64,000 nucleotides of DNA, from assembly GCA_016839515.1 (NCBI GenBank), contig JAEOUE010000127.1, positions 28,014 to 92,013 of the forward strand, written 5' to 3'. A program made the translations under genes and the position numbers. This document shows positions 1 to 64,000 of the stretch, piece by piece (within the stretch, counting starts at the first letter, position 1; each line of letters begins with the position of its first letter). Origin of the DNA: Candidatus Hodarchaeum mangrovi. GTDB taxonomy: Archaea; Asgardarchaeota; Heimdallarchaeia; Hodarchaeales; Hodarchaeaceae. The notes beneath the pieces are model-generated. The model was not told where the DNA came from and did not search any database. It worked only from the letters and a program-made list of their open reading frames with translations.

Positions 1-201
1 TTTGTTATATATACTTCCCCTATGACGGGTTATTTAATTGGTTTAGGAATTAGATTTTTTATGGTAATAAGTAATCCCTTCTCGCTTTTAAATTTGGACC
101 AAGAGCACAGATTACAAAAAAAGATGTATCTTCTTTCCCGAGGTATATTGAATTCAAATTTTCATCAAATCTCACAACTTGAAATACATATTCCAGTGTG
201 A
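1..201 (+). CDS. 3' end of an unknown gene (partial)
   Basis: Frame 1 is open from the window edge to a TGA at 199-201, giving the last 66 residues of a protein whose start lies outside the window. The visible part has a short hydrophobic stretch near YLIGLGIRFFMV, then a polar tail ending in HIPV. I do not recognise the family. The stop lies 6 bases before the GTG of the next gene, so the two are probably cotranscribed. The reading could be a chance open frame, but its length up to the edge and the tight spacing favour a real gene. Confidence 0.45.
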   Translation, partial: FVIYTSPMTGYLIGLGIRFFMVISNPFSLLNLDQEHRLQKKMYLLSRGILNSNFHQISQLEIHIPV

Positions 202-207
202 TAACCT

Positions 208-1011
208 GTGTTTTTCGTCACTCCTTCTTTTTTAAAAGAATTTAATAGATGTCCTCATGCTTTTTATTTACGAAGAATACAACACTTTGAATTAGGCTTC
301 TCAAAGGAAGTTGAAATGGAAATAATAGCATATCGAAAGATAGAAGAATATACGAAAGCATTTTTCACCATCTTATTTAATCCACCTTTAAGTTACTCAG
401 TTATCACTCATAGAGAAGAGATATCATATCTCTTAAAGGCAAGATTAACTTACAATTACTCATTAGAATCTTTGAACGAATTACTTGTTAGAAAATGTTT
501 TAGCTTTCTCGGATGGTTAATACAAGAACTTTGGGTTATGTTACCAAAAAATAAAAGACACCAAAAATATATTCATCCAAATAAAATTTATGAACTAATA
601 TTATCAGATCGATTGAAATTAAAAGGATGCCCTTCTCTAGTATTTTTACATCCAAATAATACTTATTTGCTTGTAATTCAATCTTTTAACTCGAATCCAA
701 TCTCAAATCGTCTTATAATTTCACAAGCTGCCATCTATTCCCAAATCTTATGGCAAAATGACAAAATAAAATCGAATGATTTTCTATATATCGATTATCA
801 GAGCAATCTAATCATTTATAGGAAATTTGTGCAAAAAGACTATCAAATTCTTTCAGATTTCCTTCAAGAATTTCATGATACCATTGAAGATGAATTATTT
901 GATTCTCCAAACACTAATAATTGTAAAACATGTGAATTCAGGCTAATATGTGAATTAACTGGTGATAAAAATCTCAACAATAATAGACTTAATTTTAGAA
1001 GGTTTTCTTGA
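208..1011 (+). CDS. Cas4/RecB-type PD-(D/E)XK fold protein with Fe-S cysteines, probably nuclease-dead
   Basis: The protein has the layout of Cas4/AddB-type exonucleases: an N-terminal cysteine in the typical context FNRCPHAFYLRR (about residue 15) and a C-terminal CKTCEFRLIC cluster (about residues 240-250), which together would bind a 4Fe-4S cluster. The core between them follows the PD-(D/E)XK strand order. However, where the Asp is expected I read GCPSLVFL, and where E-x-K is expected I read LLVIQSF, so the metal-binding Asp, Glu and Lys seem replaced. A QAAIYSQ segment matches the conserved Gln helix. Known family: single-strand DNA exonucleases in CRISPR adaptation or repair. Inference: a structural, DNA-binding Fe-S protein. 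The start is GTG; no ATG lies nearby. The 3' end overlaps the next gene by 50 bases. No CRISPR array is present. Confidence 0.6.
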   Translation: MFFVTPSFLKEFNRCPHAFYLRRIQHFELGFSKEVEMEIIAYRKIEEYTKAFFTILFNPPLSYSVITHREEISYLLKARLTYNYSLESLNELLVRKCFSFLGWLIQELWVMLPKNKRHQKYIHPNKIYELILSDRLKLKGCPSLVFLHPNNTYLLVIQSFNSNPISNRLIISQAAIYSQILWQNDKIKSNDFLYIDYQSNLIIYRKFVQKDYQILSDFLQEFHDTIEDELFDSPNTNNCKTCEFRLICELTGDKNLNNNRLNFRRFS

Positions 1012-1834
1012 TTTTCTTGTCTGGTACGCAGGAGAATTAAGTGGACCAGATATTATACTTATAGTATCTCATCAAGTATCTTACTATATAATTCTACAAA
1101 TAAAATTAATCCTATTCCCTTTCATAAAACGACTATTAAATTATTTATTTTTTCCATTTAGATGGATTCATGTCTATTTCCATATAACTGCTGCTAAAGA
1201 AATTTTAAATGAATTAGAGAAGAAAATAGAACAAGAAGATTTGGACCCGCTTCTTGATTCAGCCAATCTACGAGCTAGCTTAATTTCGGGATTAGATATT
1301 CCTGATGAGAACCCTGGATTGCTATTATCATTAAATAGATTGGAGCATGCAAAACGTGTAGTTTTTGCTCCTAGTCGCTTTGCATTAATAGCTTTTATCG
1401 CATATCTCTTAGTTTCACCTATTCTATTATCTAACAAAATTGTTTCTACCCAGCTTGGGGCACTAATTCATTTATATTTTTTCATTGGAATTTTTAGCGT
1501 TTTGATGCCTTCTATTAATGATTATTACTTTCTCTTCCATACTCTTCTTTTAGAGATGAATATTCCTTCAAAATATTTTTATATGTCAATTATTGTCTAT
1601 ATAATAGTCATTTTCGATACAGTTTGGCGAACTACTGACTTTTTTCTCTCTGTTTTAATAGGAACTATCTTTTTTATTGCCTATTTAATAGGATTATTTA
1701 TAATAGGGTATTTGGGTCAAATCAGGAAAGGAAAGAATTCAGCTATCTATTGGCTTCCTCTAAAAAGCTTACGAGAACTTATCTCGAAAGAATCAGAAAT
1801 AGATTTCCTTTCAATCGAAGATTTGGATCTATAA
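962..1834 (+). CDS. Integral membrane protein, unknown family
   Basis: I do not recognise the family. The 290-residue protein begins with an amphipathic or membrane-associated stretch (residues about 30-75), has a soluble charged helical segment (about 80-130, rich in Glu/Asp/Leu), and then four clear hydrophobic segments: FALIAFIAYLLVSPILL, LGALIHLYFFIGIFSVLM, MSIIVYIIVIF and a long C-terminal one ending near IGYLG. A short acidic tail follows (IDFLSIEDLDL). It starts at a GTG inside the end of the Cas4-like gene; there is no in-frame ATG until far downstream, so the 50-base overlap looks genuine. The overlap suggests cotranscription and translational coupling with that gene. It converges on the leftward operon 8 bases away. 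Confidence 0.7.
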   Translation: MIKISTIIDLILEGFLDFLVWYAGELSGPDIILIVSHQVSYYIILQIKLILFPFIKRLLNYLFFPFRWIHVYFHITAAKEILNELEKKIEQEDLDPLLDSANLRASLISGLDIPDENPGLLLSLNRLEHAKRVVFAPSRFALIAFIAYLLVSPILLSNKIVSTQLGALIHLYFFIGIFSVLMPSINDYYFLFHTLLLEMNIPSKYFYMSIIVYIIVIFDTVWRTTDFFLSVLIGTIFFIAYLIGLFIIGYLGQIRKGKNSAIYWLPLKSLRELISKESEIDFLSIEDLDL

Positions 1835-1842
1835 ATTTTCTT

Positions 1843-2547
1843 TTATGGAAGCAGAGAGCTTTGAGATGATCCTATCGATATGTTAAACAATTTTAATGTA
1901 ACTCTAAAGGTGGTATTTACTTTTTCAATAAAAAAATGAATAGGTGAGAAATCATGCAATAAGGTTCCATAAATATTCGAATTTTCGGATTTATTTTCAA
2001 TATCTGTTTTGTAGACAGTTGTTAAGATTGGTACTTTAGAATTTTCAGCAAGATATTTGAGATCAAGAAGATGTTCGAATATTCTTCTACTCCAGAATAT
2101 TTTTTCTTTGTGAAAATACTTTAGAAAATTAAGTGGAGATCCAAATAACGTATCAATAATGATCAAATTAAACAAACAATTTGATTCTGTGAGTTCACGA
2201 AAATAAATTAGCTGTTCTAAAAGTGTTTCAGGACTGATAAAGGTTATGCTTTCTAACTTATCAGATGATAAGAATCTGGAAAAAATAGAGTAGCGAAGAT
2301 TCCCAGAATGATCACAATAAAGAATTTTGATTTTTCTATCTTTTTTAAATGCCTGTAAAATACCTTGAAGACAAAAGCGCGACTTTCCACCCCCTGTATC
2401 TCCCCAAATAGTATGAATAAATCCAGGAATTAAACCTCCAATCTTCATATCAATAATATCAATCTCGAGAGGTATCGCATTTGTAGGATTCCAAAGTGAT
2501 ATTAGATTGTCAAATGACTGTAAATGTAAAGTGACCAGCTCATTCAC
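1843..2547 (-). CDS. RadB/KaiC-like RecA-fold ATPase
   Basis: A 234-residue RecA-fold protein of the size of archaeal RadB. The Walker A motif is intact (GDTGGGKS, about residues 48-55), preceded by the GGLIPGFIHTIWG strand typical of RadA/RadB/KaiC proteins (compare GGGFESGSITELAG in the RadA of this window). Walker B reads LIIIDT (about residue 130). There is no N-terminal helix-hairpin-helix domain, which fits RadB or a KaiC-like single-domain protein rather than RadA. Known role of RadB: recombination mediator acting with RadA. It starts at a GTG that overlaps the end of the upstream gene by 8 bases, and is the last gene of the leftward operon from 9392. Assignment to RadB versus another RecA paralog is inference. 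Confidence 0.65.
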   Translation of the reverse strand: MNELVTLHLQSFDNLISLWNPTNAIPLEIDIIDMKIGGLIPGFIHTIWGDTGGGKSRFCLQGILQAFKKDRKIKILYCDHSGNLRYSIFSRFLSSDKLESITFISPETLLEQLIYFRELTESNCLFNLIIIDTLFGSPLNFLKYFHKEKIFWSRRIFEHLLDLKYLAENSKVPILTTVYKTDIENKSENSNIYGTLLHDFSPIHFFIEKVNTTFRVTLKLFNISIGSSQSSLLP

Positions 2548-2971
2548 CTATTAAATCAATAGTTGTTGAATTAAGAATTTGAATTGACTTATTTCGGGTC
2601 AATAACAGAATATTAAAAGTTTCGGATAATTTTGAAAGATAAAATTCAATTTCAGGAAGAATATGATAGTAATGGAACATATTAATACAAATCGTAAAAA
2701 AATTATACTTTTTAGAACTTTGTAAATTTCCAGATTTAATTATTTCATTCAATAATTCTTCTGAATGTACATTGAGAAAGAAAAAATGAGAGGGACTAAA
2801 ATCTTGCGTTTCAAAGAGTGTATAAAATTCAGGAAGTTGAATGATTTGATAATCTATCCACAAGATTTTAGGAATTAGTAAATTTGACAGTTTAGTAAAT
2901 AAATGTTTAAGAGAATCCTTATATTCTCCAATCAGTAAATAAATATGTTTTTGGGGTAATGCTTCATCCAT
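2540..2971 (-). CDS. Small RecA-like fold candidate lacking a P-loop
   Basis: I do not recognise this 143-residue protein with certainty. It has alternating hydrophobic strands and helices: HIYLLIGEYKD, KILWIDY, HFFFLNVHSEEL, YNFFTICIN and FNILLLTRN. The order resembles a reduced RecA/RadB core, but the first strand turn (GEYKDS) is not a Walker A loop, so it would not bind ATP in the usual way. It overlaps the RadB-like gene by 8 bases and starts 10 bases after the preceding gene, so the two proteins are probably made together, perhaps as a heterodimer of an ATPase and a pseudo-ATPase. The fold call is inference from strand pattern and context. Confidence 0.6.
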   Translation of the reverse strand: MDEALPQKHIYLLIGEYKDSLKHLFTKLSNLLIPKILWIDYQIIQLPEFYTLFETQDFSPSHFFFLNVHSEELLNEIIKSGNLQSSKKYNFFTICINMFHYYHILPEIEFYLSKLSETFNILLLTRNKSIQILNSTTIDLIGE

Positions 2972-2981
2972 TCAAACTATC

Positions 2982-4022
2982 TCAATAATTATTATCTTGA
3001 TTTACTGGATTTAGAATTTCCTTTTCCTGTTGAACCACCATTTCTTGGTAAGCATAATAATAAGGAAATACAAACAAAATAAAAATTAAAACGGGCAACA
3101 TGATCCATCCTGGGATTGGGTGGTTAATAGGAAGAAAATTAGAGTGAGAATCTTTCTGAAATACTCCAGATAGTTTTAATTCTATCCTAACTGCTTTGGC
3201 ACTATCAAATCCATTATAATCTGGCTTAATTAAAATAAGAACTTCATTTATTGGATTAATTTCGGAACTAGATAAGGAATAATTGATAATAAGGGTATGG
3301 TCACCGATTCCATAATACCTTTGCTGATTAACTGTCACTGAATCAATTTCCAATTGGGTAAGTGTGATACGTAATGTACATAGCAATGAAAAATCAGTGG
3401 GAGGAGGTACTACAAATAAATATGAATGAATCGCTAGACTTTTCTCAAGAAATGTATATTTTTCTGGTTCAACAATAAAATATTGACTTGCTGGAAATAT
3501 ATCCAGAGAACTTAATTCCAACGGATTATAATAATCCATAGTAATAAGCTCAGCATTTATAATTTGAAAATTAATATTGGAAGTTCTCCAATTTATAGTA
3601 GGGTCTAATATTAAAGTTATAGAAAGCTTTAAGGAGTTTTCTGTTACACTCCCGAGAGGAAGATACAGTTGTTGAGCTAAAGAAAATTGATAGGATTCAC
3701 TTTCAGATAGAGAGATTTTCTCCATCAAATAAAATGTTCTTGTTTTGAATTGACCATTAATCTTTGCTTGAAGGGTTACACTACTTATAGGTTCACCATG
3801 GTTCTGAACAGTAAAATTTAATAAAACTATTTCTCTAGATCTAGTTAAAAGTACACTACGAATATATTCTTGATCCACTGTCGAAATTTGTTCATTAATA
3901 TAAAGATTATATCGATCTATTACATTCAGATTAGTTTGTTCATTCCCTAGAACAACTTGGATACCAGAACTTACTAAAAAACTAATAACAAGAAAAAAAG
4001 TAAAAATTTCGATTCTTTTCAT
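2982..4022 (-). CDS. Exported, C-terminally membrane-anchored protein
   Basis: The 346-residue product starts with a signal peptide (KR then FTFFLVISFLVSSGIQVVLG), has a beta-rich extracytoplasmic region of about 270 residues, and ends with a transmembrane segment (WIMLPVLIFILFVFPYYYAY) followed by a short polar cytoplasmic tail. The extracytoplasmic part has the alternating strand pattern of immunoglobulin-like or CARDB-like domains but no recognisable catalytic motif. The ATG overlaps the stop of the upstream hydrolase gene in a TAATG arrangement, so it is translationally coupled within the operon begun by the giant surface protein. Likely a cell-surface component; specific role unknown. 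Confidence 0.75.
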   Translation of the reverse strand: MKRIEIFTFFLVISFLVSSGIQVVLGNEQTNLNVIDRYNLYINEQISTVDQEYIRSVLLTRSREIVLLNFTVQNHGEPISSVTLQAKINGQFKTRTFYLMEKISLSESESYQFSLAQQLYLPLGSVTENSLKLSITLILDPTINWRTSNINFQIINAELITMDYYNPLELSSLDIFPASQYFIVEPEKYTFLEKSLAIHSYLFVVPPPTDFSLLCTLRITLTQLEIDSVTVNQQRYYGIGDHTLIINYSLSSSEINPINEVLILIKPDYNGFDSAKAVRIELKLSGVFQKDSHSNFLPINHPIPGWIMLPVLIFILFVFPYYYAYQEMVVQQEKEILNPVNQDNNY

Positions 4023-4594
4023 TAAATAATTCCCTCTAAAGTTATTAATATTAAACTAGAAAGATTTAGTGCTATTAAGAATAATCCTCCCCTAAAGAAA
4101 AAGGAGTTTGTTCTTTTTTCATTCTTATTCCACTTTGATAATGAGAAATACCGCCCATTCGAGAATTCTTTCCATACATAGTGCTTGACAGGATGGTTTG
4201 AAAATATCGATGTTTTTCCAAGAGGGATACCTGGAGCTGAAAAAGCGTCTAAAATCAAGTGGGAAATCCAGCTGATGAGAGCTAACCAAATTAGAACAGA
4301 AAAATCGGATCCCTCAGTTATATAGATTAATGGAAGAAAATATAGGACTGTTAGAGGTGAATGGGAGAGAGGATGACGATATTGAGTTAATGTAAATCGT
4401 TGGCTAAGATTAATTCTCTCAAATTTTGGACTAAAACCCAGATTCATATCAAGATAATTAGGAACGAGACTAAGAAAACCCAAAGGATATGATAGTAGAA
4501 AATAGAACCATAATTCAATAGTATCATGAATAAACGTTGACAGAAAGATGTTCATTAGCGCAACAGCGAAGGTTAGATGAGTTTGATTTTTCAT
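4022..4594 (-). CDS. YdjM/DUF457-type membrane-bound metal-dependent hydrolase
   Basis: The 190-residue protein carries the signature of YdjM-like (LexA-binding inner-membrane hydrolase, DUF457) proteins: an N-terminal THLTFAVAL helix with His, a LVPNYLD turn, the RHPLSHSPL histidine motif (about residues 73-81) and SHLILDAFSAPGIPL (about residues 111-125). About four hydrophobic segments are visible, ending in LFLIALNLSSLILITL. Known family: integral membrane proteins with conserved His/Asp residues that suggest a metal-dependent phosphoesterase, substrate generally undefined. It lies 4 bases downstream of the giant surface protein gene and overlaps the next gene by one base (TAATG), so it belongs to the surface-protein operon. 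Confidence 0.8.
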   Translation of the reverse strand: MKNQTHLTFAVALMNIFLSTFIHDTIELWFYFLLSYPLGFLSLVPNYLDMNLGFSPKFERINLSQRFTLTQYRHPLSHSPLTVLYFLPLIYITEGSDFSVLIWLALISWISHLILDAFSAPGIPLGKTSIFSNHPVKHYVWKEFSNGRYFSLSKWNKNEKRTNSFFFRGGLFLIALNLSSLILITLEGII

Positions 4595-4598
4595 AGGA

Positions 4599-7500
4599 TT
4601 AATCTCGCCTCCTTCGTTTAAATAATCTTCCCCCTATAACTGTAATTGCGAAAATAATACCTGAAAGACCTATTTCAAATAATGGATTGTTTGTAAAATT
4701 ATTAATGAAGGATTTAAGATTTGAGGAACTTTCCTTGATATAAGAAGAACTCATTGATTCAGTTGTAGATATAAAAATAGTTAAAGAGTCTAAAACCAAC
4801 TCACACTCCTGATTTATATCATCAAATACTCTAATAATAACAGAATAATACCCCTGAGCTAAATATATACCAAAAAAGTAATGAGTTCCATTGTAGGATG
4901 GATTATTAAATCTTAATTCATTAATATCAATAGTAATAGACTTAACTGCATAATCATCAATAATTTCAAACGCAAAATACCAGTACTGCTCAAAATATCT
5001 ATCATTTTCTGGAATATGATTGATGGAATATGATTTGATTTGAGGAGGATAATCAGAGTTATTGAACAATCCGTGATATGCATTAACACATCCAGTTATG
5101 TCCTCAATGAAAATAGAATAGTTCCAAACTCCTGGATAAAGATCAGGGGTTTCAATTTCCCAATCAAAGTATAATCCAGAAAGCGATGAATACGTTAAAA
5201 CTCCTCTGCCCTGTATTTCTGAAGTTGAATTAGATAATATTATCTTAACAGATTCAGTATTAATAGATGAATTTTGTTTAAAACCCCTTAGTTCTAATAT
5301 AAATGAATTTCTACTAACAATAAAACTATCAATTTCAATGTTGGGAGCATACCAAGTTGATTTGTAAAAGAATTTTCCAGATGGTTGAGAATTATCCCAT
5401 GGATACCAAACTAGAATTTCAAAGGTATAATTATTTGGAGATAAAGGCAAGTTTGATACCCAACGATTCCAAAAAGGTTCAAAAGTTAATGGATAGATTG
5501 AATCATCAATAATTAGCTTAACCTGATCCACAGGAAGTGAATAAGAGTTGATTCTTAAAAAAAATTCATAAAACGATCCTTGGTAATTTATACTAATAGT
5601 ATCTAGGATAGGATCAAGTGGATTCCATTCAAGATTGAATAACCGAAGGTCATATTTGTTATTCACTGTACAGGCAAAAATGGTAATTTCCCAAATTCCT
5701 GGAGTGGGTAAGACAATTGAAGCACGATAATTTTGGTAAAAAGAACTCCAGTGAAGAATCGATATCATGCTTCCATTGATAAGAACACCAGCTTGAGCAA
5801 AGTCAGGATTAGCAACAACCTCTGCTTGGATTAAATAACCCCCAGTTTCATTTATTTTTGTTAGTGTGGGATTAAGTAGTAATTCAATTGCTTCAACAAT
5901 GGAAAAAATAATTTTTTTTGTTTTGAAGTTTCTTGCTTCATCAAATGCCCAAACTTGTAATTCATAGGAACCAAAACTGAGAACTAGCGAAATTGGCTGA
6001 TTATAGGTCTGATTATAGGTATGAACTCCTATAATATTCCATAGAATTGTTGTACCATTCGTAGAAAATGAAATCAAGATTTCCCCTGTATAGGATTGAT
6101 TATGGGGGGAATAGACTTTAAGACTTGGAGGGATAGTATCAATACTGAAATATGCACGCTTTATCACATAATTCCCAGCAGGGTCAGATACTTTCACTGT
6201 GAGATTGTATGAGCCATCATCCAAGGTGAGTTCCATTTCGTTATAACCAATAATTTCTCCATCTAGGAACAATTCTACTATATTTTCGTCTGTTAGATAT
6301 TTAATATGTACATTTTTCTCTCCATAGGTACAGTTTGTTGGAGAAAGAAGAGCTAATGAAGGAGAAGTTGTATCCACTGAAAAAGAAACAAACTCGTAAG
6401 TGATCATACCATCTTGATTAAAACCAAACACATGTAGGGTATAATCACCTTGACCTAATGATCGATAAGTCGTTTTCATCCAAGTAGAATTCAAACTATC
6501 AATAGGTTCAATAAAATAAGAATAATTATTCGCATTTCCCGAGAGAGCGATCTCAATTATTGAACCATAAATTTGGTTTAGAGGGGATAAAATTATCACA
6601 TTTGATGGGACTGAATGGATTATAATAATAAAAACACTACTAGTTGATTGTGAATAATAATTGGTAGAACTTAAGTTAGTTTTAACCCTAATATAATAAA
6701 TTCCTGGAGTAGAAAATAGTACGGAAAAATAAAAAGCTCCACTGCCTGAAGAAGAATCAACTTGGGTATTTGTTCCATTAATTTCAAGAATAATATCCTG
6801 ATTTGGAATAGGACCCGATACTTCACCAATTACTATCCCATCTATATTAGTGGATAAGTTAACATAAGTTTCACTTGGAACAGAAAGAGAAAGAAAGAGT
6901 TCTTCAAAAACTGTTATAGAAAGAGTCTTTTCATGATCATAAACGAAAGGGGCGGTAGAAATTACTTTAAGAGTCTTAATTCCGCGAGAAAAAAAGGTAT
7001 AAGAATAATTATACACACCTGCAGGTTGCCAGTCTTTCCATAACTGATTTGTAATCCAAATCTGAAATTGTTCATTACAGGTTACTTTAAAATAAAAAGG
7101 GTTGTTGACATTTCCATTAGTACTTGCTTGAATTGTAATCTGAGGGATCATCCATATCTCTGAATAGTCATATTTTGTATTAAATGGACCAACAGCTCGT
7201 ATGGTAATAGGTCCTTTATATAAAGTAGGTACAGACCAATTATAAGATCCAAATCCAGTTGCATTAAGTTTGATGGAACTGATTGGAGTCCATACAGATT
7301 CTCCACTTATTTGCCAAGAAAGATTCACAAGATCACTCAATCCACCAGCTAGTAAAATCACCGTCCATTTTCCTCCTACAATCTCTGAATCTATAAAGAT
7401 CGATAATGGAGGTCTTACGGTGAAGCTAAGAATAGGTTTATTTATAGATGAATAGAATAATTTGACTGGATTACCATTGTACTTGAACTCAATTAAATGT

Positions 7501-9392
7501 AACCCAATTTGAGCAGAACCTGTTATCACATAATCAAATAAAAAAATTCCTTCTTCATTGGTAATATTTGATCCTAAGGTACTTCCTGAAGTAGTATCAG
7601 TTATGGTTATTATCTCATTGATTAGTTTTGTACCCAATTCATCAACTAATTGTCCCCATAATCGGATTGTCTGTCCCTTGACGACTTCAGATGTATTACA
7701 TCCGATATTTTCAAAGTGAGGATTAGAAAAAATAGTTAGATAAAAATATTCGATATGAGAGTCATATCGTTGTGAACCTGAATATAAAACAACATAAGGA
7801 GAGATACCAAGGGGATGAGACAAGGGAATTTGATATTCGATTTCAACTCCGGGTGTACAGTTTTTCGTTTGAATAATTGATCCGTTTAAGAAAGTAAGAG
7901 AAATTTGTCCTTCACTAAGAGCCATAGCCCCAGAAAGAACAGTAACTTGAATAATAGTTAATGAATTTCTTGCTATACTAGTTTCATACGTTAAATCAAA
8001 AATTGTATTTCCTTTTACGATAAGAATGAAACTCTTTGTTGTATTCATCAAATAAGGAATTAACGAATGTGTGTGAAAAGCAAAGTGATGACTCCCAACT
8101 GTTGCATTTTGAGGAATTACGTATTCAATAGTTACAAAACCATCCTGATTGGTAGATTTATTAACAATTGAATAATCATCAGTAATATCAAATAATTCAA
8201 TTCTACATTCGACAGGATGTGTGTGTATATCATCTTCAGTTGCATATATAGAAAAACGTACAGTCTCTCCTTGTCGAAATTCAGAGCTATTAGTTACATA
8301 TTCAATTCGAATTTGATCCACAATATCGATATATGAAGAGACATTGGCATAAACATGATTATTACTTGGATCCAACAGCTCTGTCATAATTTGAAGATTC
8401 CCAATGGGAACAGAGCTATTTGGGTTGAAGAGATTCGTTATTGTACGTGAAGACACTAGATTCCGAGCAAATTCAAAAACTTGTGAAGTTTGATAGAAAG
8501 ACCGTAATACTAACCCAAAAGGATGATCACCAAGAATAATCGTGGTAAGCTCAAGCTGATCAATATTTCGTTGAAGCATCGAGGAGTTTAACGTTTGACT
8601 CAATGTAAATCCATTACTCATTACTGTAACAGGAATTAATGGAGAAGTGGAGGGTTGTGTCATACTTTGATCGCTTCCTGTATATTCAGCTAGGATGAAA
8701 TTAATCCCCAGTGGAGTAAATATAGGAAATATATAATCAAAAGAAAAATTATAAGTTGTTGGATCAGAACCCGCTATATAAGGGAGTGGTCCATAGGTAT
8801 GAATGACAGGATTGCCAGAGAGGTTCAAATTTCGAACAAACACATAACCATCTTTAAAGAACCAACTATAAGGAATAATAACTTCAATGGTTATAGTAAG
8901 TGATGCATTTTTATAAACAACAGAGGAATTAAGAGAAAGAGAAGTGGAAGTGGAACGATAATCACCTGGTAGATATTCCTCAAAAATAACTTCACAGTAA
9001 TTCACAGAAGATAAATAATCCCCTGAACTAAAAAATTCCCCTTGAAAAAAATGAGTACCTAAAGGATTGGTAGAGTTAACCAACCATGTCAATTGCAACT
9101 CACCATCCAGTAAAATCCCCGATATGTATTCAGAAGTATTCAAATCAGTTACTCTAACTATTCCCGTTGAGACAGGATCATATTCATGATAAACCCAAAT
9201 AAAAAAGATTATGACATCATTTTCTTTCACTATCCCTTGAGAAGCACTAATTGTTAATTCAGTACTAATTGATAATCCAAAAACCGAAGTAAGAGAAAAA
9301 TTGGGAGTGAAGAGTGATAAGAGAAAACATCCCAATATTAAAACTCGAGATAAAATTCTCTGATTCAATCCATGCATAATATTTTTCCTCAT
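4599..9392 (-). CDS. Giant cell-surface protein with repeated Ig-like beta domains
   Basis: The 1,597-residue product has an N-terminal signal peptide (VLILGCFLLSLFTPNFSL), a very long Ser/Thr/Asn-rich beta-strand region, and a C-terminal transmembrane helix (GLSGIIFAITVIGG) with a stop-transfer KRRRRD. The middle shows many repeated units resembling bacterial Ig-like/cadherin-like domains, with recurring phrases such as FSVDTTSPSLALLSP and FSIDTIPPSLKVYSP about 90 residues apart, and many N-x-S/T sites. Likely an S-layer-associated or adhesive surface protein. It is the first gene of a leftward operon. M1 at 9392 has no clear ribosome binding site, while M6 at 9377 is preceded by GAGG, so translation may start there. 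No enzymatic motif seen. Confidence 0.8.
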   Translation of the reverse strand: MRKNIMHGLNQRILSRVLILGCFLLSLFTPNFSLTSVFGLSISTELTISASQGIVKENDVIIFFIWVYHEYDPVSTGIVRVTDLNTSEYISGILLDGELQLTWLVNSTNPLGTHFFQGEFFSSGDYLSSVNYCEVIFEEYLPGDYRSTSTSLSLNSSVVYKNASLTITIEVIIPYSWFFKDGYVFVRNLNLSGNPVIHTYGPLPYIAGSDPTTYNFSFDYIFPIFTPLGINFILAEYTGSDQSMTQPSTSPLIPVTVMSNGFTLSQTLNSSMLQRNIDQLELTTIILGDHPFGLVLRSFYQTSQVFEFARNLVSSRTITNLFNPNSSVPIGNLQIMTELLDPSNNHVYANVSSYIDIVDQIRIEYVTNSSEFRQGETVRFSIYATEDDIHTHPVECRIELFDITDDYSIVNKSTNQDGFVTIEYVIPQNATVGSHHFAFHTHSLIPYLMNTTKSFILIVKGNTIFDLTYETSIARNSLTIIQVTVLSGAMALSEGQISLTFLNGSIIQTKNCTPGVEIEYQIPLSHPLGISPYVVLYSGSQRYDSHIEYFYLTIFSNPHFENIGCNTSEVVKGQTIRLWGQLVDELGTKLINEIITITDTTSGSTLGSNITNEEGIFLFDYVITGSAQIGLHLIEFKYNGNPVKLFYSSINKPILSFTVRPPLSIFIDSEIVGGKWTVILLAGGLSDLVNLSWQISGESVWTPISSIKLNATGFGSYNWSVPTLYKGPITIRAVGPFNTKYDYSEIWMIPQITIQASTNGNVNNPFYFKVTCNEQFQIWITNQLWKDWQPAGVYNYSYTFFSRGIKTLKVISTAPFVYDHEKTLSITVFEELFLSLSVPSETYVNLSTNIDGIVIGEVSGPIPNQDIILEINGTNTQVDSSSGSGAFYFSVLFSTPGIYYIRVKTNLSSTNYYSQSTSSVFIIIIHSVPSNVIILSPLNQIYGSIIEIALSGNANNYSYFIEPIDSLNSTWMKTTYRSLGQGDYTLHVFGFNQDGMITYEFVSFSVDTTSPSLALLSPTNCTYGEKNVHIKYLTDENIVELFLDGEIIGYNEMELTLDDGSYNLTVKVSDPAGNYVIKRAYFSIDTIPPSLKVYSPHNQSYTGEILISFSTNGTTILWNIIGVHTYNQTYNQPISLVLSFGSYELQVWAFDEARNFKTKKIIFSIVEAIELLLNPTLTKINETGGYLIQAEVVANPDFAQAGVLINGSMISILHWSSFYQNYRASIVLPTPGIWEITIFACTVNNKYDLRLFNLEWNPLDPILDTISINYQGSFYEFFLRINSYSLPVDQVKLIIDDSIYPLTFEPFWNRWVSNLPLSPNNYTFEILVWYPWDNSQPSGKFFYKSTWYAPNIEIDSFIVSRNSFILELRGFKQNSSINTESVKIILSNSTSEIQGRGVLTYSSLSGLYFDWEIETPDLYPGVWNYSIFIEDITGCVNAYHGLFNNSDYPPQIKSYSINHIPENDRYFEQYWYFAFEIIDDYAVKSITIDINELRFNNPSYNGTHYFFGIYLAQGYYSVIIRVFDDINQECELVLDSLTIFISTTESMSSSYIKESSSNLKSFINNFTNNPLFEIGLSGIIFAITVIGGRLFKRRRRD

Positions 9393-9632
9393 TAGTAATC
9401 TGGATTTTAATTTAAATATTAATAATCTAAAAATTATATTAATATATAAATACTATAAATATAAATCAATAATCAAGTAAAATATCCAATTGTCAACTAG
9501 TTTGAATATTTAAAACCCCCCACTATCCTAAATCTTAAATTGAGAATAAAAAATATCAATCTTTCACAGAGATTAGTAATTATAGATTTAATAGGACATA
9601 GGAATTGAATTAATCCTTTTTACAATTTTTTT

Positions 9633-9643
9633 GATATATAAAG
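9633..9643 (+). promoter_or_regulatory. radA: TATA box of radA operon
   Basis: GATATATAAAG lies about 50 bases upstream of the first radA ATG, a placement that predicts transcription start near 9660-9668 and a short leader. The region to the left (9393-9632) is extremely AT-rich and also holds TATA-like runs on the minus strand for the giant surface protein, so this 290-base interval is a divergent promoter region. Position is read by eye; no transcript data. Confidence 0.5.
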
Positions 9644-9682
9644 CAAGTGCTTAATCTAGTATGAATTATAATTTTAATTCAG

Positions 9683-10714
9683 ATGTGGAAAAAAATGGCA
9701 AAAGCACAGACAATAATAGATGAAGAAGTCTTAGATGAAATTGAAGAACCAAAGAAAAGGAAAAAGACTAAAGAAGTAACGAATGAGACATTAACTTTCT
9801 TAGAATCTCTAAATGGAATTGGGCCAACAACTCGAAAGCGTCTTGAAGATGCAGGTTTTGGATCCAAAGAATCGATCGCACTAGCTACTAGAGCGCAATT
9901 GACTGAGATTTCGGGGATTGCAGAGAAAACTGCAACTTTACTAATTCGAGAAGCTCGTGCTCAATTTGATCTTGGTCTAAAGAAAGGAATTAGTTATCAA
10001 GAAGCAGCAAAAAAACGAATCAAATTACAATCGGGTTCATCTGTGTTTGATGAATTATTAGGCGGAGGATTTGAGTCTGGATCTATAACAGAATTAGCAG
10101 GGGAAAATGGTTGTGGAAAGACTCAAATTGTTCATCAGTTAGCAGTCAATTGCATTAATCAACTCAAAAAAGATGTAGTATGGATAGATACAGAAGGAAC
10201 ATTCCGTTTTAATCGTATTAAAGAGATGGCAGAGGATTTGGGACTAGATCATGAACATGTTTTAGAACGAATAACGATTGGACGAGCATATAATTCTGAA
10301 CATCAAATGGCGCTTACTGAAGAAGCCATTACTATGACCCCGAATATTGGTTTGGTAATTGTAGACAGTTTAATGTCAAACTTCAGGAATGAATTCGCTG
10401 GAAGAGGAACATTAGCAGAACGTCAACAATTAATTGGGAAACACCTCGCATTTATCACAAAACAAGCTGAAATAATGAACTTTGTAGCTGTTGTTACTAA
10501 TCAAGTTGCAGCTAAACCGGATGCTATGTTCTTTGGTGACCCCAATAGACCTGTCGGAGGCAATGTTGTTGGTCATACAGTTACAACAAGGATAATGATC
10601 CGTAAAGGGAAGGGGGAAAAGCGAACAGCAACTTTAACTAAAAATCCTGAATTACCAGATGGGAAAATTGAATTCGCAGTCATTGCTGAAGGCATCAGAG
10701 ATTATAAAGGATAA
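9683..10714 (+). CDS. radA: DNA repair and recombination protein RadA
   Basis: Archaeal RecA/Rad51 recombinase that forms filaments on single-strand DNA and catalyses strand exchange. After a Lys/Glu-rich N-terminal tail (about 35 residues) comes the helix-hairpin-helix domain (LNGIGPTTRKRL and ISGIAEKTA, residues 43-83). The ATPase core has Walker A GENGCGKT (140-147; Rad51 proteins usually have GEFGSGKT), Walker B LVIVD (224-228) and the L2 region with TNQVAAKPDAMFFGDPN. 343 residues is slightly longer than usual because of the tail. Start: ATG at 9683 or 9695 (MAKAQT), both downstream of the TATA box. It heads an operon with a HerA-like ATPase and an XPD-like helicase; the next gene begins about 13 bases after or overlaps the end. 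Confidence 0.95.
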   Translation: MWKKMAKAQTIIDEEVLDEIEEPKKRKKTKEVTNETLTFLESLNGIGPTTRKRLEDAGFGSKESIALATRAQLTEISGIAEKTATLLIREARAQFDLGLKKGISYQEAAKKRIKLQSGSSVFDELLGGGFESGSITELAGENGCGKTQIVHQLAVNCINQLKKDVVWIDTEGTFRFNRIKEMAEDLGLDHEHVLERITIGRAYNSEHQMALTEEAITMTPNIGLVIVDSLMSNFRNEFAGRGTLAERQQLIGKHLAFITKQAEIMNFVAVVTNQVAAKPDAMFFGDPNRPVGGNVVGHTVTTRIMIRKGKGEKRTATLTKNPELPDGKIEFAVIAEGIRDYKG

Positions 10715-10727
10715 TTTGGAATGTGGA

Positions 10728-13304
10728 ATGCGATCTATACAACTAGTAACAAAGATTTTAGAGGATAACTCTACCCTTTTACAAGTTGAAGTTCCTGATT
10801 CAATTGAGAAGTCTTTTATAGCTCCACAAGCTAATTTAATTTCTATTATTGCCATCCAACCCTCTGTTGACTTTAATGACGCATCAAATCATCTACTCTA
10901 TATATCGAGTCTTTCAGGGGTAGAAGTAATTCGACAAGTCTTTCCTATCTTAACAAAAAAACAGAAAGAAAATGGATTGAATGGATTAATGTTACTAGTA
11001 AAGATAAAAAAACCATTTACCATTCATTCAGATAAAGCACTTCATTATTTTATAAAAAAAGCCCGCAAAGACTTCCTACGCAATAGATCTACCACATTTT
11101 CACTCTTAGAAGCATCAGGTTACAAAGCTACTCTCATAACAGGAAAAAATTTGATAGAGGTTCACTATCATGGGAAAAGAATAGCTAAAGGGGTAACAGT
11201 ATTTCAAGGACATAAAGGATTTCATTCGAAATTGATTGAACCCTTTCTAAAATTGGATCGTGTGCCCTCACGGTTTATTCAAGATTATCCAGTTCAGGAT
11301 CTTCCAGTTCATCATGCCATTGGAACAAGAATCGATAATGATACTATCCCCGTGGGCTTTCCAAGATTATCAAGAGGTTCAATTTTGATAAATGGTTCTT
11401 CAAATACCGAGTTAATCCTTGTTCTTCAACAATTAATCTTTTCATTATCTCAGGATCGTTTATTAGGTCAAATTTTTGTCATTGACACTAAGAATGAACT
11501 TAATGGATTGATTAACCATATTCAAGGTACACCAAACAAACCAAAACGATTACAGATTTTTAGTTTAGGTACAAATTTTTATTTAAATTTATGTGACGTA
11601 ATTATTCCTATAGGACCCCATGAAAAGATTTCACAAGATAAAGCTGTTGGAAAAGCATGGAAAGCTCACTTGATATCGCAATTTATTCTCTCTTCATTAG
11701 ATACATCCGAGTACTTAATTTCTCGATACTCTGTACCGCTTGAATCTCAAATCCGTAAATCAGCAAACCAAACAACTTTTACACTCAATGAAGTAAAACT
11801 TTCATTTACCAATGATAGTAATAATGAAGCAACAGAAACCATTTATACTGATATGATGTCAATTGAGGCTTTAGAGGGGATATTAGAACAATTTAGATCC
11901 TTTAAAGAGATTAATTATAGTTTTTTTAAAGATCACTACCAAAAAAAATTAACTACCTCAAAAACAATCTCGTTTTTCCAATTTGGTAGTCAACCTCAGT
12001 TAATAAAAAGAGCTACTATTTTTTTCTTACTAGATTTCCTATCAAAGACATTAGAAAACTCATGTATTGTATTAACTCACGCAGATGAATTTCTGAGTCG
12101 TCGAACATCCTATCAGCGATCACGTGAGATAGTAACATCTAACTTAATGAGAGCATGTGAAGAGATTATTTCAAAAAATATTTTGTTAATCTCGAGTTCA
12201 AGTCTCCAATCAATTAGCAGTTCCTTGGACTCATTTGAGGAGATAAATAATTTAGTCTACTTACGAATGATAAATTCACAAGATCGAGAAATGCTTATGA
12301 AAAATCATCAGTTTCTCTTCAGGACATCAACATCCATAAACACTCAACAACAATGGCTAGGGGTTATGGAAGGGGAAGGATTATTATTTCGGTTCGATGC
12401 TCCTCAAAATAACGCGTATCATTTTAAGTTACAAAGTGATATTCCTATTAACACATCACCATTTAAAATTAATCCAATTAAGCCCTGGGGATCATCAACG
12501 CTTGGTCTGCCTTCAACAAAATTCGAAAGTCTAATGAATTTATTAAATGCATTAATTCAAAGTCCGATGCCTCAAAGCCAAGTATTGAACTATCTAGGAA
12601 ATTTAGGGGATCCCGAAGATGTATTAAAAACCTTTCAGGATAATGGTCTCTTTTCACGTAATTATCAAACTGGAAATCAGTTCCTTGCTATCTCAAATTA
12701 TGGTCATGATTATTACAATGAACAATTAACTAAAATTGCAGAACTTCCTCCTCCTTTATCACAGAATGACATCCTTTCAGTTTCGCAAATGTTTAAACAG
12801 TTAGAAAATGAATATAATTTTCTGGAATCAGCTGCTAAAACAGAGAAGACATTGTTTAAACTTAAAGAACTAAATATAAAGGTAAAAAACCTTATTGGGA
12901 GTACCCTAAACTACTTAAGATGCCTTAAACAGCAAGCAATTCCATGGAGAAGCTTTGCAGATTACACTGACTTATGTACAATTACTGGGATTGAATATAT
13001 GGACTTTCAGAGTCTTTTTGAGTTAGCAAACACCATTCTCAATAATCTGATGGTACAAATTGACAGAGAAAGGAAAAAGCTCACGGAAATAGAAATTAAA
13101 GAATCTCTAAGAACCTCTTCTCTTCAATTTCCAATGAGAAGCTTGGCAGATCATCTACCTTCAAATGAATTTATACATCTAAAAAATATCTCTAAAGAAT
13201 TGAATTTGCCTGAGTACCCTACAACCGGTATTCTAGATATTTTCTATGAATTACATTTACAAAATCGATCATTATTTGATGAAGTAGAGAAGAAGGGATA
13301 TTAA
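10728..13304 (+). CDS. HerA/VirB4-like ATPase fold protein with lost Walker A motif
   Basis: The layout matches HerA/FtsK-type motor ATPases: a beta-barrel-like N-terminal region (to about residue 220), then ILINGSSNTELILVLQQLI where a GxTGxGKS loop is expected, IFVIDTKNEL after it, a Walker B-like strand CIVLTHADEFL, an arginine-finger-like LVYLRMINSQDREML, and WLGVMEGEGLLFRFDAPQ as in HerA C-terminal strands. The P-loop Lys and Thr are absent (NGSSNTE) and the Walker B Asp-Glu is HADE. A winged-helix-like segment and helical region fill the C-terminal third. HerA normally pairs with NurA in end resection; here the partner would be a pseudo-ATPase. Start: the ORF opens at 10659 inside radA; I prefer ATG 10728, 13 bases after the radA stop. 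TAATG overlap with the next gene. Confidence 0.65.
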   Translation: MRSIQLVTKILEDNSTLLQVEVPDSIEKSFIAPQANLISIIAIQPSVDFNDASNHLLYISSLSGVEVIRQVFPILTKKQKENGLNGLMLLVKIKKPFTIHSDKALHYFIKKARKDFLRNRSTTFSLLEASGYKATLITGKNLIEVHYHGKRIAKGVTVFQGHKGFHSKLIEPFLKLDRVPSRFIQDYPVQDLPVHHAIGTRIDNDTIPVGFPRLSRGSILINGSSNTELILVLQQLIFSLSQDRLLGQIFVIDTKNELNGLINHIQGTPNKPKRLQIFSLGTNFYLNLCDVIIPIGPHEKISQDKAVGKAWKAHLISQFILSSLDTSEYLISRYSVPLESQIRKSANQTTFTLNEVKLSFTNDSNNEATETIYTDMMSIEALEGILEQFRSFKEINYSFFKDHYQKKLTTSKTISFFQFGSQPQLIKRATIFFLLDFLSKTLENSCIVLTHADEFLSRRTSYQRSREIVTSNLMRACEEIISKNILLISSSSLQSISSSLDSFEEINNLVYLRMINSQDREMLMKNHQFLFRTSTSINTQQQWLGVMEGEGLLFRFDAPQNNAYHFKLQSDIPINTSPFKINPIKPWGSSTLGLPSTKFESLMNLLNALIQSPMPQSQVLNYLGNLGDPEDVLKTFQDNGLFSRNYQTGNQFLAISNYGHDYYNEQLTKIAELPPPLSQNDILSVSQMFKQLENEYNFLESAAKTEKTLFKLKELNIKVKNLIGSTLNYLRCLKQQAIPWRSFADYTDLCTITGIEYMDFQSLFELANTILNNLMVQIDRERKKLTEIEIKESLRTSSLQFPMRSLADHLPSNEFIHLKNISKELNLPEYPTTGILDIFYELHLQNRSLFDEVEKKGY

Positions 13305-15058
13305 TGGTATTAAAAGAGAGTATTTTACCCCCTTCTCTGCAATTGTTTCCTTATCAATCATTAAGAAATTACCAATCACAATTCCTTCGATTTGTAGAAA
13401 ACAATCAAAAAGTAATAATTCATGCACCAGTGGGATTTGGAAAGACTATTATGGCTTTAATTTCAAGTCTTCCCCTAGTGAAGCAAGAAAATTATCAATT
13501 AATCATATTTGTCAGAACAAAAGCCCAGGTCTTTCGTGTTTTCTTAAATGAGATTTATAAAATTGCCAATTCACGGAAATATGGTTATTTAACTGCAGTT
13601 CCTCTAATCTTAAAATCGGATCTATGCCTAAAAATTGAAGAAATTCCTCAATTCCATAAAGGGATCTGTTCATCCATTCGTTGTCCACATCTTGAGCAAG
13701 CACGTTCAATTCCTGAAGAAGATTTACCAACAATAGTTGAACAAGTGACTATAACATCCCATGAAAATGATAAAATTTCTATTGAAACTTTTCAAAATGC
13801 TTTTCGTGAATTTGGTTGTCCTTATTATGTGATTAAAAGATGTATTCCTTATGCAAATATTATTGTAACTACTCAGACTTATATCCGATCTAAAAACCTT
13901 CAACCAATGTTTTCTGAGTTGTTAAATAAAAGTACATTCTCTGCTAAAATAGCAATTATAGATGAGGGTCATAATTTTTCTGCTGATATTGAAGCTGAAA
14001 TTTCACTAAGTGATCTTCAACGAGCTTCTTCAATTATACCACTGAAGATTTTCGATACTCTTCAAGATCTAATATATTTTCATAAAGGAATGGTTGAAAG
14101 ACCATTCGGATTGTCTGTTGCAGCAATCGATGCTTTTCTTGAACATGAAAAAAAAATAACTCTAATAGAAAAGACCCAACTATTAAAAATAAAAGAATTT
14201 ATCCAATCTCGAGGAGATATATGGATTTCTGAAGAATCCAAGATAATACAATTAAACCCTTTTCCCCAATCAGTATTTGAGTTTATTAACCCTTTTTTCC
14301 AACGAATAATCCTTATGTCAGGGACCTTCCAACCAATCAAATCCTATAAACTATTATATGGAATCAATCATTATGCAAATTTATCTATTCCCTCTGATTT
14401 TCAATTTAGTTTTAATAGCATAATGTACAACAGACGATTCACCTCAAGATTTACTCAACGTTCCGCTAAAACATACGAAAATATGGTAAATGTTATTCAA
14501 AGGCTACATGAATCAAATCCATTTCATACAATAGTGTTTACAACCTCACATGAATTCAAACATAAATTAATTACTCATCTTCAACTCCCTAATTATTATG
14601 TAGAAAAGATTGATTCACCACCCCATTTCTTAGATGAACTATCAGATAAAAAACACGAATTAATACTTGGAGTGCTTGGCGGACGCTTATCTGAAGGAGT
14701 AGAAATTCTGAATCACGACAATCGAAGTCTATTAACTTTAATTATCATAGCAGGGATGCCCTATCCACGTCCTGATGCTACAAATAAATTACTACGTAAC
14801 CTTTATACAAGAAAATGGGGAATTAAAATGGCGCAACACATTACTACACTACCATTGACACGGACTATATCACAAGCAATTGGTCGAGGGATCCGTTCTG
14901 AATCAGATTTTGCTGCTAGTTTAATTCTTGATTATAGAGCAATTCGTCTCCGTCCTATGCTCCCACCAACTAAGATTTTCAAGGATCTTTCTTCCTTGTA
15001 CAATGCCTATGATCTTTTTTATGCTAAAATGCGCAAAATTTTCTCACTAAAGGATTAA
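13304..15058 (+). CDS. XPD/Rad3-like Fe-S superfamily 2 DNA helicase
   Basis: A 584-residue helicase of the XPD/DinG family, which unwinds DNA 5' to 3' in repair. Visible motifs: Q-like LRNYQSQFLRF, Walker A APVGFGKT (about residues 41-48), Walker B IIDEGHNF (about 218; DEGH in place of DEAH), motif III LMSGTFQP, and motif VI QAIGRGIRSESD (about 525). The four cysteines for a 4Fe-4S cluster are C108 (DLCLK), C122 and C127 (GICSSIRC) and C172 (GCPYY), in XPD order, followed by the arch-type strand ANIIVTTQ. It appears fully active. Its ATG overlaps the stop of the HerA-like gene, so it is cotranslated with radA partners. Whether it is the orthologue of XPD or a paralogue is not resolved. Confidence 0.85.
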   Translation: MVLKESILPPSLQLFPYQSLRNYQSQFLRFVENNQKVIIHAPVGFGKTIMALISSLPLVKQENYQLIIFVRTKAQVFRVFLNEIYKIANSRKYGYLTAVPLILKSDLCLKIEEIPQFHKGICSSIRCPHLEQARSIPEEDLPTIVEQVTITSHENDKISIETFQNAFREFGCPYYVIKRCIPYANIIVTTQTYIRSKNLQPMFSELLNKSTFSAKIAIIDEGHNFSADIEAEISLSDLQRASSIIPLKIFDTLQDLIYFHKGMVERPFGLSVAAIDAFLEHEKKITLIEKTQLLKIKEFIQSRGDIWISEESKIIQLNPFPQSVFEFINPFFQRIILMSGTFQPIKSYKLLYGINHYANLSIPSDFQFSFNSIMYNRRFTSRFTQRSAKTYENMVNVIQRLHESNPFHTIVFTTSHEFKHKLITHLQLPNYYVEKIDSPPHFLDELSDKKHELILGVLGGRLSEGVEILNHDNRSLLTLIIIAGMPYPRPDATNKLLRNLYTRKWGIKMAQHITTLPLTRTISQAIGRGIRSESDFAASLILDYRAIRLRPMLPPTKIFKDLSSLYNAYDLFYAKMRKIFSLKD

Positions 15059-15064
15059 TATTAA

Positions 15065-16909
15065 TTAATGTTTTAATAATATCTTAAGAACTGGAAGAAT
15101 TTCATCTATTGTCATGATAGGAATACTGCAAAGATTGAATTTCCCAATAAGATTAAATAGAGTATATCGGACATCTAAACTATAATCTTTTAATACGCTT
15201 GGAATATATAAGACCTTAATCTCTTTATATTTTTCTTTTAAATCATTAAGAATATTAGAGGCTTCAGGTAATATTGAACTGATTGTTTCGGAGGTCAGAA
15301 TAAGAATAAAATCTTTTTTTTTGGTAATCAATCCTGGATACTTAGTCTTGTCTGATTTTACAATATTATAATTTTCTGAAAGGATATAGGGAATTTTTGA
15401 TTCATATAAAATTGGTGATAATCTTAATTCTATTTGATCGGATTTTTGTTCTTTTCCCATGATTTGAGACTTTAGTCTTTTATTCAAGATTTCAGGGTCA
15501 AAATTAGATTTATTCTTATTTTGAATAGAAAAAAACCGCTTTTGTTCATTTGTTCCTTTTCCAATTAAGAAAAATCGTGGAATCTCAACATTTAATGTAT
15601 TTAATGTTTCTATTGTGTTAGTTGCGACATCAAAGGCAATAATAATAAGGGAATGTGATGCTAAATAGTTATTAGCAGTATTTGCTATACATATAGTTAC
15701 TTTTCTTTCTGTAAAGGGTAATAAGTACCGTTTCAAATCTATTTCATTAAACGAGCTTATTGGATGTTCAACATATAGAACTCGTAATCCGATTTCTTGA
15801 AAAGTCTTCTGAAGAAATCTTGCATTGTAATAATTATGTGTTAAAACTAAAATACCCTCAGAATATTGGGAAATTAGTTTAAATAACACTTGGATCTTAG
15901 GATGGGGAATCTCCCTGTTTAAATGGATATATTCTCTCAATTTTTGAATTTTTAGATCATTTAAAAACACTGAAATCGCTTTTTGACCTAATTGATCATC
16001 TATTTGCTTTGACTTCAAACGAGATTCTAAATTATCAAAATAGTCTATAACACCTTTAAAACCCTGAGAGATTACCAAGTGTAGTAATGAATAGATTCGA
16101 TAGAGATTTCCTGTTTGAATCATTATTTTTGTATTTCCTTCCCTCTTTAAACTTTCATGAATAGCTTTAACTTGTCTAATAGGGGCTTTTAAAGTAAGAT
16201 TAATCCCACTATACTTAAGATGGTCTATCTCGAATTCCCTGAGCTGATTAAGCAGATCTAATATGAAAAAATACTCTTTCGGATAAGGAATGTAATAGGG
16301 GTGAATATTTACCTTTGATTCTCCAGTTTCATTCTGAAGTCTTTTTACTTCTTGTAACCCCAAAGCATTACACACTTGGAAAAGTCGCTCATAATTGTTA
16401 ATTCGGGTACACCCAATAAGTCGAGATTTTGATAATTTTTTAGTTATATAACGTATAGAACTTGAACCAACACATCTTTCTGCAGACAAAATAAAGATAA
16501 GGGTAAATTTATCACAATTTTCTAGATTTTTTTCTTTTAAATCATTTTTCAATGTTTTAGGAGTTGTTAATATTATCGAATAATTTTGATAATCTTTTTT
16601 ACGAGCATTTGGTAAAATTGATCCGTTCACTGCTGTAATACGATGGTCAATTAAGCCAGAAGTTTTCAATCCATTTAGGATATAATTCTGAAAATTAGGT
16701 TTTAGGATAACTAATATCTTTTGATTTTGCTTGTTTTTCTGTTTTAACATAAAAAGAGATACTAAGCTCATCATTCGTAACAAATTAGAATTTTCGCGAT
16801 AAATAACTAATATATTATGGTCAAGAAGACTTGGTAAGAGTAATTGCTCTTCAAGTGAAGGAATAAATCCTAGATTATTTATCAAATTCACGCTTTCATC
16901 CATACTCAT
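15065..16909 (-). CDS. Degenerate Hef/FANCM-XPF-like helicase-nuclease homologue
   Basis: The 614 residues can be followed along archaeal Hef (FANCM/XPF family): NILVIYRENSNLLRM where the Walker A loop belongs, SIILTTPKTLKNDL matching the VIVATPQTIENDL region (motif Ib), TLIFILSAERCVG where LIVFDEAHRAVG belongs, LIGCTRINNYERL for LIGLTASPG, then HPKIQVLFKLIS, ILVLTHNYYNARFL and a TICIANTANNYL strand for motifs IV-V. The QRRGRTGR motif VI is missing. The last 120 residues (LRLSPILYESKIPYIL to the end) align in strand order with the XPF nuclease domain but lack ERKxxxD. So both helicase and nuclease centres look inactive. It converges on the radA operon with 6 bases between stops, and overlaps the small upstream gene by 14 bases. 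Assignment is by motif pattern, not alignment software. Confidence 0.6.
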   Translation of the reverse strand: MSMDESVNLINNLGFIPSLEEQLLLPSLLDHNILVIYRENSNLLRMMSLVSLFMLKQKNKQNQKILVILKPNFQNYILNGLKTSGLIDHRITAVNGSILPNARKKDYQNYSIILTTPKTLKNDLKEKNLENCDKFTLIFILSAERCVGSSSIRYITKKLSKSRLIGCTRINNYERLFQVCNALGLQEVKRLQNETGESKVNIHPYYIPYPKEYFFILDLLNQLREFEIDHLKYSGINLTLKAPIRQVKAIHESLKREGNTKIMIQTGNLYRIYSLLHLVISQGFKGVIDYFDNLESRLKSKQIDDQLGQKAISVFLNDLKIQKLREYIHLNREIPHPKIQVLFKLISQYSEGILVLTHNYYNARFLQKTFQEIGLRVLYVEHPISSFNEIDLKRYLLPFTERKVTICIANTANNYLASHSLIIIAFDVATNTIETLNTLNVEIPRFFLIGKGTNEQKRFFSIQNKNKSNFDPEILNKRLKSQIMGKEQKSDQIELRLSPILYESKIPYILSENYNIVKSDKTKYPGLITKKKDFILILTSETISSILPEASNILNDLKEKYKEIKVLYIPSVLKDYSLDVRYTLFNLIGKFNLCSIPIMTIDEILPVLKILLKH

Positions 16910-17192
16910 GCTTTGACTCTTCCCTGGTTTTTAACCTGTTATCAATTGGTCTATTAAGAAACTGGTGAAAGTCTTCTATTTCAGATGACTGGTCTAGATT
17001 TTTAATACAGCTTTTATGTGCACTACAGGTGATTACTTTAGCATTTCTGATGACTAAATCGGGAACCCGACGATTTAACAGAAAATAACATACGCCCCCT
17101 ACTCCATAATTACCAAACTCACAAATTAAACACAATGGTGAATTAAGAAAGATTTCATCAATATATGGTTGAAGATGTAATTGATAGGTCAT
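16896..17192 (-). CDS. Small cysteine-rich protein, possible zinc binding
   Basis: I do not recognise this 98-residue protein. It contains five cysteines in metal-ligand-like spacing: CLIC, GVCYFLL and TCSAHKSC, plus a His in the last group, with a charged C-terminal tail (RLKTREESKHEYG). A zinc-ribbon or treble-clef fold is plausible. The ATG is preceded by a strong GGTGAG ribosome binding site, part of which lies in a hairpin (see 17201-17222). It is the first gene of a two-gene unit with the Hef-like protein (14-base overlap), so it probably acts with it. Confidence 0.6.
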   Translation of the reverse strand: MTYQLHLQPYIDEIFLNSPLCLICEFGNYGVGGVCYFLLNRRVPDLVIRNAKVITCSAHKSCIKNLDQSSEIEDFHQFLNRPIDNRLKTREESKHEYG

Positions 17193-17200
17193 GAACTCTC

Positions 17201-17222
17201 ACCTAGATTTTTTCATCTAGGT
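17201..17222 (-). promoter_or_regulatory. Hairpin covering the ribosome binding site of the small cysteine-rich gene
   Basis: A perfect inverted repeat, ACCTAGAT / ATCTAGGT, with a six-base loop (GAAAAA on the transcript). In the leftward mRNA the right arm ends in AGGT, which is the start of the AGGTGAG ribosome binding site 8 bases before the ATG at 17192. Folding would hide part of that site. As DNA, the same sequence could be a dimeric repressor operator between the divergent genes at 17192 and 17304. Both readings are inference; the repeat itself is direct. Confidence 0.5.
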
Positions 17223-17303
17223 ATAGAACTTCTAGTTAATATATCAAAAATCAAAATTATTATTATTTAAGCTAATTTTCCAATACTAACTTGGAGAACT
17301 TAA

Positions 17304-17825
17304 ATGTTAACTGAAACTTATCTGATAAAAGTTCTTGACACAATTCTAAAGGAACAGGTGGAATTTCTTTCTTTTCCAGAGCTGCAGATTACCTCAAAGA
17401 ACCTTGATTTAAAGAAAATTGTTGAAAAAGATCAAATCCGAATTGATCTAGCAGCATTAAATAATTTTGATGGATCTATCTATTTCTTTGAAGCAGAGAC
17501 TACACTTTATAGTTTTCATCCAATATCCTATCGACATTTTTGTGACTTTTGTTATCTAGTTTGTCCAGCAGAAAGCTTTGACCTCCTTGATTCTGAATCA
17601 AAACAGCAGCAAATTAACTGGGCAGATGAAATGGGTGTAGGAATCATCACAATAACCTCAGATCGGAATGTTAACATCCGATTACGAGCGAAACGTCAAG
17701 AATTAACACCAGTGATTCGAAAAGAAGTTATAAGAATGATGGATCAACGCACTCGTATTAATTTTTCAACAATTCCTCTGTGGGAGAGAACTTTTGCCAA
17801 AAATTCTGAAGGAATGGGAGAGTAG
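17304..17825 (+). CDS. MmcB-like restriction-endonuclease-fold protein
   Basis: The 173-residue protein resembles MmcB-type PD-(D/E)XK proteins: IRIDLAALNNFDGSIYFFEAET (about residues 51-73) matches the usual R-x-D-L...G-x-I...E-V-K strand pair, followed by FCDFCYLVCPAESFDLL and GVGIITI, as in that family. The expected catalytic Lys of E-x-K is Glu here (EAET), so activity is uncertain. Known family: DNA-repair-associated nucleases or nuclease-like proteins. It has a good ribosome binding site (GGAG) before the ATG and is 23 bases ahead of the next gene, likely one operon. It diverges from the Hef-like unit, so it may share its repair context. Confidence 0.6.
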   Translation: MLTETYLIKVLDTILKEQVEFLSFPELQITSKNLDLKKIVEKDQIRIDLAALNNFDGSIYFFEAETTLYSFHPISYRHFCDFCYLVCPAESFDLLDSESKQQQINWADEMGVGIITITSDRNVNIRLRAKRQELTPVIRKEVIRMMDQRTRINFSTIPLWERTFAKNSEGMGE

Positions 17826-17848
17826 AAAGTACGCCACGAAAAGCCAAG

Positions 17849-18319
17849 ATGTCGGTTGGAAACACAACTGATAGAAAAAAAGCAGATTTATTCAATTCTA
17901 TTGAAGATTTAATTAAAAAAGGGTATATCCAAGATGCTATCGACCATCTCGAATATCTTTATCGAACAACACCATCTATCAAACAAACTATCCTTCTGAA
18001 ATTCGCAAAGCTTTATACTCAAATCGCACAACCTGAAAAAGCACTTCTATATCTTCAGAAAATAATTCCCACTTCTGATTTACAGACAAATGAATTAATA
18101 TTTGAAAATTTAATCAAACTCGACAAGGAACGTCAAGCAATAATGTTTATCGCACGATCAGACCTTTCTATAAACCAAAAAACCATTCTCCTTAAAAATA
18201 ATGGTCTTTTAAAAGAGCCTTCAGTCTTAATACAACCCGTAATCCTTCAATGTTTGAAATGTAATTCCTTCCTGTTCTTCTTGAACAATAAATTAACCTG
18301 TCTAACCTGTAGATGCTAG
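17849..18319 (+). CDS. TPR-like helical protein with C-terminal zinc ribbon
   Basis: A 156-residue protein with helical repeats in the first two thirds (DLIKKGYIQDAIDHLEYLY, then FAKLYTQIAQPEKALLYLQ, the A/G/Y/L spacing of tetratricopeptide repeats) and a C-terminal zinc-ribbon half pair CLKC...CLTC. No enzymatic motif. It follows the MmcB-like gene at 23 bases and is probably cotranslated. A protein-protein or nucleic-acid adaptor is plausible. Family not recognised. Confidence 0.6.
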   Translation: MSVGNTTDRKKADLFNSIEDLIKKGYIQDAIDHLEYLYRTTPSIKQTILLKFAKLYTQIAQPEKALLYLQKIIPTSDLQTNELIFENLIKLDKERQAIMFIARSDLSINQKTILLKNNGLLKEPSVLIQPVILQCLKCNSFLFFLNNKLTCLTCRC

Positions 18320-18337
18320 CTTCCCTCAAATACTCCA

Positions 18338-19513
18338 TTAATAGTTCTCATTAATTATTGATTTTTCTTTTTGGATCATTTCACAGAGGTTTTCATCTTT
18401 TTTTTTGCTAATCTCTTCTATTAACCTATTAATAAAACTTTCATCAAATTTCTCATCTTTTTCATCCGATGATTTTAAATACTGAACTTTAGAAAAATCA
18501 ATTACAACATTCGGTTCAGACGCAGTAGATGATTCACCTGATAGGTTAGAGGGAGCCTGTTTGGCAATAAGATCTTCAGAAAGAATTGAGGTTGTTAGAG
18601 GCAGGGGTAGGTTCCCCTCTTTCTCTAAATAAGTATTAAAATATGTATTATTATGATTTTTAATATTTTGTACTTCTTCAATTGGGATGTTTACCTCTGG
18701 ATCAATCAATCCAGAATTAGCTTTCTCATTAGATTGATTTAGATCTTCTAATATGAATTCTTCCTCTGAATCAGGAAAAAGGTCAAAATTTTTTTCAATT
18801 TCAGATTTATTATCTTTAGTGTTAAAATTATCAGTTTCAGAGTCTAAAATTTTATTATTTGTGATATTGGGCTCATTTGGAATTATAATTTCATGAGGGG
18901 ATTTTGGGGGAGAAGGTGGATCCTGATTATCAATTGCTAAAATACGTGAATTAAATTTGAATTCTGATAATCCTGATTTAGATACGGCTGAAATCACTAA
19001 TCCAGGGATAACTTTTAGTAGAGTTGTCTTAAAATCTTCAAGACGTTCTTTTAGGGATAGATGAAATTCACCTAATTGTCTAGGATTTTTTATTAATTGC
19101 AGATAATTCAGATTAGGAAAATCAAGTGTCAGGTTAAAAATTGTTTTAAACGCGTCCTCTGAAACTCGGAATTCAAAGTTCGTAAGATTTTTTACTACAG
19201 ATAGTCGAAAATTCTGCGGTTTTGCATCTACTTGAAAATCTATTATTACTGTTGTTCGGTTCTCTTTAAAAGAATAGATTATCATAGCTCCTGGAATTTC
19301 TTCAGGATAGAAAATTTTTTCACTCATTTCAAGATTAGAAAAAGAAAAAAACTGATGTTGCTGTTTTAACTCAATTTCCTCTAATATAAGCCCTATAAAG
19401 TACGCTACACCTCCTGTTAAAAAGACAATTATAATTCCAGTTTCACTAGATAAATAAATGACTACTCCGAAGAGAAATCCAATTATTGTAGTTAATGTAC
19501 TTCGACAGATCAT
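18338..19513 (-). CDS. Membrane-anchored protein with long acidic cytoplasmic tail
   Basis: The 391-residue product has an N-terminal pair of transmembrane helices (LTTIIGFLFGVVIYLS and GIIIVFLTGGVAYFIGLIL), a compact alpha-beta region of about 150 residues (to about 210) with no motif I recognise, and then about 180 residues of low-complexity Asp/Glu/Asn/Ser/Pro-rich sequence that is likely disordered. It ends with a short charged helix. It lies 41 bases downstream of the MrfA-like helicase gene and on the same strand, so it may be cotranscribed. Function unknown. Confidence 0.65.
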   Translation of the reverse strand: MICRSTLTTIIGFLFGVVIYLSSETGIIIVFLTGGVAYFIGLILEEIELKQQHQFFSFSNLEMSEKIFYPEEIPGAMIIYSFKENRTTVIIDFQVDAKPQNFRLSVVKNLTNFEFRVSEDAFKTIFNLTLDFPNLNYLQLIKNPRQLGEFHLSLKERLEDFKTTLLKVIPGLVISAVSKSGLSEFKFNSRILAIDNQDPPSPPKSPHEIIIPNEPNITNNKILDSETDNFNTKDNKSEIEKNFDLFPDSEEEFILEDLNQSNEKANSGLIDPEVNIPIEEVQNIKNHNNTYFNTYLEKEGNLPLPLTTSILSEDLIAKQAPSNLSGESSTASEPNVVIDFSKVQYLKSSDEKDEKFDESFINRLIEEISKKKDENLCEMIQKEKSIINENY

Positions 19514-19554
19514 CTCAAATAATATTGATCTTTTTCCTTATATATTCAGAAAAA

Positions 19555-22302
19555 TCAATGTAAAGCCTGTAAAATATCATTATAATCATCCCCAATACTT
19601 GAAACACCACCTGAAACGATCTCATCTGCCAAGAGTTTTGCGCTCTGTTTATCTAATTGTGAATTATTATTACTACACCGTGGTAAGAAAACACATCGGG
19701 GACAACCTTCTTTACAAGAACAATCAAGGATAGAAATAATTCGATTAAACAATTCTTCTAAGTGTTGAAGTAGCATTGCACACACCCCTGATCCAGATCC
19801 TTGATCAAAAAGTAAAATATAACCAGAAGGTAACAATGTTAAACCTCCAATCTCTGTTAATTGTCCCCCAATAAAAGGAAGACTAGCATGAAGAAGAACA
19901 TGAACCAATGTGTGCAAACCGGAAGCTAAACTGGATTGATCTTGGATATGGAGCTGTGGTACTTTAAATAATATTCCTTTAGATCGTGATGAATAAAAAA
20001 GGGGATCCTGTAGCTTTTGGACACTGGTACCAGAGGGAATTTCCAAGGTATAACCATAAACAGTCCATAATATTTTGACTTCAACATAACCAGCTTCGAT
20101 TCCTAAAACGACCTGTTTCTTCAAAATAGAGAGGATCTCTGGTTTCATAGAAGAGAGGGGAAAAGTGGATCCCCAAACATTTTTTGGTTTAATTAATTCA
20201 GCACTTCCTCTTAAACCACTAAAATAAAAACTAGAAACTTTATAGCGGATTCCTCCTGCGTAATAGAATGCTCCAGGGTGTAGTTCAAACATCGCAAGTG
20301 GCATGGCTCTTCGACCAATAGTTTTTCCTCCCTTCAATCGGATAAAAACTTCATGATTTTTTCCACGAATTGAATATCTCTGAGCTTTTTCTCTACCAGC
20401 TTCTGTTGGAGTGAGCCATATCTCATCTTTCACCATTAAGTAGTTCTCTTTGACCAATCTATTCAATACAGTATAAAAAGGAGGAAATTCTAAGGGACTA
20501 ATTGATATATCGCGATCTAACGCCGTACAAAGGAGCTGATGTTCTGCAACAAATGGATTTGAAGGATCGAAGTACACATCCTCAACATCAGTATAATATG
20601 TTGCTGGGTTTTCCAGATAAAATTGACTTATTGGATCATCAGCATTCAGGAGAATAATAGCAATAGCTTCTTGACCTGATCGTCCAGCACGACCAATTCG
20701 CTGCATAGCACGATTAACAGCAATTGGAGGAGTTATTACAACATTGATATCTCCAATATCTATCCCTAATTCAAGGGTTGGTGTTGCTAAAAGTACATTC
20801 AATAACCCTTCACGAAAATTATGTTCGACCTCCTCTCTCATGCTTTTTGATAATCCTGCACGGTGTATAGCAACCTTTCGATCTTTTCCTCCAAGTTTTT
20901 GATAAAGGAATTCAACCTTACGATGGCTATCTTGAAAGATTAACATCTTACCATAAGATTTGATACTATTAACTAAAGACACTAAGCTATCGGTTGTAGA
21001 TATAGATGGGTAAGGAGAAAGTATCAAAAAATGCAATTTACCTCTTTTTCCATTTTCGCATTCTATTACCTTAATTGGTCTCTCAAGCAACATTGATACG
21101 AAGTTTGATGCATTTGCTACAGTAGCTGAGGAACCAATGAATTGAATTTTGGTTTGAATGACTCTTTCTAACCTTTTCAAGATAAAATACATATTGCTTC
21201 CTAAAGTTCCCGAGTAAGAATGTATTTCGTCTAGTATGACTAGTTTCACTGATGCTAATAGTTCTTGAAATCTTAAAGCGTTTTTTCCTATTCCTAAATG
21301 ATAATTTAATATATCTGGGTTCGTGATCAGAATTTCAGGAGGATTAACATAAATTTTTTTTCTTTGATAATGACTAGTATCACCATCAAATACACTAACT
21401 GTTAATCCAACCTTTTCTGCGAGATCCACAATCTTTCGATGTTGATCCTTTGCAAGTGCTTTCATTGGATAGATAAGTAGCAACTGAACTCCATAACCTT
21501 TGAATCTTTTCACTTTCTCTAAAGCTGGAAGGAGAAATGCTTCTGTTTTTCCATTTCCTGTTGGTGCTACAATACAAACATCTTCACCTCGAATAATAAT
21601 TTCAAATGCTTCTTTTTGAAACTTAAATAAGTGAGATATACCTTTTTCAATAAAAAATCGTTTTATCTCTGGATCTAGATCTGCCTTATCAATTGAAATC
21701 CCATTTTCTCCTGACTGTTCTGGGAAAAGACGGTAATCGACAATTTGATGTTGATTATGATTTATAATTTTTCTAATTGGGAATGGAATCTGTTCCATAG
21801 GAATATTATAGATAACAGCAAATGAATTTAAATTTAAAACTGTGGAAGGTGCAGTCTTTTTCAGTTGTAATCCATCTTGAAGTCCCAATTCTTGAACTTG
21901 TGGAATAGGCTTCAATTTTCCTGAACTTTTCAAACGTAGTTTTGTTGCTTTTTGTAATTGTGGACTTCCTCCTCCGAAAGAATAGTATTTTCTAAGACAA
22001 ATTTCACCTTTCTGTATATCTTTTAACTTGAAATACAATTTACTTAATTCTTTCCAAGTTTGGCTATGAGTTCTATCAATTTCTAGAATGCGTGCATAAA
22101 ATTTCTTAGCTAATCCAACCTGTTTTAATTTAATTAATAATTGAGCGCATTCACTTAGAAGATCAAGAGGTATGCTATCTACTTTGAGAAATCGTTGAAC
22201 TCGTTCTAAAAAATCTCTAACATTCTTTGTTTCTTGATATTCGGTATACCATTCGTAATATTGGGTCCAATAAGGGTGCTCCTTTACTTTTAGTGTTGAC
22301 AT
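19555..22302 (-). CDS. MrfA/Hrq1-type DEAD/DEAH helicase with DUF1998 domain
   Basis: A 915-residue superfamily 2 helicase. An N-terminal TPR-like region (residues about 10-115; ARILEIDRTHSQTWKELSKLY) precedes Walker A APTGNGKTEA (about 245), the NPDILNYHLG motif typical of this group, Walker B DEIHSYSG (about 357), SAT motif GSSATVAN, and motif VI QRIGRAGRSGQEA (about 565). The C-terminal third is the DUF1998 zinc-binding domain, ending with C-x-C-x3-C-x2-C...C (CSCKEGCPRC, about 865-880). Known relatives: Hrq1 and MrfA, 3'-5' helicases in crosslink or mitomycin-type damage repair. The TPR-like N-terminus is an addition I do not associate with MrfA. It has its own upstream region of 160 bases shared with the divergent LuxE-like gene. 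Confidence 0.88.
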   Translation of the reverse strand: MSTLKVKEHPYWTQYYEWYTEYQETKNVRDFLERVQRFLKVDSIPLDLLSECAQLLIKLKQVGLAKKFYARILEIDRTHSQTWKELSKLYFKLKDIQKGEICLRKYYSFGGGSPQLQKATKLRLKSSGKLKPIPQVQELGLQDGLQLKKTAPSTVLNLNSFAVIYNIPMEQIPFPIRKIINHNQHQIVDYRLFPEQSGENGISIDKADLDPEIKRFFIEKGISHLFKFQKEAFEIIIRGEDVCIVAPTGNGKTEAFLLPALEKVKRFKGYGVQLLLIYPMKALAKDQHRKIVDLAEKVGLTVSVFDGDTSHYQRKKIYVNPPEILITNPDILNYHLGIGKNALRFQELLASVKLVILDEIHSYSGTLGSNMYFILKRLERVIQTKIQFIGSSATVANASNFVSMLLERPIKVIECENGKRGKLHFLILSPYPSISTTDSLVSLVNSIKSYGKMLIFQDSHRKVEFLYQKLGGKDRKVAIHRAGLSKSMREEVEHNFREGLLNVLLATPTLELGIDIGDINVVITPPIAVNRAMQRIGRAGRSGQEAIAIILLNADDPISQFYLENPATYYTDVEDVYFDPSNPFVAEHQLLCTALDRDISISPLEFPPFYTVLNRLVKENYLMVKDEIWLTPTEAGREKAQRYSIRGKNHEVFIRLKGGKTIGRRAMPLAMFELHPGAFYYAGGIRYKVSSFYFSGLRGSAELIKPKNVWGSTFPLSSMKPEILSILKKQVVLGIEAGYVEVKILWTVYGYTLEIPSGTSVQKLQDPLFYSSRSKGILFKVPQLHIQDQSSLASGLHTLVHVLLHASLPFIGGQLTEIGGLTLLPSGYILLFDQGSGSGVCAMLLQHLEELFNRIISILDCSCKEGCPRCVFLPRCSNNNSQLDKQSAKLLADEIVSGGVSSIGDDYNDILQALH

Positions 22303-22464
22303 AACTACTTCAGTAGCTATTGACCTTTTAGCTTAAGTATTCAAAACCAATGTTGCTACTTTTCCAAGGGATTTTGTCTTCCCATTCTAAAAATCATTTT
22401 TTCGAATATATAAACTAAATGAGTATTATTGTCTACTGAATAGAAATATTCAAGATATAGGAGT

Positions 22465-23901
22465 ATGAAGATTGTGATAATAAGCCAAAAAATCCTCAGA
22501 GATGAGACTTATTCTCATTTTTTGAATGATCCATCCAATTTTGTAAAGGCATCTAATGAGGACCTGTGGTCTCTCGACCCAACTATTATTATTCAAATCC
22601 AACTTGAACATCTTAAAAAACGCTTTAATTATTTTTTCTCCCGAATTCAGGCTTTAAAGATATTAGCTTCAGAACAGGGAATTTCAAAAATTGAAACATT
22701 GGAAGATATAATACCTATACTCTTTAGTCATACGGTTTATAAGTCTTATCCACTCTCTTTAATTGAAAAAAAACGATTTCATTCCCTTACTCAGTGGTTA
22801 GATAAATTGACTATCCACAACCTGTCCATAATAGATACATCAAACTGTAATACTATTGATGAATGGCTAGAACGTTTAGAACAGCAATCAGATCTACAAG
22901 TAGTTCATTCCTCCGGTACATCTGGGAAATTATCTTTTCTTCCCCGAAGTGAATCAGAAATGGAGAATTTTAAAAATGCATTTTACTTATTTGTTGAAGT
23001 TTTAACAGGGGTAGATGCTCATGTCACGAATCTTCCAGTTTTCTTTCCAAGTTATCAGAATGGTCGTCAATTAGCTCAACGTGTTCTAGGAAGATATGGC
23101 CCTTTACTTGCTGGATCTCTAGATGAATATCATACTGCATTTCCAGGTTTTATGTCTGCAGACTTCATGTCATTAGCAGGAAGGGTGCAAGCAGCTAAAT
23201 CAAAAGGAGAACTTGGGAAGCTTCAAATGATTAAGGCTGTAACCTATAATAAAGGAGAATTACTGAAATTGAAAAGAAATAGATCTAAATTTCTAGATGA
23301 GTTTTTTCAAAATATGATAGAAAATTATCATGGAAAACAGGTATTTTTGATGGGTACGTTCCCTACTCTTATTGAAGCAGCATTTGAAGGTGAGAAACGA
23401 GGATTACGATCTATCTTTGCCCCCAATAGTGCTATTGTAACTGGAGGAGGCATGAAAGGAAAAAAATATCCTGAAGATTGGTACAAAAGGACATGTGCTT
23501 TTTATGGCGTAAAAGCTATTAGAGATGGATATGGGATGACTGAAACAACTGGATATATGCCAAGTTGTGAGCTTAACCATTATCATATTTATCCCTTCTT
23601 AATCCCCTTTGTATTAGATCCACAAACAGGTACATCTCTCCCTCGAATTGGTAGTCAAACTGGTCGTTTTGCCTTCTATGATCTGCTCACCGAGAGCTAT
23701 TGGGGTGGTTTTATTACTGGTGATGAAGTTACCCTTAATTTCACGGATCAATGTAATTGTGGACGAAAAGGTCCTTGGCTTGAAAAAAAAATCCAACGTT
23801 ATAGTGAAAAACAAAATGGCGATGATAAGATAAGTTGTGCTGGTGTCCAAGACGCTTATGATAATTTCATTGATTATCTTTTAGAATCCTTAGAGGAATA
23901 A
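22465..23901 (+). CDS. LuxE-type acyl-protein synthetase
   Basis: The 478-residue protein belongs to the acyl-adenylate-forming LuxE family: the nucleotide-binding signature HSSGTSGK is at about residues 147-154, with GYGMTETTGYMPSC (about 355) as the adenylate-forming motif and a C-terminal CNCGRKG segment. Known reaction: ATP-dependent activation of a fatty acid to an acyl-adenylate and transfer to an enzyme thiol, for reduction by LuxC. The next gene, 29 bases downstream, is the LuxC-type reductase, so the two form a fatty-acid reductase. A good ribosome binding site (GGAG) precedes the ATG. No luciferase genes are present, so bioluminescence is not implied. Confidence 0.82.
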   Translation: MKIVIISQKILRDETYSHFLNDPSNFVKASNEDLWSLDPTIIIQIQLEHLKKRFNYFFSRIQALKILASEQGISKIETLEDIIPILFSHTVYKSYPLSLIEKKRFHSLTQWLDKLTIHNLSIIDTSNCNTIDEWLERLEQQSDLQVVHSSGTSGKLSFLPRSESEMENFKNAFYLFVEVLTGVDAHVTNLPVFFPSYQNGRQLAQRVLGRYGPLLAGSLDEYHTAFPGFMSADFMSLAGRVQAAKSKGELGKLQMIKAVTYNKGELLKLKRNRSKFLDEFFQNMIENYHGKQVFLMGTFPTLIEAAFEGEKRGLRSIFAPNSAIVTGGGMKGKKYPEDWYKRTCAFYGVKAIRDGYGMTETTGYMPSCELNHYHIYPFLIPFVLDPQTGTSLPRIGSQTGRFAFYDLLTESYWGGFITGDEVTLNFTDQCNCGRKGPWLEKKIQRYSEKQNGDDKISCAGVQDAYDNFIDYLLESLEE

Positions 23902-23930
23902 TCCACCCTATTCATCTTCTTGGTGAGTAT

Positions 23931-25403
23931 ATGCAGTTAATCTATCCCTTTAAATCTTCTGTTGAAACAATAAAATTAGATGAATCATATCAGATTCCTA
24001 TTATTGCTAGAGGACGTGTAATTACAGAATATTCGCAATCTTTTGGGGGAAGATATGGAGCTACGACTTTTATCACCCCAGATTGTAAAAAATATTTACA
24101 ATCAATTGTTCAATCTAATCCTTCTGCTTTAAAAGGACTTTACAATCTGTCAATTGATGAAATTCTTGATTTTTTACATGATTTTGGCCAACATTTGACT
24201 TTAGGAGAGAATGAATATTTGAATCAAGCATTTGAGCATAGTTGTGAAGCATCAGGTCTCACAGCTCCAGTTTTAAGAAATATATATGATTCTCTTTCTC
24301 TTTTCCTTAATAAAAATGTTCTTCGTGAGATGCTTGAAAAAAGAATTGGTATTCGTTATCTTGAAGAATGGGTTCCAACTGAGTTAATTGACGGACGCAC
24401 TGTTTATATCAGAGCTTTTGGATCAAGGACAGTTCATATTATCGCAGGCAATGTTCCTCTTGTTGCAGTAGGAACTATTGCACGTAGCTGTGCTACTCGA
24501 TGTGATACTATCATTAAACTTCCGTCTAATGACCCTTTTACAGCAATTGCACTGGTTCGTACAATGATTGACATGGAACCAAATCACCCTATCACTAAAT
24601 CCATTTCAGTAGCTTATTGGAAAGGTGGAGATGTTAATTTTGAGCAGAAATTATATAGACCTGAAAATATTGAGAAAATTATTGCATGGGGGGGATTTGC
24701 TTCCATAAAGCATATTACGCGCTATTTACAGCCAGGAATTGATCTTATTACATTAGATCCAAAATTAAGTACCTCAATTATAGGTATGGAAGCTTTTTCT
24801 GATGAAAATACTCTCCGTACTGTAGCCCAGCGTGCTGCAATTGATGTTGGAGCTTTTAATCAGGAAGCTTGTGTGAATAGTAGAATAATTTACGTCCAAT
24901 CAGGTACCGATCCTGAAGGTATCAAAAAATTGAATATATTGGCCGCTTACCTTTACTATTCTCTACTAAAACTTCCTAGCAATGTTTCTACCCCCAGTAA
25001 GGCGATAAATCCTGAAGTGAATGCATTAATTGATGGATTACGTCTTAATAACGATTTTTACAGAATTTTCGGTGGCGAAAATAATGAAGGATGTGTCATT
25101 GTCTCTCAGTTTGATGAACCAGTTGATTTTTCAACCAAGCTTTGTGGTCGTATTGTAAATTTAGTACCCATCGATGATTTACAAACTGCGATTAAATCAG
25201 TAAATAGTTATACACAAACTGTTGGAGTTTATCCTGAACAGCTGAAAAAGGAAATTCGTGACGATTTAATATTACACGGTGTCCAACGAATTGTTAGTTT
25301 AGGTTTTGCTACCATGGGTTCATTTGGTACTCCTCAAGATGGTATTGAACCTCTACGTCGTATATGCAAATGGATTATGGATGAATCAAGTATACCTTCT
25401 TAA
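23931..25403 (+). CDS. LuxC-type acyl-CoA/acyl-protein reductase
   Basis: A 490-residue aldehyde-dehydrogenase-like reductase of the LuxC family. The NADP-binding region is IIAGNVPLVAVGT with CDTIIKLPSNDPF (about residues 170-205); the catalytic cysteine lies in NQEACVNSR (about residue 314), the usual LuxC context. Known reaction: NADPH-dependent reduction of an acyl thioester to fatty aldehyde. A GGTGAG ribosome binding site precedes the ATG. Paired with the LuxE-type gene upstream; the HEAT-repeat gene follows after 87 bases. In an archaeon with isoprenoid lipids the source of the acyl group is unclear: degradation intermediates or imported acids are possibilities (inference). Confidence 0.85.
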   Translation: MQLIYPFKSSVETIKLDESYQIPIIARGRVITEYSQSFGGRYGATTFITPDCKKYLQSIVQSNPSALKGLYNLSIDEILDFLHDFGQHLTLGENEYLNQAFEHSCEASGLTAPVLRNIYDSLSLFLNKNVLREMLEKRIGIRYLEEWVPTELIDGRTVYIRAFGSRTVHIIAGNVPLVAVGTIARSCATRCDTIIKLPSNDPFTAIALVRTMIDMEPNHPITKSISVAYWKGGDVNFEQKLYRPENIEKIIAWGGFASIKHITRYLQPGIDLITLDPKLSTSIIGMEAFSDENTLRTVAQRAAIDVGAFNQEACVNSRIIYVQSGTDPEGIKKLNILAAYLYYSLLKLPSNVSTPSKAINPEVNALIDGLRLNNDFYRIFGGENNEGCVIVSQFDEPVDFSTKLCGRIVNLVPIDDLQTAIKSVNSYTQTVGVYPEQLKKEIRDDLILHGVQRIVSLGFATMGSFGTPQDGIEPLRRICKWIMDESSIPS

Positions 25404-25490
25404 ATGATTTCCAGTTTTTTTCTCTGTTTGCAGTAAACAAATCCTTTTTTATATGATAATATTTTTGTATTTTAAAAGAGGTTTTATTAT

Positions 25491-26141
25491 ATGAATCAGG
25501 AGTCTCCTTCTCCTCCTTCTCTTCGCAATATCTTGAATGAAATAAACTCTTTATCAGGATATCGTCGTGCAGAAATAATAAAACAATTAGGTCAAATGGA
25601 TCTTCAAATTCAAGATATACCACTAGAAATCCATACAGCTTTAGAAAAAGCGCTTTTAGATCCAATGCCCGAGGTCCGAAAGGAAACAATTATGGCTTTA
25701 ACTTTTTTAGAGGGAAATATTGCCTTTCCTTTAATAGAACCGCTTTTAGAAGATCCAGAAATTTCAGTTGTAGGTACAGTGATAGCTGCTATTGGTTTTC
25801 TGAAATTTAATCCTTCTCCTGAACTTATTAATAAATTAATTGCATTCATGAGCTCACCTAATCCAGAGATCCGAGATAGAACAGCAAGAGCCATTGGACG
25901 ATTAAAGATCCAAAGCGCATCAGAGTCACTTATTAACTTAGCTAGTAATGATCCTTCTCCTGTAGTCCGTGCAGGAGCATTAGTTGGTCTTGGAATGCTT
26001 GGGAAGAATAGTGATCCAAGCGATCAAACACTATACTATAAACTTCTTCAATTGTTAGAATCTGAGACTTCACATCTAGTTATATCAGCAATTAAAGAGA
26101 CTTTGACCATTATTAAGAATCCATTGGACACTGATCGCTAA
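25491..26141 (+). CDS. HEAT-repeat protein
   Basis: A 216-residue helical protein built from HEAT-like repeats: LLDPMPEVRKETIMALTFL, LLEDPEISVVGTVIAAIGFL, MSSPNPEIRDRTARAIGRL and ASNDPSPVVRAGALVGLGML, each with the D/N-P-x-x-x-V-R pattern, about 38 residues apart. No catalytic residues. Such proteins are scaffolds, and some related lyase-type repeats modify phycobilins, which is not expected here. The ATG has a GAGG-like site. It follows the LuxC-type gene on the same strand, and converges on the Lrp-type regulator. Confidence 0.8.
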   Translation: MNQESPSPPSLRNILNEINSLSGYRRAEIIKQLGQMDLQIQDIPLEIHTALEKALLDPMPEVRKETIMALTFLEGNIAFPLIEPLLEDPEISVVGTVIAAIGFLKFNPSPELINKLIAFMSSPNPEIRDRTARAIGRLKIQSASESLINLASNDPSPVVRAGALVGLGMLGKNSDPSDQTLYYKLLQLLESETSHLVISAIKETLTIIKNPLDTDR

Positions 26142-26154
26142 TAGAACGTCTAAA

Positions 26155-27120
26155 TTAGCTAAGTTCAACCCATTGCTCTGGGGAAAACCATCCATGGGTT
26201 CTCTTTTCTTCAAGTATTTCATCACGAAAATCAGGGAAAAAATAGGTTACACCTCCCATTATACTCTCAATACTTTTTAACCCTGCTAGATCAGACAGGA
26301 AATTATGGACTTTGTCAATTTCTGAATAAGAGGAACACAAGAAGCCAATAATTAACACCTGATAATCTATTACTCTCCATGATTTCCAAAAGCTTCCTTT
26401 AAACTTTTCTCTAAGTTCCCATTCAAGCTCTTCTTGTAAAAGCTGAGTTAATAGGTCTAAAGTCAAACAAAAAACTGTAAATGATTCTTTTTTGGATTGT
26501 GCAGGATTGATGTAAATAGTTTCGTCGATTAATCCAGCCTGTCGAAGGAAATATAATCTATCAGCGATGACTTCAACATCAATTTTAGTTCTAATTGAAA
26601 GTTCTTGAATGGAAAGACGCCCTTGTTCTCTGAGATGTGATAAAATAAGCCAATCCACCTTCTCAAAGACATGTGTACCACGCATTTCAGGATAAGGATG
26701 AATAGCTGAGGGGGATCGTTGCAACCGAAAGATCCGTAGATCAATGAAATTTTTGTGAAATTGGCCAAAATGGTTCAGTAGGTCAGAAAGATCATCTTCA
26801 TTGCGGTAATGGATCATAGCAAAACCTTCAGTATGATCTTTTGACATTGAAATATATTCTACACACGATTGAACTCCGAGAAGGGTCACTCTTTCAGTCA
26901 CAAGAGGGATATTTGACCTGAAAAATAGGAAAGCATCATTTCCGAATATTAAAGGAGAAGGGACAACAGTAAACTTCAAAATTAATCGATCATTAACCAT
27001 CTGTCTGATACGAGATCCCACTTCATTAGTTGATATTTTAAGTTTCGTTGCTAAATCAGTAAAAGAAATTCTACAGTTCTTTGACAGCTCGAATATCAAA
27101 GTTCGGTCAATTATGTCCAT
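26155..27120 (-). CDS. Lrp/AsnC-type transcription regulator with two HTH domains
   Basis: The 321-residue protein has two Lrp-like winged helix units: residues 1-60 (DRTLIFELSKNCRISFTDLATKL with VGSRIRQMVNDRLI) and residues about 155-215 (DWLILSHLREQGRLSIQELSIRT with IADRLYFLRQAGLI). Each is followed by an alpha-beta region that resembles a RAM-like ligand-binding domain. The usual Lrp monomer has one of each, so this is a tandem or duplicated form of the kind seen in archaea. A consensus GGTGA site sits 8 bases before the ATG. Directly upstream are two tandem copies of ATCTGTTAAA (27131-27150), a plausible autoregulatory site. Ligand unknown. Confidence 0.82.
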   Translation of the reverse strand: MDIIDRTLIFELSKNCRISFTDLATKLKISTNEVGSRIRQMVNDRLILKFTVVPSPLIFGNDAFLFFRSNIPLVTERVTLLGVQSCVEYISMSKDHTEGFAMIHYRNEDDLSDLLNHFGQFHKNFIDLRIFRLQRSPSAIHPYPEMRGTHVFEKVDWLILSHLREQGRLSIQELSIRTKIDVEVIADRLYFLRQAGLIDETIYINPAQSKKESFTVFCLTLDLLTQLLQEELEWELREKFKGSFWKSWRVIDYQVLIIGFLCSSYSEIDKVHNFLSDLAGLKSIESIMGGVTYFFPDFRDEILEEKRTHGWFSPEQWVELS

Positions 27121-27130
27121 GATTTCACCT

Positions 27131-27150
27131 ATCTGTTAAAATCTGTTAAA
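27131..27150 (-). repeat. Tandem 10-bp repeat at the Lrp-type gene start
   Basis: Two exact consecutive copies of ATCTGTTAAA lie between the GGTGA ribosome binding site of the Lrp-type gene and its probable TATA region (TTTTATTTATG on the minus strand). The placement near the expected transcription start fits an operator, probably for autoregulation. The repeat is direct; the function is inference. Confidence 0.45.
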
Positions 27151-27446
27151 ATTCTTCAATTATTATTATTCCTTCCATTCCTTCATAAATAAAACATTTG
27201 AATAATTGTATTATATTATTTAAATTCTATCGAATTTGTATTACTTATCAGACTTCAAAAGGTTTTTCTGATTAGTAACAAAACAACTAATTTTATTGTA
27301 ATTAAATCTTTTTTAATATAAGTTCAGACTTTAATATGAATATTTATTTGTTGACGATCATATTGATATGTTTGTAGTTAATCATCTAGGATATTTTTTC
27401 TAGGTACTCTTATTTAATAATTGCAGTAGGGATAACATTTTTATAC

Positions 27447-27480
27447 TTGTTGATTGTTGATTGTTGATGATCATCAACAA
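27447..27480. promoter_or_regulatory. Triple heptad repeat merging into a 20-bp perfect palindrome
   Basis: Three exact TTGTTGA heptads (27447-27467) run into the perfect palindrome TTGTTGATGATCATCAACAA (27461-27480). It starts immediately after a TATA-like TTTTTATA, so a bound protein would cover the transcription start of the small winged-helix gene at 27577. A near copy of the half-site (TTGTTGACGATCA) occurs at 27348-27360. Likely an operator for one of the flanking regulators; which one cannot be read from sequence. Confidence 0.5.
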
Positions 27481-27576
27481 ATATTTTATCTCAACTAGAT
27501 GGCTAATATGCCTCAATGAGAATAGATGAGTATTATCTACCTTAAAAGAGAGAAAAATAACCCTTAAGTGATTAAA

Positions 27577-27834
27577 ATGGCAATTACTGAACAAAGTAAT
27601 CAAATCGGAACTGAAGAATTCGAGCATGTAGTAAATCATCTTCCTAAATCAGCCCGTGAGATCTTTCGCGTTTTGAAACAAAATGGTGCCCTGAAACCGC
27701 AAGAAATCGGGTCATATACCACACTTTCACATCGGACGATCCGATATGCTTTAAAAATTTTGGTAGATCATGAATATATCCAAAGAGTTCCTGATCTACA
27801 CGATTTACGCTCTCACTTCTACACTATAAACTAG
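27577..27834 (+). CDS. Small winged-helix DNA-binding protein
   Basis: An 85-residue protein made of one winged helix: ILREIF-like first helix (SAREIFRVLKQNGAL), KPQEIGSYTTLSHRTIRYALKILVDHEYI as helices 2 and 3, and a wing ending RSHFYTIN. It resembles MarR or the archaeal transcription regulators built from a single winged helix. I place the start at ATG 27577; a GTG three codons upstream (27568) is possible. It lies behind the unusual palindromic element, so it may be autoregulated. Confidence 0.75.
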   Translation: MAITEQSNQIGTEEFEHVVNHLPKSAREIFRVLKQNGALKPQEIGSYTTLSHRTIRYALKILVDHEYIQRVPDLHDLRSHFYTIN

Positions 27835-28036
27835 GAAAATTGAAATTATTCCTCCTTTAAGATATATTTTCAAAACAAGGCTATCAGATACTTCATGGGA
27901 TTTGATTGATCTCTGGTTTATATGAAACTATTGATCAATAAGAACAGAGAATTCACCTTTAATCTAATATAATATCAATTTACTATTCAAAAAAGTAATA
28001 AGTCAGTGTCTCTATCAGATTATGTAGGGTTTATGC

Positions 28037-28642
28037 ATGAATACTTCAGGAGATCCTCGCTCTAGTAACAAAAAACCAAATAAAAATTCTCCTGAAATTG
28101 ATTCTGGAACAACAAACAAAGATAATATTGATCAAATTTTTACTGATGTTGTTACAGAAATTCAAAAAACGAATGAGAACCTTCAACTCATGATAAGGGG
28201 TCTTCACTCTGAGATTAAAGAACTAAAAGATGAAATTGAGTCAATTAGTAAGACAGTAGATGATTATATCCAGAAAGATATTAAAAGAAGTATAGATTCT
28301 CGCATTAAAGATATTTCTACCGGCCTAGATCTTCTTACAAACATTCCTACACATCTTCGAAGAACATTTGAAATGATATATACACAAGGAGGAAAGAAAG
28401 GATTATCTGCCAAGGAAGTTGCTGATAGGACCCAAAAAAGCCGTTCTCTTGAGAGTGATTATTTAAACCAATTAGTTGATCTTGGTTATATATTAAAAGA
28501 AAAGGATGGAAAAAGTGTATTTTTCTTTTACGATTTTTCTGATCAAGAAGAAGATGAAAATGGAGTATCTCAATCAAATATTTTATCTGATGTCAACGGA
28601 GCAAAGACAACAGTTTCATCAGTAAAAAAAAATAATAATTAA
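28037..28642 (+). CDS. Coiled-coil protein with winged-helix domain
   Basis: A 201-residue protein: polar, disordered N-terminus (about 35 residues), a long coiled coil (about residues 40-95; heptads such as LHSEIKELKDEIESISKTVDDYI), then a winged helix (about 105-165; GLSAKEVADRTQKSRSLESDYLNQLVDLGYI with the wing KDGKSVFFFYDF) and a Ser/Asn-rich tail. It is 50 bases upstream of a ParA/MinD-like ATPase on the same strand. The pair resembles a partition or positioning module in which the DNA-binding coiled-coil protein stimulates the ATPase. That role is inference. Confidence 0.7.
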   Translation: MNTSGDPRSSNKKPNKNSPEIDSGTTNKDNIDQIFTDVVTEIQKTNENLQLMIRGLHSEIKELKDEIESISKTVDDYIQKDIKRSIDSRIKDISTGLDLLTNIPTHLRRTFEMIYTQGGKKGLSAKEVADRTQKSRSLESDYLNQLVDLGYILKEKDGKSVFFFYDFSDQEEDENGVSQSNILSDVNGAKTTVSSVKKNNN

Positions 28643-28692
28643 GGTAAAATAATAAATTAAAGAAGAATAAAAATTATATAGTTGGGATTTCA

Positions 28693-29490
28693 ATGAAGAT
28701 AATAGCATTTCATTCTTATAAGGGAGGAACTGGAAAAACGCACTTAAGCGCTAATCTAGCAACTATACTAGCTCGAAAGGGTTATAAAACTGTGATATTA
28801 GATCTAGACTTTCGTGGACCAAATCTTCAGACACTATGTGCCATTGATGGTAATATAACAACAATAAATGATTTGTTATTTGATCCTGACTTAACAGGAC
28901 AAGATATTCTTGTTTCTTTTGAAGATAAGTTTAAGATTCCTCTTTATGCTGCTTTTGCTTCAACAGATTTTCGAAAAATGGGCGATATCGTTAGAGCAGA
29001 TAAAAAACAACGTCAACGTTCTTTAAAAAGAATTTTACGTCTTCGTGATGAGCTATCAGAAGCTGGTTTTGATTTTGCAATAATTGATACCTCTCCTGGT
29101 GTTCAAATGGAATCTATTGATGGATTAGTTATATCCGATGTTACTTGCTTAGTCCTTAAAGCTGATGATTTTGATATTACAGGAACCAAAAGCATGGTGA
29201 CACAACTATATTCCTTATTGGATAGTAAAAATTACGTTGTTTTAAATAGAGTTGTAGCAGAAACCTGCCCACCTGAACATGGAGAATGGAGCCCTTCAGA
29301 CCTCAAATTAGTTGAATCTTTTGAAAATAAGATCAATGAAGAAATGAGAATGAAGGTTATCACTTCAATCCCTTGTTTCTGTGAAGTGGCTCGTGAGGGG
29401 TCACGAAATATATTTAGTCAAATACATCCAGATCATCCATTCTCTGCACACATTGAAAAATTAGCTGATAGAATCCTAGAAGGACTTTGA
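28693..29490 (+). CDS. ParA/MinD-family ATPase
   Basis: A 265-residue P-loop ATPase with the deviant Walker A motif SYKGGTGKTHLSANLA (about residues 8-23), the switch region LDLDFRGPNLQT, and Walker B-like FAIIDTSPGV. The second signature lysine of the deviant motif is KGG. It lacks an N-terminal HTH. Family members position DNA, protein clusters or the division plane by ATP-dependent dimerisation on DNA or membrane. No clear C-terminal amphipathic MinD-type targeting helix is evident. It is likely transcribed with the coiled-coil winged-helix gene. It converges on the ABC transporter genes. Confidence 0.85.
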   Translation: MKIIAFHSYKGGTGKTHLSANLATILARKGYKTVILDLDFRGPNLQTLCAIDGNITTINDLLFDPDLTGQDILVSFEDKFKIPLYAAFASTDFRKMGDIVRADKKQRQRSLKRILRLRDELSEAGFDFAIIDTSPGVQMESIDGLVISDVTCLVLKADDFDITGTKSMVTQLYSLLDSKNYVVLNRVVAETCPPEHGEWSPSDLKLVESFENKINEEMRMKVITSIPCFCEVAREGSRNIFSQIHPDHPFSAHIEKLADRILEGL

Positions 29491-29517
29491 TTGGGAAGAT
29501 AAAAAAGGGGAAAAGAG

Positions 29518-30192
29518 TTAAACAAACCTCCCATTGGAAAGACGATACGTTTGATCAGCATATTTATTTAATTCTTCATTGTGGGTGACAACAAGAATCG
29601 ATGTATCTCTTTTTGTAAAACTCTTGAGTAGACGCAATATGGAAGCAGCATTATCAACATCAAGATTCCCAGTGGGTTCATCGGCAAATATAATTCGAGG
29701 TTTTCCTACTAAAGCTCTTGCAATCCCAATTCGCTGTTGTTCTCCACCACTTAACTCATCTGGATAGTTATCAGCTTTATCCCATAATCCTACCTGTTTG
29801 AGAAGAGAAATTGCTCGTGTTCGGATTTCTTTTCCTTTTAGTTTCAAGGGGTACAAAGGTGATTCAATGTTTTCTAATGCAGTCAGAATACGAACTAATT
29901 CCCAATTCTGGAAGATAAACCCAACGTTTCCCTGTCTAAACCTCGAAAGTTTTTCCTCATCCCATTCTGCAATGTTTTCGTCCTCGTATAATATTTTTCC
30001 AGCTGAAGGTTTATCTAATCCTGATAGAACGTTTAAAAGTGTAGATTTGCCTGAACCAGAGGGTCCCGTAACCATAATTAATTTTCCTTTAGGAATTTTT
30101 AGATCCACATCATTTAGTGCCATAACTACTTCTCTTTTACCTCTAATATACTCTTTTGTTATTTCTTTTGCTTCAATTAACGTCTCACTCAT
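29518..30192 (-). CDS. ABC transporter ATP-binding protein (MacB/LolD type)
   Basis: A 224-residue ATPase with Walker A GPSGSGKST (about residues 40-48), Q-loop FIFQNWELV, signature LSGGEQQR (about 143-150), Walker B IIFADEPTGNLD and a switch His in VVTHNEE. The N-terminal EVVMALNDVDLKIPKG and the length are typical of the MacB/LolD group, which drives mechanotransmission or release of lipoproteins and peptides rather than import. A GGTGAG ribosome binding site precedes the ATG, 12 bases after the permease stop, so the two form one transporter. Confidence 0.92.
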   Translation of the reverse strand: MSETLIEAKEITKEYIRGKREVVMALNDVDLKIPKGKLIMVTGPSGSGKSTLLNVLSGLDKPSAGKILYEDENIAEWDEEKLSRFRQGNVGFIFQNWELVRILTALENIESPLYPLKLKGKEIRTRAISLLKQVGLWDKADNYPDELSGGEQQRIGIARALVGKPRIIFADEPTGNLDVDNAASILRLLKSFTKRDTSILVVTHNEELNKYADQTYRLSNGRFV

Positions 30193-30204
30193 TTTTTTCT
30201 CACC

Positions 30205-31398
30205 TTATTTCTGACGGAAAAGTTCAATAGGACGTACTGCAAGTGTACGGGTTGTTATTATTACGAATCCAGGAACACACGAAATTACTACGGCTAAAAA
30301 GGAAAAAAATGCTGTTGGTGACAATATTATCCAGTAGAACCATGATCCAACTCGTCCTAAATAGATAGAGAGCTGAATGGCAAGTAATCCAATGATAAAT
30401 CCAGTTACAGCAACAACTAATATTTCTGTTAAAACGACAGTCCTTACATTCCATTTAGAATAGCCCATTGCTTTAAGCACAGCTACTTCTCTTCTTCTGA
30501 ATCGAGTTATTAAATAAGAATAAAGGGTGCTTACCATAAACGTTCCAAACAATCCAAAAATCAAAGATAAAATAGTAAAATTCCTTTCTCCATCCTTATC
30601 AGTTTTCTCTTTAAATATTGGAAAACCGTAAGGACTACCTAGACTATCATAATTATCCGCTAATTGGTCTACGAAATTATAAGTTTGTCCAGAAAATGCA
30701 GATAAGATGTCCCCTTGTGCTACAAATGTAATTGAATGAACATAAATTTCATTATCTGAAAGTGCTAAATTTTGAGGCCCTCTCAAGCGCTCAAAAGCTT
30801 CCTCTGGCATTATTATCCAATGTCTTCCTCCAGTAACCTCGGTATTAGGTATTTTTACAACACCAGATACCTTAATATCAAATTCTGACGCATTGGAAAT
30901 ACCGAGCTTAAAGGTCATACCGACAACGGGTTTTATAAAAGCAAAAACTCCTCCTTCAGAATCTCCCATTGGTAGAATTGAATCACTTGACACTAAAATC
31001 TCTGTGGGACTATTAGGAAATCGCCCACTGACTAAATTTGTTGGATTTATAGCCACAAATGCCCATGGATAGTTTTTATTAATACTAAATATTCTAATAT
31101 TGGTTCCAAAGTCCACAAATTTGTAATATATTACAGCAGAGGCTCCAGACGTAGTCCTTCCATCCTCTATAGCGAGAGTAGACTCTGCAGATGCTAAATC
31201 TAAATATGAACCCGAGTTAATACGAATTACAACTCCACGATGATCAAGCATTCCTTCACGAGAAAAATTATCAAATGTACCAAGTAAAAGAACTGTTGCT
31301 CCACTCAAAATGCTGAAAACAATGACAAATGTAAAAAAACGCCTTCGAGAACGGGTACTGAATACAATTGATTTCGTGAGTAAGCGATATAATCCCAT
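30205..31398 (-). CDS. FtsX/MacB-like ABC permease
   Basis: A 397-residue permease: one N-terminal transmembrane helix (FFTFVIVFSILSGATVLLLG), an extracytoplasmic domain of about 200 residues, then three helices near the C-terminus (LSLIFGLFGTFMVSTLYSYLI, VVLTEILVVAVTGFIIGLLA, FLAVVISCVPGFVII). This is the MacB/FtsX topology. The segment RRREVAVLKAMGYSKWNV after the second helix is the usual coupling region for the ATPase. It precedes the ATPase gene in the same operon. The substrate is unknown; candidates include surface lipoproteins. Confidence 0.88.
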   Translation of the reverse strand: MGLYRLLTKSIVFSTRSRRRFFTFVIVFSILSGATVLLLGTFDNFSREGMLDHRGVVIRINSGSYLDLASAESTLAIEDGRTTSGASAVIYYKFVDFGTNIRIFSINKNYPWAFVAINPTNLVSGRFPNSPTEILVSSDSILPMGDSEGGVFAFIKPVVGMTFKLGISNASEFDIKVSGVVKIPNTEVTGGRHWIIMPEEAFERLRGPQNLALSDNEIYVHSITFVAQGDILSAFSGQTYNFVDQLADNYDSLGSPYGFPIFKEKTDKDGERNFTILSLIFGLFGTFMVSTLYSYLITRFRRREVAVLKAMGYSKWNVRTVVLTEILVVAVTGFIIGLLAIQLSIYLGRVGSWFYWIILSPTAFFSFLAVVISCVPGFVIITTRTLAVRPIELFRQK

Positions 31399-31601
31399 AG
31401 TAAATTACTCCATATGTTTAAATTTAATCGTTGAAATTATATTCTAATAGATGAATTTAATTGTAGATTTTAACTTAATTTGTAGTTTTATAGTCTAATA
31501 AGTAAAGGTAATAGAAACTACTTAAAAGGTTGCATATTCATAATTCTACCAATAGTCGTCAAATATATTTTGACTTTATCTTTAAACCATGATTCACTTA
31601 A

Positions 31602-34475
31602 TTAATTTTGCACAAAATCGACATCTTTGATTTCTTTCTTAGTTTTGAGAATTTCAAAAATAATACCTAGAAGAAACATCCAGAAAATGAAGAACCAAAT
31701 GATCCATTCTTCCAAATGTAAAATTAGGACAGTTTTATCAGGAACAGTAGATAAAGCTGAATAAAGGACTGTAATGAGAATAAAAATATAAGATAGAAGA
31801 CCCACACCATAGGAAACTATAGAAAATATTCTATTTTTTTTATTTGCATCGTTTTTCATTAATTCAGACATTTTAATTACAAGCAACTCATTGAAAACTT
31901 CCCGTTCTTTTAAAATAATAGGGAATACAATTGCTAGATAAACAATAGTTCCTAGAATAAGTGTCATGATTAAAATAATTATAACAGGGTGCTCAACCTG
32001 TAGAAACCAGTCCTTTATATCAGTTAGGTTTTCAGGAAGGGTAATAAAAATGATTTCAGTCAAAGAAACACCTCTGATTAAAAAATCGGAAACAATCTTG
32101 ATCCATAATCCCGTCAGAATAAAACTAGATACAATAAAACCAATTTTATTAAACAAATTATCGTCAGATTGATCAAACGATGATTTTAGTTTATAATAAT
32201 TCTTTGATTCATTTTCTTTGACAACTGTTGCAGAGGAAGCTGAAAAAGGGAGCAATAGGTGGTTCAAAACCAAGAAATAAATTGAAAAATAAATAATAAA
32301 TCCCAGATCAGAATAGATTGAAAATGATGGATAGGTGAAAATTAATGAATATAGACTCGTCACCATATAAATTATTGTAATTATCTCAGCAAAGGTTCTA
32401 TACCTTTTAAATAAATGGGAATCTCTTATTTCTAAAGTTAAAAGTGTTTTTTCTGAAATCTTTTTTGAATCTAGTGGTTGATCATTGATTTCAAACAAAA
32501 TCCATATGATTGAAGTCACCATAAGGCATAAAAGGGTATTTAAAAACCAATTATTAATGGATAGGGGATTATAGCGAAAAGGAATTAAGAATAATAAAAT
32601 ATAAAGTAATGAACCGACAACAATTGTTAAAACATTTAGTCCAGGAATAGATGAAACCTCTCTATAGAAAGAAAAAAAAGTATCCCAGAAATTAAGCAGT
32701 GTATTGCGTATTGGATCTGCAATAAATGGGAAAAGCTGAAATCCAGTCCAAAAAACGAATAGAGAAATTAAACATATCTCTAAACAAATAAATATCTTTA
32801 AAATTATATTGAGATTGATTTCTTTTTGATAATTTTGGAATTTTATTGATAATTTTTGTCGAATTTCGAATAGAGAGAAATAAGGATTGAATAATAGTAT
32901 TAGGAATAAACTAGCAAGAAAAACAATTGGTTCTACTCTTACCAAACTAGAAGCAAAGGTATCTTTCAATCCTAATCCTACAGAAAGAAAAATTAAATTG
33001 AATTGAAAACCCAAAATTTCTCCTCCGTTAAAAATATTTACTGAAAATTCTCCTATTTTGTCAAAACTAATAATTAGCCAACTAAATAAGATTTCAAGAT
33101 GTCCGTTAGCGTCGATAGTACCCCATATAGGATCTAGCATTCCTTCATACGGAGGATAAACTCCAACCCATCCACCAGCAAAATTAATAATAAAAGTCAA
33201 AGCGCCCAAACAAATTGCGGTTATTTTAATAACTTTTGAATAAATCGGTCGATCCTTTTTTATAAAATCTTTATATTCAAGTAAAAAGGCTAAGGGAATA
33301 ATTAATAATGGGATAATTGTAACTAAATGTCGTGGACCATATGCAAGGCCTCCTGTTGGTAAAAAATACTTACTATAAAGTAAAATCTGAAAGATAGATA
33401 ATGAAATACATAACAACGCAAGTTCATTCTTTTTATGATAAAATGGAATAAAACCTAAAACCCCAAGCAGTATAATCGGCATGAATGTAAAAAGTCCATG
33501 GTGGGTTGAAAAAAGGAGTATCTGTAATCCTTCAAACATCGAGTTTGCGAAATGTTGATTATTTTTAAAAAATACTGCATAAGAGTATGGTGTCGATAAA
33601 GGATCCCCAAAACAAATGAAATTGTAAAACAGAATAATTAAACCACAGAGAACGACTGGAATCGTAAAAATTAATATTGGGATTAAATAATTACTAATAA
33701 TTCTCTTCCATTCTTTAATTATTTCATTAATTTTCCATGGAAAAGGTAAAAAAATGTAAATAAAATGAAAGGGAAGAAAAAAAAGATAGATATAGTCACA
33801 AACAACTATATAACCAGCAAAAAAAGAAGAAAAAATTAATGAAGAACATTTTCCTGTTTGTTTATATTTTGTAGCATAATATAATGTAAGAACGAGAAAC
33901 CCAGCTGTTATACCATGAGAAAAGAAGGTTCCAATATATGTATAAAATAAACTGCCTAATGAAAAGAGTAATACCGTATAATTTGCATTTTGATGTGAGA
34001 TCCCTAGCATTTTTAGAAAATCATAGAATTTTATTGCCACAAATGCACCAAATATCAATACACAAAGAATAATGAGAAATTTAACAAAATCATCTATAAT
34101 CCAAGGATCCTCACCTGTATTCAATCCAATAATTGTACCAATAAAATCTCCAATCCAATATATAGGAACAGCTAGTAAAGATAGTCCAGGAGGTTTATCA
34201 GAATATATGGTTCCATTAAAAATGGAATAATCTAAGTAACTATATTTATCACGATCTTCAGGTTTAATTGAAAATTCTCCATATTTTGCTATAGATTTAG
34301 TTAGCATAAATCGTGATCCAGGATTAGTATTGGTTACGTCTAAGGTGGCACCAGTAATATATATCAATAGAATGAAAATAAACAACTTAAAACGAAAGGA
34401 TCTTCCTAAATGACTAAGTATATCACCTAAACTAGCTGATTTCTTATCTATACCCTTTGAACTACTTGATAACAT
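31602..34475 (-). CDS. Large GT-C type membrane glycosyltransferase-like protein
   Basis: A 957-residue polytopic membrane protein with roughly 18 hydrophobic segments. The first extracytoplasmic loop has the DRDKYSYLDYSIFNG region followed by TIYSDKPPGLSLLAVPIYW, a signature seen in ArnT/PMT-type glycosyltransferases that use polyprenyl-phosphate sugars. A second typical piece is TGGLAYGPRHLVTIIPLLII. The C-terminal half is unusual: further helices and soluble linkers beyond the usual 500-600 residue enzyme, suggesting a second membrane module. Likely role: glycosylation of exported proteins or lipids. It is transcribed alone. A GTCAAA/TTTGAC hairpin lies just downstream at 31558-31574. Confidence 0.72.
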   Translation of the reverse strand: MLSSSSKGIDKKSASLGDILSHLGRSFRFKLFIFILLIYITGATLDVTNTNPGSRFMLTKSIAKYGEFSIKPEDRDKYSYLDYSIFNGTIYSDKPPGLSLLAVPIYWIGDFIGTIIGLNTGEDPWIIDDFVKFLIILCVLIFGAFVAIKFYDFLKMLGISHQNANYTVLLFSLGSLFYTYIGTFFSHGITAGFLVLTLYYATKYKQTGKCSSLIFSSFFAGYIVVCDYIYLFFLPFHFIYIFLPFPWKINEIIKEWKRIISNYLIPILIFTIPVVLCGLIILFYNFICFGDPLSTPYSYAVFFKNNQHFANSMFEGLQILLFSTHHGLFTFMPIILLGVLGFIPFYHKKNELALLCISLSIFQILLYSKYFLPTGGLAYGPRHLVTIIPLLIIPLAFLLEYKDFIKKDRPIYSKVIKITAICLGALTFIINFAGGWVGVYPPYEGMLDPIWGTIDANGHLEILFSWLIISFDKIGEFSVNIFNGGEILGFQFNLIFLSVGLGLKDTFASSLVRVEPIVFLASLFLILLFNPYFSLFEIRQKLSIKFQNYQKEINLNIILKIFICLEICLISLFVFWTGFQLFPFIADPIRNTLLNFWDTFFSFYREVSSIPGLNVLTIVVGSLLYILLFLIPFRYNPLSINNWFLNTLLCLMVTSIIWILFEINDQPLDSKKISEKTLLTLEIRDSHLFKRYRTFAEIITIIYMVTSLYSLIFTYPSFSIYSDLGFIIYFSIYFLVLNHLLLPFSASSATVVKENESKNYYKLKSSFDQSDDNLFNKIGFIVSSFILTGLWIKIVSDFLIRGVSLTEIIFITLPENLTDIKDWFLQVEHPVIIILIMTLILGTIVYLAIVFPIILKEREVFNELLVIKMSELMKNDANKKNRIFSIVSYGVGLLSYIFILITVLYSALSTVPDKTVLILHLEEWIIWFFIFWMFLLGIIFEILKTKKEIKDVDFVQN

Positions 34476-34571
34476 TTAATGGGCATCCTATTTATAAGAA
34501 AAACAATGAAAACAAAAATATTACAAGCTTTATAAAAATAAATAAGTTGAAATAAAATCTTCATGTCAAAC

Positions 34572-35810
34572 TTAGATTTTTAATGCAACAAGAGGTTGCA
34601 TTCGAGCAACTATTTCTCCTAATCCTAAATCAACAGTTTGAATTACAACAGTTCGACCACGATATGCAAACTGTAACTCTCTAGGTGTTTCAAACATCAG
34701 ACTCCCAATACCAGTTCCTAGATCCACTGAAAAATATCGACGCTTATCGACTGTTTCGAAGATTTCAGGAACTGCAATAATATGAGGGAAAGAATATCCA
34801 CCTCCATGAGGTAAAATGTTAGCATTTTCTATTCTTTCTTCAATCCCATATTTTCTTGCTCTTTCAGAAAAATTTAAACTTTCCATGGCTTCCTCAGTAA
34901 AATTTGGGATTCCTTTCATCAAATAACAGGGTAAATCGGCTCTCAAGGTTAATGGAAAAAGTTTATTCTCATGAGGATCAAAAACATGAGATCCAAGCGC
35001 TGTTTCATTTTTATGAACCATTCCTTGATGAGACGAATGTGCAATAACTTGAAAATCGTCTCCAAAGAGAAGTCTCCCAGCTAAATGTCTTCTTTTTTTC
35101 CCAAAATCATCGGCCCATTTATAGAATTGAAAATAATCTTCAGCATCTTGATCAGTTAAATAATTAATTATCCCAAAAGGTGTGTCTAAAACCTTACACA
35201 TCTCTTGCAAGATTTTACTTTCAGAAGGATACAAGCCTATAATTTGATTATTATTATCAGACTTTAATTCTGAAGGTGAGGAGTGCATCACGAAGGAATA
35301 TTGGGGAAGATCCATTGATGAACTAACAGCAGGATTAGGTATAATCTCAAAAACATTTATGAAATGATTACCACTTCCAAAATTCCAATGGATTGGAATT
35401 CCTTCAATTTCTACTTGATTATCTTCCTCGTTCATGTCATGAACAGATTGAATTAGTTCTATCGGATTGGGAACTTCTTCTAAGGATCCTAACAACATTC
35501 CACAGGCATTTGGCATTGTATCAACAAAAACGATAGGTTCATCTCCTTCTCCCCAAGTTATTTTACCACCATAACCGATTCCATTTCTCCATCTATTAAG
35601 GTTTCTGGTTATAGTGCAATCAGGTGCAGCTATGAAGGTAGTATTAGGATTAAAACCCTCAAATTCCTGTACCAAATGCATCTTTGCTAGACCATATTGA
35701 AAATTTAACTGACAGAGTTTTGAAGCAGAATCATCTAAAGCTGTAGAAAATATAAATTTCTTTGCTCTCGATAATATATCAACTCGACTCATTTTGTGAA
35801 CAGTTTCCAT
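34572..35810 (-). CDS. RtcB-like RNA ligase family protein with altered active site
   Basis: The sequence follows RtcB: AAPDCTITRN for the MPDVHxG region, PNACGMLLG for the DxxCGxR segment, GSGNHFINVFE for GNHFLEV, FVMHSSP for MVHxGSR, IAHSSHQGMVHK for VAHN...VHRK, PHGGGYSF for CHGAGR and VARMQPLVALKI for the C-terminal RLxPLGVVKG. So the metal-binding Cys, three His and the GMP-accepting His position are kept, but the first metal ligand Asp reads Pro/Asn, the early His is Thr, and the terminal KG is KI. Known RtcB function: ligation of 2',3'-cyclic-phosphate RNA ends with GTP. This paralogue may have another substrate. The ORF opens at GTG 35819; I prefer ATG 35810, which has GGTGA 5 bases before it. 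Divergent from the GalT-like gene. Confidence 0.65.
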   Translation of the reverse strand: METVHKMSRVDILSRAKKFIFSTALDDSASKLCQLNFQYGLAKMHLVQEFEGFNPNTTFIAAPDCTITRNLNRWRNGIGYGGKITWGEGDEPIVFVDTMPNACGMLLGSLEEVPNPIELIQSVHDMNEEDNQVEIEGIPIHWNFGSGNHFINVFEIIPNPAVSSSMDLPQYSFVMHSSPSELKSDNNNQIIGLYPSESKILQEMCKVLDTPFGIINYLTDQDAEDYFQFYKWADDFGKKRRHLAGRLLFGDDFQVIAHSSHQGMVHKNETALGSHVFDPHENKLFPLTLRADLPCYLMKGIPNFTEEAMESLNFSERARKYGIEERIENANILPHGGGYSFPHIIAVPEIFETVDKRRYFSVDLGTGIGSLMFETPRELQFAYRGRTVVIQTVDLGLGEIVARMQPLVALKI

Positions 35811-35996
35811 TAAATTCACCAGTAATAAAGAGATATAAAGCTATAAATTAAATCCATATATAACTATAATAAAGATAACAACCTAAATAACAATCCTGCA
35901 AAATACTTCTACAAATTAATATAAAAATTCAATGATTCGTCAGAAGCTATCTAAAAAAATCTAAAGGGAAAATATATGTATATATTGTGAGGAAAT

Positions 35997-37214
35997 ATGA
36001 AGAAAGCTGATAATAATAGTGTAATGCTTTCAGAAAACATCGACGGATTTTGGGGAATTTATAAAAACGCAACTTTAAGTCCATTTGGCAGATGGGATCC
36101 ATTTAGGACAATTAAAACTGATTCAGGCAATAAAATTGGCCACCATACTTTTTTCAGTGCAATTCGGGGAAAAAGGCCCCATGAATTTTCCTCATTTGAT
36201 ACCACAGTCCATACTCGCAAGGAATCGCCGAGTATTGATACTTTTTGTGAACTAAGTAATGGAAATCTCCCTTCAATTATTATGTCTAAGGATCTAAAAT
36301 TGTGGCAAAAACCATTATCTACTTATTTTTCCAAAGAAAATTTAATAGATACTAAAGCCTATACATCAATAAACCTCTATACCCCAATGGCAAGAATTAT
36401 TAAGGAATTAAATCAAAAAGGCCAAGAAGATTTCAACATTTTATCTGGAATACCACTTGTTCACATTTTAACAAAGCATTATAATACAATTGAAGAAGTT
36501 CCAACAGAGGAATTTATCATATATTTAAAAAATATCATTTTAACGGTAAATGAATGCATGAAAAGTTTTTGTAATCCCAATTATACTAATTGTAAAGTGC
36601 TTCACTTCTATAACATTGGTCAACGGGCTGGAGCAAGTATTCCGCATTTACACAGCCAAACATTAATTCATGGTAACCATAAAGGCTTCGGATGGAAAGC
36701 TTATGGCTTTTTAAAAACTTATCAATGGAATAAAGTGTTTTCACAAGACGAACATTATTGCTTGGCATGTTTATATTCTCAGAATCTTCTAAAAGATTTA
36801 CATGGACAAGATTTAAAGATTAAAGAAAGGATTTTGTGGGAGGATGATTATTGGTTAATAGTTGTTGTATATGCGCCTGAAGCAGATGGAGAAATAAGAA
36901 TAATACCAAAACGTCATGTGGCGTCTTTATATGAGCTAAATGACTCTGAAATTGATTCTCTAGCAGCAGCATTAATTTTTAGTAATACAATACAAACAAA
37001 GTTTATTAAGAAATGGGGAAAAGAATATTTTCTCCATTTAGATAGAAATATCCTTTTTCGTCAGCTACCTTGGCAAACAAACAATGATTTTCATTTCTTT
37101 ATTGATATTGTACCAATTCAACAGATCGGAGGTGCAGAAAGATCAGATGATCATAAAATATCTCAAGTCACCCCTGAGGAAATTACTGCAAAAATGAGGT
37201 CTTTTATTAACTGA
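35997..37214 (+). CDS. GalT-like HIT-superfamily nucleotidyltransferase
   Basis: A 405-residue protein of the galactose-1-phosphate uridylyltransferase group. The catalytic HxHxQ signature is present as PHLHSQTLIHG (about residues 216-226), with AGASIP before it as in GalT. The second half has ILWEDDYWLIVVVYAPEADGE and IIPKRHV, then FHFFIDIVP near the end, all matching the duplicated GalT/HIT fold. A CLAC pair (about residue 258) could bind zinc. Likely reaction: transfer of a nucleotidyl group through a His intermediate; the sugar or dinucleotide substrate is unknown. GTGAGG precedes the ATG. It diverges from the RtcB-like gene; both use nucleotidyl-His chemistry. Confidence 0.78.
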   Translation: MKKADNNSVMLSENIDGFWGIYKNATLSPFGRWDPFRTIKTDSGNKIGHHTFFSAIRGKRPHEFSSFDTTVHTRKESPSIDTFCELSNGNLPSIIMSKDLKLWQKPLSTYFSKENLIDTKAYTSINLYTPMARIIKELNQKGQEDFNILSGIPLVHILTKHYNTIEEVPTEEFIIYLKNIILTVNECMKSFCNPNYTNCKVLHFYNIGQRAGASIPHLHSQTLIHGNHKGFGWKAYGFLKTYQWNKVFSQDEHYCLACLYSQNLLKDLHGQDLKIKERILWEDDYWLIVVVYAPEADGEIRIIPKRHVASLYELNDSEIDSLAAALIFSNTIQTKFIKKWGKEYFLHLDRNILFRQLPWQTNNDFHFFIDIVPIQQIGGAERSDDHKISQVTPEEITAKMRSFIN

Positions 37215-37300
37215 TTTGAAATATTAACTTCAGCATATCACTCAAGATTAAATCATCTAATATTTAAAGAAAAAGAGAAAAAAAACACCTGTAGAAAGGC

Positions 37301-37333
37301 TTAAAAACTGATACCCATATTAAATATATGGGT
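37301..37333 (+). promoter_or_regulatory. TATA box plus inverted ACCCATAT operator
   Basis: TTAAAAA (37301-37307) is followed by ACCCATAT-TAAAT-ATATGGGT (37313-37333), a perfect 8-bp inverted repeat with a 5-base spacer. This puts the repeat at the expected transcription start, a classic repressor position. The same half-site occurs with the same 13-base period in front of the paralogous gene at 38049. The regulator is probably one of the two winged-helix proteins encoded just downstream (inference). Confidence 0.55.
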
Positions 37334-37471
37334 TAATCTAATCTTTAGATAATCTGTTTTAAGAACAAAAAAATCGATTTACTCTAGTTAAAGAAAAAAA
37401 GTTGACACAAACGATAATATCCTTTCATGTTTCCCTTTAAAAAGAAAAAAGAAGTGAGAATAGTGATTCAT

Positions 37472-37783
37472 ATGCAATTAAATAATGATCAACAACGAAT
37501 TTTAAGCGCTCTTGATAAGCCATCTCAATTTATTGCTGGTAATGACAATGGTATACCAGGTATTCCTTATAACAAAATTATGAAAGATGCTGATATGAGC
37601 TTAGAGAAAACTCTGTTATCGCTTGGTTATTTAGAATCACTTGGACTAGTCAAGCATGAATGCGCTATTGTAAGAGAAAAAATTGATTACCTTGGACAGA
37701 CAGAAGTAGAGATTGCAGGGCAAAAGCTGATTCGTATGTTTTCACTCACCCCTGAAGGCCAAATAGTTCTTAAAAAGTTATAA
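37472..37783 (+). CDS. Winged-helix regulator, paralogue 1
   Basis: A 103-residue protein that is strongly similar along its whole length to the product of 38049..38387: both contain N/RDQQRxxxAL, GxPYxKIM, LSLEKTLLSLGxLE, GLVxH and LDYLGQT/IDYLGQT, EIAGQ, RMF and L-T-x-E/P-E-G. The middle is a helix-turn-helix with a C-terminal wing (RMFSLTPEG). The ORF opens at ATG 37427, but no ribosome binding site is there; the in-frame ATG 37472 has GTGAT 9 bases upstream and matches the paralogue's start. Role: transcription regulator, probably recognising the ACCCRTAY sites upstream of both genes. Confidence 0.7.
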   Translation: MQLNNDQQRILSALDKPSQFIAGNDNGIPGIPYNKIMKDADMSLEKTLLSLGYLESLGLVKHECAIVREKIDYLGQTEVEIAGQKLIRMFSLTPEGQIVLKKL

Positions 37784-37900
37784 AACTTTTATTTTAATTC
37801 AATCTTGCTTATATCATAAATTTTAATATTTCATTACATGATAATTCATTTTCTATCCTTCTCTCTTCTTCAAAGGATTCTCTAAGAATAGATTCTACTA

Positions 37901-37931
37901 TTTAAATAAAACCCGTATGAAAAACCCATAC
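37901..37931 (+). promoter_or_regulatory. TATA box plus direct ACCCRTAY operator
   Basis: TTTAAATAAA (37901-37910) is followed at once by ACCCGTAT-GAAAA-ACCCATAC (37911-37931), two half-sites in direct orientation with a 5-base spacer. The 13-base period is identical to that of the inverted pair at 37313-37333. The predicted transcript would have a leader of about 110 bases before the ATG at 38049 and would also carry GAPDH. Confidence 0.55.
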
Positions 37932-38048
37932 CAATATTTTTTTAATTGTAAGCAATTATAATTCTTAGAAATAATTAATCAATTTACAGAAAAAAGAACT
38001 GTTATGAATCTTAAATTCTATTATTAATTATGAAGAGTTGGTGAAATA

Positions 38049-38387
38049 ATGAACAAACTCAATCGTGATCAACAACGAGTTATTTTAGCACTTGGTAATC
38101 CTAAAGAATTTTTCAAGGGACATCATTCAGTAGAGGCTATTAGAGGAGTTCCTTATGAAAAGATCATGGAAAAATCAGATTTGTCTCTTGAAAAAACCTT
38201 GCTAAGTTTAGGTTGGTTGGAAGCATGTGGATTGGTTGCACATGATATGGCTGTTGTTCGGAGATCATTGGATTATTTGGGACAAACTAATATTGAGATT
38301 GCTGGTCAATCAATAGTTCGAATGTTTTATTTAACCGAAGAAGGAGAAAAAGCATTTAGGGAGTTATCAAAAGGAGAGGAAAAATAA
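38049..38387 (+). CDS. Winged-helix regulator, paralogue 2, coupled to GAPDH
   Basis: A 112-residue winged-helix protein, close paralogue of the gene at 37472. The recognition region is LSLEKTLLSLGWLEACGLVAHDM, and the wing is IVRMFYLTEEG. The ATG has GGTGA 8 bases before it. Its stop overlaps the ATG of the GAPDH gene (TAATG), so regulator and glycolytic enzyme are translated together. This suggests sugar- or glycolysis-linked control, analogous in purpose only to the Tgr/TrmBL1 regulators of Thermococcales, which belong to another family. Ligand unknown. Confidence 0.75.
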   Translation: MNKLNRDQQRVILALGNPKEFFKGHHSVEAIRGVPYEKIMEKSDLSLEKTLLSLGWLEACGLVAHDMAVVRRSLDYLGQTNIEIAGQSIVRMFYLTEEGEKAFRELSKGEEK

Positions 38388-39493
38388 TGACCAAAAATGC
38401 AAAAATTGGTATCATTGGATATGGAATTATAGGTAAAAGAGTGGCAGATGCCGTAGCTGCTCAATCTGATATGAAGCTCATTGGAGTTGCAGATATAATT
38501 TCAGATGTTCGATTACAAATTGCTCAGAAACGCAATTATCCTATTTATTGTAGTGTTCCTGATTTTGAACCCCGGATGAGAGAAGCAGGATTTGAAGTAG
38601 TTGGCTATCTCGATGACTTATTAGAAGAAGTTGATCTTGTAGTTGACTGTACTCCTTCTGGTGTCCCTGCAAAAAATCTTCCAGTGTATAATAAAGCAAA
38701 AGTAAAATGTATAGTTCAAGGTGGGGAAAAACATTCTCTTACTGGAAGGAGTTTTAGCACTTTTGGAAACTACAAATCACATTTAGGAGTTAATCTGACA
38801 CGTTTAGTTTCTTGTAATACTACTGCTTTAACACGAATCATTTCCACTTTAGAACAGGCTTATGGGGTATTAGATTCGTTTGTGGCTTTAGCTAGAAGAG
38901 CGGGAGATCCTTCTAGAACAAACCGTGGGCCCATAAATGCGATAACACCCGTACTTGGAGTATCTCATCACGGCCCTGATCTTATTACTGTCATGCCGAA
39001 AATGAACGACCGTATTCACTCGCTCGCAATTGCAGGTAGTTGGACTTTGTCTCATGTTCATATGCTGAAGGTAACTCTTGAAAATGAGGCATCAAGGGAA
39101 GATATTATAAATTTATTTAAAAAAACACCCCGAATTTTAATTGAAGAAGGTAAAAACGGATTATTTGATTCTGCTCAACTTGTGGAGTATTTTAGAGACT
39201 TGGGTCGTCCAAGATATGATCGACCAGAGGTTTTTATCTGGGAAGAAACTTTAACAATGGATTCTCATAATAATGTGTACATGATATATGATGTCCATAT
39301 GGAGAGTATTCCTATTCCTGAAAACGTTGATTGTATCCGAGCGATGTTAGAGATGGAAACTAATGCCATGAAATGTGTAGAAACTACCGATAAAGCTTTA
39401 AAAATATATAAAGAAGGATCATATTCTGGAACTCTATATGGTGGAGAGGATTATGGAGATCCAGTCCCAATAATTGAAGAAGGAGACAATTAA
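38387..39493 (+). CDS. gap: Archaeal glyceraldehyde-3-phosphate dehydrogenase (phosphorylating)
   Basis: Class II archaeal GAPDH, converting glyceraldehyde-3-phosphate, phosphate and NAD(P) to 1,3-bisphosphoglycerate, usually in the gluconeogenic direction. The Rossmann motif is IGIIGYGIIGKRVADAV (residues 7-23), and the catalytic cysteine is C143 in LVSCNTTALTRI, the archaeal context. Other typical pieces: VDCTPSG, VQGGEKH, LARRAGDPSRTNRGPINAI. At 368 residues it is about 25-30 longer than usual, with an acidic C-terminal extension ending IIEEGDN. It is translationally coupled to the winged-helix gene in front of it. Confidence 0.95.
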   Translation: MTKNAKIGIIGYGIIGKRVADAVAAQSDMKLIGVADIISDVRLQIAQKRNYPIYCSVPDFEPRMREAGFEVVGYLDDLLEEVDLVVDCTPSGVPAKNLPVYNKAKVKCIVQGGEKHSLTGRSFSTFGNYKSHLGVNLTRLVSCNTTALTRIISTLEQAYGVLDSFVALARRAGDPSRTNRGPINAITPVLGVSHHGPDLITVMPKMNDRIHSLAIAGSWTLSHVHMLKVTLENEASREDIINLFKKTPRILIEEGKNGLFDSAQLVEYFRDLGRPRYDRPEVFIWEETLTMDSHNNVYMIYDVHMESIPIPENVDCIRAMLEMETNAMKCVETTDKALKIYKEGSYSGTLYGGEDYGDPVPIIEEGDN

Positions 39494-39678
39494 ACCTAGT
39501 TCTTCATTCTAACTTCCTTCTATTCTTTATCTTTGACTTTTACCTTTAATATCTGAATTTTAATTTTCTTTTTCTCTGATTTTAGAAATATTAAACTTAT
39601 TTTATTTCGTCATCTTTTAATAGCTTTTAAGTATAGTTTTACATATTTATAGCAAATGTTTGACAGGTTGAGTTTTTA

Positions 39679-40407
39679 TTGAGAGATATTCCTGATGTAA
39701 AAAAATTAATTTCAGAACTCCTAGAAGATGAAAGTATAGCTCAAAGTATAGTTTCTACAATAGATGGATCACCTATTTATGGCTTAAAAAGAGGGGGAAA
39801 AGAGATTAAAGAAGAATTACATATAATTCCAGCTGCTATAACCAGTGCTCTTGCTATATCACATAACTTTCTAGAAACAACTCTCAATGACAAAGTAAAA
39901 GAATATGTTGTTTTTCAAAAAGATTGTATTATTGTAGCTACTAAAGCTTCTGATGTAGTTCTAATAACAACCATCAATCCGCCCCGATCTTCCTTTGAAA
40001 AACGGCCTACTATTGATATTATAATTGAAAGACTAAGAGAAATAACTGCAAAGCTCGATGCTATTGTTAAGACCCTTGATATTGAAGATACAATGATAGA
40101 AAAGATTCAACGAGCAATCCCAGAAGCTACCTCAATTCTTCTTTTATCAACGGCAGGAGTCCCTTTAAGCTCTTTATCGAGCTTGGATATTGACTCAGCA
40201 CAGCTAGCAGCTGTTTCTTCAGCCATCAGTTTACCAACACGTATGTTAGGCCAAGAAGCACAAAGCATAGCAGTAACAGGTAAGAACCACTTGATGTTAT
40301 TGTACTGTTTGGATAATGAAAGAATTTTAATGGTTTCTTTAACTCCAAAACTGAGTATTGAGTCCTATCTTACCACAATTGCACGTTTAGTTGAGCGTAA
40401 GGAATAA
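39679..40407 (+). CDS. Protein with two roadblock/LC7-like domains
   Basis: The 242 residues split into two similar halves. Each half has the roadblock/LC7 order: a helix, a strand with a substrate-like turn (IVSTIDGSPIYG, about 22-34; ILLLSTAGVPLSS, about 152-164), a long central helix and two strands (EYVVFQKDCIIVATKA; QSIAVTGKNHLMLLYC). Roadblock domains usually occur singly as homodimers, for example MglB, a GAP for MglA GTPases, and Ragulator subunits, so this looks like a fused dimer. A TTG start with AGGTTGAG about 8-9 bases upstream is likely. A TPR gene and a Rab-like GTPase gene follow within 1.5 kb, which supports a GTPase-signalling role. Confidence 0.7.
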   Translation: MRDIPDVKKLISELLEDESIAQSIVSTIDGSPIYGLKRGGKEIKEELHIIPAAITSALAISHNFLETTLNDKVKEYVVFQKDCIIVATKASDVVLITTINPPRSSFEKRPTIDIIIERLREITAKLDAIVKTLDIEDTMIEKIQRAIPEATSILLLSTAGVPLSSLSSLDIDSAQLAAVSSAISLPTRMLGQEAQSIAVTGKNHLMLLYCLDNERILMVSLTPKLSIESYLTTIARLVERKE

Positions 40408-40542
40408 CAAGAGCTGTTTTCTTCAACGAAGTATATTTAGATATTTAGAATTTATTGACTGTAATTATCAAATTAGATGATATTCTATATCTCCAAGACT
40501 TATTTATCTTCTTAGTTTGATTAAAAACAATGAGGAATAGAA

Positions 40543-41238
40543 ATGGATATCGCTCATGCATTAAAGGAAGCAAAAACATTAATAGTAGAAAAAAAAGTTG
40601 AACGAGCAACAGATATACTTAATAATGCATTAAATGCACTTAAAACACAACCCCCTTCTGATTTATCACAAAATGAACTGCTATTAATTGAGGGCGAGAT
40701 ACAAGAGGCTTTAGGAGATACAAAATCCGCAATGGGAAAAGATCAAGAAGCTCTGAGTCATCTATTAATGGCTATGACCCAATTAGAAACTTATGAATCT
40801 CAAGCAGGTATTGCTCCTAATGAACAACTCTTTAGAGTATTCAGAAAATTATCTGATGCCTTTAATCGTATTGGGCAACAATTTGAAGCTGAAAAATATC
40901 TGAGAAAAGCTGGAGAAACAAAATCAGGAATTTTGAAGACCGAAATAGCCAAACGATTGAGACAAGCAGGTTATAAAATTGCAGAAAATATCAAAGCAGT
41001 TGAAACAGAGGCCTCTCCTGTTGATATTATGGCAGAAAAAGGTGGCTTGTTAAAAAAGAATCGAATTGCTATTTGGTTTGCAATGGATGAATCTGAAGTT
41101 GACACAATCGCTTTTATTACAAAAGGTTATGCAAAATATGCTAAAGATCGGTATATCCTCCTTTTAATGGGACAAGCAACATTCCCGACTTTAGAAGGTG
41201 CTCGGATTGTTCACTCAATTGATGATATCAAATTTTAA
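40543..41238 (+). CDS. TPR-type helical protein
   Basis: A 231-residue protein with helical repeats in the first 140 residues (ALKEAKTLIVEKKVERATDILNNALNAL; LIEGEIQEALGDTKSAMGKDQEALSHLL; FRKLSDAFNRIGQQFEAEKYLRKA), the spacing of tetratricopeptide repeats. The last 65 residues form a small alpha-beta unit (RIAIWFAMDESEVDTIAFI; RYILLLMGQ) I cannot assign. A GAGGAA site precedes the ATG. It lies between the double roadblock gene and the small GTPase and may be an adaptor for them (inference). Confidence 0.7.
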   Translation: MDIAHALKEAKTLIVEKKVERATDILNNALNALKTQPPSDLSQNELLLIEGEIQEALGDTKSAMGKDQEALSHLLMAMTQLETYESQAGIAPNEQLFRVFRKLSDAFNRIGQQFEAEKYLRKAGETKSGILKTEIAKRLRQAGYKIAENIKAVETEASPVDIMAEKGGLLKKNRIAIWFAMDESEVDTIAFITKGYAKYAKDRYILLLMGQATFPTLEGARIVHSIDDIKF

Positions 41239-41298
41239 AATATTAAAAAAGAATTCTTTATTCATTCAAGAGAATAAAGAATAAAGAGAAAAAGAATA

Positions 41299-41862
41299 TT
41301 AGCGTGCTTGTTGAGCTTCAACATAGTCTAAATAAACATTTCCAAGCATATCAAAGGCTGCTGACACATTTAATCCAGTTTTTGCTGAAGTAGGCATATA
41401 TCGAACGGGAAAACCCTGGGCTTCTGTCTTATTTGACAAGTTGGCAGCAAATTCCTCTGCCTGACTATCAGTGACATGATTTGGGAATTGTTCACGCAGA
41501 TCAACCTTATTACCAAGCAGAACGACTGGTATCAACCCTTTTCCATTATGTTTGAAGATTTCATCAAGCCAATTTTCTAAATTGGTAAATGTATCAGGGC
41601 GAGTGACGTCAAAGATTAATAAAGCACCCAAACATCCGTAATAATAAACACTCCTAACAGTACCAAATCGTGGTTGACCTGCCAGATCCCAGATTTGAAA
41701 TTTAATGTTTTTTTCTCTAATTTGAGCTTCTTTCAAGGCGAAATCAGCGCCTATGGTCATCATGTAGTTACTACTGAATCCTTTGCCCAAATAACGTTCT
41801 CGTAATGCTGTTTTACCTACTGCCCCATCGCCTGCAAGGACAATTTTCATAAGGAAACTCAT
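41299..41862 (-). CDS. Rab/Ras-like small GTPase
   Basis: A 187-residue Ras-superfamily GTPase with all motifs: G1 GDGAVGKT (11-18), switch I TIGADF with the G2 Thr (36-41), G3 DLAGQ (59-63), G4 NKVD (118-121) and G5 TSAK (158-161). The catalytic Gln of DxxGQ is present, so GTP hydrolysis should be intact. The TIGADF switch I is Rab-like (TIGVDF). There is no C-terminal Cys prenylation box; it ends EAQQAR, as in archaeal homologues, so membrane attachment must occur another way. GAGGTT precedes the ATG, and a TATA box lies about 45 bases upstream. It faces the TPR gene convergently. Confidence 0.93.
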   Translation of the reverse strand: MSFLMKIVLAGDGAVGKTALRERYLGKGFSSNYMMTIGADFALKEAQIREKNIKFQIWDLAGQPRFGTVRSVYYYGCLGALLIFDVTRPDTFTNLENWLDEIFKHNGKGLIPVVLLGNKVDLREQFPNHVTDSQAEEFAANLSNKTEAQGFPVRYMPTSAKTGLNVSAAFDMLGNVYLDYVEAQQAR

Positions 41863-41904
41863 GATACAACCTCATTGTCTTTTCATATGATTTTGGTATT
41901 ATTC

Positions 41905-41916
41905 CTTTATATATTA
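41905..41916 (-). promoter_or_regulatory. TATA box of the small GTPase gene
   Basis: On the minus strand TAATATATAAAG sits about 43-54 bases upstream of the GTPase ATG, leading to a short leader with a GAGGTT ribosome binding site. The remaining sequence up to 42119 (about 200 bases) is AT-rich and shows no convincing gene. Confidence 0.5.
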
Positions 41917-42119
41917 GAATTTCGGTCGTTCTTGCCGTATTATTTACTGATAATGAATTAGTACTAATAAATGTTATTAATCTTTATTGTAAGAATTATG
42001 TCTAATAAATGTTTACCATCCATTACTGAAGGAATGACTTTATCTAATTTAAATTTATCAAATATTCCATTAATATTCTCATTGTAAACTATCCTTTGGG
42101 TTGACTTTCTTCTCAGAGA

Positions 42120-43040
42120 TTAGATTTGTTTGTGTACAAAAAGTGGATCCTCTTCCCATAATTCTAATGAAAGCTGAGTCCATCGAGTTTGAATCTTTCC
42201 CTGTTTCCGTGCAATCTCTGCTCCCATCCATATCCATTTTTTAGTAAGCAAGATAATTCGTGCTACACCCATGAATTCTAAAGGAGGAAGTGAAAGCAAC
42301 TCGTTTAACAGAGAATTAATAACTCGTTCATCAATTCGTTCTTCTTGAACAATAAACCAGACTAATTCCCCTGTTTTTTCATCAATTCCTATAAGATCAA
42401 TGGTCCCTGCAATAGGTGAAGGAATGATAGTGCTTAAAAAAGTGCATCCAAAAGCTTCATGATCAATGAGAGCCCTAAGTATAAGATCAACTCTTCTATT
42501 CTCTGCTCGTGTTATTAGGGAATTATGGATTGACCTAATTATAGCAGGTTTTCGTGCAAAAAGATCCCATAATAAACGCTTTTTATCAATTATTGCAACT
42601 GAAGGTCGATAAACGACATCTGCATGATACAAAAGGTCTACCAACTTCATTACAGTCAATTCTTCTAATTCGATGAGATCATTCACAAAATCTTTTTTTA
42701 AAATAACTTCTCCTATTGAATAAAACCATGTTCTTTTAATTTGCTCGACTGGTCTCTTATCAACAGATGTTCGACTTAATTGATAACCAAAAGCCAGTCC
42801 TAATTGATTTGCTCGTTCGACAGTCATCTCTGATATAACAGAACCGCATGAAGGACAGGAATATTCACCCTTAATACGTCCAAGTACGTCGTTACATAGA
42901 TATTTTTGTTGACAAGTCCTACAATAGTATATAATATCTAATGCTTGAGTTAATACGTTTTTCTCACGGATTTTGCTCTTACATAAATGACATGGACCAT
43001 CACAAACCACTCGAACGCCCCTTTGTGTCGTAATACTCAT
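42120..43040 (-). CDS. Zinc-ribbon protein with C-terminal nuclease-like domain
   Basis: The 306-residue protein begins with a cysteine-rich region: CDGPCHLC (about 13-20), YYCRTC (about 39-44) and YSCPSC (about 60-65), forming two likely zinc sites. The C-terminal part has TIDLIGIDEKTGELVWFIVQEERID, which resembles the D...E-x-K strand pair of restriction-endonuclease-fold proteins, but the expected E-x-K reads Q-E-E. It may be a DNA-binding nuclease-fold protein without activity, or a different fold. I do not recognise the family. A modest AGGGAT site precedes the ATG. Confidence 0.6.
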   Translation of the reverse strand: MSITTQRGVRVVCDGPCHLCKSKIREKNVLTQALDIIYYCRTCQQKYLCNDVLGRIKGEYSCPSCGSVISEMTVERANQLGLAFGYQLSRTSVDKRPVEQIKRTWFYSIGEVILKKDFVNDLIELEELTVMKLVDLLYHADVVYRPSVAIIDKKRLLWDLFARKPAIIRSIHNSLITRAENRRVDLILRALIDHEAFGCTFLSTIIPSPIAGTIDLIGIDEKTGELVWFIVQEERIDERVINSLLNELLSLPPLEFMGVARIILLTKKWIWMGAEIARKQGKIQTRWTQLSLELWEEDPLFVHKQI

Positions 43041-43254
43041 ATGAAATCCCTAGGAGTTTTTACTTTGATTACTATATCTGAGTGAAACCAAACCGAATTT
43101 TATATTTAAGAAAATATCCTATTTGAAAAATTTAATGGTTCAAAAGAAAAAAGTTTAGAGTTAATTTTGGATATATTTTCACTGAAATCAAAAATTTTAG
43201 GGTGCTTAAAAATAAGAGTGTGAGAGGGATGAATGAAATTGAGATATTGAAGGA

Positions 43255-43848
43255 ATGAAGATGAAGGACAAACAGGATTCAATTCAAGAATTTTTAGATT
43301 TAAATCATAAAATATGGATTGTGGAGTTTGATTCAACAGATTTTATCTCATCCCTCCCCCAAATATTGGAAATTCCAAGTAAAATATTCCGACAAAAAGC
43401 TATTGAATATTTATGGACATTCTTACAAAAATTCTTACAAAATTCAACAATTGCTTTCATTTTACGTTCGGATGATTCAACAAAGGACAATTTAGCTTCC
43501 CAAGTTGACCTAGCTCTAATTGGATATTGGAATAATAAATATTATGGCATCCCATTATGGATTATGCAGGATCTTCTTTTAGGGTTTGAAATTATTGAAG
43601 AAGAGAAATTTATTATATTGGATAAGGAATCTTTATTCTTTATTGATTCATCAAACGACTATAAAACTTCTTTTAATGATAATGAAACACTTATTATAGT
43701 TGAAGAAAATATCTTTAAGAAGCAAAAAATGTTTCTGGAAATAAATAATAAAAATATCTTAATCACAGAATATTTTAACGAAATAGATTTCTTTGAACGA
43801 ATTGCTAGTACTGTGATTCCTGAAATCGATAATGATTTAGACCTGTGA
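43255..43848 (+). CDS. Hypothetical protein
   Basis: A 197-residue protein of no family I recognise. It has an alpha-beta pattern with several hydrophobic strands (KIWIVEFDS, TIAFILRSDDS, QVDLALIGYW, TLIIVEENIF) and an acidic C-terminus. No transmembrane segment, Cys cluster or nucleotide-binding motif is visible. It starts at ATG 43255, or six bases later at the second ATG. It converges on the acylphosphatase gene with 9 bases between the stops. Codon composition looks like the neighbours, so it is probably a real native gene. Confidence 0.6.
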   Translation: MKMKDKQDSIQEFLDLNHKIWIVEFDSTDFISSLPQILEIPSKIFRQKAIEYLWTFLQKFLQNSTIAFILRSDDSTKDNLASQVDLALIGYWNNKYYGIPLWIMQDLLLGFEIIEEEKFIILDKESLFFIDSSNDYKTSFNDNETLIIVEENIFKKQKMFLEINNKNILITEYFNEIDFFERIASTVIPEIDNDLDL

Positions 43849-43857
43849 GAATTGTTA

Positions 43858-44142
43858 TTAAAAAGTAATTTTAAAATCCTGATATTCCCTTTTACTAATA
43901 GTATTCCCCCAAATTTCTTCTGTTCCTGTGATTTGAGAAGCAGGTGATCCTTCCTCCTTTGCCCAACGAGCTAATTTTAAAAGTGATTCTTCAGGTCCTT
44001 CAGCAAAAATTTCAACACGACCGTCCCGTCGATTTTTTACATATCCTGTTAAATCAGAAAGTTTTTGAGCATACTCACGGGTATAAACCCTAAAAAACAC
44101 CCCATGCACACGACCTGAAACTAAAATCTTGACCGTTTTCAT
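43858..44142 (-). CDS. acyP: Acylphosphatase
   Basis: A 94-residue acylphosphatase, which hydrolyses acyl phosphates such as 1,3-bisphosphoglycerate. Both signature motifs are complete: GRVHGVFFRVYTR, with the phosphate-binding loop and catalytic Arg (residues 10-22), and GYVKNRRDGRVEIFAEG with the catalytic Asn (residues 33-49). Length is normal. It is followed upstream, 35 bases away on the same strand, by the inositol phosphate synthase gene. Confidence 0.95.
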   Translation of the reverse strand: MKTVKILVSGRVHGVFFRVYTREYAQKLSDLTGYVKNRRDGRVEIFAEGPEESLLKLARWAKEEGSPASQITGTEEIWGNTISKREYQDFKITF

Positions 44143-44177
44143 TGACTATAGCTCCAAATACAATTGTAGATTTTCAG

Positions 44178-45245
44178 TTAATCAGCTCTGTCCCCAGAGA
44201 TAAATTCTTCGAATCTTTTAACAGCTTCTTGCTCACCAATATATACAGGGGGGTATTTGAATCCATAAGCAGAAACAGATAGTAATGGGCCGTCAATTCC
44301 ACGATTTAATGCAATTTTTGTGGCTCGAATTACATTTACTAGCGTCCCTGCAGCATTAGGTCCATCAGTTGTTTTAATAGTTATATCAATTTTAAAGGGA
44401 TGACCCAAAAAATAGCTACCATAAATCCAAAAATATCCTGTCCTTTCATTTTTAAGAAAATCAAGATAATCGGTAGTACCTGATGCAATATCATTATCTG
44501 TTAAATAAGGTAGTGTTCTTTTTATGCTATCTGTTTTGATTCGTCGTTTTTCCATTCTACGATCGTCGTGAAGTGTATTCATTCCTTCACTTCCACCCGA
44601 AACATCCAGTTGATATGTATTGCGAATTTTTGCCCCAAATGAATTTAACATTTCCAATAGTCCTTTGTGAATTCGTGTACCACCAAGTTGAGACTGTAAA
44701 TCATCCCCTACTACTGGCAAATTTGCTTTCTTAAATTTTCTTACCCATTGATCATCAGAACAAATTCTAGTTGGTGCAGCTTCAATAAAGGCTAGATCAG
44801 ATTTAATGGCAGCATTAGCATATGCAAAAGTTGCTTCATTTGCTCCTGAAGGTAACAATGATACCATCATATCTGCATCAATTTCTTTAATTTCTTTTAC
44901 GAGGTTTGAGTCAGGAATCGAAGAAATTTGAACAGTTTCAGCTAATAGATTTGAAATCCCATCAAGAACAGGTCCTTTTAGTACTTTAACACCTAGTTTC
45001 TTCTTAAAATCTACCAGACGAGGAGCTACATTAGGTTCAGCGAAAACTGCTTCTGAAAGGTCCTTCCCTACTTTCCCTTCAACTACATCAAATGCACCAA
45101 CAACTTCAATGTCATTAATTCTCATTCCACCGACTTGTTCATATTTTAAACCAGTTGTCTCATGTTCAGAGTAATATTTCAATGACTGAACAAAGGAAGA
45201 AGCGGCATTTCCGATACCAACTAATATAACTCTTGCTTTCGTCAT
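44178..45245 (-). CDS. ino1: Myo-inositol-1-phosphate synthase
   Basis: Converts D-glucose-6-phosphate to 1L-myo-inositol-1-phosphate with NAD, the first step to inositol lipids. Features: N-terminal ARVILVGIGNAASSFVQSL (NAD-binding GxGNxAS), the central GDDLQSQLGGTRIHKGLLEML motif, LDVSGGSEGMN, and DGPNAAGTLVNVIRATKIALNRG. About 355 residues is the short prokaryotic size. The ORF opens at TTG 45260, but a TATA-like TTATTATATTATTT centred about 27 bases ahead of ATG 45245 favours a leaderless ATG start there. Archaea use inositol phosphate for archaetidylinositol head groups and for compatible solutes. Confidence 0.93.
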   Translation of the reverse strand: MTKARVILVGIGNAASSFVQSLKYYSEHETTGLKYEQVGGMRINDIEVVGAFDVVEGKVGKDLSEAVFAEPNVAPRLVDFKKKLGVKVLKGPVLDGISNLLAETVQISSIPDSNLVKEIKEIDADMMVSLLPSGANEATFAYANAAIKSDLAFIEAAPTRICSDDQWVRKFKKANLPVVGDDLQSQLGGTRIHKGLLEMLNSFGAKIRNTYQLDVSGGSEGMNTLHDDRRMEKRRIKTDSIKRTLPYLTDNDIASGTTDYLDFLKNERTGYFWIYGSYFLGHPFKIDITIKTTDGPNAAGTLVNVIRATKIALNRGIDGPLLSVSAYGFKYPPVYIGEQEAVKRFEEFISGDRAD

Positions 45246-45260
45246 GTTTTTTGCATCCAA

Positions 45261-45614
45261 ATAATATAATAAAATTCACTACAGAAAAAAGCGAATTAAG
45301 AAGTGATTAAGAACTTTTTTAGTTTACTTTTTAATCCTGCTTAATGAACATAAAAAATAATATTGTTAAAAATGATTAATTCTAAATGATTATAGCTATT
45401 TTATCAACGAAAATAAAAGCAAAACATTTATTTTAAAGATAAATTAATACTAATTAGAAAGAAAAGAATATATCAGGAATTGGGTTCTATTTTTAGCAAG
45501 TTTTTAAATTATATTCGGAGTATTTTGTTAGAATAGTTTAATAATATTGGAAGCAAAACTTCAAGTAGAAGCTGGTTCATGGTACATTAAACACAATGAG
45601 GAAGGACAACTCAA
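45261..45614. other. Gene-poor divergent promoter region
   Basis: This 354-base interval between the inositol phosphate synthase and the proline-rich protein is AT-rich. It contains a TATA-like TTATTATATTATTT next to the synthase, and on the other side TTTAAATTATA (45503-45513), which predicts transcription start near 45530 for the rightward gene. A 44-codon open frame from TTG 45547 to 45681 lies in the leader and overlaps the next gene out of frame (see findings). Nothing else was recognised. Confidence 0.4.
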
Positions 45615-46337
45615 GTGGTCAGACTTTTCAAAAAGAAAACAGATGAAACAACACGTTCTTTCAAGTTTGAAGCTTCACTAAAACTTAAAGATTTATCTAT
45701 GGAAGAATATGCTCACATCACTTATGCTTTTCAAGTTGCTATGCTCCGTTTTGAGAGAATGTTAAAAGAATCTCTCCTAGAAAGTTATATAACTTCAACA
45801 ACATTGGAAAAAATATCCCAAGGCTTAAATTTGAATGAGATTAGAGAACTTAAAGTACCAGAAACTCCTACAATTGAGAAGGTATTCGGAGAAATCTCAG
45901 CTGCTAAACTCGCTCGTCATACTGAGCCTGTTCCTAAAGTAGTAACTAAAAAACTAGAAGAAGAAATTCCAGACATTCCAAAGGAGAAACCTCAGGTACA
46001 TGTTTCTAAATCAGCACCAGTCATTTCAAGTCAAAGTCCTGAACTCAGCACTCCTCCAAAGATAAGCTTCTCTTTTCCCACAGTACCTGATAAATCCGAA
46101 CCTGCCAACCTTCCTCAATCTGAGCCTGCTTCACTATCTCCCATAAAACCAGAAATTCCTTCAATTCCAAAAATTTCTTTTCCTAGTACAAGTAGTGGGA
46201 AACCAACCTCAAATCCCCTTGGAACAGTAGGACGACGTAAAGAAGATAGAGCCACAGGAATAGCAATCTTAAGAAAACAAATGTTAACCGAACTAAAGAA
46301 AATACGTTCCGTTGTATCTGAGACAGAGCAGCATTGA
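45615..46337 (+). CDS. Proline-rich protein with helical N- and C-terminal segments
   Basis: A 240-residue protein, family not recognised. Residues 1-105 are helical with a basic beginning (VRLFKKKTDE) and a FEASLKLKDLSMEEYAHITYAFQVAMLRFERML stretch. Residues about 110-205 are Pro/Ser/Lys-rich and likely disordered, with repeated KISF and SEPA pieces. A conserved-looking helix ends the protein (RATGIAILRKQMLTELKKIRSVV). The layout suggests a linker or adaptor between two binding ends. The GTG start is supported by an AGGAAGG site about 9 bases before it. Confidence 0.65.
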   Translation: MVRLFKKKTDETTRSFKFEASLKLKDLSMEEYAHITYAFQVAMLRFERMLKESLLESYITSTTLEKISQGLNLNEIRELKVPETPTIEKVFGEISAAKLARHTEPVPKVVTKKLEEEIPDIPKEKPQVHVSKSAPVISSQSPELSTPPKISFSFPTVPDKSEPANLPQSEPASLSPIKPEIPSIPKISFPSTSSGKPTSNPLGTVGRRKEDRATGIAILRKQMLTELKKIRSVVSETEQH

Positions 46338-46986
46338 TTGCTTAGTTCAAATCACAAGATTTAATTTAAACCATCAGTTATTTTCATTCTCTTAAATTCG
46401 TCAATATCATGATCTAAAATCAGATTACATATTTAAATCGATTTCTAATAATCTAATGTCTTTTTTATACGAAGTATACAAAAAAATTAATCCTATTTTA
46501 ATAATCAATTATCCTTTTTTTATTGAGTACAAATATATTCATATCGTTAATTATTCTACTTAGTATAAATTATACTAATTCTTTCTTAAATAGCCTAAAA
46601 TTTGTTCTAATCCTAAAAAATATACCAGAGCTTTCTTTAATTTCCTAAAAATATAAAAAAAATATTATTTAATTCTTTTAAATCAGGGTAATTAAATTTA
46701 AATTATTTATTCAGCTTGAATTTTTTTAGATTCACCTTATATAAAATAAAACCCTAAAGTTTGTTTAATGCCGTATAAAGAAAGAAAATTGAAATTTGAG
46801 GTTAATTTTAGAATCAATACCTACGAAATTACCATATAAATCTGAAGGATTCAAATAAACATCATTTTGATCTTGGAAAAAAAAGAGTGAGAAATTCAGA
46901 TATTAAAAATTTCATTTTTCAGCTATTTCTAACTTAAACCAGAAAATGGATTTACTTCCCAACCCCGAGAATAGTACTCCAAATTT
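46338..46986. other. Gene-free 3' region between convergent genes
   Basis: This 649-base interval between the proline-rich protein and the alpha-2-macroglobulin stop is extremely AT-rich, with many short A and T runs. Small inverted repeats occur (TTAGTATA-AAT-TATACTAA at 46560-46578; TTTTTTATAC-GAA-GTATAC near 46464). They may act as transcript ends for the two convergent genes. No protein-like open frame, tRNA-like fold or tandem repeat was seen. Confidence 0.4.
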
Positions 46987-49900
46987 TTAATATTTCTTAT
47001 TTTTCTGAATGATTAACGAGACAGAAACTGCAATAATAGCTGAGATGGCTAATAATATCAATATTGAAAAAGTAGGGATGTAAAGATCCTTCAATTCAAG
47101 ATATCTAGTAATCTCATCACTTACGAATACATTTCCGCTATTATCTATTAATTCAATGTATATCTCACTTTTTCCTTCATTTAGAGAGTAAATGATAGAT
47201 TTCCATTTATTATTTTGGAAATTACATTCAGAAACAGTCCATTTATCTTGTTTAATAAAGACACGAGCACTTGAAATACCCCAATTGTCGAATGCTTTAA
47301 TCGAAATGGAAAGTATAGGAATATTCTCTTTTAATTCCTCAGAAATTATTATATCTTCAAGAGTTGGATTTTGGAGATCTTTTTGAATGTCTCCAGAAGT
47401 TGGATCCAATTTTAGACGAGTGTCTCCTAAAATTGTGGGAGTACTCAAGACTTCCCAGCTGTCATACATGCTAGAAAGACGAGCAGGTTTAACTAATGAC
47501 TGTCTAACATTATATGCCACAATTCCATATTGAACTACTGTCTTTCCTTTATTTAATTCTGGAAAGAAGAATACTACACCAAACGAAGTTTGTTTGAATA
47601 TTCCTTGGCTGGATTGAACAGTTGTAGGTTCAACTTGGAATCCAGATGGGAGAAAGTCTTCGAGCATAAGGTAATTCTGCGTATCCTGAGTATTTTCAAT
47701 TGTTAAAATGACCACTACCATATCACCCTTTTGGTAGGACGATATTTGAGAGTAATCTCTCTCTATAGACAATCCATTAGTATCATTAATTGTTTTTGAA
47801 CTGAAAAAAACTTGGGGAATTTCTTTTGGTATTGAACCTTTATTTAATGATAACACACCTTCAGTAAACTCTTTGACATCTAGTAAAACTGGCCCATATC
47901 TTCGGGAGATTATTGCAGGGGAAAATATTTCCTGATCCTGATTAGATAATCTATATGAGATATCAAATCCAGGTATAAAGTATAACCCTGGAATAGAAGG
48001 AGCATTATAATTAAAGTTAATAGTGGTTGAATGAGCAAGGAATGAAATCGTTTGTGGTAGATTAGGAACAGGAACTATATCCCCAGCTATAGGTACAAGC
48101 TTTAGATCTACAGAATATATCTTTTCAGAGCTTGGAATAAGAGAAATTGGAATTACAACATCCTGACCTGATTGGGCTGTTATTGTTTCAGGTATTGTAA
48201 TAATAGGTAACTTTCGAAGAATTTGTACACCTTGGAAATAATATGTAACATTTCCAATTCCACTCTTTAATAATTGGATAGTATTATTACCATTCTGGAA
48301 TAAATCATCAAGTCGAAGGTAATAATTCGGTTGATTTCCAATCGAAAGGTCAATATTTTGAATTTCATTGCCATTTATAACTAAAGTAACTGTGACATCT
48401 TCATTGGAGCTTATACTACTCGATGTGATTGAGAGGATGCTTGAAATTGCTGCTGAAGTATCAGCTGTGTTTCCCCATCCATACCAATTTTGGTACTGAA
48501 GAATCCAACCTAATGCACCACGGATAATTGAAACTGATGCCGATAGATCCAATTTAACTAGAGCTTCGAGGGCTAGTGAAGTTACTTCAACATCACCACC
48601 CAAAGATCTCCACCAATAATTTTCTTCTGTAGCATAGGTCCAATAATAACCTTCGTTCGAGATTTTTACATTGTTTTTTAAGAAAGTAATTAACTGAGTC
48701 TCAAATCCTGTTGTACTATAACCTGTGGACGCTATATTTGTTAAATAAAGGCCTGCCAAGTAATTTGATTGCATTTGTCCTTGATTCCATGTATTTTGGA
48801 TAAAACTAACCCCATTTTCGATGGTAGTAGAATAATCAGCAATTGAATCCCAATAAACAAAGGCACGAAGAACGAAAGCTGTATAAGATGCCTTGTCAAT
48901 ATTTCTCCAAGAATCTACAGTCCAGCTTCCATCATAATTTTGATGAATTTTTAGAAATTCCAGTGCTGCTTTAATAACAGTTAAGTCCAAATGAAAATCT
49001 GAATTATTTACAACTCCTAATCCATAAAGAACGATACTGGTCATATAAATTCGTGAAGTATCATCATGCCACCAACCCCATCCACCATCAGAATGCTGCT
49101 GGCTATAGAGACGAGAAATTCCAGATAAAATCATATCATTAATAAGCTCTTCAGTATCATTTGTTAATGATCCAGCTTCTCTTAAATATTGTAATATAAG
49201 TGCATTAGGAATTAATCGTGAGATCGTTTGTTCCGTACAGCCATATGGGTATCCAATTAACCTCTCCCATGAAGAGAGAGCAATGGAACCAAGTCCAAGA
49301 TCAAGTTGAAGGAATTCTTTTGAGGAAATTGCTTCTTCATATTTTGAATAAAAAAAGACAGGAGAAGAAGAAATGAATCCACTTTGTTGTACAATTTCTT
49401 GAACTCCATTTGGTGTTACTTCATGAGACTTTCGTATAGCATCAAAATGCAAAATGCCATCCAAAGTCGTTGTTTCAGCTGATATAGTGACATTATGATA
49501 ACCTGGTTCATTTGCAAGACAAGCCCATCCAATGGATCCAAGAAAACCCCCAGGAAGCCTTAAAAGTTGTCTATCCTTACTTAAAACAATTATTCCTTCT
49601 CCCACCTCTATTTTGAGATTAATATCAAGGAGCTCATCTAGATAATTATAGACTATACCTCTAATAACGAAAATATCATCCTGAAGGACATATGGGTCTT
49701 TATCAATTTCAACGAAAAATGGCAAAAATGTGTTAAATGTATATTTCGCTAATTGACCGTTTCCAGATTGAGTTGTAGCTATGACTCGGACAGTCCATTC
49801 TCCAATATTATCAGGGAGAGTAATTGTTTCCGACCATTGACCACTAATTAAAACTATCTGAGGTTTCCAGTAAGCATTTTCTGGTAGATTATCACGAATT

Positions 49901-52833
49901 TCTTTTCGTGTTTTTGGAGTTTCTTGATCCTGAGTTTTTTCATCAGAACTAGTTGGTGGCATCATATAATCAATATCTGTATATTCAGGACCACCATACC
50001 AATATCCACCTCGAATTCCAAGAATATTATAATCCTCATACCACCAGAACCACCAATTTTGCTGGAGATTTTTCCAAGAGACAACAGTCCAAACAGCAGG
50101 CCAATATTCTTCTTGCTCAAAATGTGTAAGTTCACTTTCTGGATCTGCCTCTACACCATATACAGAACTATCTACAAAAGATACTGCAAGTATACTTGTT
50201 ATCGGATTCCCTACAGAGTCTTTCACTGAAATAGTAATTTGAGCAGAGTCCCCAGGCTCATAAATTTGTTTTGAAGAATTTATATCTACAATTAGATTTG
50301 AATCAACCTTCACCTCTATATTAGAGGTTATAAGTAATCCATTTGAACTAACCCCGAATGCATCTACCCAAAATTTCGGAGCAAGTGGACCAAGATCAGA
50401 TATATAAATATTAAATGTCAGAGCTCCATTTAATGAGATGAAATAAGTATTGACAATACCCCGTTTAACAAATTGAATCATTAATGGGGTTGAAAGAGAT
50501 TGACTCAATTCTCCAGTTAAAGTCATTTTATCCCCTAAGGAATAATTTGATTTATCTGTTGTGAGATTTAAACTGTAAATGGAACCTACTGTAAATTCCA
50601 CAGTTTTTACATAACGATAATATTGCCAAAAGCCCCAATATGTATCAAATTTTGTTTCTAGATAAATACGAATGTTGTATTTTCCTGTTGGAGCATATGA
50701 GGATAATTTAATGTTGATTGTTTCTCCACTCTTTGAAATTAACCTTGTTGTCATACCAATTAATTCATAATCTGCATCGTATATCCTGATTTTGACATTT
50801 CCACTAATCGCTCCTTGATCAACTCCATTAATCACTTTAAGAGATAACTCAACAACTTCTCCTGGATCAAAATTATTAGAATTTAATGAAGTGGCCACAA
50901 TATTACGATCAAGTGTGAAATAAATAGTCGTCGTTCCTTTTCGTCCATCTTCAGCATCAACTTCGATTAATCCCACATAACGTGTAAAGAATTTAGTTAT
51001 ACTTTGTGGAATTTGGAAAGTAATTATTCCTTGTCCTGAACTATCAGTACGACCTGTTAAAGTCATCACTGAAGCATTTTGATTGTCTGATAAAATCCCA
51101 AAAAGTATCATTTTAATGGAAGCATCAGCAAGTGGAGTCCAGCTAGCCCAGTAAAAATCATGTGAAGTAAATTGGTAGGCTCCTAGATAAACACTTATGT
51201 TCTCATTAATTCTTGGGAACCAAGGATTAACATAAGCCCATGTATACACCTGGTTGGTAACAATTATCGTTGCAGTTCCTGACACTTTCCTCCCTACTGT
51301 ATCTGTAACAGTAACATTGATAGGAATTGATTCTAATTCAGAACTTAAGGTTTTTGGGAGCGTATACTTAAATTTCCAATATCCTTCTATATCTGTTGTG
51401 CCTTGTAATGTTCCTAAGTTTCCAATTATAAGATTAATTGTTCCACCTGATACGGGACGCCCGAAATAGTACTGAGCAGAAATATTCCCTGTAATAGTCT
51501 GACCTGGAACTACATATTCTTTATCCAGTCCTATTAAAACTCTAAAAGCAGGTTTTTCATATTTATCAACACGAATTTGTAAAGAACCTATTGCATTATC
51601 TTTTTTAGCAATTAAGGTGTATAGTCCTAGTTCACTCTCAACATCAAGCGCAAATGATAGTGTAGTTATACCATATTTATTTGAGGAAACTTTTTTATGG
51701 AGCAAAATATGTTGACTAGGTGAAGTAATCTCAATTTCAAATTCAGTTTCAAGAGGATCTTTAGTAACTTTGTAATAATCATTTTTCCAGATTAAAAATC
51801 TAACTTTAATGGATTCACCAGGGAAATAAATAGGCTTATCTGTAGTTATTACAAACTCATACGGTTGATACTCCCAATAACCATCCCATGTCCACATATA
51901 ACCTCCTCGATAAATATCACGAGAGATGAAAGTTGTTTCCCCTTGATAGCTTGCAGAAAAGTTCAACATCATCCAATAATTCTGAGATAGGAATGTTGAA
52001 GGAACAAATTTAGGTTCTATAATCCCACGAACATCTGTAATCCCAGAAAAAACTTTTTCTTCTACATATTCATACTTTGAAGTGTTTGGATTATAGAAAT
52101 ATCGATTACCTGTTAATTCAACTTCAACACCAGACAGAGGGGAAAAGTCTGCAATGTCTAATATATATGCAACAGAATAATACATTTCTCCTTCAACAAA
52201 CTGGTAAGGAGCTCTCCAGAAGATTCCAATGCTGGAAACAGAAAAAGCACGAGATGTCAAAAATGAATTGGATTGAGAACGAACAACAATTGTAAATCGT
52301 CCAGTCTGAGATGAAATAAAGGTAGAACTCCATATTCCTTGAAGATTGGTCGTAATATAATGTGTTTCAATAATACGTGAGGAATAATCATCATAATTAT
52401 AATAATAAGAATAGTACCAATCCCAATATTCACCTTGAATGATCTCAACAATAAGATTAACTGAAACAGGAGTTGTCCCTTGAGTCGTTTGTAGAAGATA
52501 ATTAACCGGATCATTTGGTGCAACAACTGATTTTTCAAGATCAATGTTAACAATTAATTGATCATTTTCATCATTAACCTTAGTTGTTGGAAGGTAATTT
52601 GATGTATAGTTATTTTCAACAATAGGCCCTAAACGATATACAGATGATTCCTTTGCTAACGAATTTTCATCTATAGGATGGATCTCTGAATCCTCAAAGT
52701 TATAAACTTCATTGGATTCAAATTGATCTTTATGATTTTGATAAATTTCGGATTGTCCAATAATACCAGTTGTTTGAATCAAACTAAGTGACAATAAAGC
52801 CAAAATAATTATCCAATTTAATTTTAATTTCAT
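46987..52833 (-). CDS. Alpha-2-macroglobulin family protein with thioester motif
   Basis: A protein of about 1,950 residues, exported by an N-terminal signal peptide (WIIILALLSLSLIQTTG) and anchored by a C-terminal helix (FSILILLAISAIIAVSVSLII, then KKY). It has the order of the family: several macroglobulin-like beta domains (YKPIYFPGESIKVRF-type strands, seen as TDKPIYFPGESI), a bait-like variable region near residues 990-1030 with Thr/Gln/Glu/Pro-rich sequence, and the thioester-domain motif GYPYGCTEQ (about residue 1,200), then the alpha-alpha toroid repeats (SDGGWGWWHDDTS; YDGSWTVD). Known role: covalent trapping of proteases or surface ligands. The ORF opens at GTG 52842; ATG 52833 has GTGAGG close before it and gives a cleaner signal peptide. 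Long C-terminal part after the toroid is beta-rich. Confidence 0.9.
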   Translation of the reverse strand: MKLKLNWIIILALLSLSLIQTTGIIGQSEIYQNHKDQFESNEVYNFEDSEIHPIDENSLAKESSVYRLGPIVENNYTSNYLPTTKVNDENDQLIVNIDLEKSVVAPNDPVNYLLQTTQGTTPVSVNLIVEIIQGEYWDWYYSYYYNYDDYSSRIIETHYITTNLQGIWSSTFISSQTGRFTIVVRSQSNSFLTSRAFSVSSIGIFWRAPYQFVEGEMYYSVAYILDIADFSPLSGVEVELTGNRYFYNPNTSKYEYVEEKVFSGITDVRGIIEPKFVPSTFLSQNYWMMLNFSASYQGETTFISRDIYRGGYMWTWDGYWEYQPYEFVITTDKPIYFPGESIKVRFLIWKNDYYKVTKDPLETEFEIEITSPSQHILLHKKVSSNKYGITTLSFALDVESELGLYTLIAKKDNAIGSLQIRVDKYEKPAFRVLIGLDKEYVVPGQTITGNISAQYYFGRPVSGGTINLIIGNLGTLQGTTDIEGYWKFKYTLPKTLSSELESIPINVTVTDTVGRKVSGTATIIVTNQVYTWAYVNPWFPRINENISVYLGAYQFTSHDFYWASWTPLADASIKMILFGILSDNQNASVMTLTGRTDSSGQGIITFQIPQSITKFFTRYVGLIEVDAEDGRKGTTTIYFTLDRNIVATSLNSNNFDPGEVVELSLKVINGVDQGAISGNVKIRIYDADYELIGMTTRLISKSGETINIKLSSYAPTGKYNIRIYLETKFDTYWGFWQYYRYVKTVEFTVGSIYSLNLTTDKSNYSLGDKMTLTGELSQSLSTPLMIQFVKRGIVNTYFISLNGALTFNIYISDLGPLAPKFWVDAFGVSSNGLLITSNIEVKVDSNLIVDINSSKQIYEPGDSAQITISVKDSVGNPITSILAVSFVDSSVYGVEADPESELTHFEQEEYWPAVWTVVSWKNLQQNWWFWWYEDYNILGIRGGYWYGGPEYTDIDYMMPPTSSDEKTQDQETPKTRKEIRDNLPENAYWKPQIVLISGQWSETITLPDNIGEWTVRVIATTQSGNGQLAKYTFNTFLPFFVEIDKDPYVLQDDIFVIRGIVYNYLDELLDINLKIEVGEGIIVLSKDRQLLRLPGGFLGSIGWACLANEPGYHNVTISAETTTLDGILHFDAIRKSHEVTPNGVQEIVQQSGFISSSPVFFYSKYEEAISSKEFLQLDLGLGSIALSSWERLIGYPYGCTEQTISRLIPNALILQYLREAGSLTNDTEELINDMILSGISRLYSQQHSDGGWGWWHDDTSRIYMTSIVLYGLGVVNNSDFHLDLTVIKAALEFLKIHQNYDGSWTVDSWRNIDKASYTAFVLRAFVYWDSIADYSTTIENGVSFIQNTWNQGQMQSNYLAGLYLTNIASTGYSTTGFETQLITFLKNNVKISNEGYYWTYATEENYWWRSLGGDVEVTSLALEALVKLDLSASVSIIRGALGWILQYQNWYGWGNTADTSAAISSILSITSSSISSNEDVTVTLVINGNEIQNIDLSIGNQPNYYLRLDDLFQNGNNTIQLLKSGIGNVTYYFQGVQILRKLPIITIPETITAQSGQDVVIPISLIPSSEKIYSVDLKLVPIAGDIVPVPNLPQTISFLAHSTTINFNYNAPSIPGLYFIPGFDISYRLSNQDQEIFSPAIISRRYGPVLLDVKEFTEGVLSLNKGSIPKEIPQVFFSSKTINDTNGLSIERDYSQISSYQKGDMVVVILTIENTQDTQNYLMLEDFLPSGFQVEPTTVQSSQGIFKQTSFGVVFFFPELNKGKTVVQYGIVAYNVRQSLVKPARLSSMYDSWEVLSTPTILGDTRLKLDPTSGDIQKDLQNPTLEDIIISEELKENIPILSISIKAFDNWGISSARVFIKQDKWTVSECNFQNNKWKSIIYSLNEGKSEIYIELIDNSGNVFVSDEITRYLELKDLYIPTFSILILLAISAIIAVSVSLIIQKNKKY

Positions 52834-53047
52834 ATTCCTCACGCTTTTGGTAAGCTAACTTATAAAAAAATAATTCATTTTGATTTTATTATACCAAGCA
52901 TTAGAACACTAAATGTTTGATGTTCTAAAAAGTAGAAGAAAGAAGAAATATTGGAAAAGTTCTCTAAGAATTTCATAAGAATTATTCTTTAGATGAAATA
53001 TTAGCTAAAAATCATTTCTAAAAACAATTAAAGAATAAGAATTAATA

Positions 53048-55636
53048 TTACAGGAAATTAGTCAATGGAATTATTAATGCATTACTTTTCACTTCGGCTT
53101 CACTAATATCAATCCCGAATCTATTACTAGCACCTAATATCTCTCTAATATAATGATTTCTATCAATTTTCTCTTTATTCTTTTGAATAAAATCGGGATG
53201 AAAAGCTCGTTGATATTGTGGAACGTTTTCAGAATGTTCAGTAATGATATAGGGGAATCCATCCCATTTTTTATATTCTTCTTCTGGGTCAAGCTTATTA
53301 ATTTCACAATAATGTAAGAAAGCACCAGTAGCTTGTGTAACTGATCTATAGCTCTTGGGTGATCTTTTAACAGGGCCAAGGATCGTTAATTCAGGAATTA
53401 AACGCTCTTGAGGATCATTTAAAATTTTAAAACAAACTTTTAAAATAAGTCGTCTAGCATTAAGTAGTCTTTGATCAGAAAAGTCACGGAGTAGCGTTTC
53501 AAGAAGCAAACGTTGAGTTTTTCGAGCTAAAGGCGACCAATCCGATCTTACAGCCTCAAATCCTCTGATGACAACTTTATTGGTCAATAAAGATAAATAG
53601 GCATAAGCTTTCTTTCTTCCTTTCTTTAAAATAATTCTTAGGGCGATATCCTCTCTTTTAAGCTCTAGAAATTCTGGTAAGCGTGAGGAAAGAAATGTTT
53701 GATAGTCTTTAATCTCAGAATCAAGGAGCTGAATAAATTCCTCTCGATTTGTATTTTCTCGGAACAGAGAGGATAGATCTAGATTATCATCTTCAAATTC
53801 AACAAAAATGGAATCTGTATCACCATATCTAACATAAACCTGATATGGGTGATTTACTGAAAATTCTGCGGTCCAATACTGAAGTTGATCACGTAATAAA
53901 GTTCGAGCTATTGCTGTAATACTATTTGAAATTAGATAATGATAAAACCGGCCACGTGGATAGTTTGCTGCTCCAATTACTGAATTTGCCATTAATTTAA
54001 GAGATCGCTGTTGTTTTTGCTGTAATTGTATCTCTTTCTGATTAAATTTCGTTTTATTATTCTTTAATAAATTTATATTATTAATAAGTTGATATCTTGT
54101 CTTCAAAACACGATCCATTAATTCAGCGAGTGCCCCATAACGAGGAAGCTGTTTGAATCTCTCTATAGGAGATAATTTTTCGCTATTGGGAATTAGGGTT
54201 TCACCAGAAATATTGTGTTGTCTTACAATATTTGGATAAAGCGAAAGAAAGTCGAAAATAGCAACACAAAGAGCTTCATCAACTTCAGGATCTAAGACCC
54301 ACCCTCCTAAATGTGGATGTTTCTTCTTTAGCTCAGTCCTTATTTTTAATTCAGAAGAATCAGGTACATTAGGAATTAACATGTTTCTTGTGTATAAAAT
54401 TCGCATTAATTCAAGTTCTCCAATATTTCGATGTGTTGAAAGAAGACCTTCAGGCAGAGGGTATCCAGAGAGACGACATAACTCTATTAGGTCTGCAATC
54501 CCAAGCTCAGAAGTCAAACGGAAAGTTAGTAATGAATCTGTTAATGAATAATTGTAAAACACCTGGTATTTCTCTTTATCTCCTTTAATTGCCTCTCGCC
54601 ATAATTCCCCCAATCTCATATCTGTTTCAACTTTACTTTCTCCTAAAACATGTTTAGCAATAGAATTTAATGTTTTTTTACCGCTGATGGGATGAATTCC
54701 CCACGTCTTGGGTAAGAGATCTACTAATGCTCTTCCCTTTAAACGATAACTATCAACTGGAATGTTTGATTTTAAAATATCAGCCTGAAGATCATCGAAT
54801 ATAGCGAGCTTGCCAAAATTTAGATTATATTTTTGAAACCGGGCTTTTAAGTATGGTATATCAAAATTTGTCCCATTAAATGATACTATAACGTCAGGAC
54901 GAATTTTTAAAATTTTTTGTTGAAATGTTGTTAATAACTTCAATTCCTCTAAATCTGAATCAGCCTCAAGAATTATTACATAGGTCTGTATGTCAGCTGT
55001 TCCAATATACCCCCAAGCCAGTGAAATAGCAGTTACTCTTCGATTTTTTGCTGCAAATAGCTCTGTTATTGTTTCGCCCTCTTCAGCAACTTCAATATCA
55101 AATGCCATTACAAGAGGTTGATAATTAGATGATATATTTAATTGAGAAATATCGTTGATTGATGCTAGAACGATTATGTCCTCTTTTGTCTCCCTAAGAA
55201 TAGTTCCAGAAGCCATAATAGTGTGAAGGGCTTTTAATCCACGATCTATTAGGAGTCTTTTAGTAAATGGGATATCAGCTTCATAAATAGGAATACCTGA
55301 TTGAAGAAATAGATTTCGTATTTTTGGTACTAAATATGGGACTCTACCTACCACTTTTATAAGGTTCTTTTGTACTCCTCCAAAATATTGCCTTTTTATA
55401 CATTTTTCTAATTTTAAAATCCAATTAGAAGTTATCAGGTTATTTTTCTTTAATATTGATTTGACTTGCTCAATTGCAGCTTCAACGTAAAAATATGGAA
55501 AAAAATCTAGGATACGAACCTCAACTGTGCGTTCTGCCGAACGTCCCCATAAACGAAGGAGAGGAATTTGAATTCCATCTTCTTTGTTCATCTCATAGTC
55601 TAGATCTAAGAGAATAAATTCAATACTCCTTATCAC
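53048..55636 (-). CDS. polB: Family-B DNA polymerase
   Basis: An 862-residue replicative-type polymerase with proofreading. Exonuclease motifs: Exo I AFDIEVA (about 178-184), Exo II VSFNGTNFDIPYLKAR, Exo III YNYSLTDSLLT. Polymerase motifs: A DFLSLYPNIVRQHNIS (about 460), B KLMANSVIGAANYP (about 550; KxxxNSxYG with Ile at the Tyr position) and C VRYGDTDSIFVE (about 604), then the KKGRKKAYAYL contact region. All catalytic Asp are present, so it should be active. No intein interrupts the motifs. The start is GTG with a weak GGTG site 12 bases before it. It stands apart from other replication genes here. Asgard genomes have several PolB types; subtype not resolved. Confidence 0.93.
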   Translation of the reverse strand: MIRSIEFILLDLDYEMNKEDGIQIPLLRLWGRSAERTVEVRILDFFPYFYVEAAIEQVKSILKKNNLITSNWILKLEKCIKRQYFGGVQKNLIKVVGRVPYLVPKIRNLFLQSGIPIYEADIPFTKRLLIDRGLKALHTIMASGTILRETKEDIIVLASINDISQLNISSNYQPLVMAFDIEVAEEGETITELFAAKNRRVTAISLAWGYIGTADIQTYVIILEADSDLEELKLLTTFQQKILKIRPDVIVSFNGTNFDIPYLKARFQKYNLNFGKLAIFDDLQADILKSNIPVDSYRLKGRALVDLLPKTWGIHPISGKKTLNSIAKHVLGESKVETDMRLGELWREAIKGDKEKYQVFYNYSLTDSLLTFRLTSELGIADLIELCRLSGYPLPEGLLSTHRNIGELELMRILYTRNMLIPNVPDSSELKIRTELKKKHPHLGGWVLDPEVDEALCVAIFDFLSLYPNIVRQHNISGETLIPNSEKLSPIERFKQLPRYGALAELMDRVLKTRYQLINNINLLKNNKTKFNQKEIQLQQKQQRSLKLMANSVIGAANYPRGRFYHYLISNSITAIARTLLRDQLQYWTAEFSVNHPYQVYVRYGDTDSIFVEFEDDNLDLSSLFRENTNREEFIQLLDSEIKDYQTFLSSRLPEFLELKREDIALRIILKKGRKKAYAYLSLLTNKVVIRGFEAVRSDWSPLARKTQRLLLETLLRDFSDQRLLNARRLILKVCFKILNDPQERLIPELTILGPVKRSPKSYRSVTQATGAFLHYCEINKLDPEEEYKKWDGFPYIITEHSENVPQYQRAFHPDFIQKNKEKIDRNHYIREILGASNRFGIDISEAEVKSNALIIPLTNFL

Positions 55637-55691
55637 TATCTTTTACACCGATAAATAAGATTGAATAACCAATATCCAAATTAACATTACT

Positions 55692-57644
55692 TTATGCATG
55701 ATATTTTATACTTAAAATATTTATTACCTCGGCAGCATCTTCTGCTGAATCTGCAGCTTGTTCGATCATATTTACTACATCCTTAATAGCAGAAAAAACA
55801 CCAAAATGCATTTGAGTTGCTGAAATATACAGTTGTCGATTCATAGCTTGATACAATAAGTCAAGGTCATGTTCTCTTGCCTGAACTGTGTGATAGATCC
55901 CTTCAACTGCATCTATTTTTATTTCCAAAACTTTCAAAACATCAACTGTTGATCGAACCATTGAACGTAAAGCAATTGCTGCATTATGAAGTTTTTCTTG
56001 AATTAAAGGGGGAATATCATTAATTGATAGCATTTGAATCCGAAATAATGCTCCTAAGGTCAATCCACCAACACGATCAAGTCGACGAGCAATTCGTAGA
56101 AAATTTTCAGAATCAGGTGTCTTATGTAAAGTTTTATAAGTTTCTACAACAATTTCTTGTAATTTACGATCAGCTATAATTTCTAATTCTTTAGCTTTCT
56201 GTGAATAACGAATTAGTCGGTATTGATAATCTTCATCACTTTCAACCAGTTGTTCTAAATATACCAACAAACCATTCGTTGATTGAACTATACATTCTTC
56301 AACTAATTCAGCATGTTCAAGACTAGATCGAAACTGTGACCAACCAGGATGTGTTTCCCGAGCTAGAATAATTATAAAACCACAAATGAATAAAATTACC
56401 CCAGAAACTAATATTGGAATTCTTATTACTATATTCAAGCTTAAACCTTCATCAAACCATAATTGGGCAACAAACCCCGCAAAAATCGGCCCCGTGAAAT
56501 AACCTAAGTCTTTAAAAGATCTATAAAGACCAATTAGTCTGGGTTTATCCACATCAGATGCAATATCTGCAGATATTGTGGGTAAAATAGGGTAATAAAG
56601 CCCAATTGCAAATCCAGCTAATGCAATATTGAATAATAGGAAAATTGAAGGAAAATTAGCTAATGAGAAGATAATTAAAAGGAGAGCTTGAAGAATGAGA
56701 CCAAAAATTACTGGAGTTTTCCGTCCAATCTTATCACTAATCCGACCAGCTAATGGCATTGTAATTGCCCAAAAAAATGTAAAGCTTGCAGTAATCACCC
56801 CTGTTTCTTCAAGTGATAACCCATAGCCATAGTATGAACTATTGAGGATTAATGGCAAGTACAAAACTATAATACTGTCTACCATTTTACTTGTGTGACC
56901 TGTTAATAGCGTTACAAACACAGTTGGTTTTTGAATTAAGGATCCAATACTTCTAGAAGGTTGAAAATCCTCAATAGGAGTTCTAAGCTTTTCAAATTCA
57001 ACTTGAGTACTACTTTTTGTTATTGGTTTGATTGTCAATAATGCAAAACCCACAGCAAGTAGAGAAATTAATGCAGAAAATATGAATGAAGCACCAGTTG
57101 ATCCTGATATCATAGAAATTGTACCAGAGGTTAAAGCACCAAAGGAATATCCACCATATACAGAGAGTTCCATTATTCCAAGCCATTGAGCTCTTCGTGA
57201 TGGTTTGCTAATTTCAGTTAGATAAGTCATTGCAGCAGCATAAAGAATACCCTCACCTGTTCCTAAAAAGGAATTACCGAGGCTAATTATGATAAAACGT
57301 CCTTGGGTTAATAATAAAATAATAGAACCTAAAGCAAAACAGCTAGTACCAAGGATTACTACTTTATTGAGTCCAAGTTTATTTGTAATTTCTCCGGAGA
57401 ATATACCTGCTGTACCCTTAAATAATCCAAAACTTGAAAGAGTAAACGCAATGCTAATCCAACCCCATCCAGTGAACCATTCGGCAACAGGAAGAGTTTG
57501 TTTCGTAAACGCGGAGAGAATTGTGCGTTGGACACCATAAGCAGAAGCAATAAAGAACACAATCATCAAAAGAAGGATTATAAGAAAATTACCAAAGGAA
57601 TTCATCCCTTTTTCTTGATCATTTCCAATTTGTAACTCGTTCAA
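55692..57644 (-). CDS. MFS transporter fused to a PhoU/DUF47-like domain
   Basis: A 650-residue fusion. The first 420 residues are a 12-helix major facilitator transporter with the loop 2-3 signature region KGTAGIFSGEITNKLGLNKVV and the loop 8-9 copy LAGRISDKIGRKTPV. The last 220 residues are helical with PhoU/DUF47 features (AKELEIIADRKLQEIVVE, HDLDLLYQAMNRQL, MHFGVFSAIKDVVNMIEQAADSAEDAAEVI), a fold that binds metals and senses phosphate. PhoU-like domains usually partner PstB or PitA permeases, so attachment to an MFS carrier is unusual. Possibly phosphate or phosphoester export controlled in cis. TTG start with GAGGG 9 bases upstream. Confidence 0.8.
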   Translation of the reverse strand: MNELQIGNDQEKGMNSFGNFLIILLLMIVFFIASAYGVQRTILSAFTKQTLPVAEWFTGWGWISIAFTLSSFGLFKGTAGIFSGEITNKLGLNKVVILGTSCFALGSIILLLTQGRFIIISLGNSFLGTGEGILYAAAMTYLTEISKPSRRAQWLGIMELSVYGGYSFGALTSGTISMISGSTGASFIFSALISLLAVGFALLTIKPITKSSTQVEFEKLRTPIEDFQPSRSIGSLIQKPTVFVTLLTGHTSKMVDSIIVLYLPLILNSSYYGYGLSLEETGVITASFTFFWAITMPLAGRISDKIGRKTPVIFGLILQALLLIIFSLANFPSIFLLFNIALAGFAIGLYYPILPTISADIASDVDKPRLIGLYRSFKDLGYFTGPIFAGFVAQLWFDEGLSLNIVIRIPILVSGVILFICGFIIILARETHPGWSQFRSSLEHAELVEECIVQSTNGLLVYLEQLVESDEDYQYRLIRYSQKAKELEIIADRKLQEIVVETYKTLHKTPDSENFLRIARRLDRVGGLTLGALFRIQMLSINDIPPLIQEKLHNAAIALRSMVRSTVDVLKVLEIKIDAVEGIYHTVQAREHDLDLLYQAMNRQLYISATQMHFGVFSAIKDVVNMIEQAADSAEDAAEVINILSIKYHA

Positions 57645-58050
57645 ATATAACCCTCTAAATAATTATTCTTTTAATCTTTTTAATCCAGTAATACTTATAT
57701 GAACCAATTTAGCAACTTAAAGTGTTATATTTAACTTTTATTAATAGAATTACATATCCCAATTTGAATTGACCCATAGTCACCGTGCATCCAAGCATCA
57801 AGGCTAATTTTTCAATTATCTCTAAGTATAACATCTCTAATAATTTCAATGGAATTTCTAACAAACAATTTTTTGTTTATTTTTGGAAAATTGACTTCAA
57901 ATTGATGAAGAACCATTCTACATCGATAGAGGAAGATTAACAAAGTAAATAATCAATATTATGCTATAAACTAGATTGATAAAAAAAATATTAGATTTGA
58001 ATGATAAAGGAATATCTTGCAAAAAATCGAAGGAAAGGAAAAAAATTAGC
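57645..58050. other. Gene-free interval upstream of the MFS-PhoU gene
   Basis: This 406-base interval separates two leftward genes. It should hold the MFS-PhoU promoter and the 3' end of the membrane-protein transcript. A short less AT-rich part lies near 57770-57815 (GACCCATAGTCACCGTGCAT), but no tRNA-like or box C/D-like structure could be supported. A-rich and T-rich runs fill the rest. No protein-like open frame was seen. Confidence 0.4.
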
Positions 58051-59058
58051 TTAAGAAACCGTTTCCTTTCCAGAAATATATTTTTTCCGTGAAACAAGGT
58101 CTAAAATACGAACTATAAAGAATGTACCTACAATTCCTACTCCAATACCAAACATAAGTAAGATAGTAAAAATAAATCCGATTCCGAGAGGACCTTGAAG
58201 TTGATCACCAGCTTCAGTTATTAATACAAAGATTCCTGCAAAGAATACCCAGACTCCTAGACCAAGAGTCATTGAAAGAACCTTTTTGTGAAAACCTAAA
58301 TTTCTTGCATTTAAACGCTCATGTCCAATAATTAGACCACCTAAAAGGTCATTAAATCGGTTGTAGATTTGATTTAATGCATTATACAATTGACGTGGAA
58401 TTTTAATGAGATATTTGATGAAATTCAATGCTTTAGAGAAAATTGTTCCTAATACCCCAGTTTCTGAAATAATTATCCAAATTATTGCTAACATAAATCC
58501 AATAATACCTATTCCAATGAAAAGCATCAAAGGATCATCAAAAATCTGTTTTATGAACCAGGAAATTCCTGCAAATATTACATCGAAAAATAAATCAAGA
58601 AGTCCAAATCTGTCTAATATTACGTTTCCTTGAGCATCCCTTGCGTCAATTCCTATAATCCAAAGAATGATCTCTAAGAAAAATCCTAGAATATCTCCAA
58701 TAAGTGCAATTATTGAGGTTAATTCAATATTATCGAAAAAAGATCTGATTCCCTCCTGATCGGATAGGAAAACTAGAATTCCAAATAATATTCCACCAAA
58801 AAACCCAGAAAGGATGAAAAATCCTGGAATAGTTTCCATAAAATTTCGTTCATCAAGTTCAAGAGCTAAACTAGGATCTTTCTTACTTCTTATAAATCGG
58901 ATACTACGTCCGAACATACGAAAGATCCATACATACGGATAGAAGATAACCTTAAAGATAAAAGTAATTAGTGACCAAATTCCACCGAATATAGCAGAAA
59001 TATCCTCTTTTCCGAACCCATCACTAAGATCAAAGCGATTGCGTTTATCTGTTGACAA
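58051..59058 (-). CDS. Polytopic membrane protein, unknown family
   Basis: A 335-residue protein with about six transmembrane segments: SLITFIFKVIFYPYVWIFRMFG, FFILSGFFGGILFGILVFL, SIIALIGDILGFFLEIILWIIG, LFIGIGIIGFMLAIIWIII, LGLGVWVFFAGIFVLI and GFIFTILLMFGIGVGIVGTFFIV. The N-terminus is hydrophilic and a basic KKYISGKETVS tail ends it. No transporter or enzyme signature is visible. A TTG start is supported by GAGAGGT 8 bases before it. It is divergently arranged against actin, separated by 712 bases. Confidence 0.7.
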   Translation of the reverse strand: MSTDKRNRFDLSDGFGKEDISAIFGGIWSLITFIFKVIFYPYVWIFRMFGRSIRFIRSKKDPSLALELDERNFMETIPGFFILSGFFGGILFGILVFLSDQEGIRSFFDNIELTSIIALIGDILGFFLEIILWIIGIDARDAQGNVILDRFGLLDLFFDVIFAGISWFIKQIFDDPLMLFIGIGIIGFMLAIIWIIISETGVLGTIFSKALNFIKYLIKIPRQLYNALNQIYNRFNDLLGGLIIGHERLNARNLGFHKKVLSMTLGLGVWVFFAGIFVLITEAGDQLQGPLGIGFIFTILLMFGIGVGIVGTFFIVRILDLVSRKKYISGKETVS

Positions 59059-59650
59059 TTAAATACCTCTCTTTTTTTTTTCTTAATTGACTGTTTATTA
59101 AATTTTTAATTAAAATTATGGATAAGATATACTCTTAGAGAACTCATATTCGATTTTAAATATTTTTTTATTCTGAAAAGATGTTAAGAATACCAGAAAG
59201 AGATAGCACCTTGGATAGAAATTTACTAAGATTTAATCTTTTAATTATTGCTTTAATTATTATTTTTTATTTATTCAAGGTAATAATATTCTATTAATAT
59301 CTTTTTTTTGAATAAGAACTTCCCCTTAAAATTAACTAAAAAAATAGTTCTAAAAAATTATATTAATTACTCCTAACTCTATAAAAATGGTCTGAATGAA
59401 TAAAAGATTGATTTTATTGGGGTTTAAGTAGAAGAACTTTTTCACATTTTTATCGCTGCTCTTCGCTTTATATTCATTAACATATTCTCAAAATCTCTAA
59501 TTTAAGACTTTTAAACGCGCCTCTTAAACTTCAGCAAGACCTATTTTGTCGGGATTTACTGCCAAAATTATACTTTAAAGACAATTTTCAATCAAAAGGA
59601 TATGTTTATAAAATAACTGAAGAATGTGCTACTTGCAATAAGGCTCTAGG

Positions 59651-59700
59651 AACTTCTCAGATATTATTTCGTTAAATTGACCGAAACGATATCTGAAGTT
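59651..59700 (+). promoter_or_regulatory. Long imperfect hairpin just upstream of the actin TATA box
   Basis: Arms AACTTC, AGATAT, TTTCG pair with CGAAA, ATATCT, GAAGTT: 17 base pairs with a two-base bulge, a 2x2 internal mismatch and a 10-base loop (TTAAATTGAC). It ends 3 bases before the TATA box, so it is upstream of the actin transcript. It may be an operator, or the terminator-like end or body of a small upstream RNA. The structure is read directly; role is inference. Confidence 0.5.
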
Positions 59701-59702
59701 TA

Positions 59703-59713
59703 TTTAAATAAAT
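59703..59713 (+). promoter_or_regulatory. TATA box of the actin gene
   Basis: TTTAAATAAAT lies 58-68 bases before the actin ATG, predicting transcription start near 59735 and a leader of about 35 bases that includes AGTGAG 7 bases before the ATG. The arrangement is that of a standard archaeal promoter. Confidence 0.5.
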
Positions 59714-59770
59714 AAGCATATTTCAGAATTTTAAACAGCCTAATAAAAATATCAAATAAGTGAGAAAAAA

Positions 59771-60913
59771 ATGTCAGTAGCAGAAGGAATTACCGGAAAA
59801 CCCCTTGTTATCGATAATGGTACTGGACTGAGTAAGAATGGATATGCAGGCGAAGATCAACCACGTTCTGTCTTCCCTACCTTGATTGGTTATCCAAAAT
59901 ACCAATCAATTATGTCTGACGTAGATCATTACGTTCGTGAGTATTACGTAGGTGAAGAAGCAATGAACCTACGGGGTGTACTTAAGCTCATCTATCCCAT
60001 TGTTCACGGAGTCGTCACAGATTGGGATGCTATGGAAAAAATTTGGCATTACACCTTCCACAATGATTTACGAGTAAATCCAAGTGAACATCCAATACTT
60101 CTAACAGAAGCTCCTCTTAACCCAGGAAAAAACCGTGAAAAAATGGCAGAAATCCTGTTCGAAACTTTCAATGTTCCCGCAATGTATGTCTCAATGCAAG
60201 CAGTTCTCTCTCTCTATGCCTCTGGTCGAACAACGGGATTAGTTATTGATGCAGGTGATGGTGTCATTCATATCGTTCCTATTTATGAAGGATTCGCAAT
60301 TTCCCATGCTATCAGTCGTATTGATATAGCTGGACGGGACATTACAGAGTATCTGCGAAGATTACTTCGCACCCGTGGGCGTGCATTAACGTCTTCTGCA
60401 GAACGAGAAATCGTTCGTGATATTAAAGAAAGACTATGTTATGTTGCTCTAGATCCAGAAAAAGAATTGAAATTAGCTGAAAAAGTCTCTGGTATGGAAA
60501 AGCAATACACACTCCCTGATGGTGAAACTCTTACCATTGGTCCAGAACGTTTCCTTGCCCCTGAAGCTTTCTTCAATCCCAGTGCAATCGGGAAAGAAGA
60601 AACTCCTTTGGATGAAGCAATCTATAAATCAGTTCAATTATGCGATATTGACCTTCGTAAAGAGCTCTATCAGAATATCGTCCTCTCTGGTGGAAGTACA
60701 ATGTTCCCAGGTTTAAAGGAACGATTACACAAAGAATTAACAGAGTTAGTTCCTGAAAATGTAGAGATAAGAATTGTTGCTCCTCCTGAACGACGATATT
60801 CGGTTTGGATTGGTGGATCAATTCTTTCATCATTGAAAACTTTCCAGCGTCTATGGGTATCCCGAAAAGTGTATCAAGAACAAGGCCCTGGTGTCATTAA
60901 AAGGGCTATCTAA
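59771..60913 (+). CDS. Asgard actin (lokiactin-type)
   Basis: A 380-residue actin, nearly the eukaryotic length of 375 and clearly closer to eukaryotic actin than to crenactin or MreB. Phosphate loop 1 is [15 protein letters not shown]; loop 2 is [69 protein letters not shown] and [11 protein letters not shown] also match. The catalytic Gln (MQAVLS) and His (GVIH) are kept, so it should hydrolyse ATP and polymerise. The C-terminus ends in [10 protein letters not shown], comparable to the eukaryotic ESGPSIVHRKCF. It forms filaments of the archaeal cytoskeleton. Monocistronic, with its own promoter and a T-rich terminator. Codon choice differs mildly from neighbours (more CGT/CCC), suggesting high expression. 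Confidence 0.97.
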
Positions 60914-60923
60914 ACCCTCCTCT

Positions 60924-60949
60924 CTTTTTTTTACTTTTTTTCAATTTTT
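60924..60949 (+). terminator. T-rich terminator of the actin gene
   Basis: Ten bases after the actin stop come three T tracts (T8, T7 and T5 within CTCTTTTTTTTACTTTTTTT and the following bases). Oligo-T runs are sufficient for archaeal transcription termination. The remaining interval to the protease gene holds a hydrophobic shadow ORF that I reject. Confidence 0.6.
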
Positions 60950-61127
60950 CTTATTTATCGATAAATTCATTCTAGTATTCCTTATTCCTTTTTCAAGACA
61001 AGAACAATGGACACAAATTCTTACCTATGGACTTTTACATCAGAACATCTTTATAATCATGTTTTACGAGATTTTACTAAGTACATTCATTATTATTATT
61101 TATTTCTCTTGAAAGTTGGGCAGTATA

Positions 61128-62648
61128 ATGAAATTTAAATATAATTCTATAATTAAGAATATCCTGTTGATTTTTATTTTCCTCTTATCAATTTTTCTAC
61201 CTTTTTTAAATTTTAATTTTACAATAAAGATAGTTCAAGCCGAGAATGAAATTTTATATCCACCTACATATCTTTTATCAACAAATATTAAAAATCTTCA
61301 GAGTAATGTTTATACATTAGAAGAAGAAGACATTTTTGGGGTTTGGGATTTTGTTAATAATGAAAACAAATATGTTACAGCAACATGCAAAGCTATCAAT
61401 AGAGAATCTTATATATTTGTTGATAATGCAATTATTGTTGGGGCCAATTTAACTGAAATTGGGAGAATTATAGATGATATAATGATCCCTATTATGGATT
61501 CAAATTTTGCCCCTCCAACAGATAGAGACAATAATGGAAAAATTGTAATTCTTCTGACTAGAATTTCAGGTGGAGTAGGAGGATATTTTTCTTCATCTGA
61601 TTATTGGAATTACGGAGAAATAGTATTTATTGATGCAGAACTAGGTATCAGTGACGATACACTAATTCACGAAATCCAGCATCTAGTTCATTATGGATTG
61701 GATTCAAATGAAATGCGTTGGTTTGATGAAGGATGTTCACGGTTCTCTGAAATCTTATTAAGTCTAGCTTATGGGTACAATCATTCTTTTAGCTTGTATT
61801 ATCCACGGGGAACTTCATTACTCTATTGGGATTATGATATTCCTGGGAACAATTATCAAGCATCTCAAACTTTTATTGCTTATCTCTATGATCAATATGG
61901 TTCAGCTAATCTTTCCGCAATATATCGTGCCTCTTCAGGTGGGGTAAATTTGCATAGTTCTGCAGCCATAATGGCTGTAGTAAGTCAGTACTCTCCCTCC
62001 TTAACTTTTGAACAATTATATATGAATTGGATCATAGCTAGTTCTATTGATTCTCGTTATTATGGTGATATTCGTGAATATTCATATAATTCATTCAATT
62101 GCATGCCAGACTATTATTCGTTCCCAGAGACTGGAGGATTCGCAAAAAAATATCCATATGAAGAAGTAAATCAAATCGATCCTTGGGCAACCAAAATTTA
62201 CAATTTCCGTGATTTCCCTGATCCTAATCAAATCAATATTTCATTTAACGTTCCCAGTGGATCTCATGATCATCCTTTTGGAGTCAATATTATTAAAGAA
62301 ACAATCTTTAACTTTACATACTCAGAATTTGATCTTGAATCATATTATTTTGATCCTACTAATATTTCTGAGGGCTTTTTCATTACATTAAACCAAACTG
62401 AAGAAGGATTCTCTCGCATTCTTCTTACTGTTAGTCATTTAGATGGTGGTTTAGGTGATTTCGCAAGTAATATACCAGTTTTAGAGAAGAATGTTGAATA
62501 TGAACTACATGTGATAAGTCAAGCAGAAATTAATGATTCTTCAGATACCAAAACACTTACTACTCCCTCTAAGATTTCTCTTACAATTTCACTATTTACA
62601 TATCTTATTATTGGAATTGGGATGACAATCTGGAGAAAAAAGAGATAA
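61128..62648 (+). CDS. Exported HExxH metalloprotease (M30/hyicolysin-like), membrane-anchored
   Basis: A protein of about 506 residues with a signal peptide (NILLIFIFLLSIFLPFLNFNF), an extracellular protease domain and a C-terminal helix (LTISLFTYLIIGIGMTIW, then RKKR). The zinc-binding motif is LIHEIQHLVHYG (about residues 180-191) with a downstream WFDEGCSRFSE providing the third ligand Glu, as in M30-type gluzincins. The region before it (NNGKIVILLTRISGGVGGYF) fits the same family. The C-terminal 150 residues are beta-rich. The ORF opens at TTG 61116; ATG 61128 gives a cleaner signal peptide. Likely digests external proteins. It follows actin after a terminator, so is probably independent. 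Confidence 0.8.
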   Translation: MKFKYNSIIKNILLIFIFLLSIFLPFLNFNFTIKIVQAENEILYPPTYLLSTNIKNLQSNVYTLEEEDIFGVWDFVNNENKYVTATCKAINRESYIFVDNAIIVGANLTEIGRIIDDIMIPIMDSNFAPPTDRDNNGKIVILLTRISGGVGGYFSSSDYWNYGEIVFIDAELGISDDTLIHEIQHLVHYGLDSNEMRWFDEGCSRFSEILLSLAYGYNHSFSLYYPRGTSLLYWDYDIPGNNYQASQTFIAYLYDQYGSANLSAIYRASSGGVNLHSSAAIMAVVSQYSPSLTFEQLYMNWIIASSIDSRYYGDIREYSYNSFNCMPDYYSFPETGGFAKKYPYEEVNQIDPWATKIYNFRDFPDPNQINISFNVPSGSHDHPFGVNIIKETIFNFTYSEFDLESYYFDPTNISEGFFITLNQTEEGFSRILLTVSHLDGGLGDFASNIPVLEKNVEYELHVISQAEINDSSDTKTLTTPSKISLTISLFTYLIIGIGMTIWRKKR

Positions 62649-62668
62649 TCCTTCCTTATCCTACACTA

Positions 62669-63406
62669 TTAAGCGTCAATTAATTGAGTCAAAGTTTTAC
62701 GATACATACCAACCAGTTCTTCTGAGAGTTCATTTTCAAGGATATAATTAATACGGGAAAGAACCTTCTGGATGCGATCGTGATCCCCTGCTTCGAGAAT
62801 ATTGTTTAATAATAGAATTAAAGTTTTCAATCTGACTTCTAGTAGCTTTTGTTCTTCTTTACTGAGCACATTTACGTGATAAGACTGAAGATAATTATCC
62901 ACAACTCCACGAACTTTTTCACCAGCCATGTTAACATTTATTTTCTCAAGAAGAAGCCCATCCGCTGCCTCAGTAATATCTCCAAGTACTCCTCGCTTAT
63001 TAAAAACTGGTTCTCCTCCATAAGCCTCAAAAAAGCGTTGAAAGATTCCTTGGATCTGTCTTAAGTCAATCCAAGCACTTTCCATAAGAAACGAAGGTAT
63101 TAATAATGAAATAAGATTAATCATCTGACCTCCTCGATTTTTTTCTGAGACTTCATACAAAACAGTTGAAACAGAAAACATCTCATATTCTGGAAAAGGA
63201 ATTGTAGCAAGCATTTTCGAGTAGGAAATATTAGTGGGTCGACTGGCAAAGACAGACATTCCTCTCAGTGAAACAGAAAACATAATTTCGTCAGATAAAG
63301 TCTCTGGTGTCCAAGCAATGGGAACAGCACCTTTATCTTCATCAAATTCAGTCCATAAAGCACCCATTAATATTTTATACGTTGTCATTCGTACATAACA
63401 CACCAT
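62669..63406 (-). CDS. Longin-like N-terminal domain protein (tentative)
   Basis: A 245-residue soluble protein. The first 110 residues have the strand-helix order of longin-type domains: KILMGALWTEFDEDKGAVPIAW, a central helix, MLATIPFPEYEMFSVSTVLYEV and a helix GQMINLISLLIPSFL; the FDE-x-x-G-x-x-P turn resembles longin/roadblock-related proteins. The rest is helical with a coiled-coil-like end (KLLEVRLKTLILLLNNILEAG). Longin domains act with small GTPases in eukaryotic trafficking, and Asgard genomes carry several. M1 has no ribosome binding site; the seventh residue Met (63388) is an alternative start. Fold call is inference. Confidence 0.5.
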   Translation of the reverse strand: MVCYVRMTTYKILMGALWTEFDEDKGAVPIAWTPETLSDEIMFSVSLRGMSVFASRPTNISYSKMLATIPFPEYEMFSVSTVLYEVSEKNRGGQMINLISLLIPSFLMESAWIDLRQIQGIFQRFFEAYGGEPVFNKRGVLGDITEAADGLLLEKINVNMAGEKVRGVVDNYLQSYHVNVLSKEEQKLLEVRLKTLILLLNNILEAGDHDRIQKVLSRINYILENELSEELVGMYRKTLTQLIDA

Positions 63407-63562
63407 TGAAATGATGGACAGCTAAATTGCAATTCATATCCCATGAATTTATTTATAATAAAAGAACTTCGTTGAGAATTACCAAAATATTAGTAAAACT
63501 AAAGTTCGTTTAGATTATCTTACGAAGCTACCTATCATATAAATAATTAATAAAAACCTCTT

Positions 63563-63901
63563 TTATTCTGATTCGATCACATGCTGTTCTTTGATCATTT
63601 CCTCGACAATCCTACAAATTTTGAGGATTTTAAGGTCAGCTAAAGAATAATATACTTCGTTATGCTCGCGTCTTGTATTTACAACACCTTTATCCCTTAA
63701 AACCTTTAAATGTTGGGATATAAAAGGCTGACGCTCCTTAGTTAATTCCTGAATTGTATTAACATTCTTTTCTCCATCCTTAAGGAGATAAAGTAACTTT
63801 AATCGAAATGGATGCGTTAAAGACTGGCAAAGATTGGCCTGTAATTCTAAAAGACTATCTTCTCCACCGTTCAAGTCCATTTCTGTCAATTCAAAGCTCA
63901 T
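63563..63901 (-). CDS. ArsR-family transcription regulator
   Basis: A winged-helix regulator of about 112 residues. The HTH is complete: LTHPFRLKLLYLLKDGEKNVNTIQELTKERQPFISQHLKVLRDKGVV with the wing RREHNEVYYSLAD. The classic metal-binding ELCVCDL motif is absent, so it is not a canonical arsenic or metal sensor; it has a single Cys near the start (LCQSL) and one in KICRIVEE. The ORF opens at ATG 63919; the in-frame ATG 63901 has GTGGT about 8 bases before it and follows a TATATA sequence at the right distance, so I prefer it. Confidence 0.85.
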   Translation of the reverse strand: MSFELTEMDLNGGEDSLLELQANLCQSLTHPFRLKLLYLLKDGEKNVNTIQELTKERQPFISQHLKVLRDKGVVNTRREHNEVYYSLADLKILKICRIVEEMIKEQHVIESE

Positions 63902-64000
63902 ATTACCACTAATTAGCATATTGTAAAAAAGCTATATAACGTTTCTTGTAATATTCAAAAAGAGGAATACTTTTAAATACACAATCAAAATTCTAATCAA

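What the first reader, a model, noticed from the sequence alone, without database searches (positions are those of the whole stretch)
10728..13304. Pseudo-HerA ATPase translated between RadA and an XPD-like helicase
Seen: HerA-like strand order, but the P-loop reads NGSSNTE and Walker B HADEFL; TAATG coupling to the helicase and near overlap with radA. Known: HerA-NurA drive end resection ahead of RadA loading. Inference: a non-hydrolysing HerA-like ring or adaptor that links the recombinase and the helicase, a combination I do not know from other archaea.
Basis: partly seen in the sequence, partly recalled or inferred. Interest (0 to 1): 0.72.

Follow-up and report, generated by a model that had tools for sequence, protein, structure and literature searches.

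The report
Dead HerA translocase in Asgard recombination operon
A DNA-pump-like protein (HerA/VirB4 family) that has lost the sites needed to use ATP is encoded between a spare RadA recombinase and an XPD/DinG-like helicase, and relatives that are equally ATP-dead sit in a strictly conserved recombination-gene operon across a second class of Asgard archaea, which points to an undescribed, probably membrane-linked DNA-handling complex.

Summary
The ORF at 10728-13304 (858 aa) has the HerA/VirB4 fold by AlphaFold2 plus Foldseek and by profile comparison. Its P-loop (NGSSNTE) and Walker B (THADEFL) are both gone, and no other P-loop exists. The start is 13 nt after the radA stop, and TAATG couples it to the helicase. 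The family was found only in Asgards: 14/59 genomes of the host's class (all Hodarchaeales) and, as a more divergent branch, 27/47 genomes of another Asgard class. No member with that region sequenced has GK[ST] there. In the second class it lies in a one-strand operon with a RadA paralog, an XPD/DinG-like helicase, a Hel308-like helicase, two RadB/Rad51-like proteins, an XPG-like nuclease and membrane proteins; there it carries a transmembrane hairpin and is under purifying selection (dN/dS 0.12-0.14). The window's 'RadA' is a divergent paralog; three closer Rad51-family genes and two canonical HerA-NurA pairs lie elsewhere in the genome, so this is not HerA-NurA resection. The best reading is a non-hydrolysing scaffold or ring serving a dedicated RadA-paralog/helicase module. 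Ring formation, DNA binding and physical contacts are inferred, not shown.

The parts
10728..13304 (+). Pseudo-HerA: P-loop-less HerA/VirB4-superfamily protein, 858 aa (ATG 10659 would give 881 aa)
11391..11411 (+). Walker A-equivalent loop, NGSSNTE instead of GxxxxGK[ST]; in orthologs mostly CGS[SD]xxE[LV]
11472..11507 (+). Strand corresponding to HerA 'viDPHGEY' (IFVIDTKNELNG); D276 invariant, E280 nearly invariant
12075..12095 (+). Walker B-equivalent THADEFL, aligned to HerA 'EEAHNF'; acidic catalytic pair lost in all members
12282..12287 (+). D542-R543, kept in at least 90% of the family; aligned to the HerA 'NPxD' segment
12513..12740 (+). C-terminal winged-helix-like domain (residues 619-694), shared with the second Asgard family
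9683..10714 (+). RadA paralog with intact Walker A (GENGCGKT); divergent from three other RadA/Rad51 genes of the same genome
13304..15058 (+). XPD/Rad3/DinG-superfamily helicase, Walker A VGFGKT and DEGH intact, cysteines that could hold an Fe-S cluster
15065..16909 (-). Hef-like protein (PRK13766 E=1.9e-20) whose motif I and motif II are lost in all nine orthologs: a second ATP-dead protein
1843..2547 (-). RadB-like RecA-family ATPase with intact P-loop (GDTGGGKS); counterpart in the second class's operon
962..1834 (+). Multi-TM protein found only in Hodarchaeal genomes of the class; beside pseudo-HerA in L023 and in paralog islands
2982..4594 (-). Two membrane proteins (4022-4594 YdjM-like; 2982-4022 secreted/TM) whose relatives also flank pseudo-HerA paralogs
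208..1011 (+). Cas4-like nuclease (E=1.4e-8)
18338..19513 (-). Protein with N-terminal TM hairpin, conserved in the island

Best explanation
The protein is a pseudo-ATPase of the FtsK-HerA/VirB4 superfamily. It keeps the RecA-like core and a C-terminal winged helix but cannot bind ATP in the usual way. It most likely serves as the non-motor scaffold (probably a ring or plate) of a dedicated Asgard recombination complex. The winged helix and perhaps the ring hold DNA. The linked XPD/DinG-like helicase supplies strand opening, and the divergent RadA paralog (with RadB-like partners) loads on the exposed strand, with the scaffold keeping them together and probably near the membrane. Shown here: fold, loss of both catalytic motifs across the family, purifying selection (second-class members), and conserved gene linkage in two Asgard classes. 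Inferred: oligomerisation, DNA binding, direct contacts, order of action, membrane placement in the host.
For: HerA/VirB4 fold: (models), profile match with controls. P-loop and Walker B absent in all members that cover them. A known HerA P-loop mutant, K154A, loses nucleotide binding (PMC5715905). Linkage: radA-pseudoHerA-helicase in 5 genomes and pseudoHerA-helicase in 3 more, including two of another family, with abutting or short junctions. A 28-nt stretch like the pseudo-HerA 5' end lies between radA and the helicase in G039 (score 40, best of 200 shuffles 33). In another Asgard class, an operon with the XPD/DinG-like helicase in 21/21 loci and the RadA paralog in 18/19 loci with enough flank. 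RadA, XPD-like and RadB-like genes of the two islands match at 97-100% profile probability. The two pseudo-HerA families match at 98.3%, E=1e-14, over 440 columns. dN/dS 0.12-0.14.
Against: In G038, G044 and G046 pseudo-HerA lies elsewhere while radA and helicase stay adjacent, so the linkage is not obligatory. Hodarchaeal paralogs sit with membrane genes and no RadA or helicase. Gene linkage does not prove contact. The HerA profile match is weak with orthologs only (19%, E=1e-3) or with the second family alone (8%); the strong value needs the paralogs. Foldseek superpositions have high rmsd over multi-domain chains.
Confidence: 0.6

Rival explanations
1. It is the ATP-dead, VirB4/TraG-like part of a membrane DNA-transfer machine (uptake or exchange, in the manner of the crenarchaeal Ced system). 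The recombinase and helicase genes process incoming DNA.
For: The second family has an N-terminal TM hairpin and VirB4 TrwK of R388 is its top structural hit. Its operon has several TM proteins. Hodarchaeal paralogs stand divergent to membrane genes. Ced uses HerA/VirB4-like proteins with TM helices (PMC11868833).
Against: No pilin, VirB6/CedA or other transfer hallmark was identified. No active partner ATPase of this kind is linked. The Hodarchaeal protein itself has no predicted TM segment.
Confidence: 0.2
2. It forms mixed rings with an active HerA- or VirB4-type ATPase encoded elsewhere, acting as the regulatory subunit.
For: The genome has two canonical HerA-NurA pairs and an active HerA/VirB4-like protein (L067). 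Mixed active/inactive ATPase rings exist in biology (own knowledge).
Against: No active HerA or VirB4 gene was seen linked to pseudo-HerA in the loci examined. DUF87 proteins occur in all 57 class genomes searched, most of which lack pseudo-HerA.
Confidence: 0.08
3. It still uses ATP through a non-canonical site.
For: The P-loop-equivalent loop is itself conserved (mostly CGS[SD]xxE in orthologs, CGGxxxxR in the second family), and D276/E280 are kept.
Against: No lysine-serine/threonine pair at the site in any member and no normal Walker B in the Hodarchaeal family. Some second-family members keep an aspartate at the strand end (VVILD), without a P-loop.
Confidence: 0.05
4. The operon position is incidental and the protein has an unrelated structural role.
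For: Linkage lost in several genomes of the host genus; paralogs elsewhere.
Against: Same companions in two Asgard classes and a deletion scar suggesting the ancestral order.
Confidence: 0.06
5. It is a decaying gene.
For: Catalytic motifs lost; faster evolution than RadA and the helicase (about 40-48% identity against about 70-74% and 60-68%).
Against: Intact long frames in many genomes, invariant residues, dN/dS 0.12-0.14 in second-class pairs.
Confidence: 0.01

Closest known systems
HerA (archaeal HerA of HerA-NurA; Pfam DUF87)
   Same: RecA-like core fold, strand order, the vIDxxxE strand, the DR-type segment; best PDB matches of the window protein
   Different: No Walker A, no Walker B, no adjacent NurA, N-terminal domain not shown to be a HAS barrel, added winged helix; canonical HerA-NurA present separately
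VirB4/TrwK, TrwB/TraG (type IV secretion) and CedB/CedD
   Same: Same superfamily; the second Asgard family has an N-terminal TM hairpin and VirB4 as top structural hit
   Different: ATP-dead; no T4SS or Ced membrane partners recognised; operon full of recombination genes
Archaeal RadA/RadB homologous recombination set with XPD and Hel308/Hef helicases
   Same: The same protein families are co-encoded
   Different: RadA is a divergent paralog beside other RadA copies; fixed operon with a dead translocase and membrane proteins; a Hef-like neighbour is also dead
Asgard RadA paralogs described in PMC12722695
   Same: A second RadA clade in part of the Asgards
   Different: No operon or HerA-like partner appears in the passages read; whether these are the same paralogs was not tested

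Membership tests
FtsK-HerA/VirB4 superfamily (fold) | RecA-like core of HerA/VirB4 type | tested here: met
   Foldseek against PDB, HerA top at E=6e-11; VirB4/HerA top for the second family; profile match with controls
HerA (functional translocase family) | Walker A GxxxxGK[ST] | tested here: not met
   NGSSNTE; absent in all relatives covering the site
HerA (functional translocase family) | Walker B with catalytic acid (DE/EEAH) | tested here: not met
   THADEFL; THA/PHA/TDA/TNA/TPA in relatives
HerA (functional translocase family) | Operon with NurA | tested here: not met
   NurA found only at C150 and C335, beside canonical HerA
HerA (functional translocase family) | N-terminal HAS barrel | tested here: inconclusive
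   Profile alignment starts after the N-terminal domain; the model shows an alpha/beta domain at residues 27-171; that domain was not searched alone
HerA (functional translocase family) | Hexameric (or heptameric) ring on DNA | not testable with these tools
   No multimer prediction available; needs biochemistry
VirB4/CedB (T4SS or Ced) ATPase | Linked T4SS/Ced membrane channel genes | tested here: inconclusive
   Linked TM proteins exist but match no such family in Pfam
RadA (housekeeping recombinase), neighbour 9683-10714 | The genome's closest match to the Rad51/RadA family | tested here: not met
   246 bits against 289-311 for three other genes in the genome; separate clade

The most novel reading that the evidence does not exclude
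An ancient Asgard membrane-anchored recombination machine, built around an ATP-dead HerA/VirB4-type platform with its own RadA paralog, XPD/DinG-like helicase, RadB-like proteins, second helicase and XPG-like nuclease. It would act in genetic exchange or in repair of membrane-tethered DNA, and be present in the lineage closest to eukaryotes.
Probability: 0.25. Interest if true: 0.9.

Novelty: new variant of a known kind. Interest (0 to 1): 0.72.

Why it matters
A family of HerA/VirB4-type proteins that has given up ATP use yet is kept under selection across at least two Asgard classes is unusual. Its fixed company (a dedicated RadA paralog, an XPD/DinG-like helicase, RadB-like proteins, a nuclease and membrane proteins) defines a testable module that I found no description of in the papers searched. 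If it handles recombination or DNA exchange, it bears on how recombination was organised in the archaea nearest to eukaryotes, where RadA duplication is discussed in relation to the origin of meiosis (PMC12722695).

Tried and rejected
Pfam, NCBIfam, PADLOC and sequence-only PDB search of the window protein: nothing usable for the core; HepT at E=0.009 in NCBIfam and acetylcholinesterase at E=2.8 were taken as chance. Genome contigs with the single protein: none; with the ortholog alignment: nine named Heimdall-/Hodarchaeota records. Idea that the window RadA is the housekeeping one: rejected. Idea that pseudo-HerA replaces HerA: rejected. Large proteins beside the helicase homologs in other orders of the class (L140, L141, L142) as hidden pseudo-HerA: no support (hhalign at most 3.6%). 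Two proteins of about 1300 residues in G157 (L160, L161) do match the families (87-97%) and lack a P-loop, but have other neighbours. Orthology of the RadA paralogs of the two classes: not shown, long branches; one row in that tree (Hop_L185) was a spurious ORF. Decaying gene: rejected by dN/dS and conservation. Whether the family arose from HerA or from VirB4 was not resolved by a tree. Defence-system reading: PADLOC gave only a DinG-like helicase and weak generic ATPase hits.

Full report
Observation. The reading frame is real. The start at 10728 fits the orthologs and gives 858 aa; an upstream in-frame ATG at 10659 would overlap radA. The start lies 13 nt after the radA stop, and the stop overlaps the start of the next gene as TAATG. 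Residue numbers below count from ATG 10659, as in alignment A1.

Fold. Pfam gives nothing for this protein, and among 18 relatives only two reach DUF87, weakly. Two independent methods place it nonetheless. A profile of the 18 relatives aligns to canonical HerA of the same class over 352 columns (94.6%, E=7e-8), while six other families from the same loci give at most 2.5%. The orthologs alone give only 19%, so the paralogs carry the signal. The AlphaFold2 model (pLDDT 77.6, pTM 0.52) finds HerA structures from several organisms, then VirB4 and TdpA, as best PDB matches.

ATP site. The P-loop is NGSSNTE and Walker B is THADEFL; HHalign aligns the latter to HerA's EEAHNF. All relatives covering these positions lack the canonical motifs. 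The replaced loop is not random: most orthologs keep CGS[SD]xxE. D276 and E280 of the vIDxxxE strand and D542-R543 are kept. In HerA the P-loop mutant K154A shows no nucleotide binding and perturbed dsDNA binding (PMC5715905), so normal ATP use is very unlikely.

Host and spread. Related records are named Heimdallarchaeota/Hodarchaeota, so the host is most likely a Hodarchaeal MAG (91% complete, 6% contaminated). In its class the family occurs in 14 of 59 genomes: all 12 of the genus and both of a sister family. The two branches match at 98.3%, E=1e-14, over 440 columns reaching into the winged helix. Two larger proteins of genome G157 match both. No member covering the site has a P-loop.

Company in Hodarchaeales. 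radA-pseudoHerA-helicase stands in five genomes, and pseudoHerA-helicase in a sixth and in two genomes of the sister family. In G038, G039, G044 and G046 radA and helicase are adjacent without it. In G039 the gap keeps a 28-nt piece like the pseudo-HerA 5' end (score 40 against at most 33 in 200 shuffles), so the three-gene order is probably ancestral. Paralogs in four genomes stand divergent to relatives of the window's membrane genes 4022-4594 and 2982-4022, with an AAA protein and a relative of 962-1834 nearby.

Company in the second class. In 21 loci one strand carries a242, b149, RadA paralog, Zn-ribbon/HTH protein, c206, XPD/DinG-like helicase, TM192, a short ORF in most loci, pseudo-HerA, Hel308-like helicase, d530 with TM segments, RadB-like, TM317, a Rad51-like protein and an XPG-like nuclease, as far as contigs reach. 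RadA, XPD-like and RadB-like match their window counterparts at 97-100%. Pseudo-HerA there has an N-terminal TM hairpin and its model hits VirB4, HerA and TrwB. dN/dS is 0.12-0.14 in two close pairs, like its neighbours.

The RadA partner. The window's RadA scores 246 bits against the Rad51 family; three other genes of the genome score 289-311. In a tree the linked RadAs form their own groups apart from the other copies, but common descent of the linked RadAs of the two classes is not shown. The genome also has two HerA-NurA pairs. So this is a dedicated set beside the general machinery.

Mechanism. I favour a non-motor scaffold that gathers a helicase and a recombinase paralog on DNA, probably at the membrane. 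Fold, motif loss, selection and linkage are shown; ring, DNA binding, contacts and order of events are inferred. A membrane DNA-transfer role is the main rival. A Hef-like neighbour that is also ATP-dead adds to the impression of a complex in which several old motors have become structural parts.

Novelty. Each part belongs to a known family, so I call it a new variant of a known kind. The combination (ATP-dead HerA/VirB4 protein, RadA paralog, XPD/DinG-like helicase, RadB-like proteins, membrane proteins) was not found in the papers searched, which cover open-licence papers only.

Noticed in passing
window 15065-16909 (-): Hef-like protein (PRK13766, E=1.9e-20) with motif I and DEAH lost in all nine orthologs: a second dead ATPase in the island.
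   Followed up: partly
L160:5564-9577 and L161:5482-9375 (genome G157): Proteins of about 1300 residues with TM segments and a P-loop-less HerA-like core, matching both pseudo-HerA families but with other neighbours.
   Followed up: partly
L029, L032, L034, L036: Paralog islands: pseudo-HerA paralog divergent to YdjM-like and other membrane genes, with an AAA ATPase and a multi-TM protein related to window 962-1834.
   Followed up: partly
window 962-1834 (+): Multi-TM family found in 12 of 57 class genomes, all Hodarchaeal, nearly the same set as pseudo-HerA.
   Followed up: partly
window 17304-17825 (+): 173-aa protein with a possible PD-(D/E)XK-like pattern (RID..., FFEAET), conserved in the island; only weak family hits.
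   Followed up: no
window 2540-2971 (-): 143-aa conserved island protein without convincing family match, between RadB-like and membrane genes.
   Followed up: no
window 4599-9392 (-): 1597-aa secreted, Ig-like repeat protein with C-terminal TM, divergent from the radA operon and conserved with it.
   Followed up: no
genome G000 contigs C125, C138, C289, C41, C153: Five RadA/Rad51-family genes in one Hodarchaeal MAG; relevant to RadA duplication in Asgards.
   Followed up: partly
L067:547-2709: HerA/VirB4-like 720-aa family with intact P-loop (GMTGEGKS) in the same genus.
   Followed up: partly
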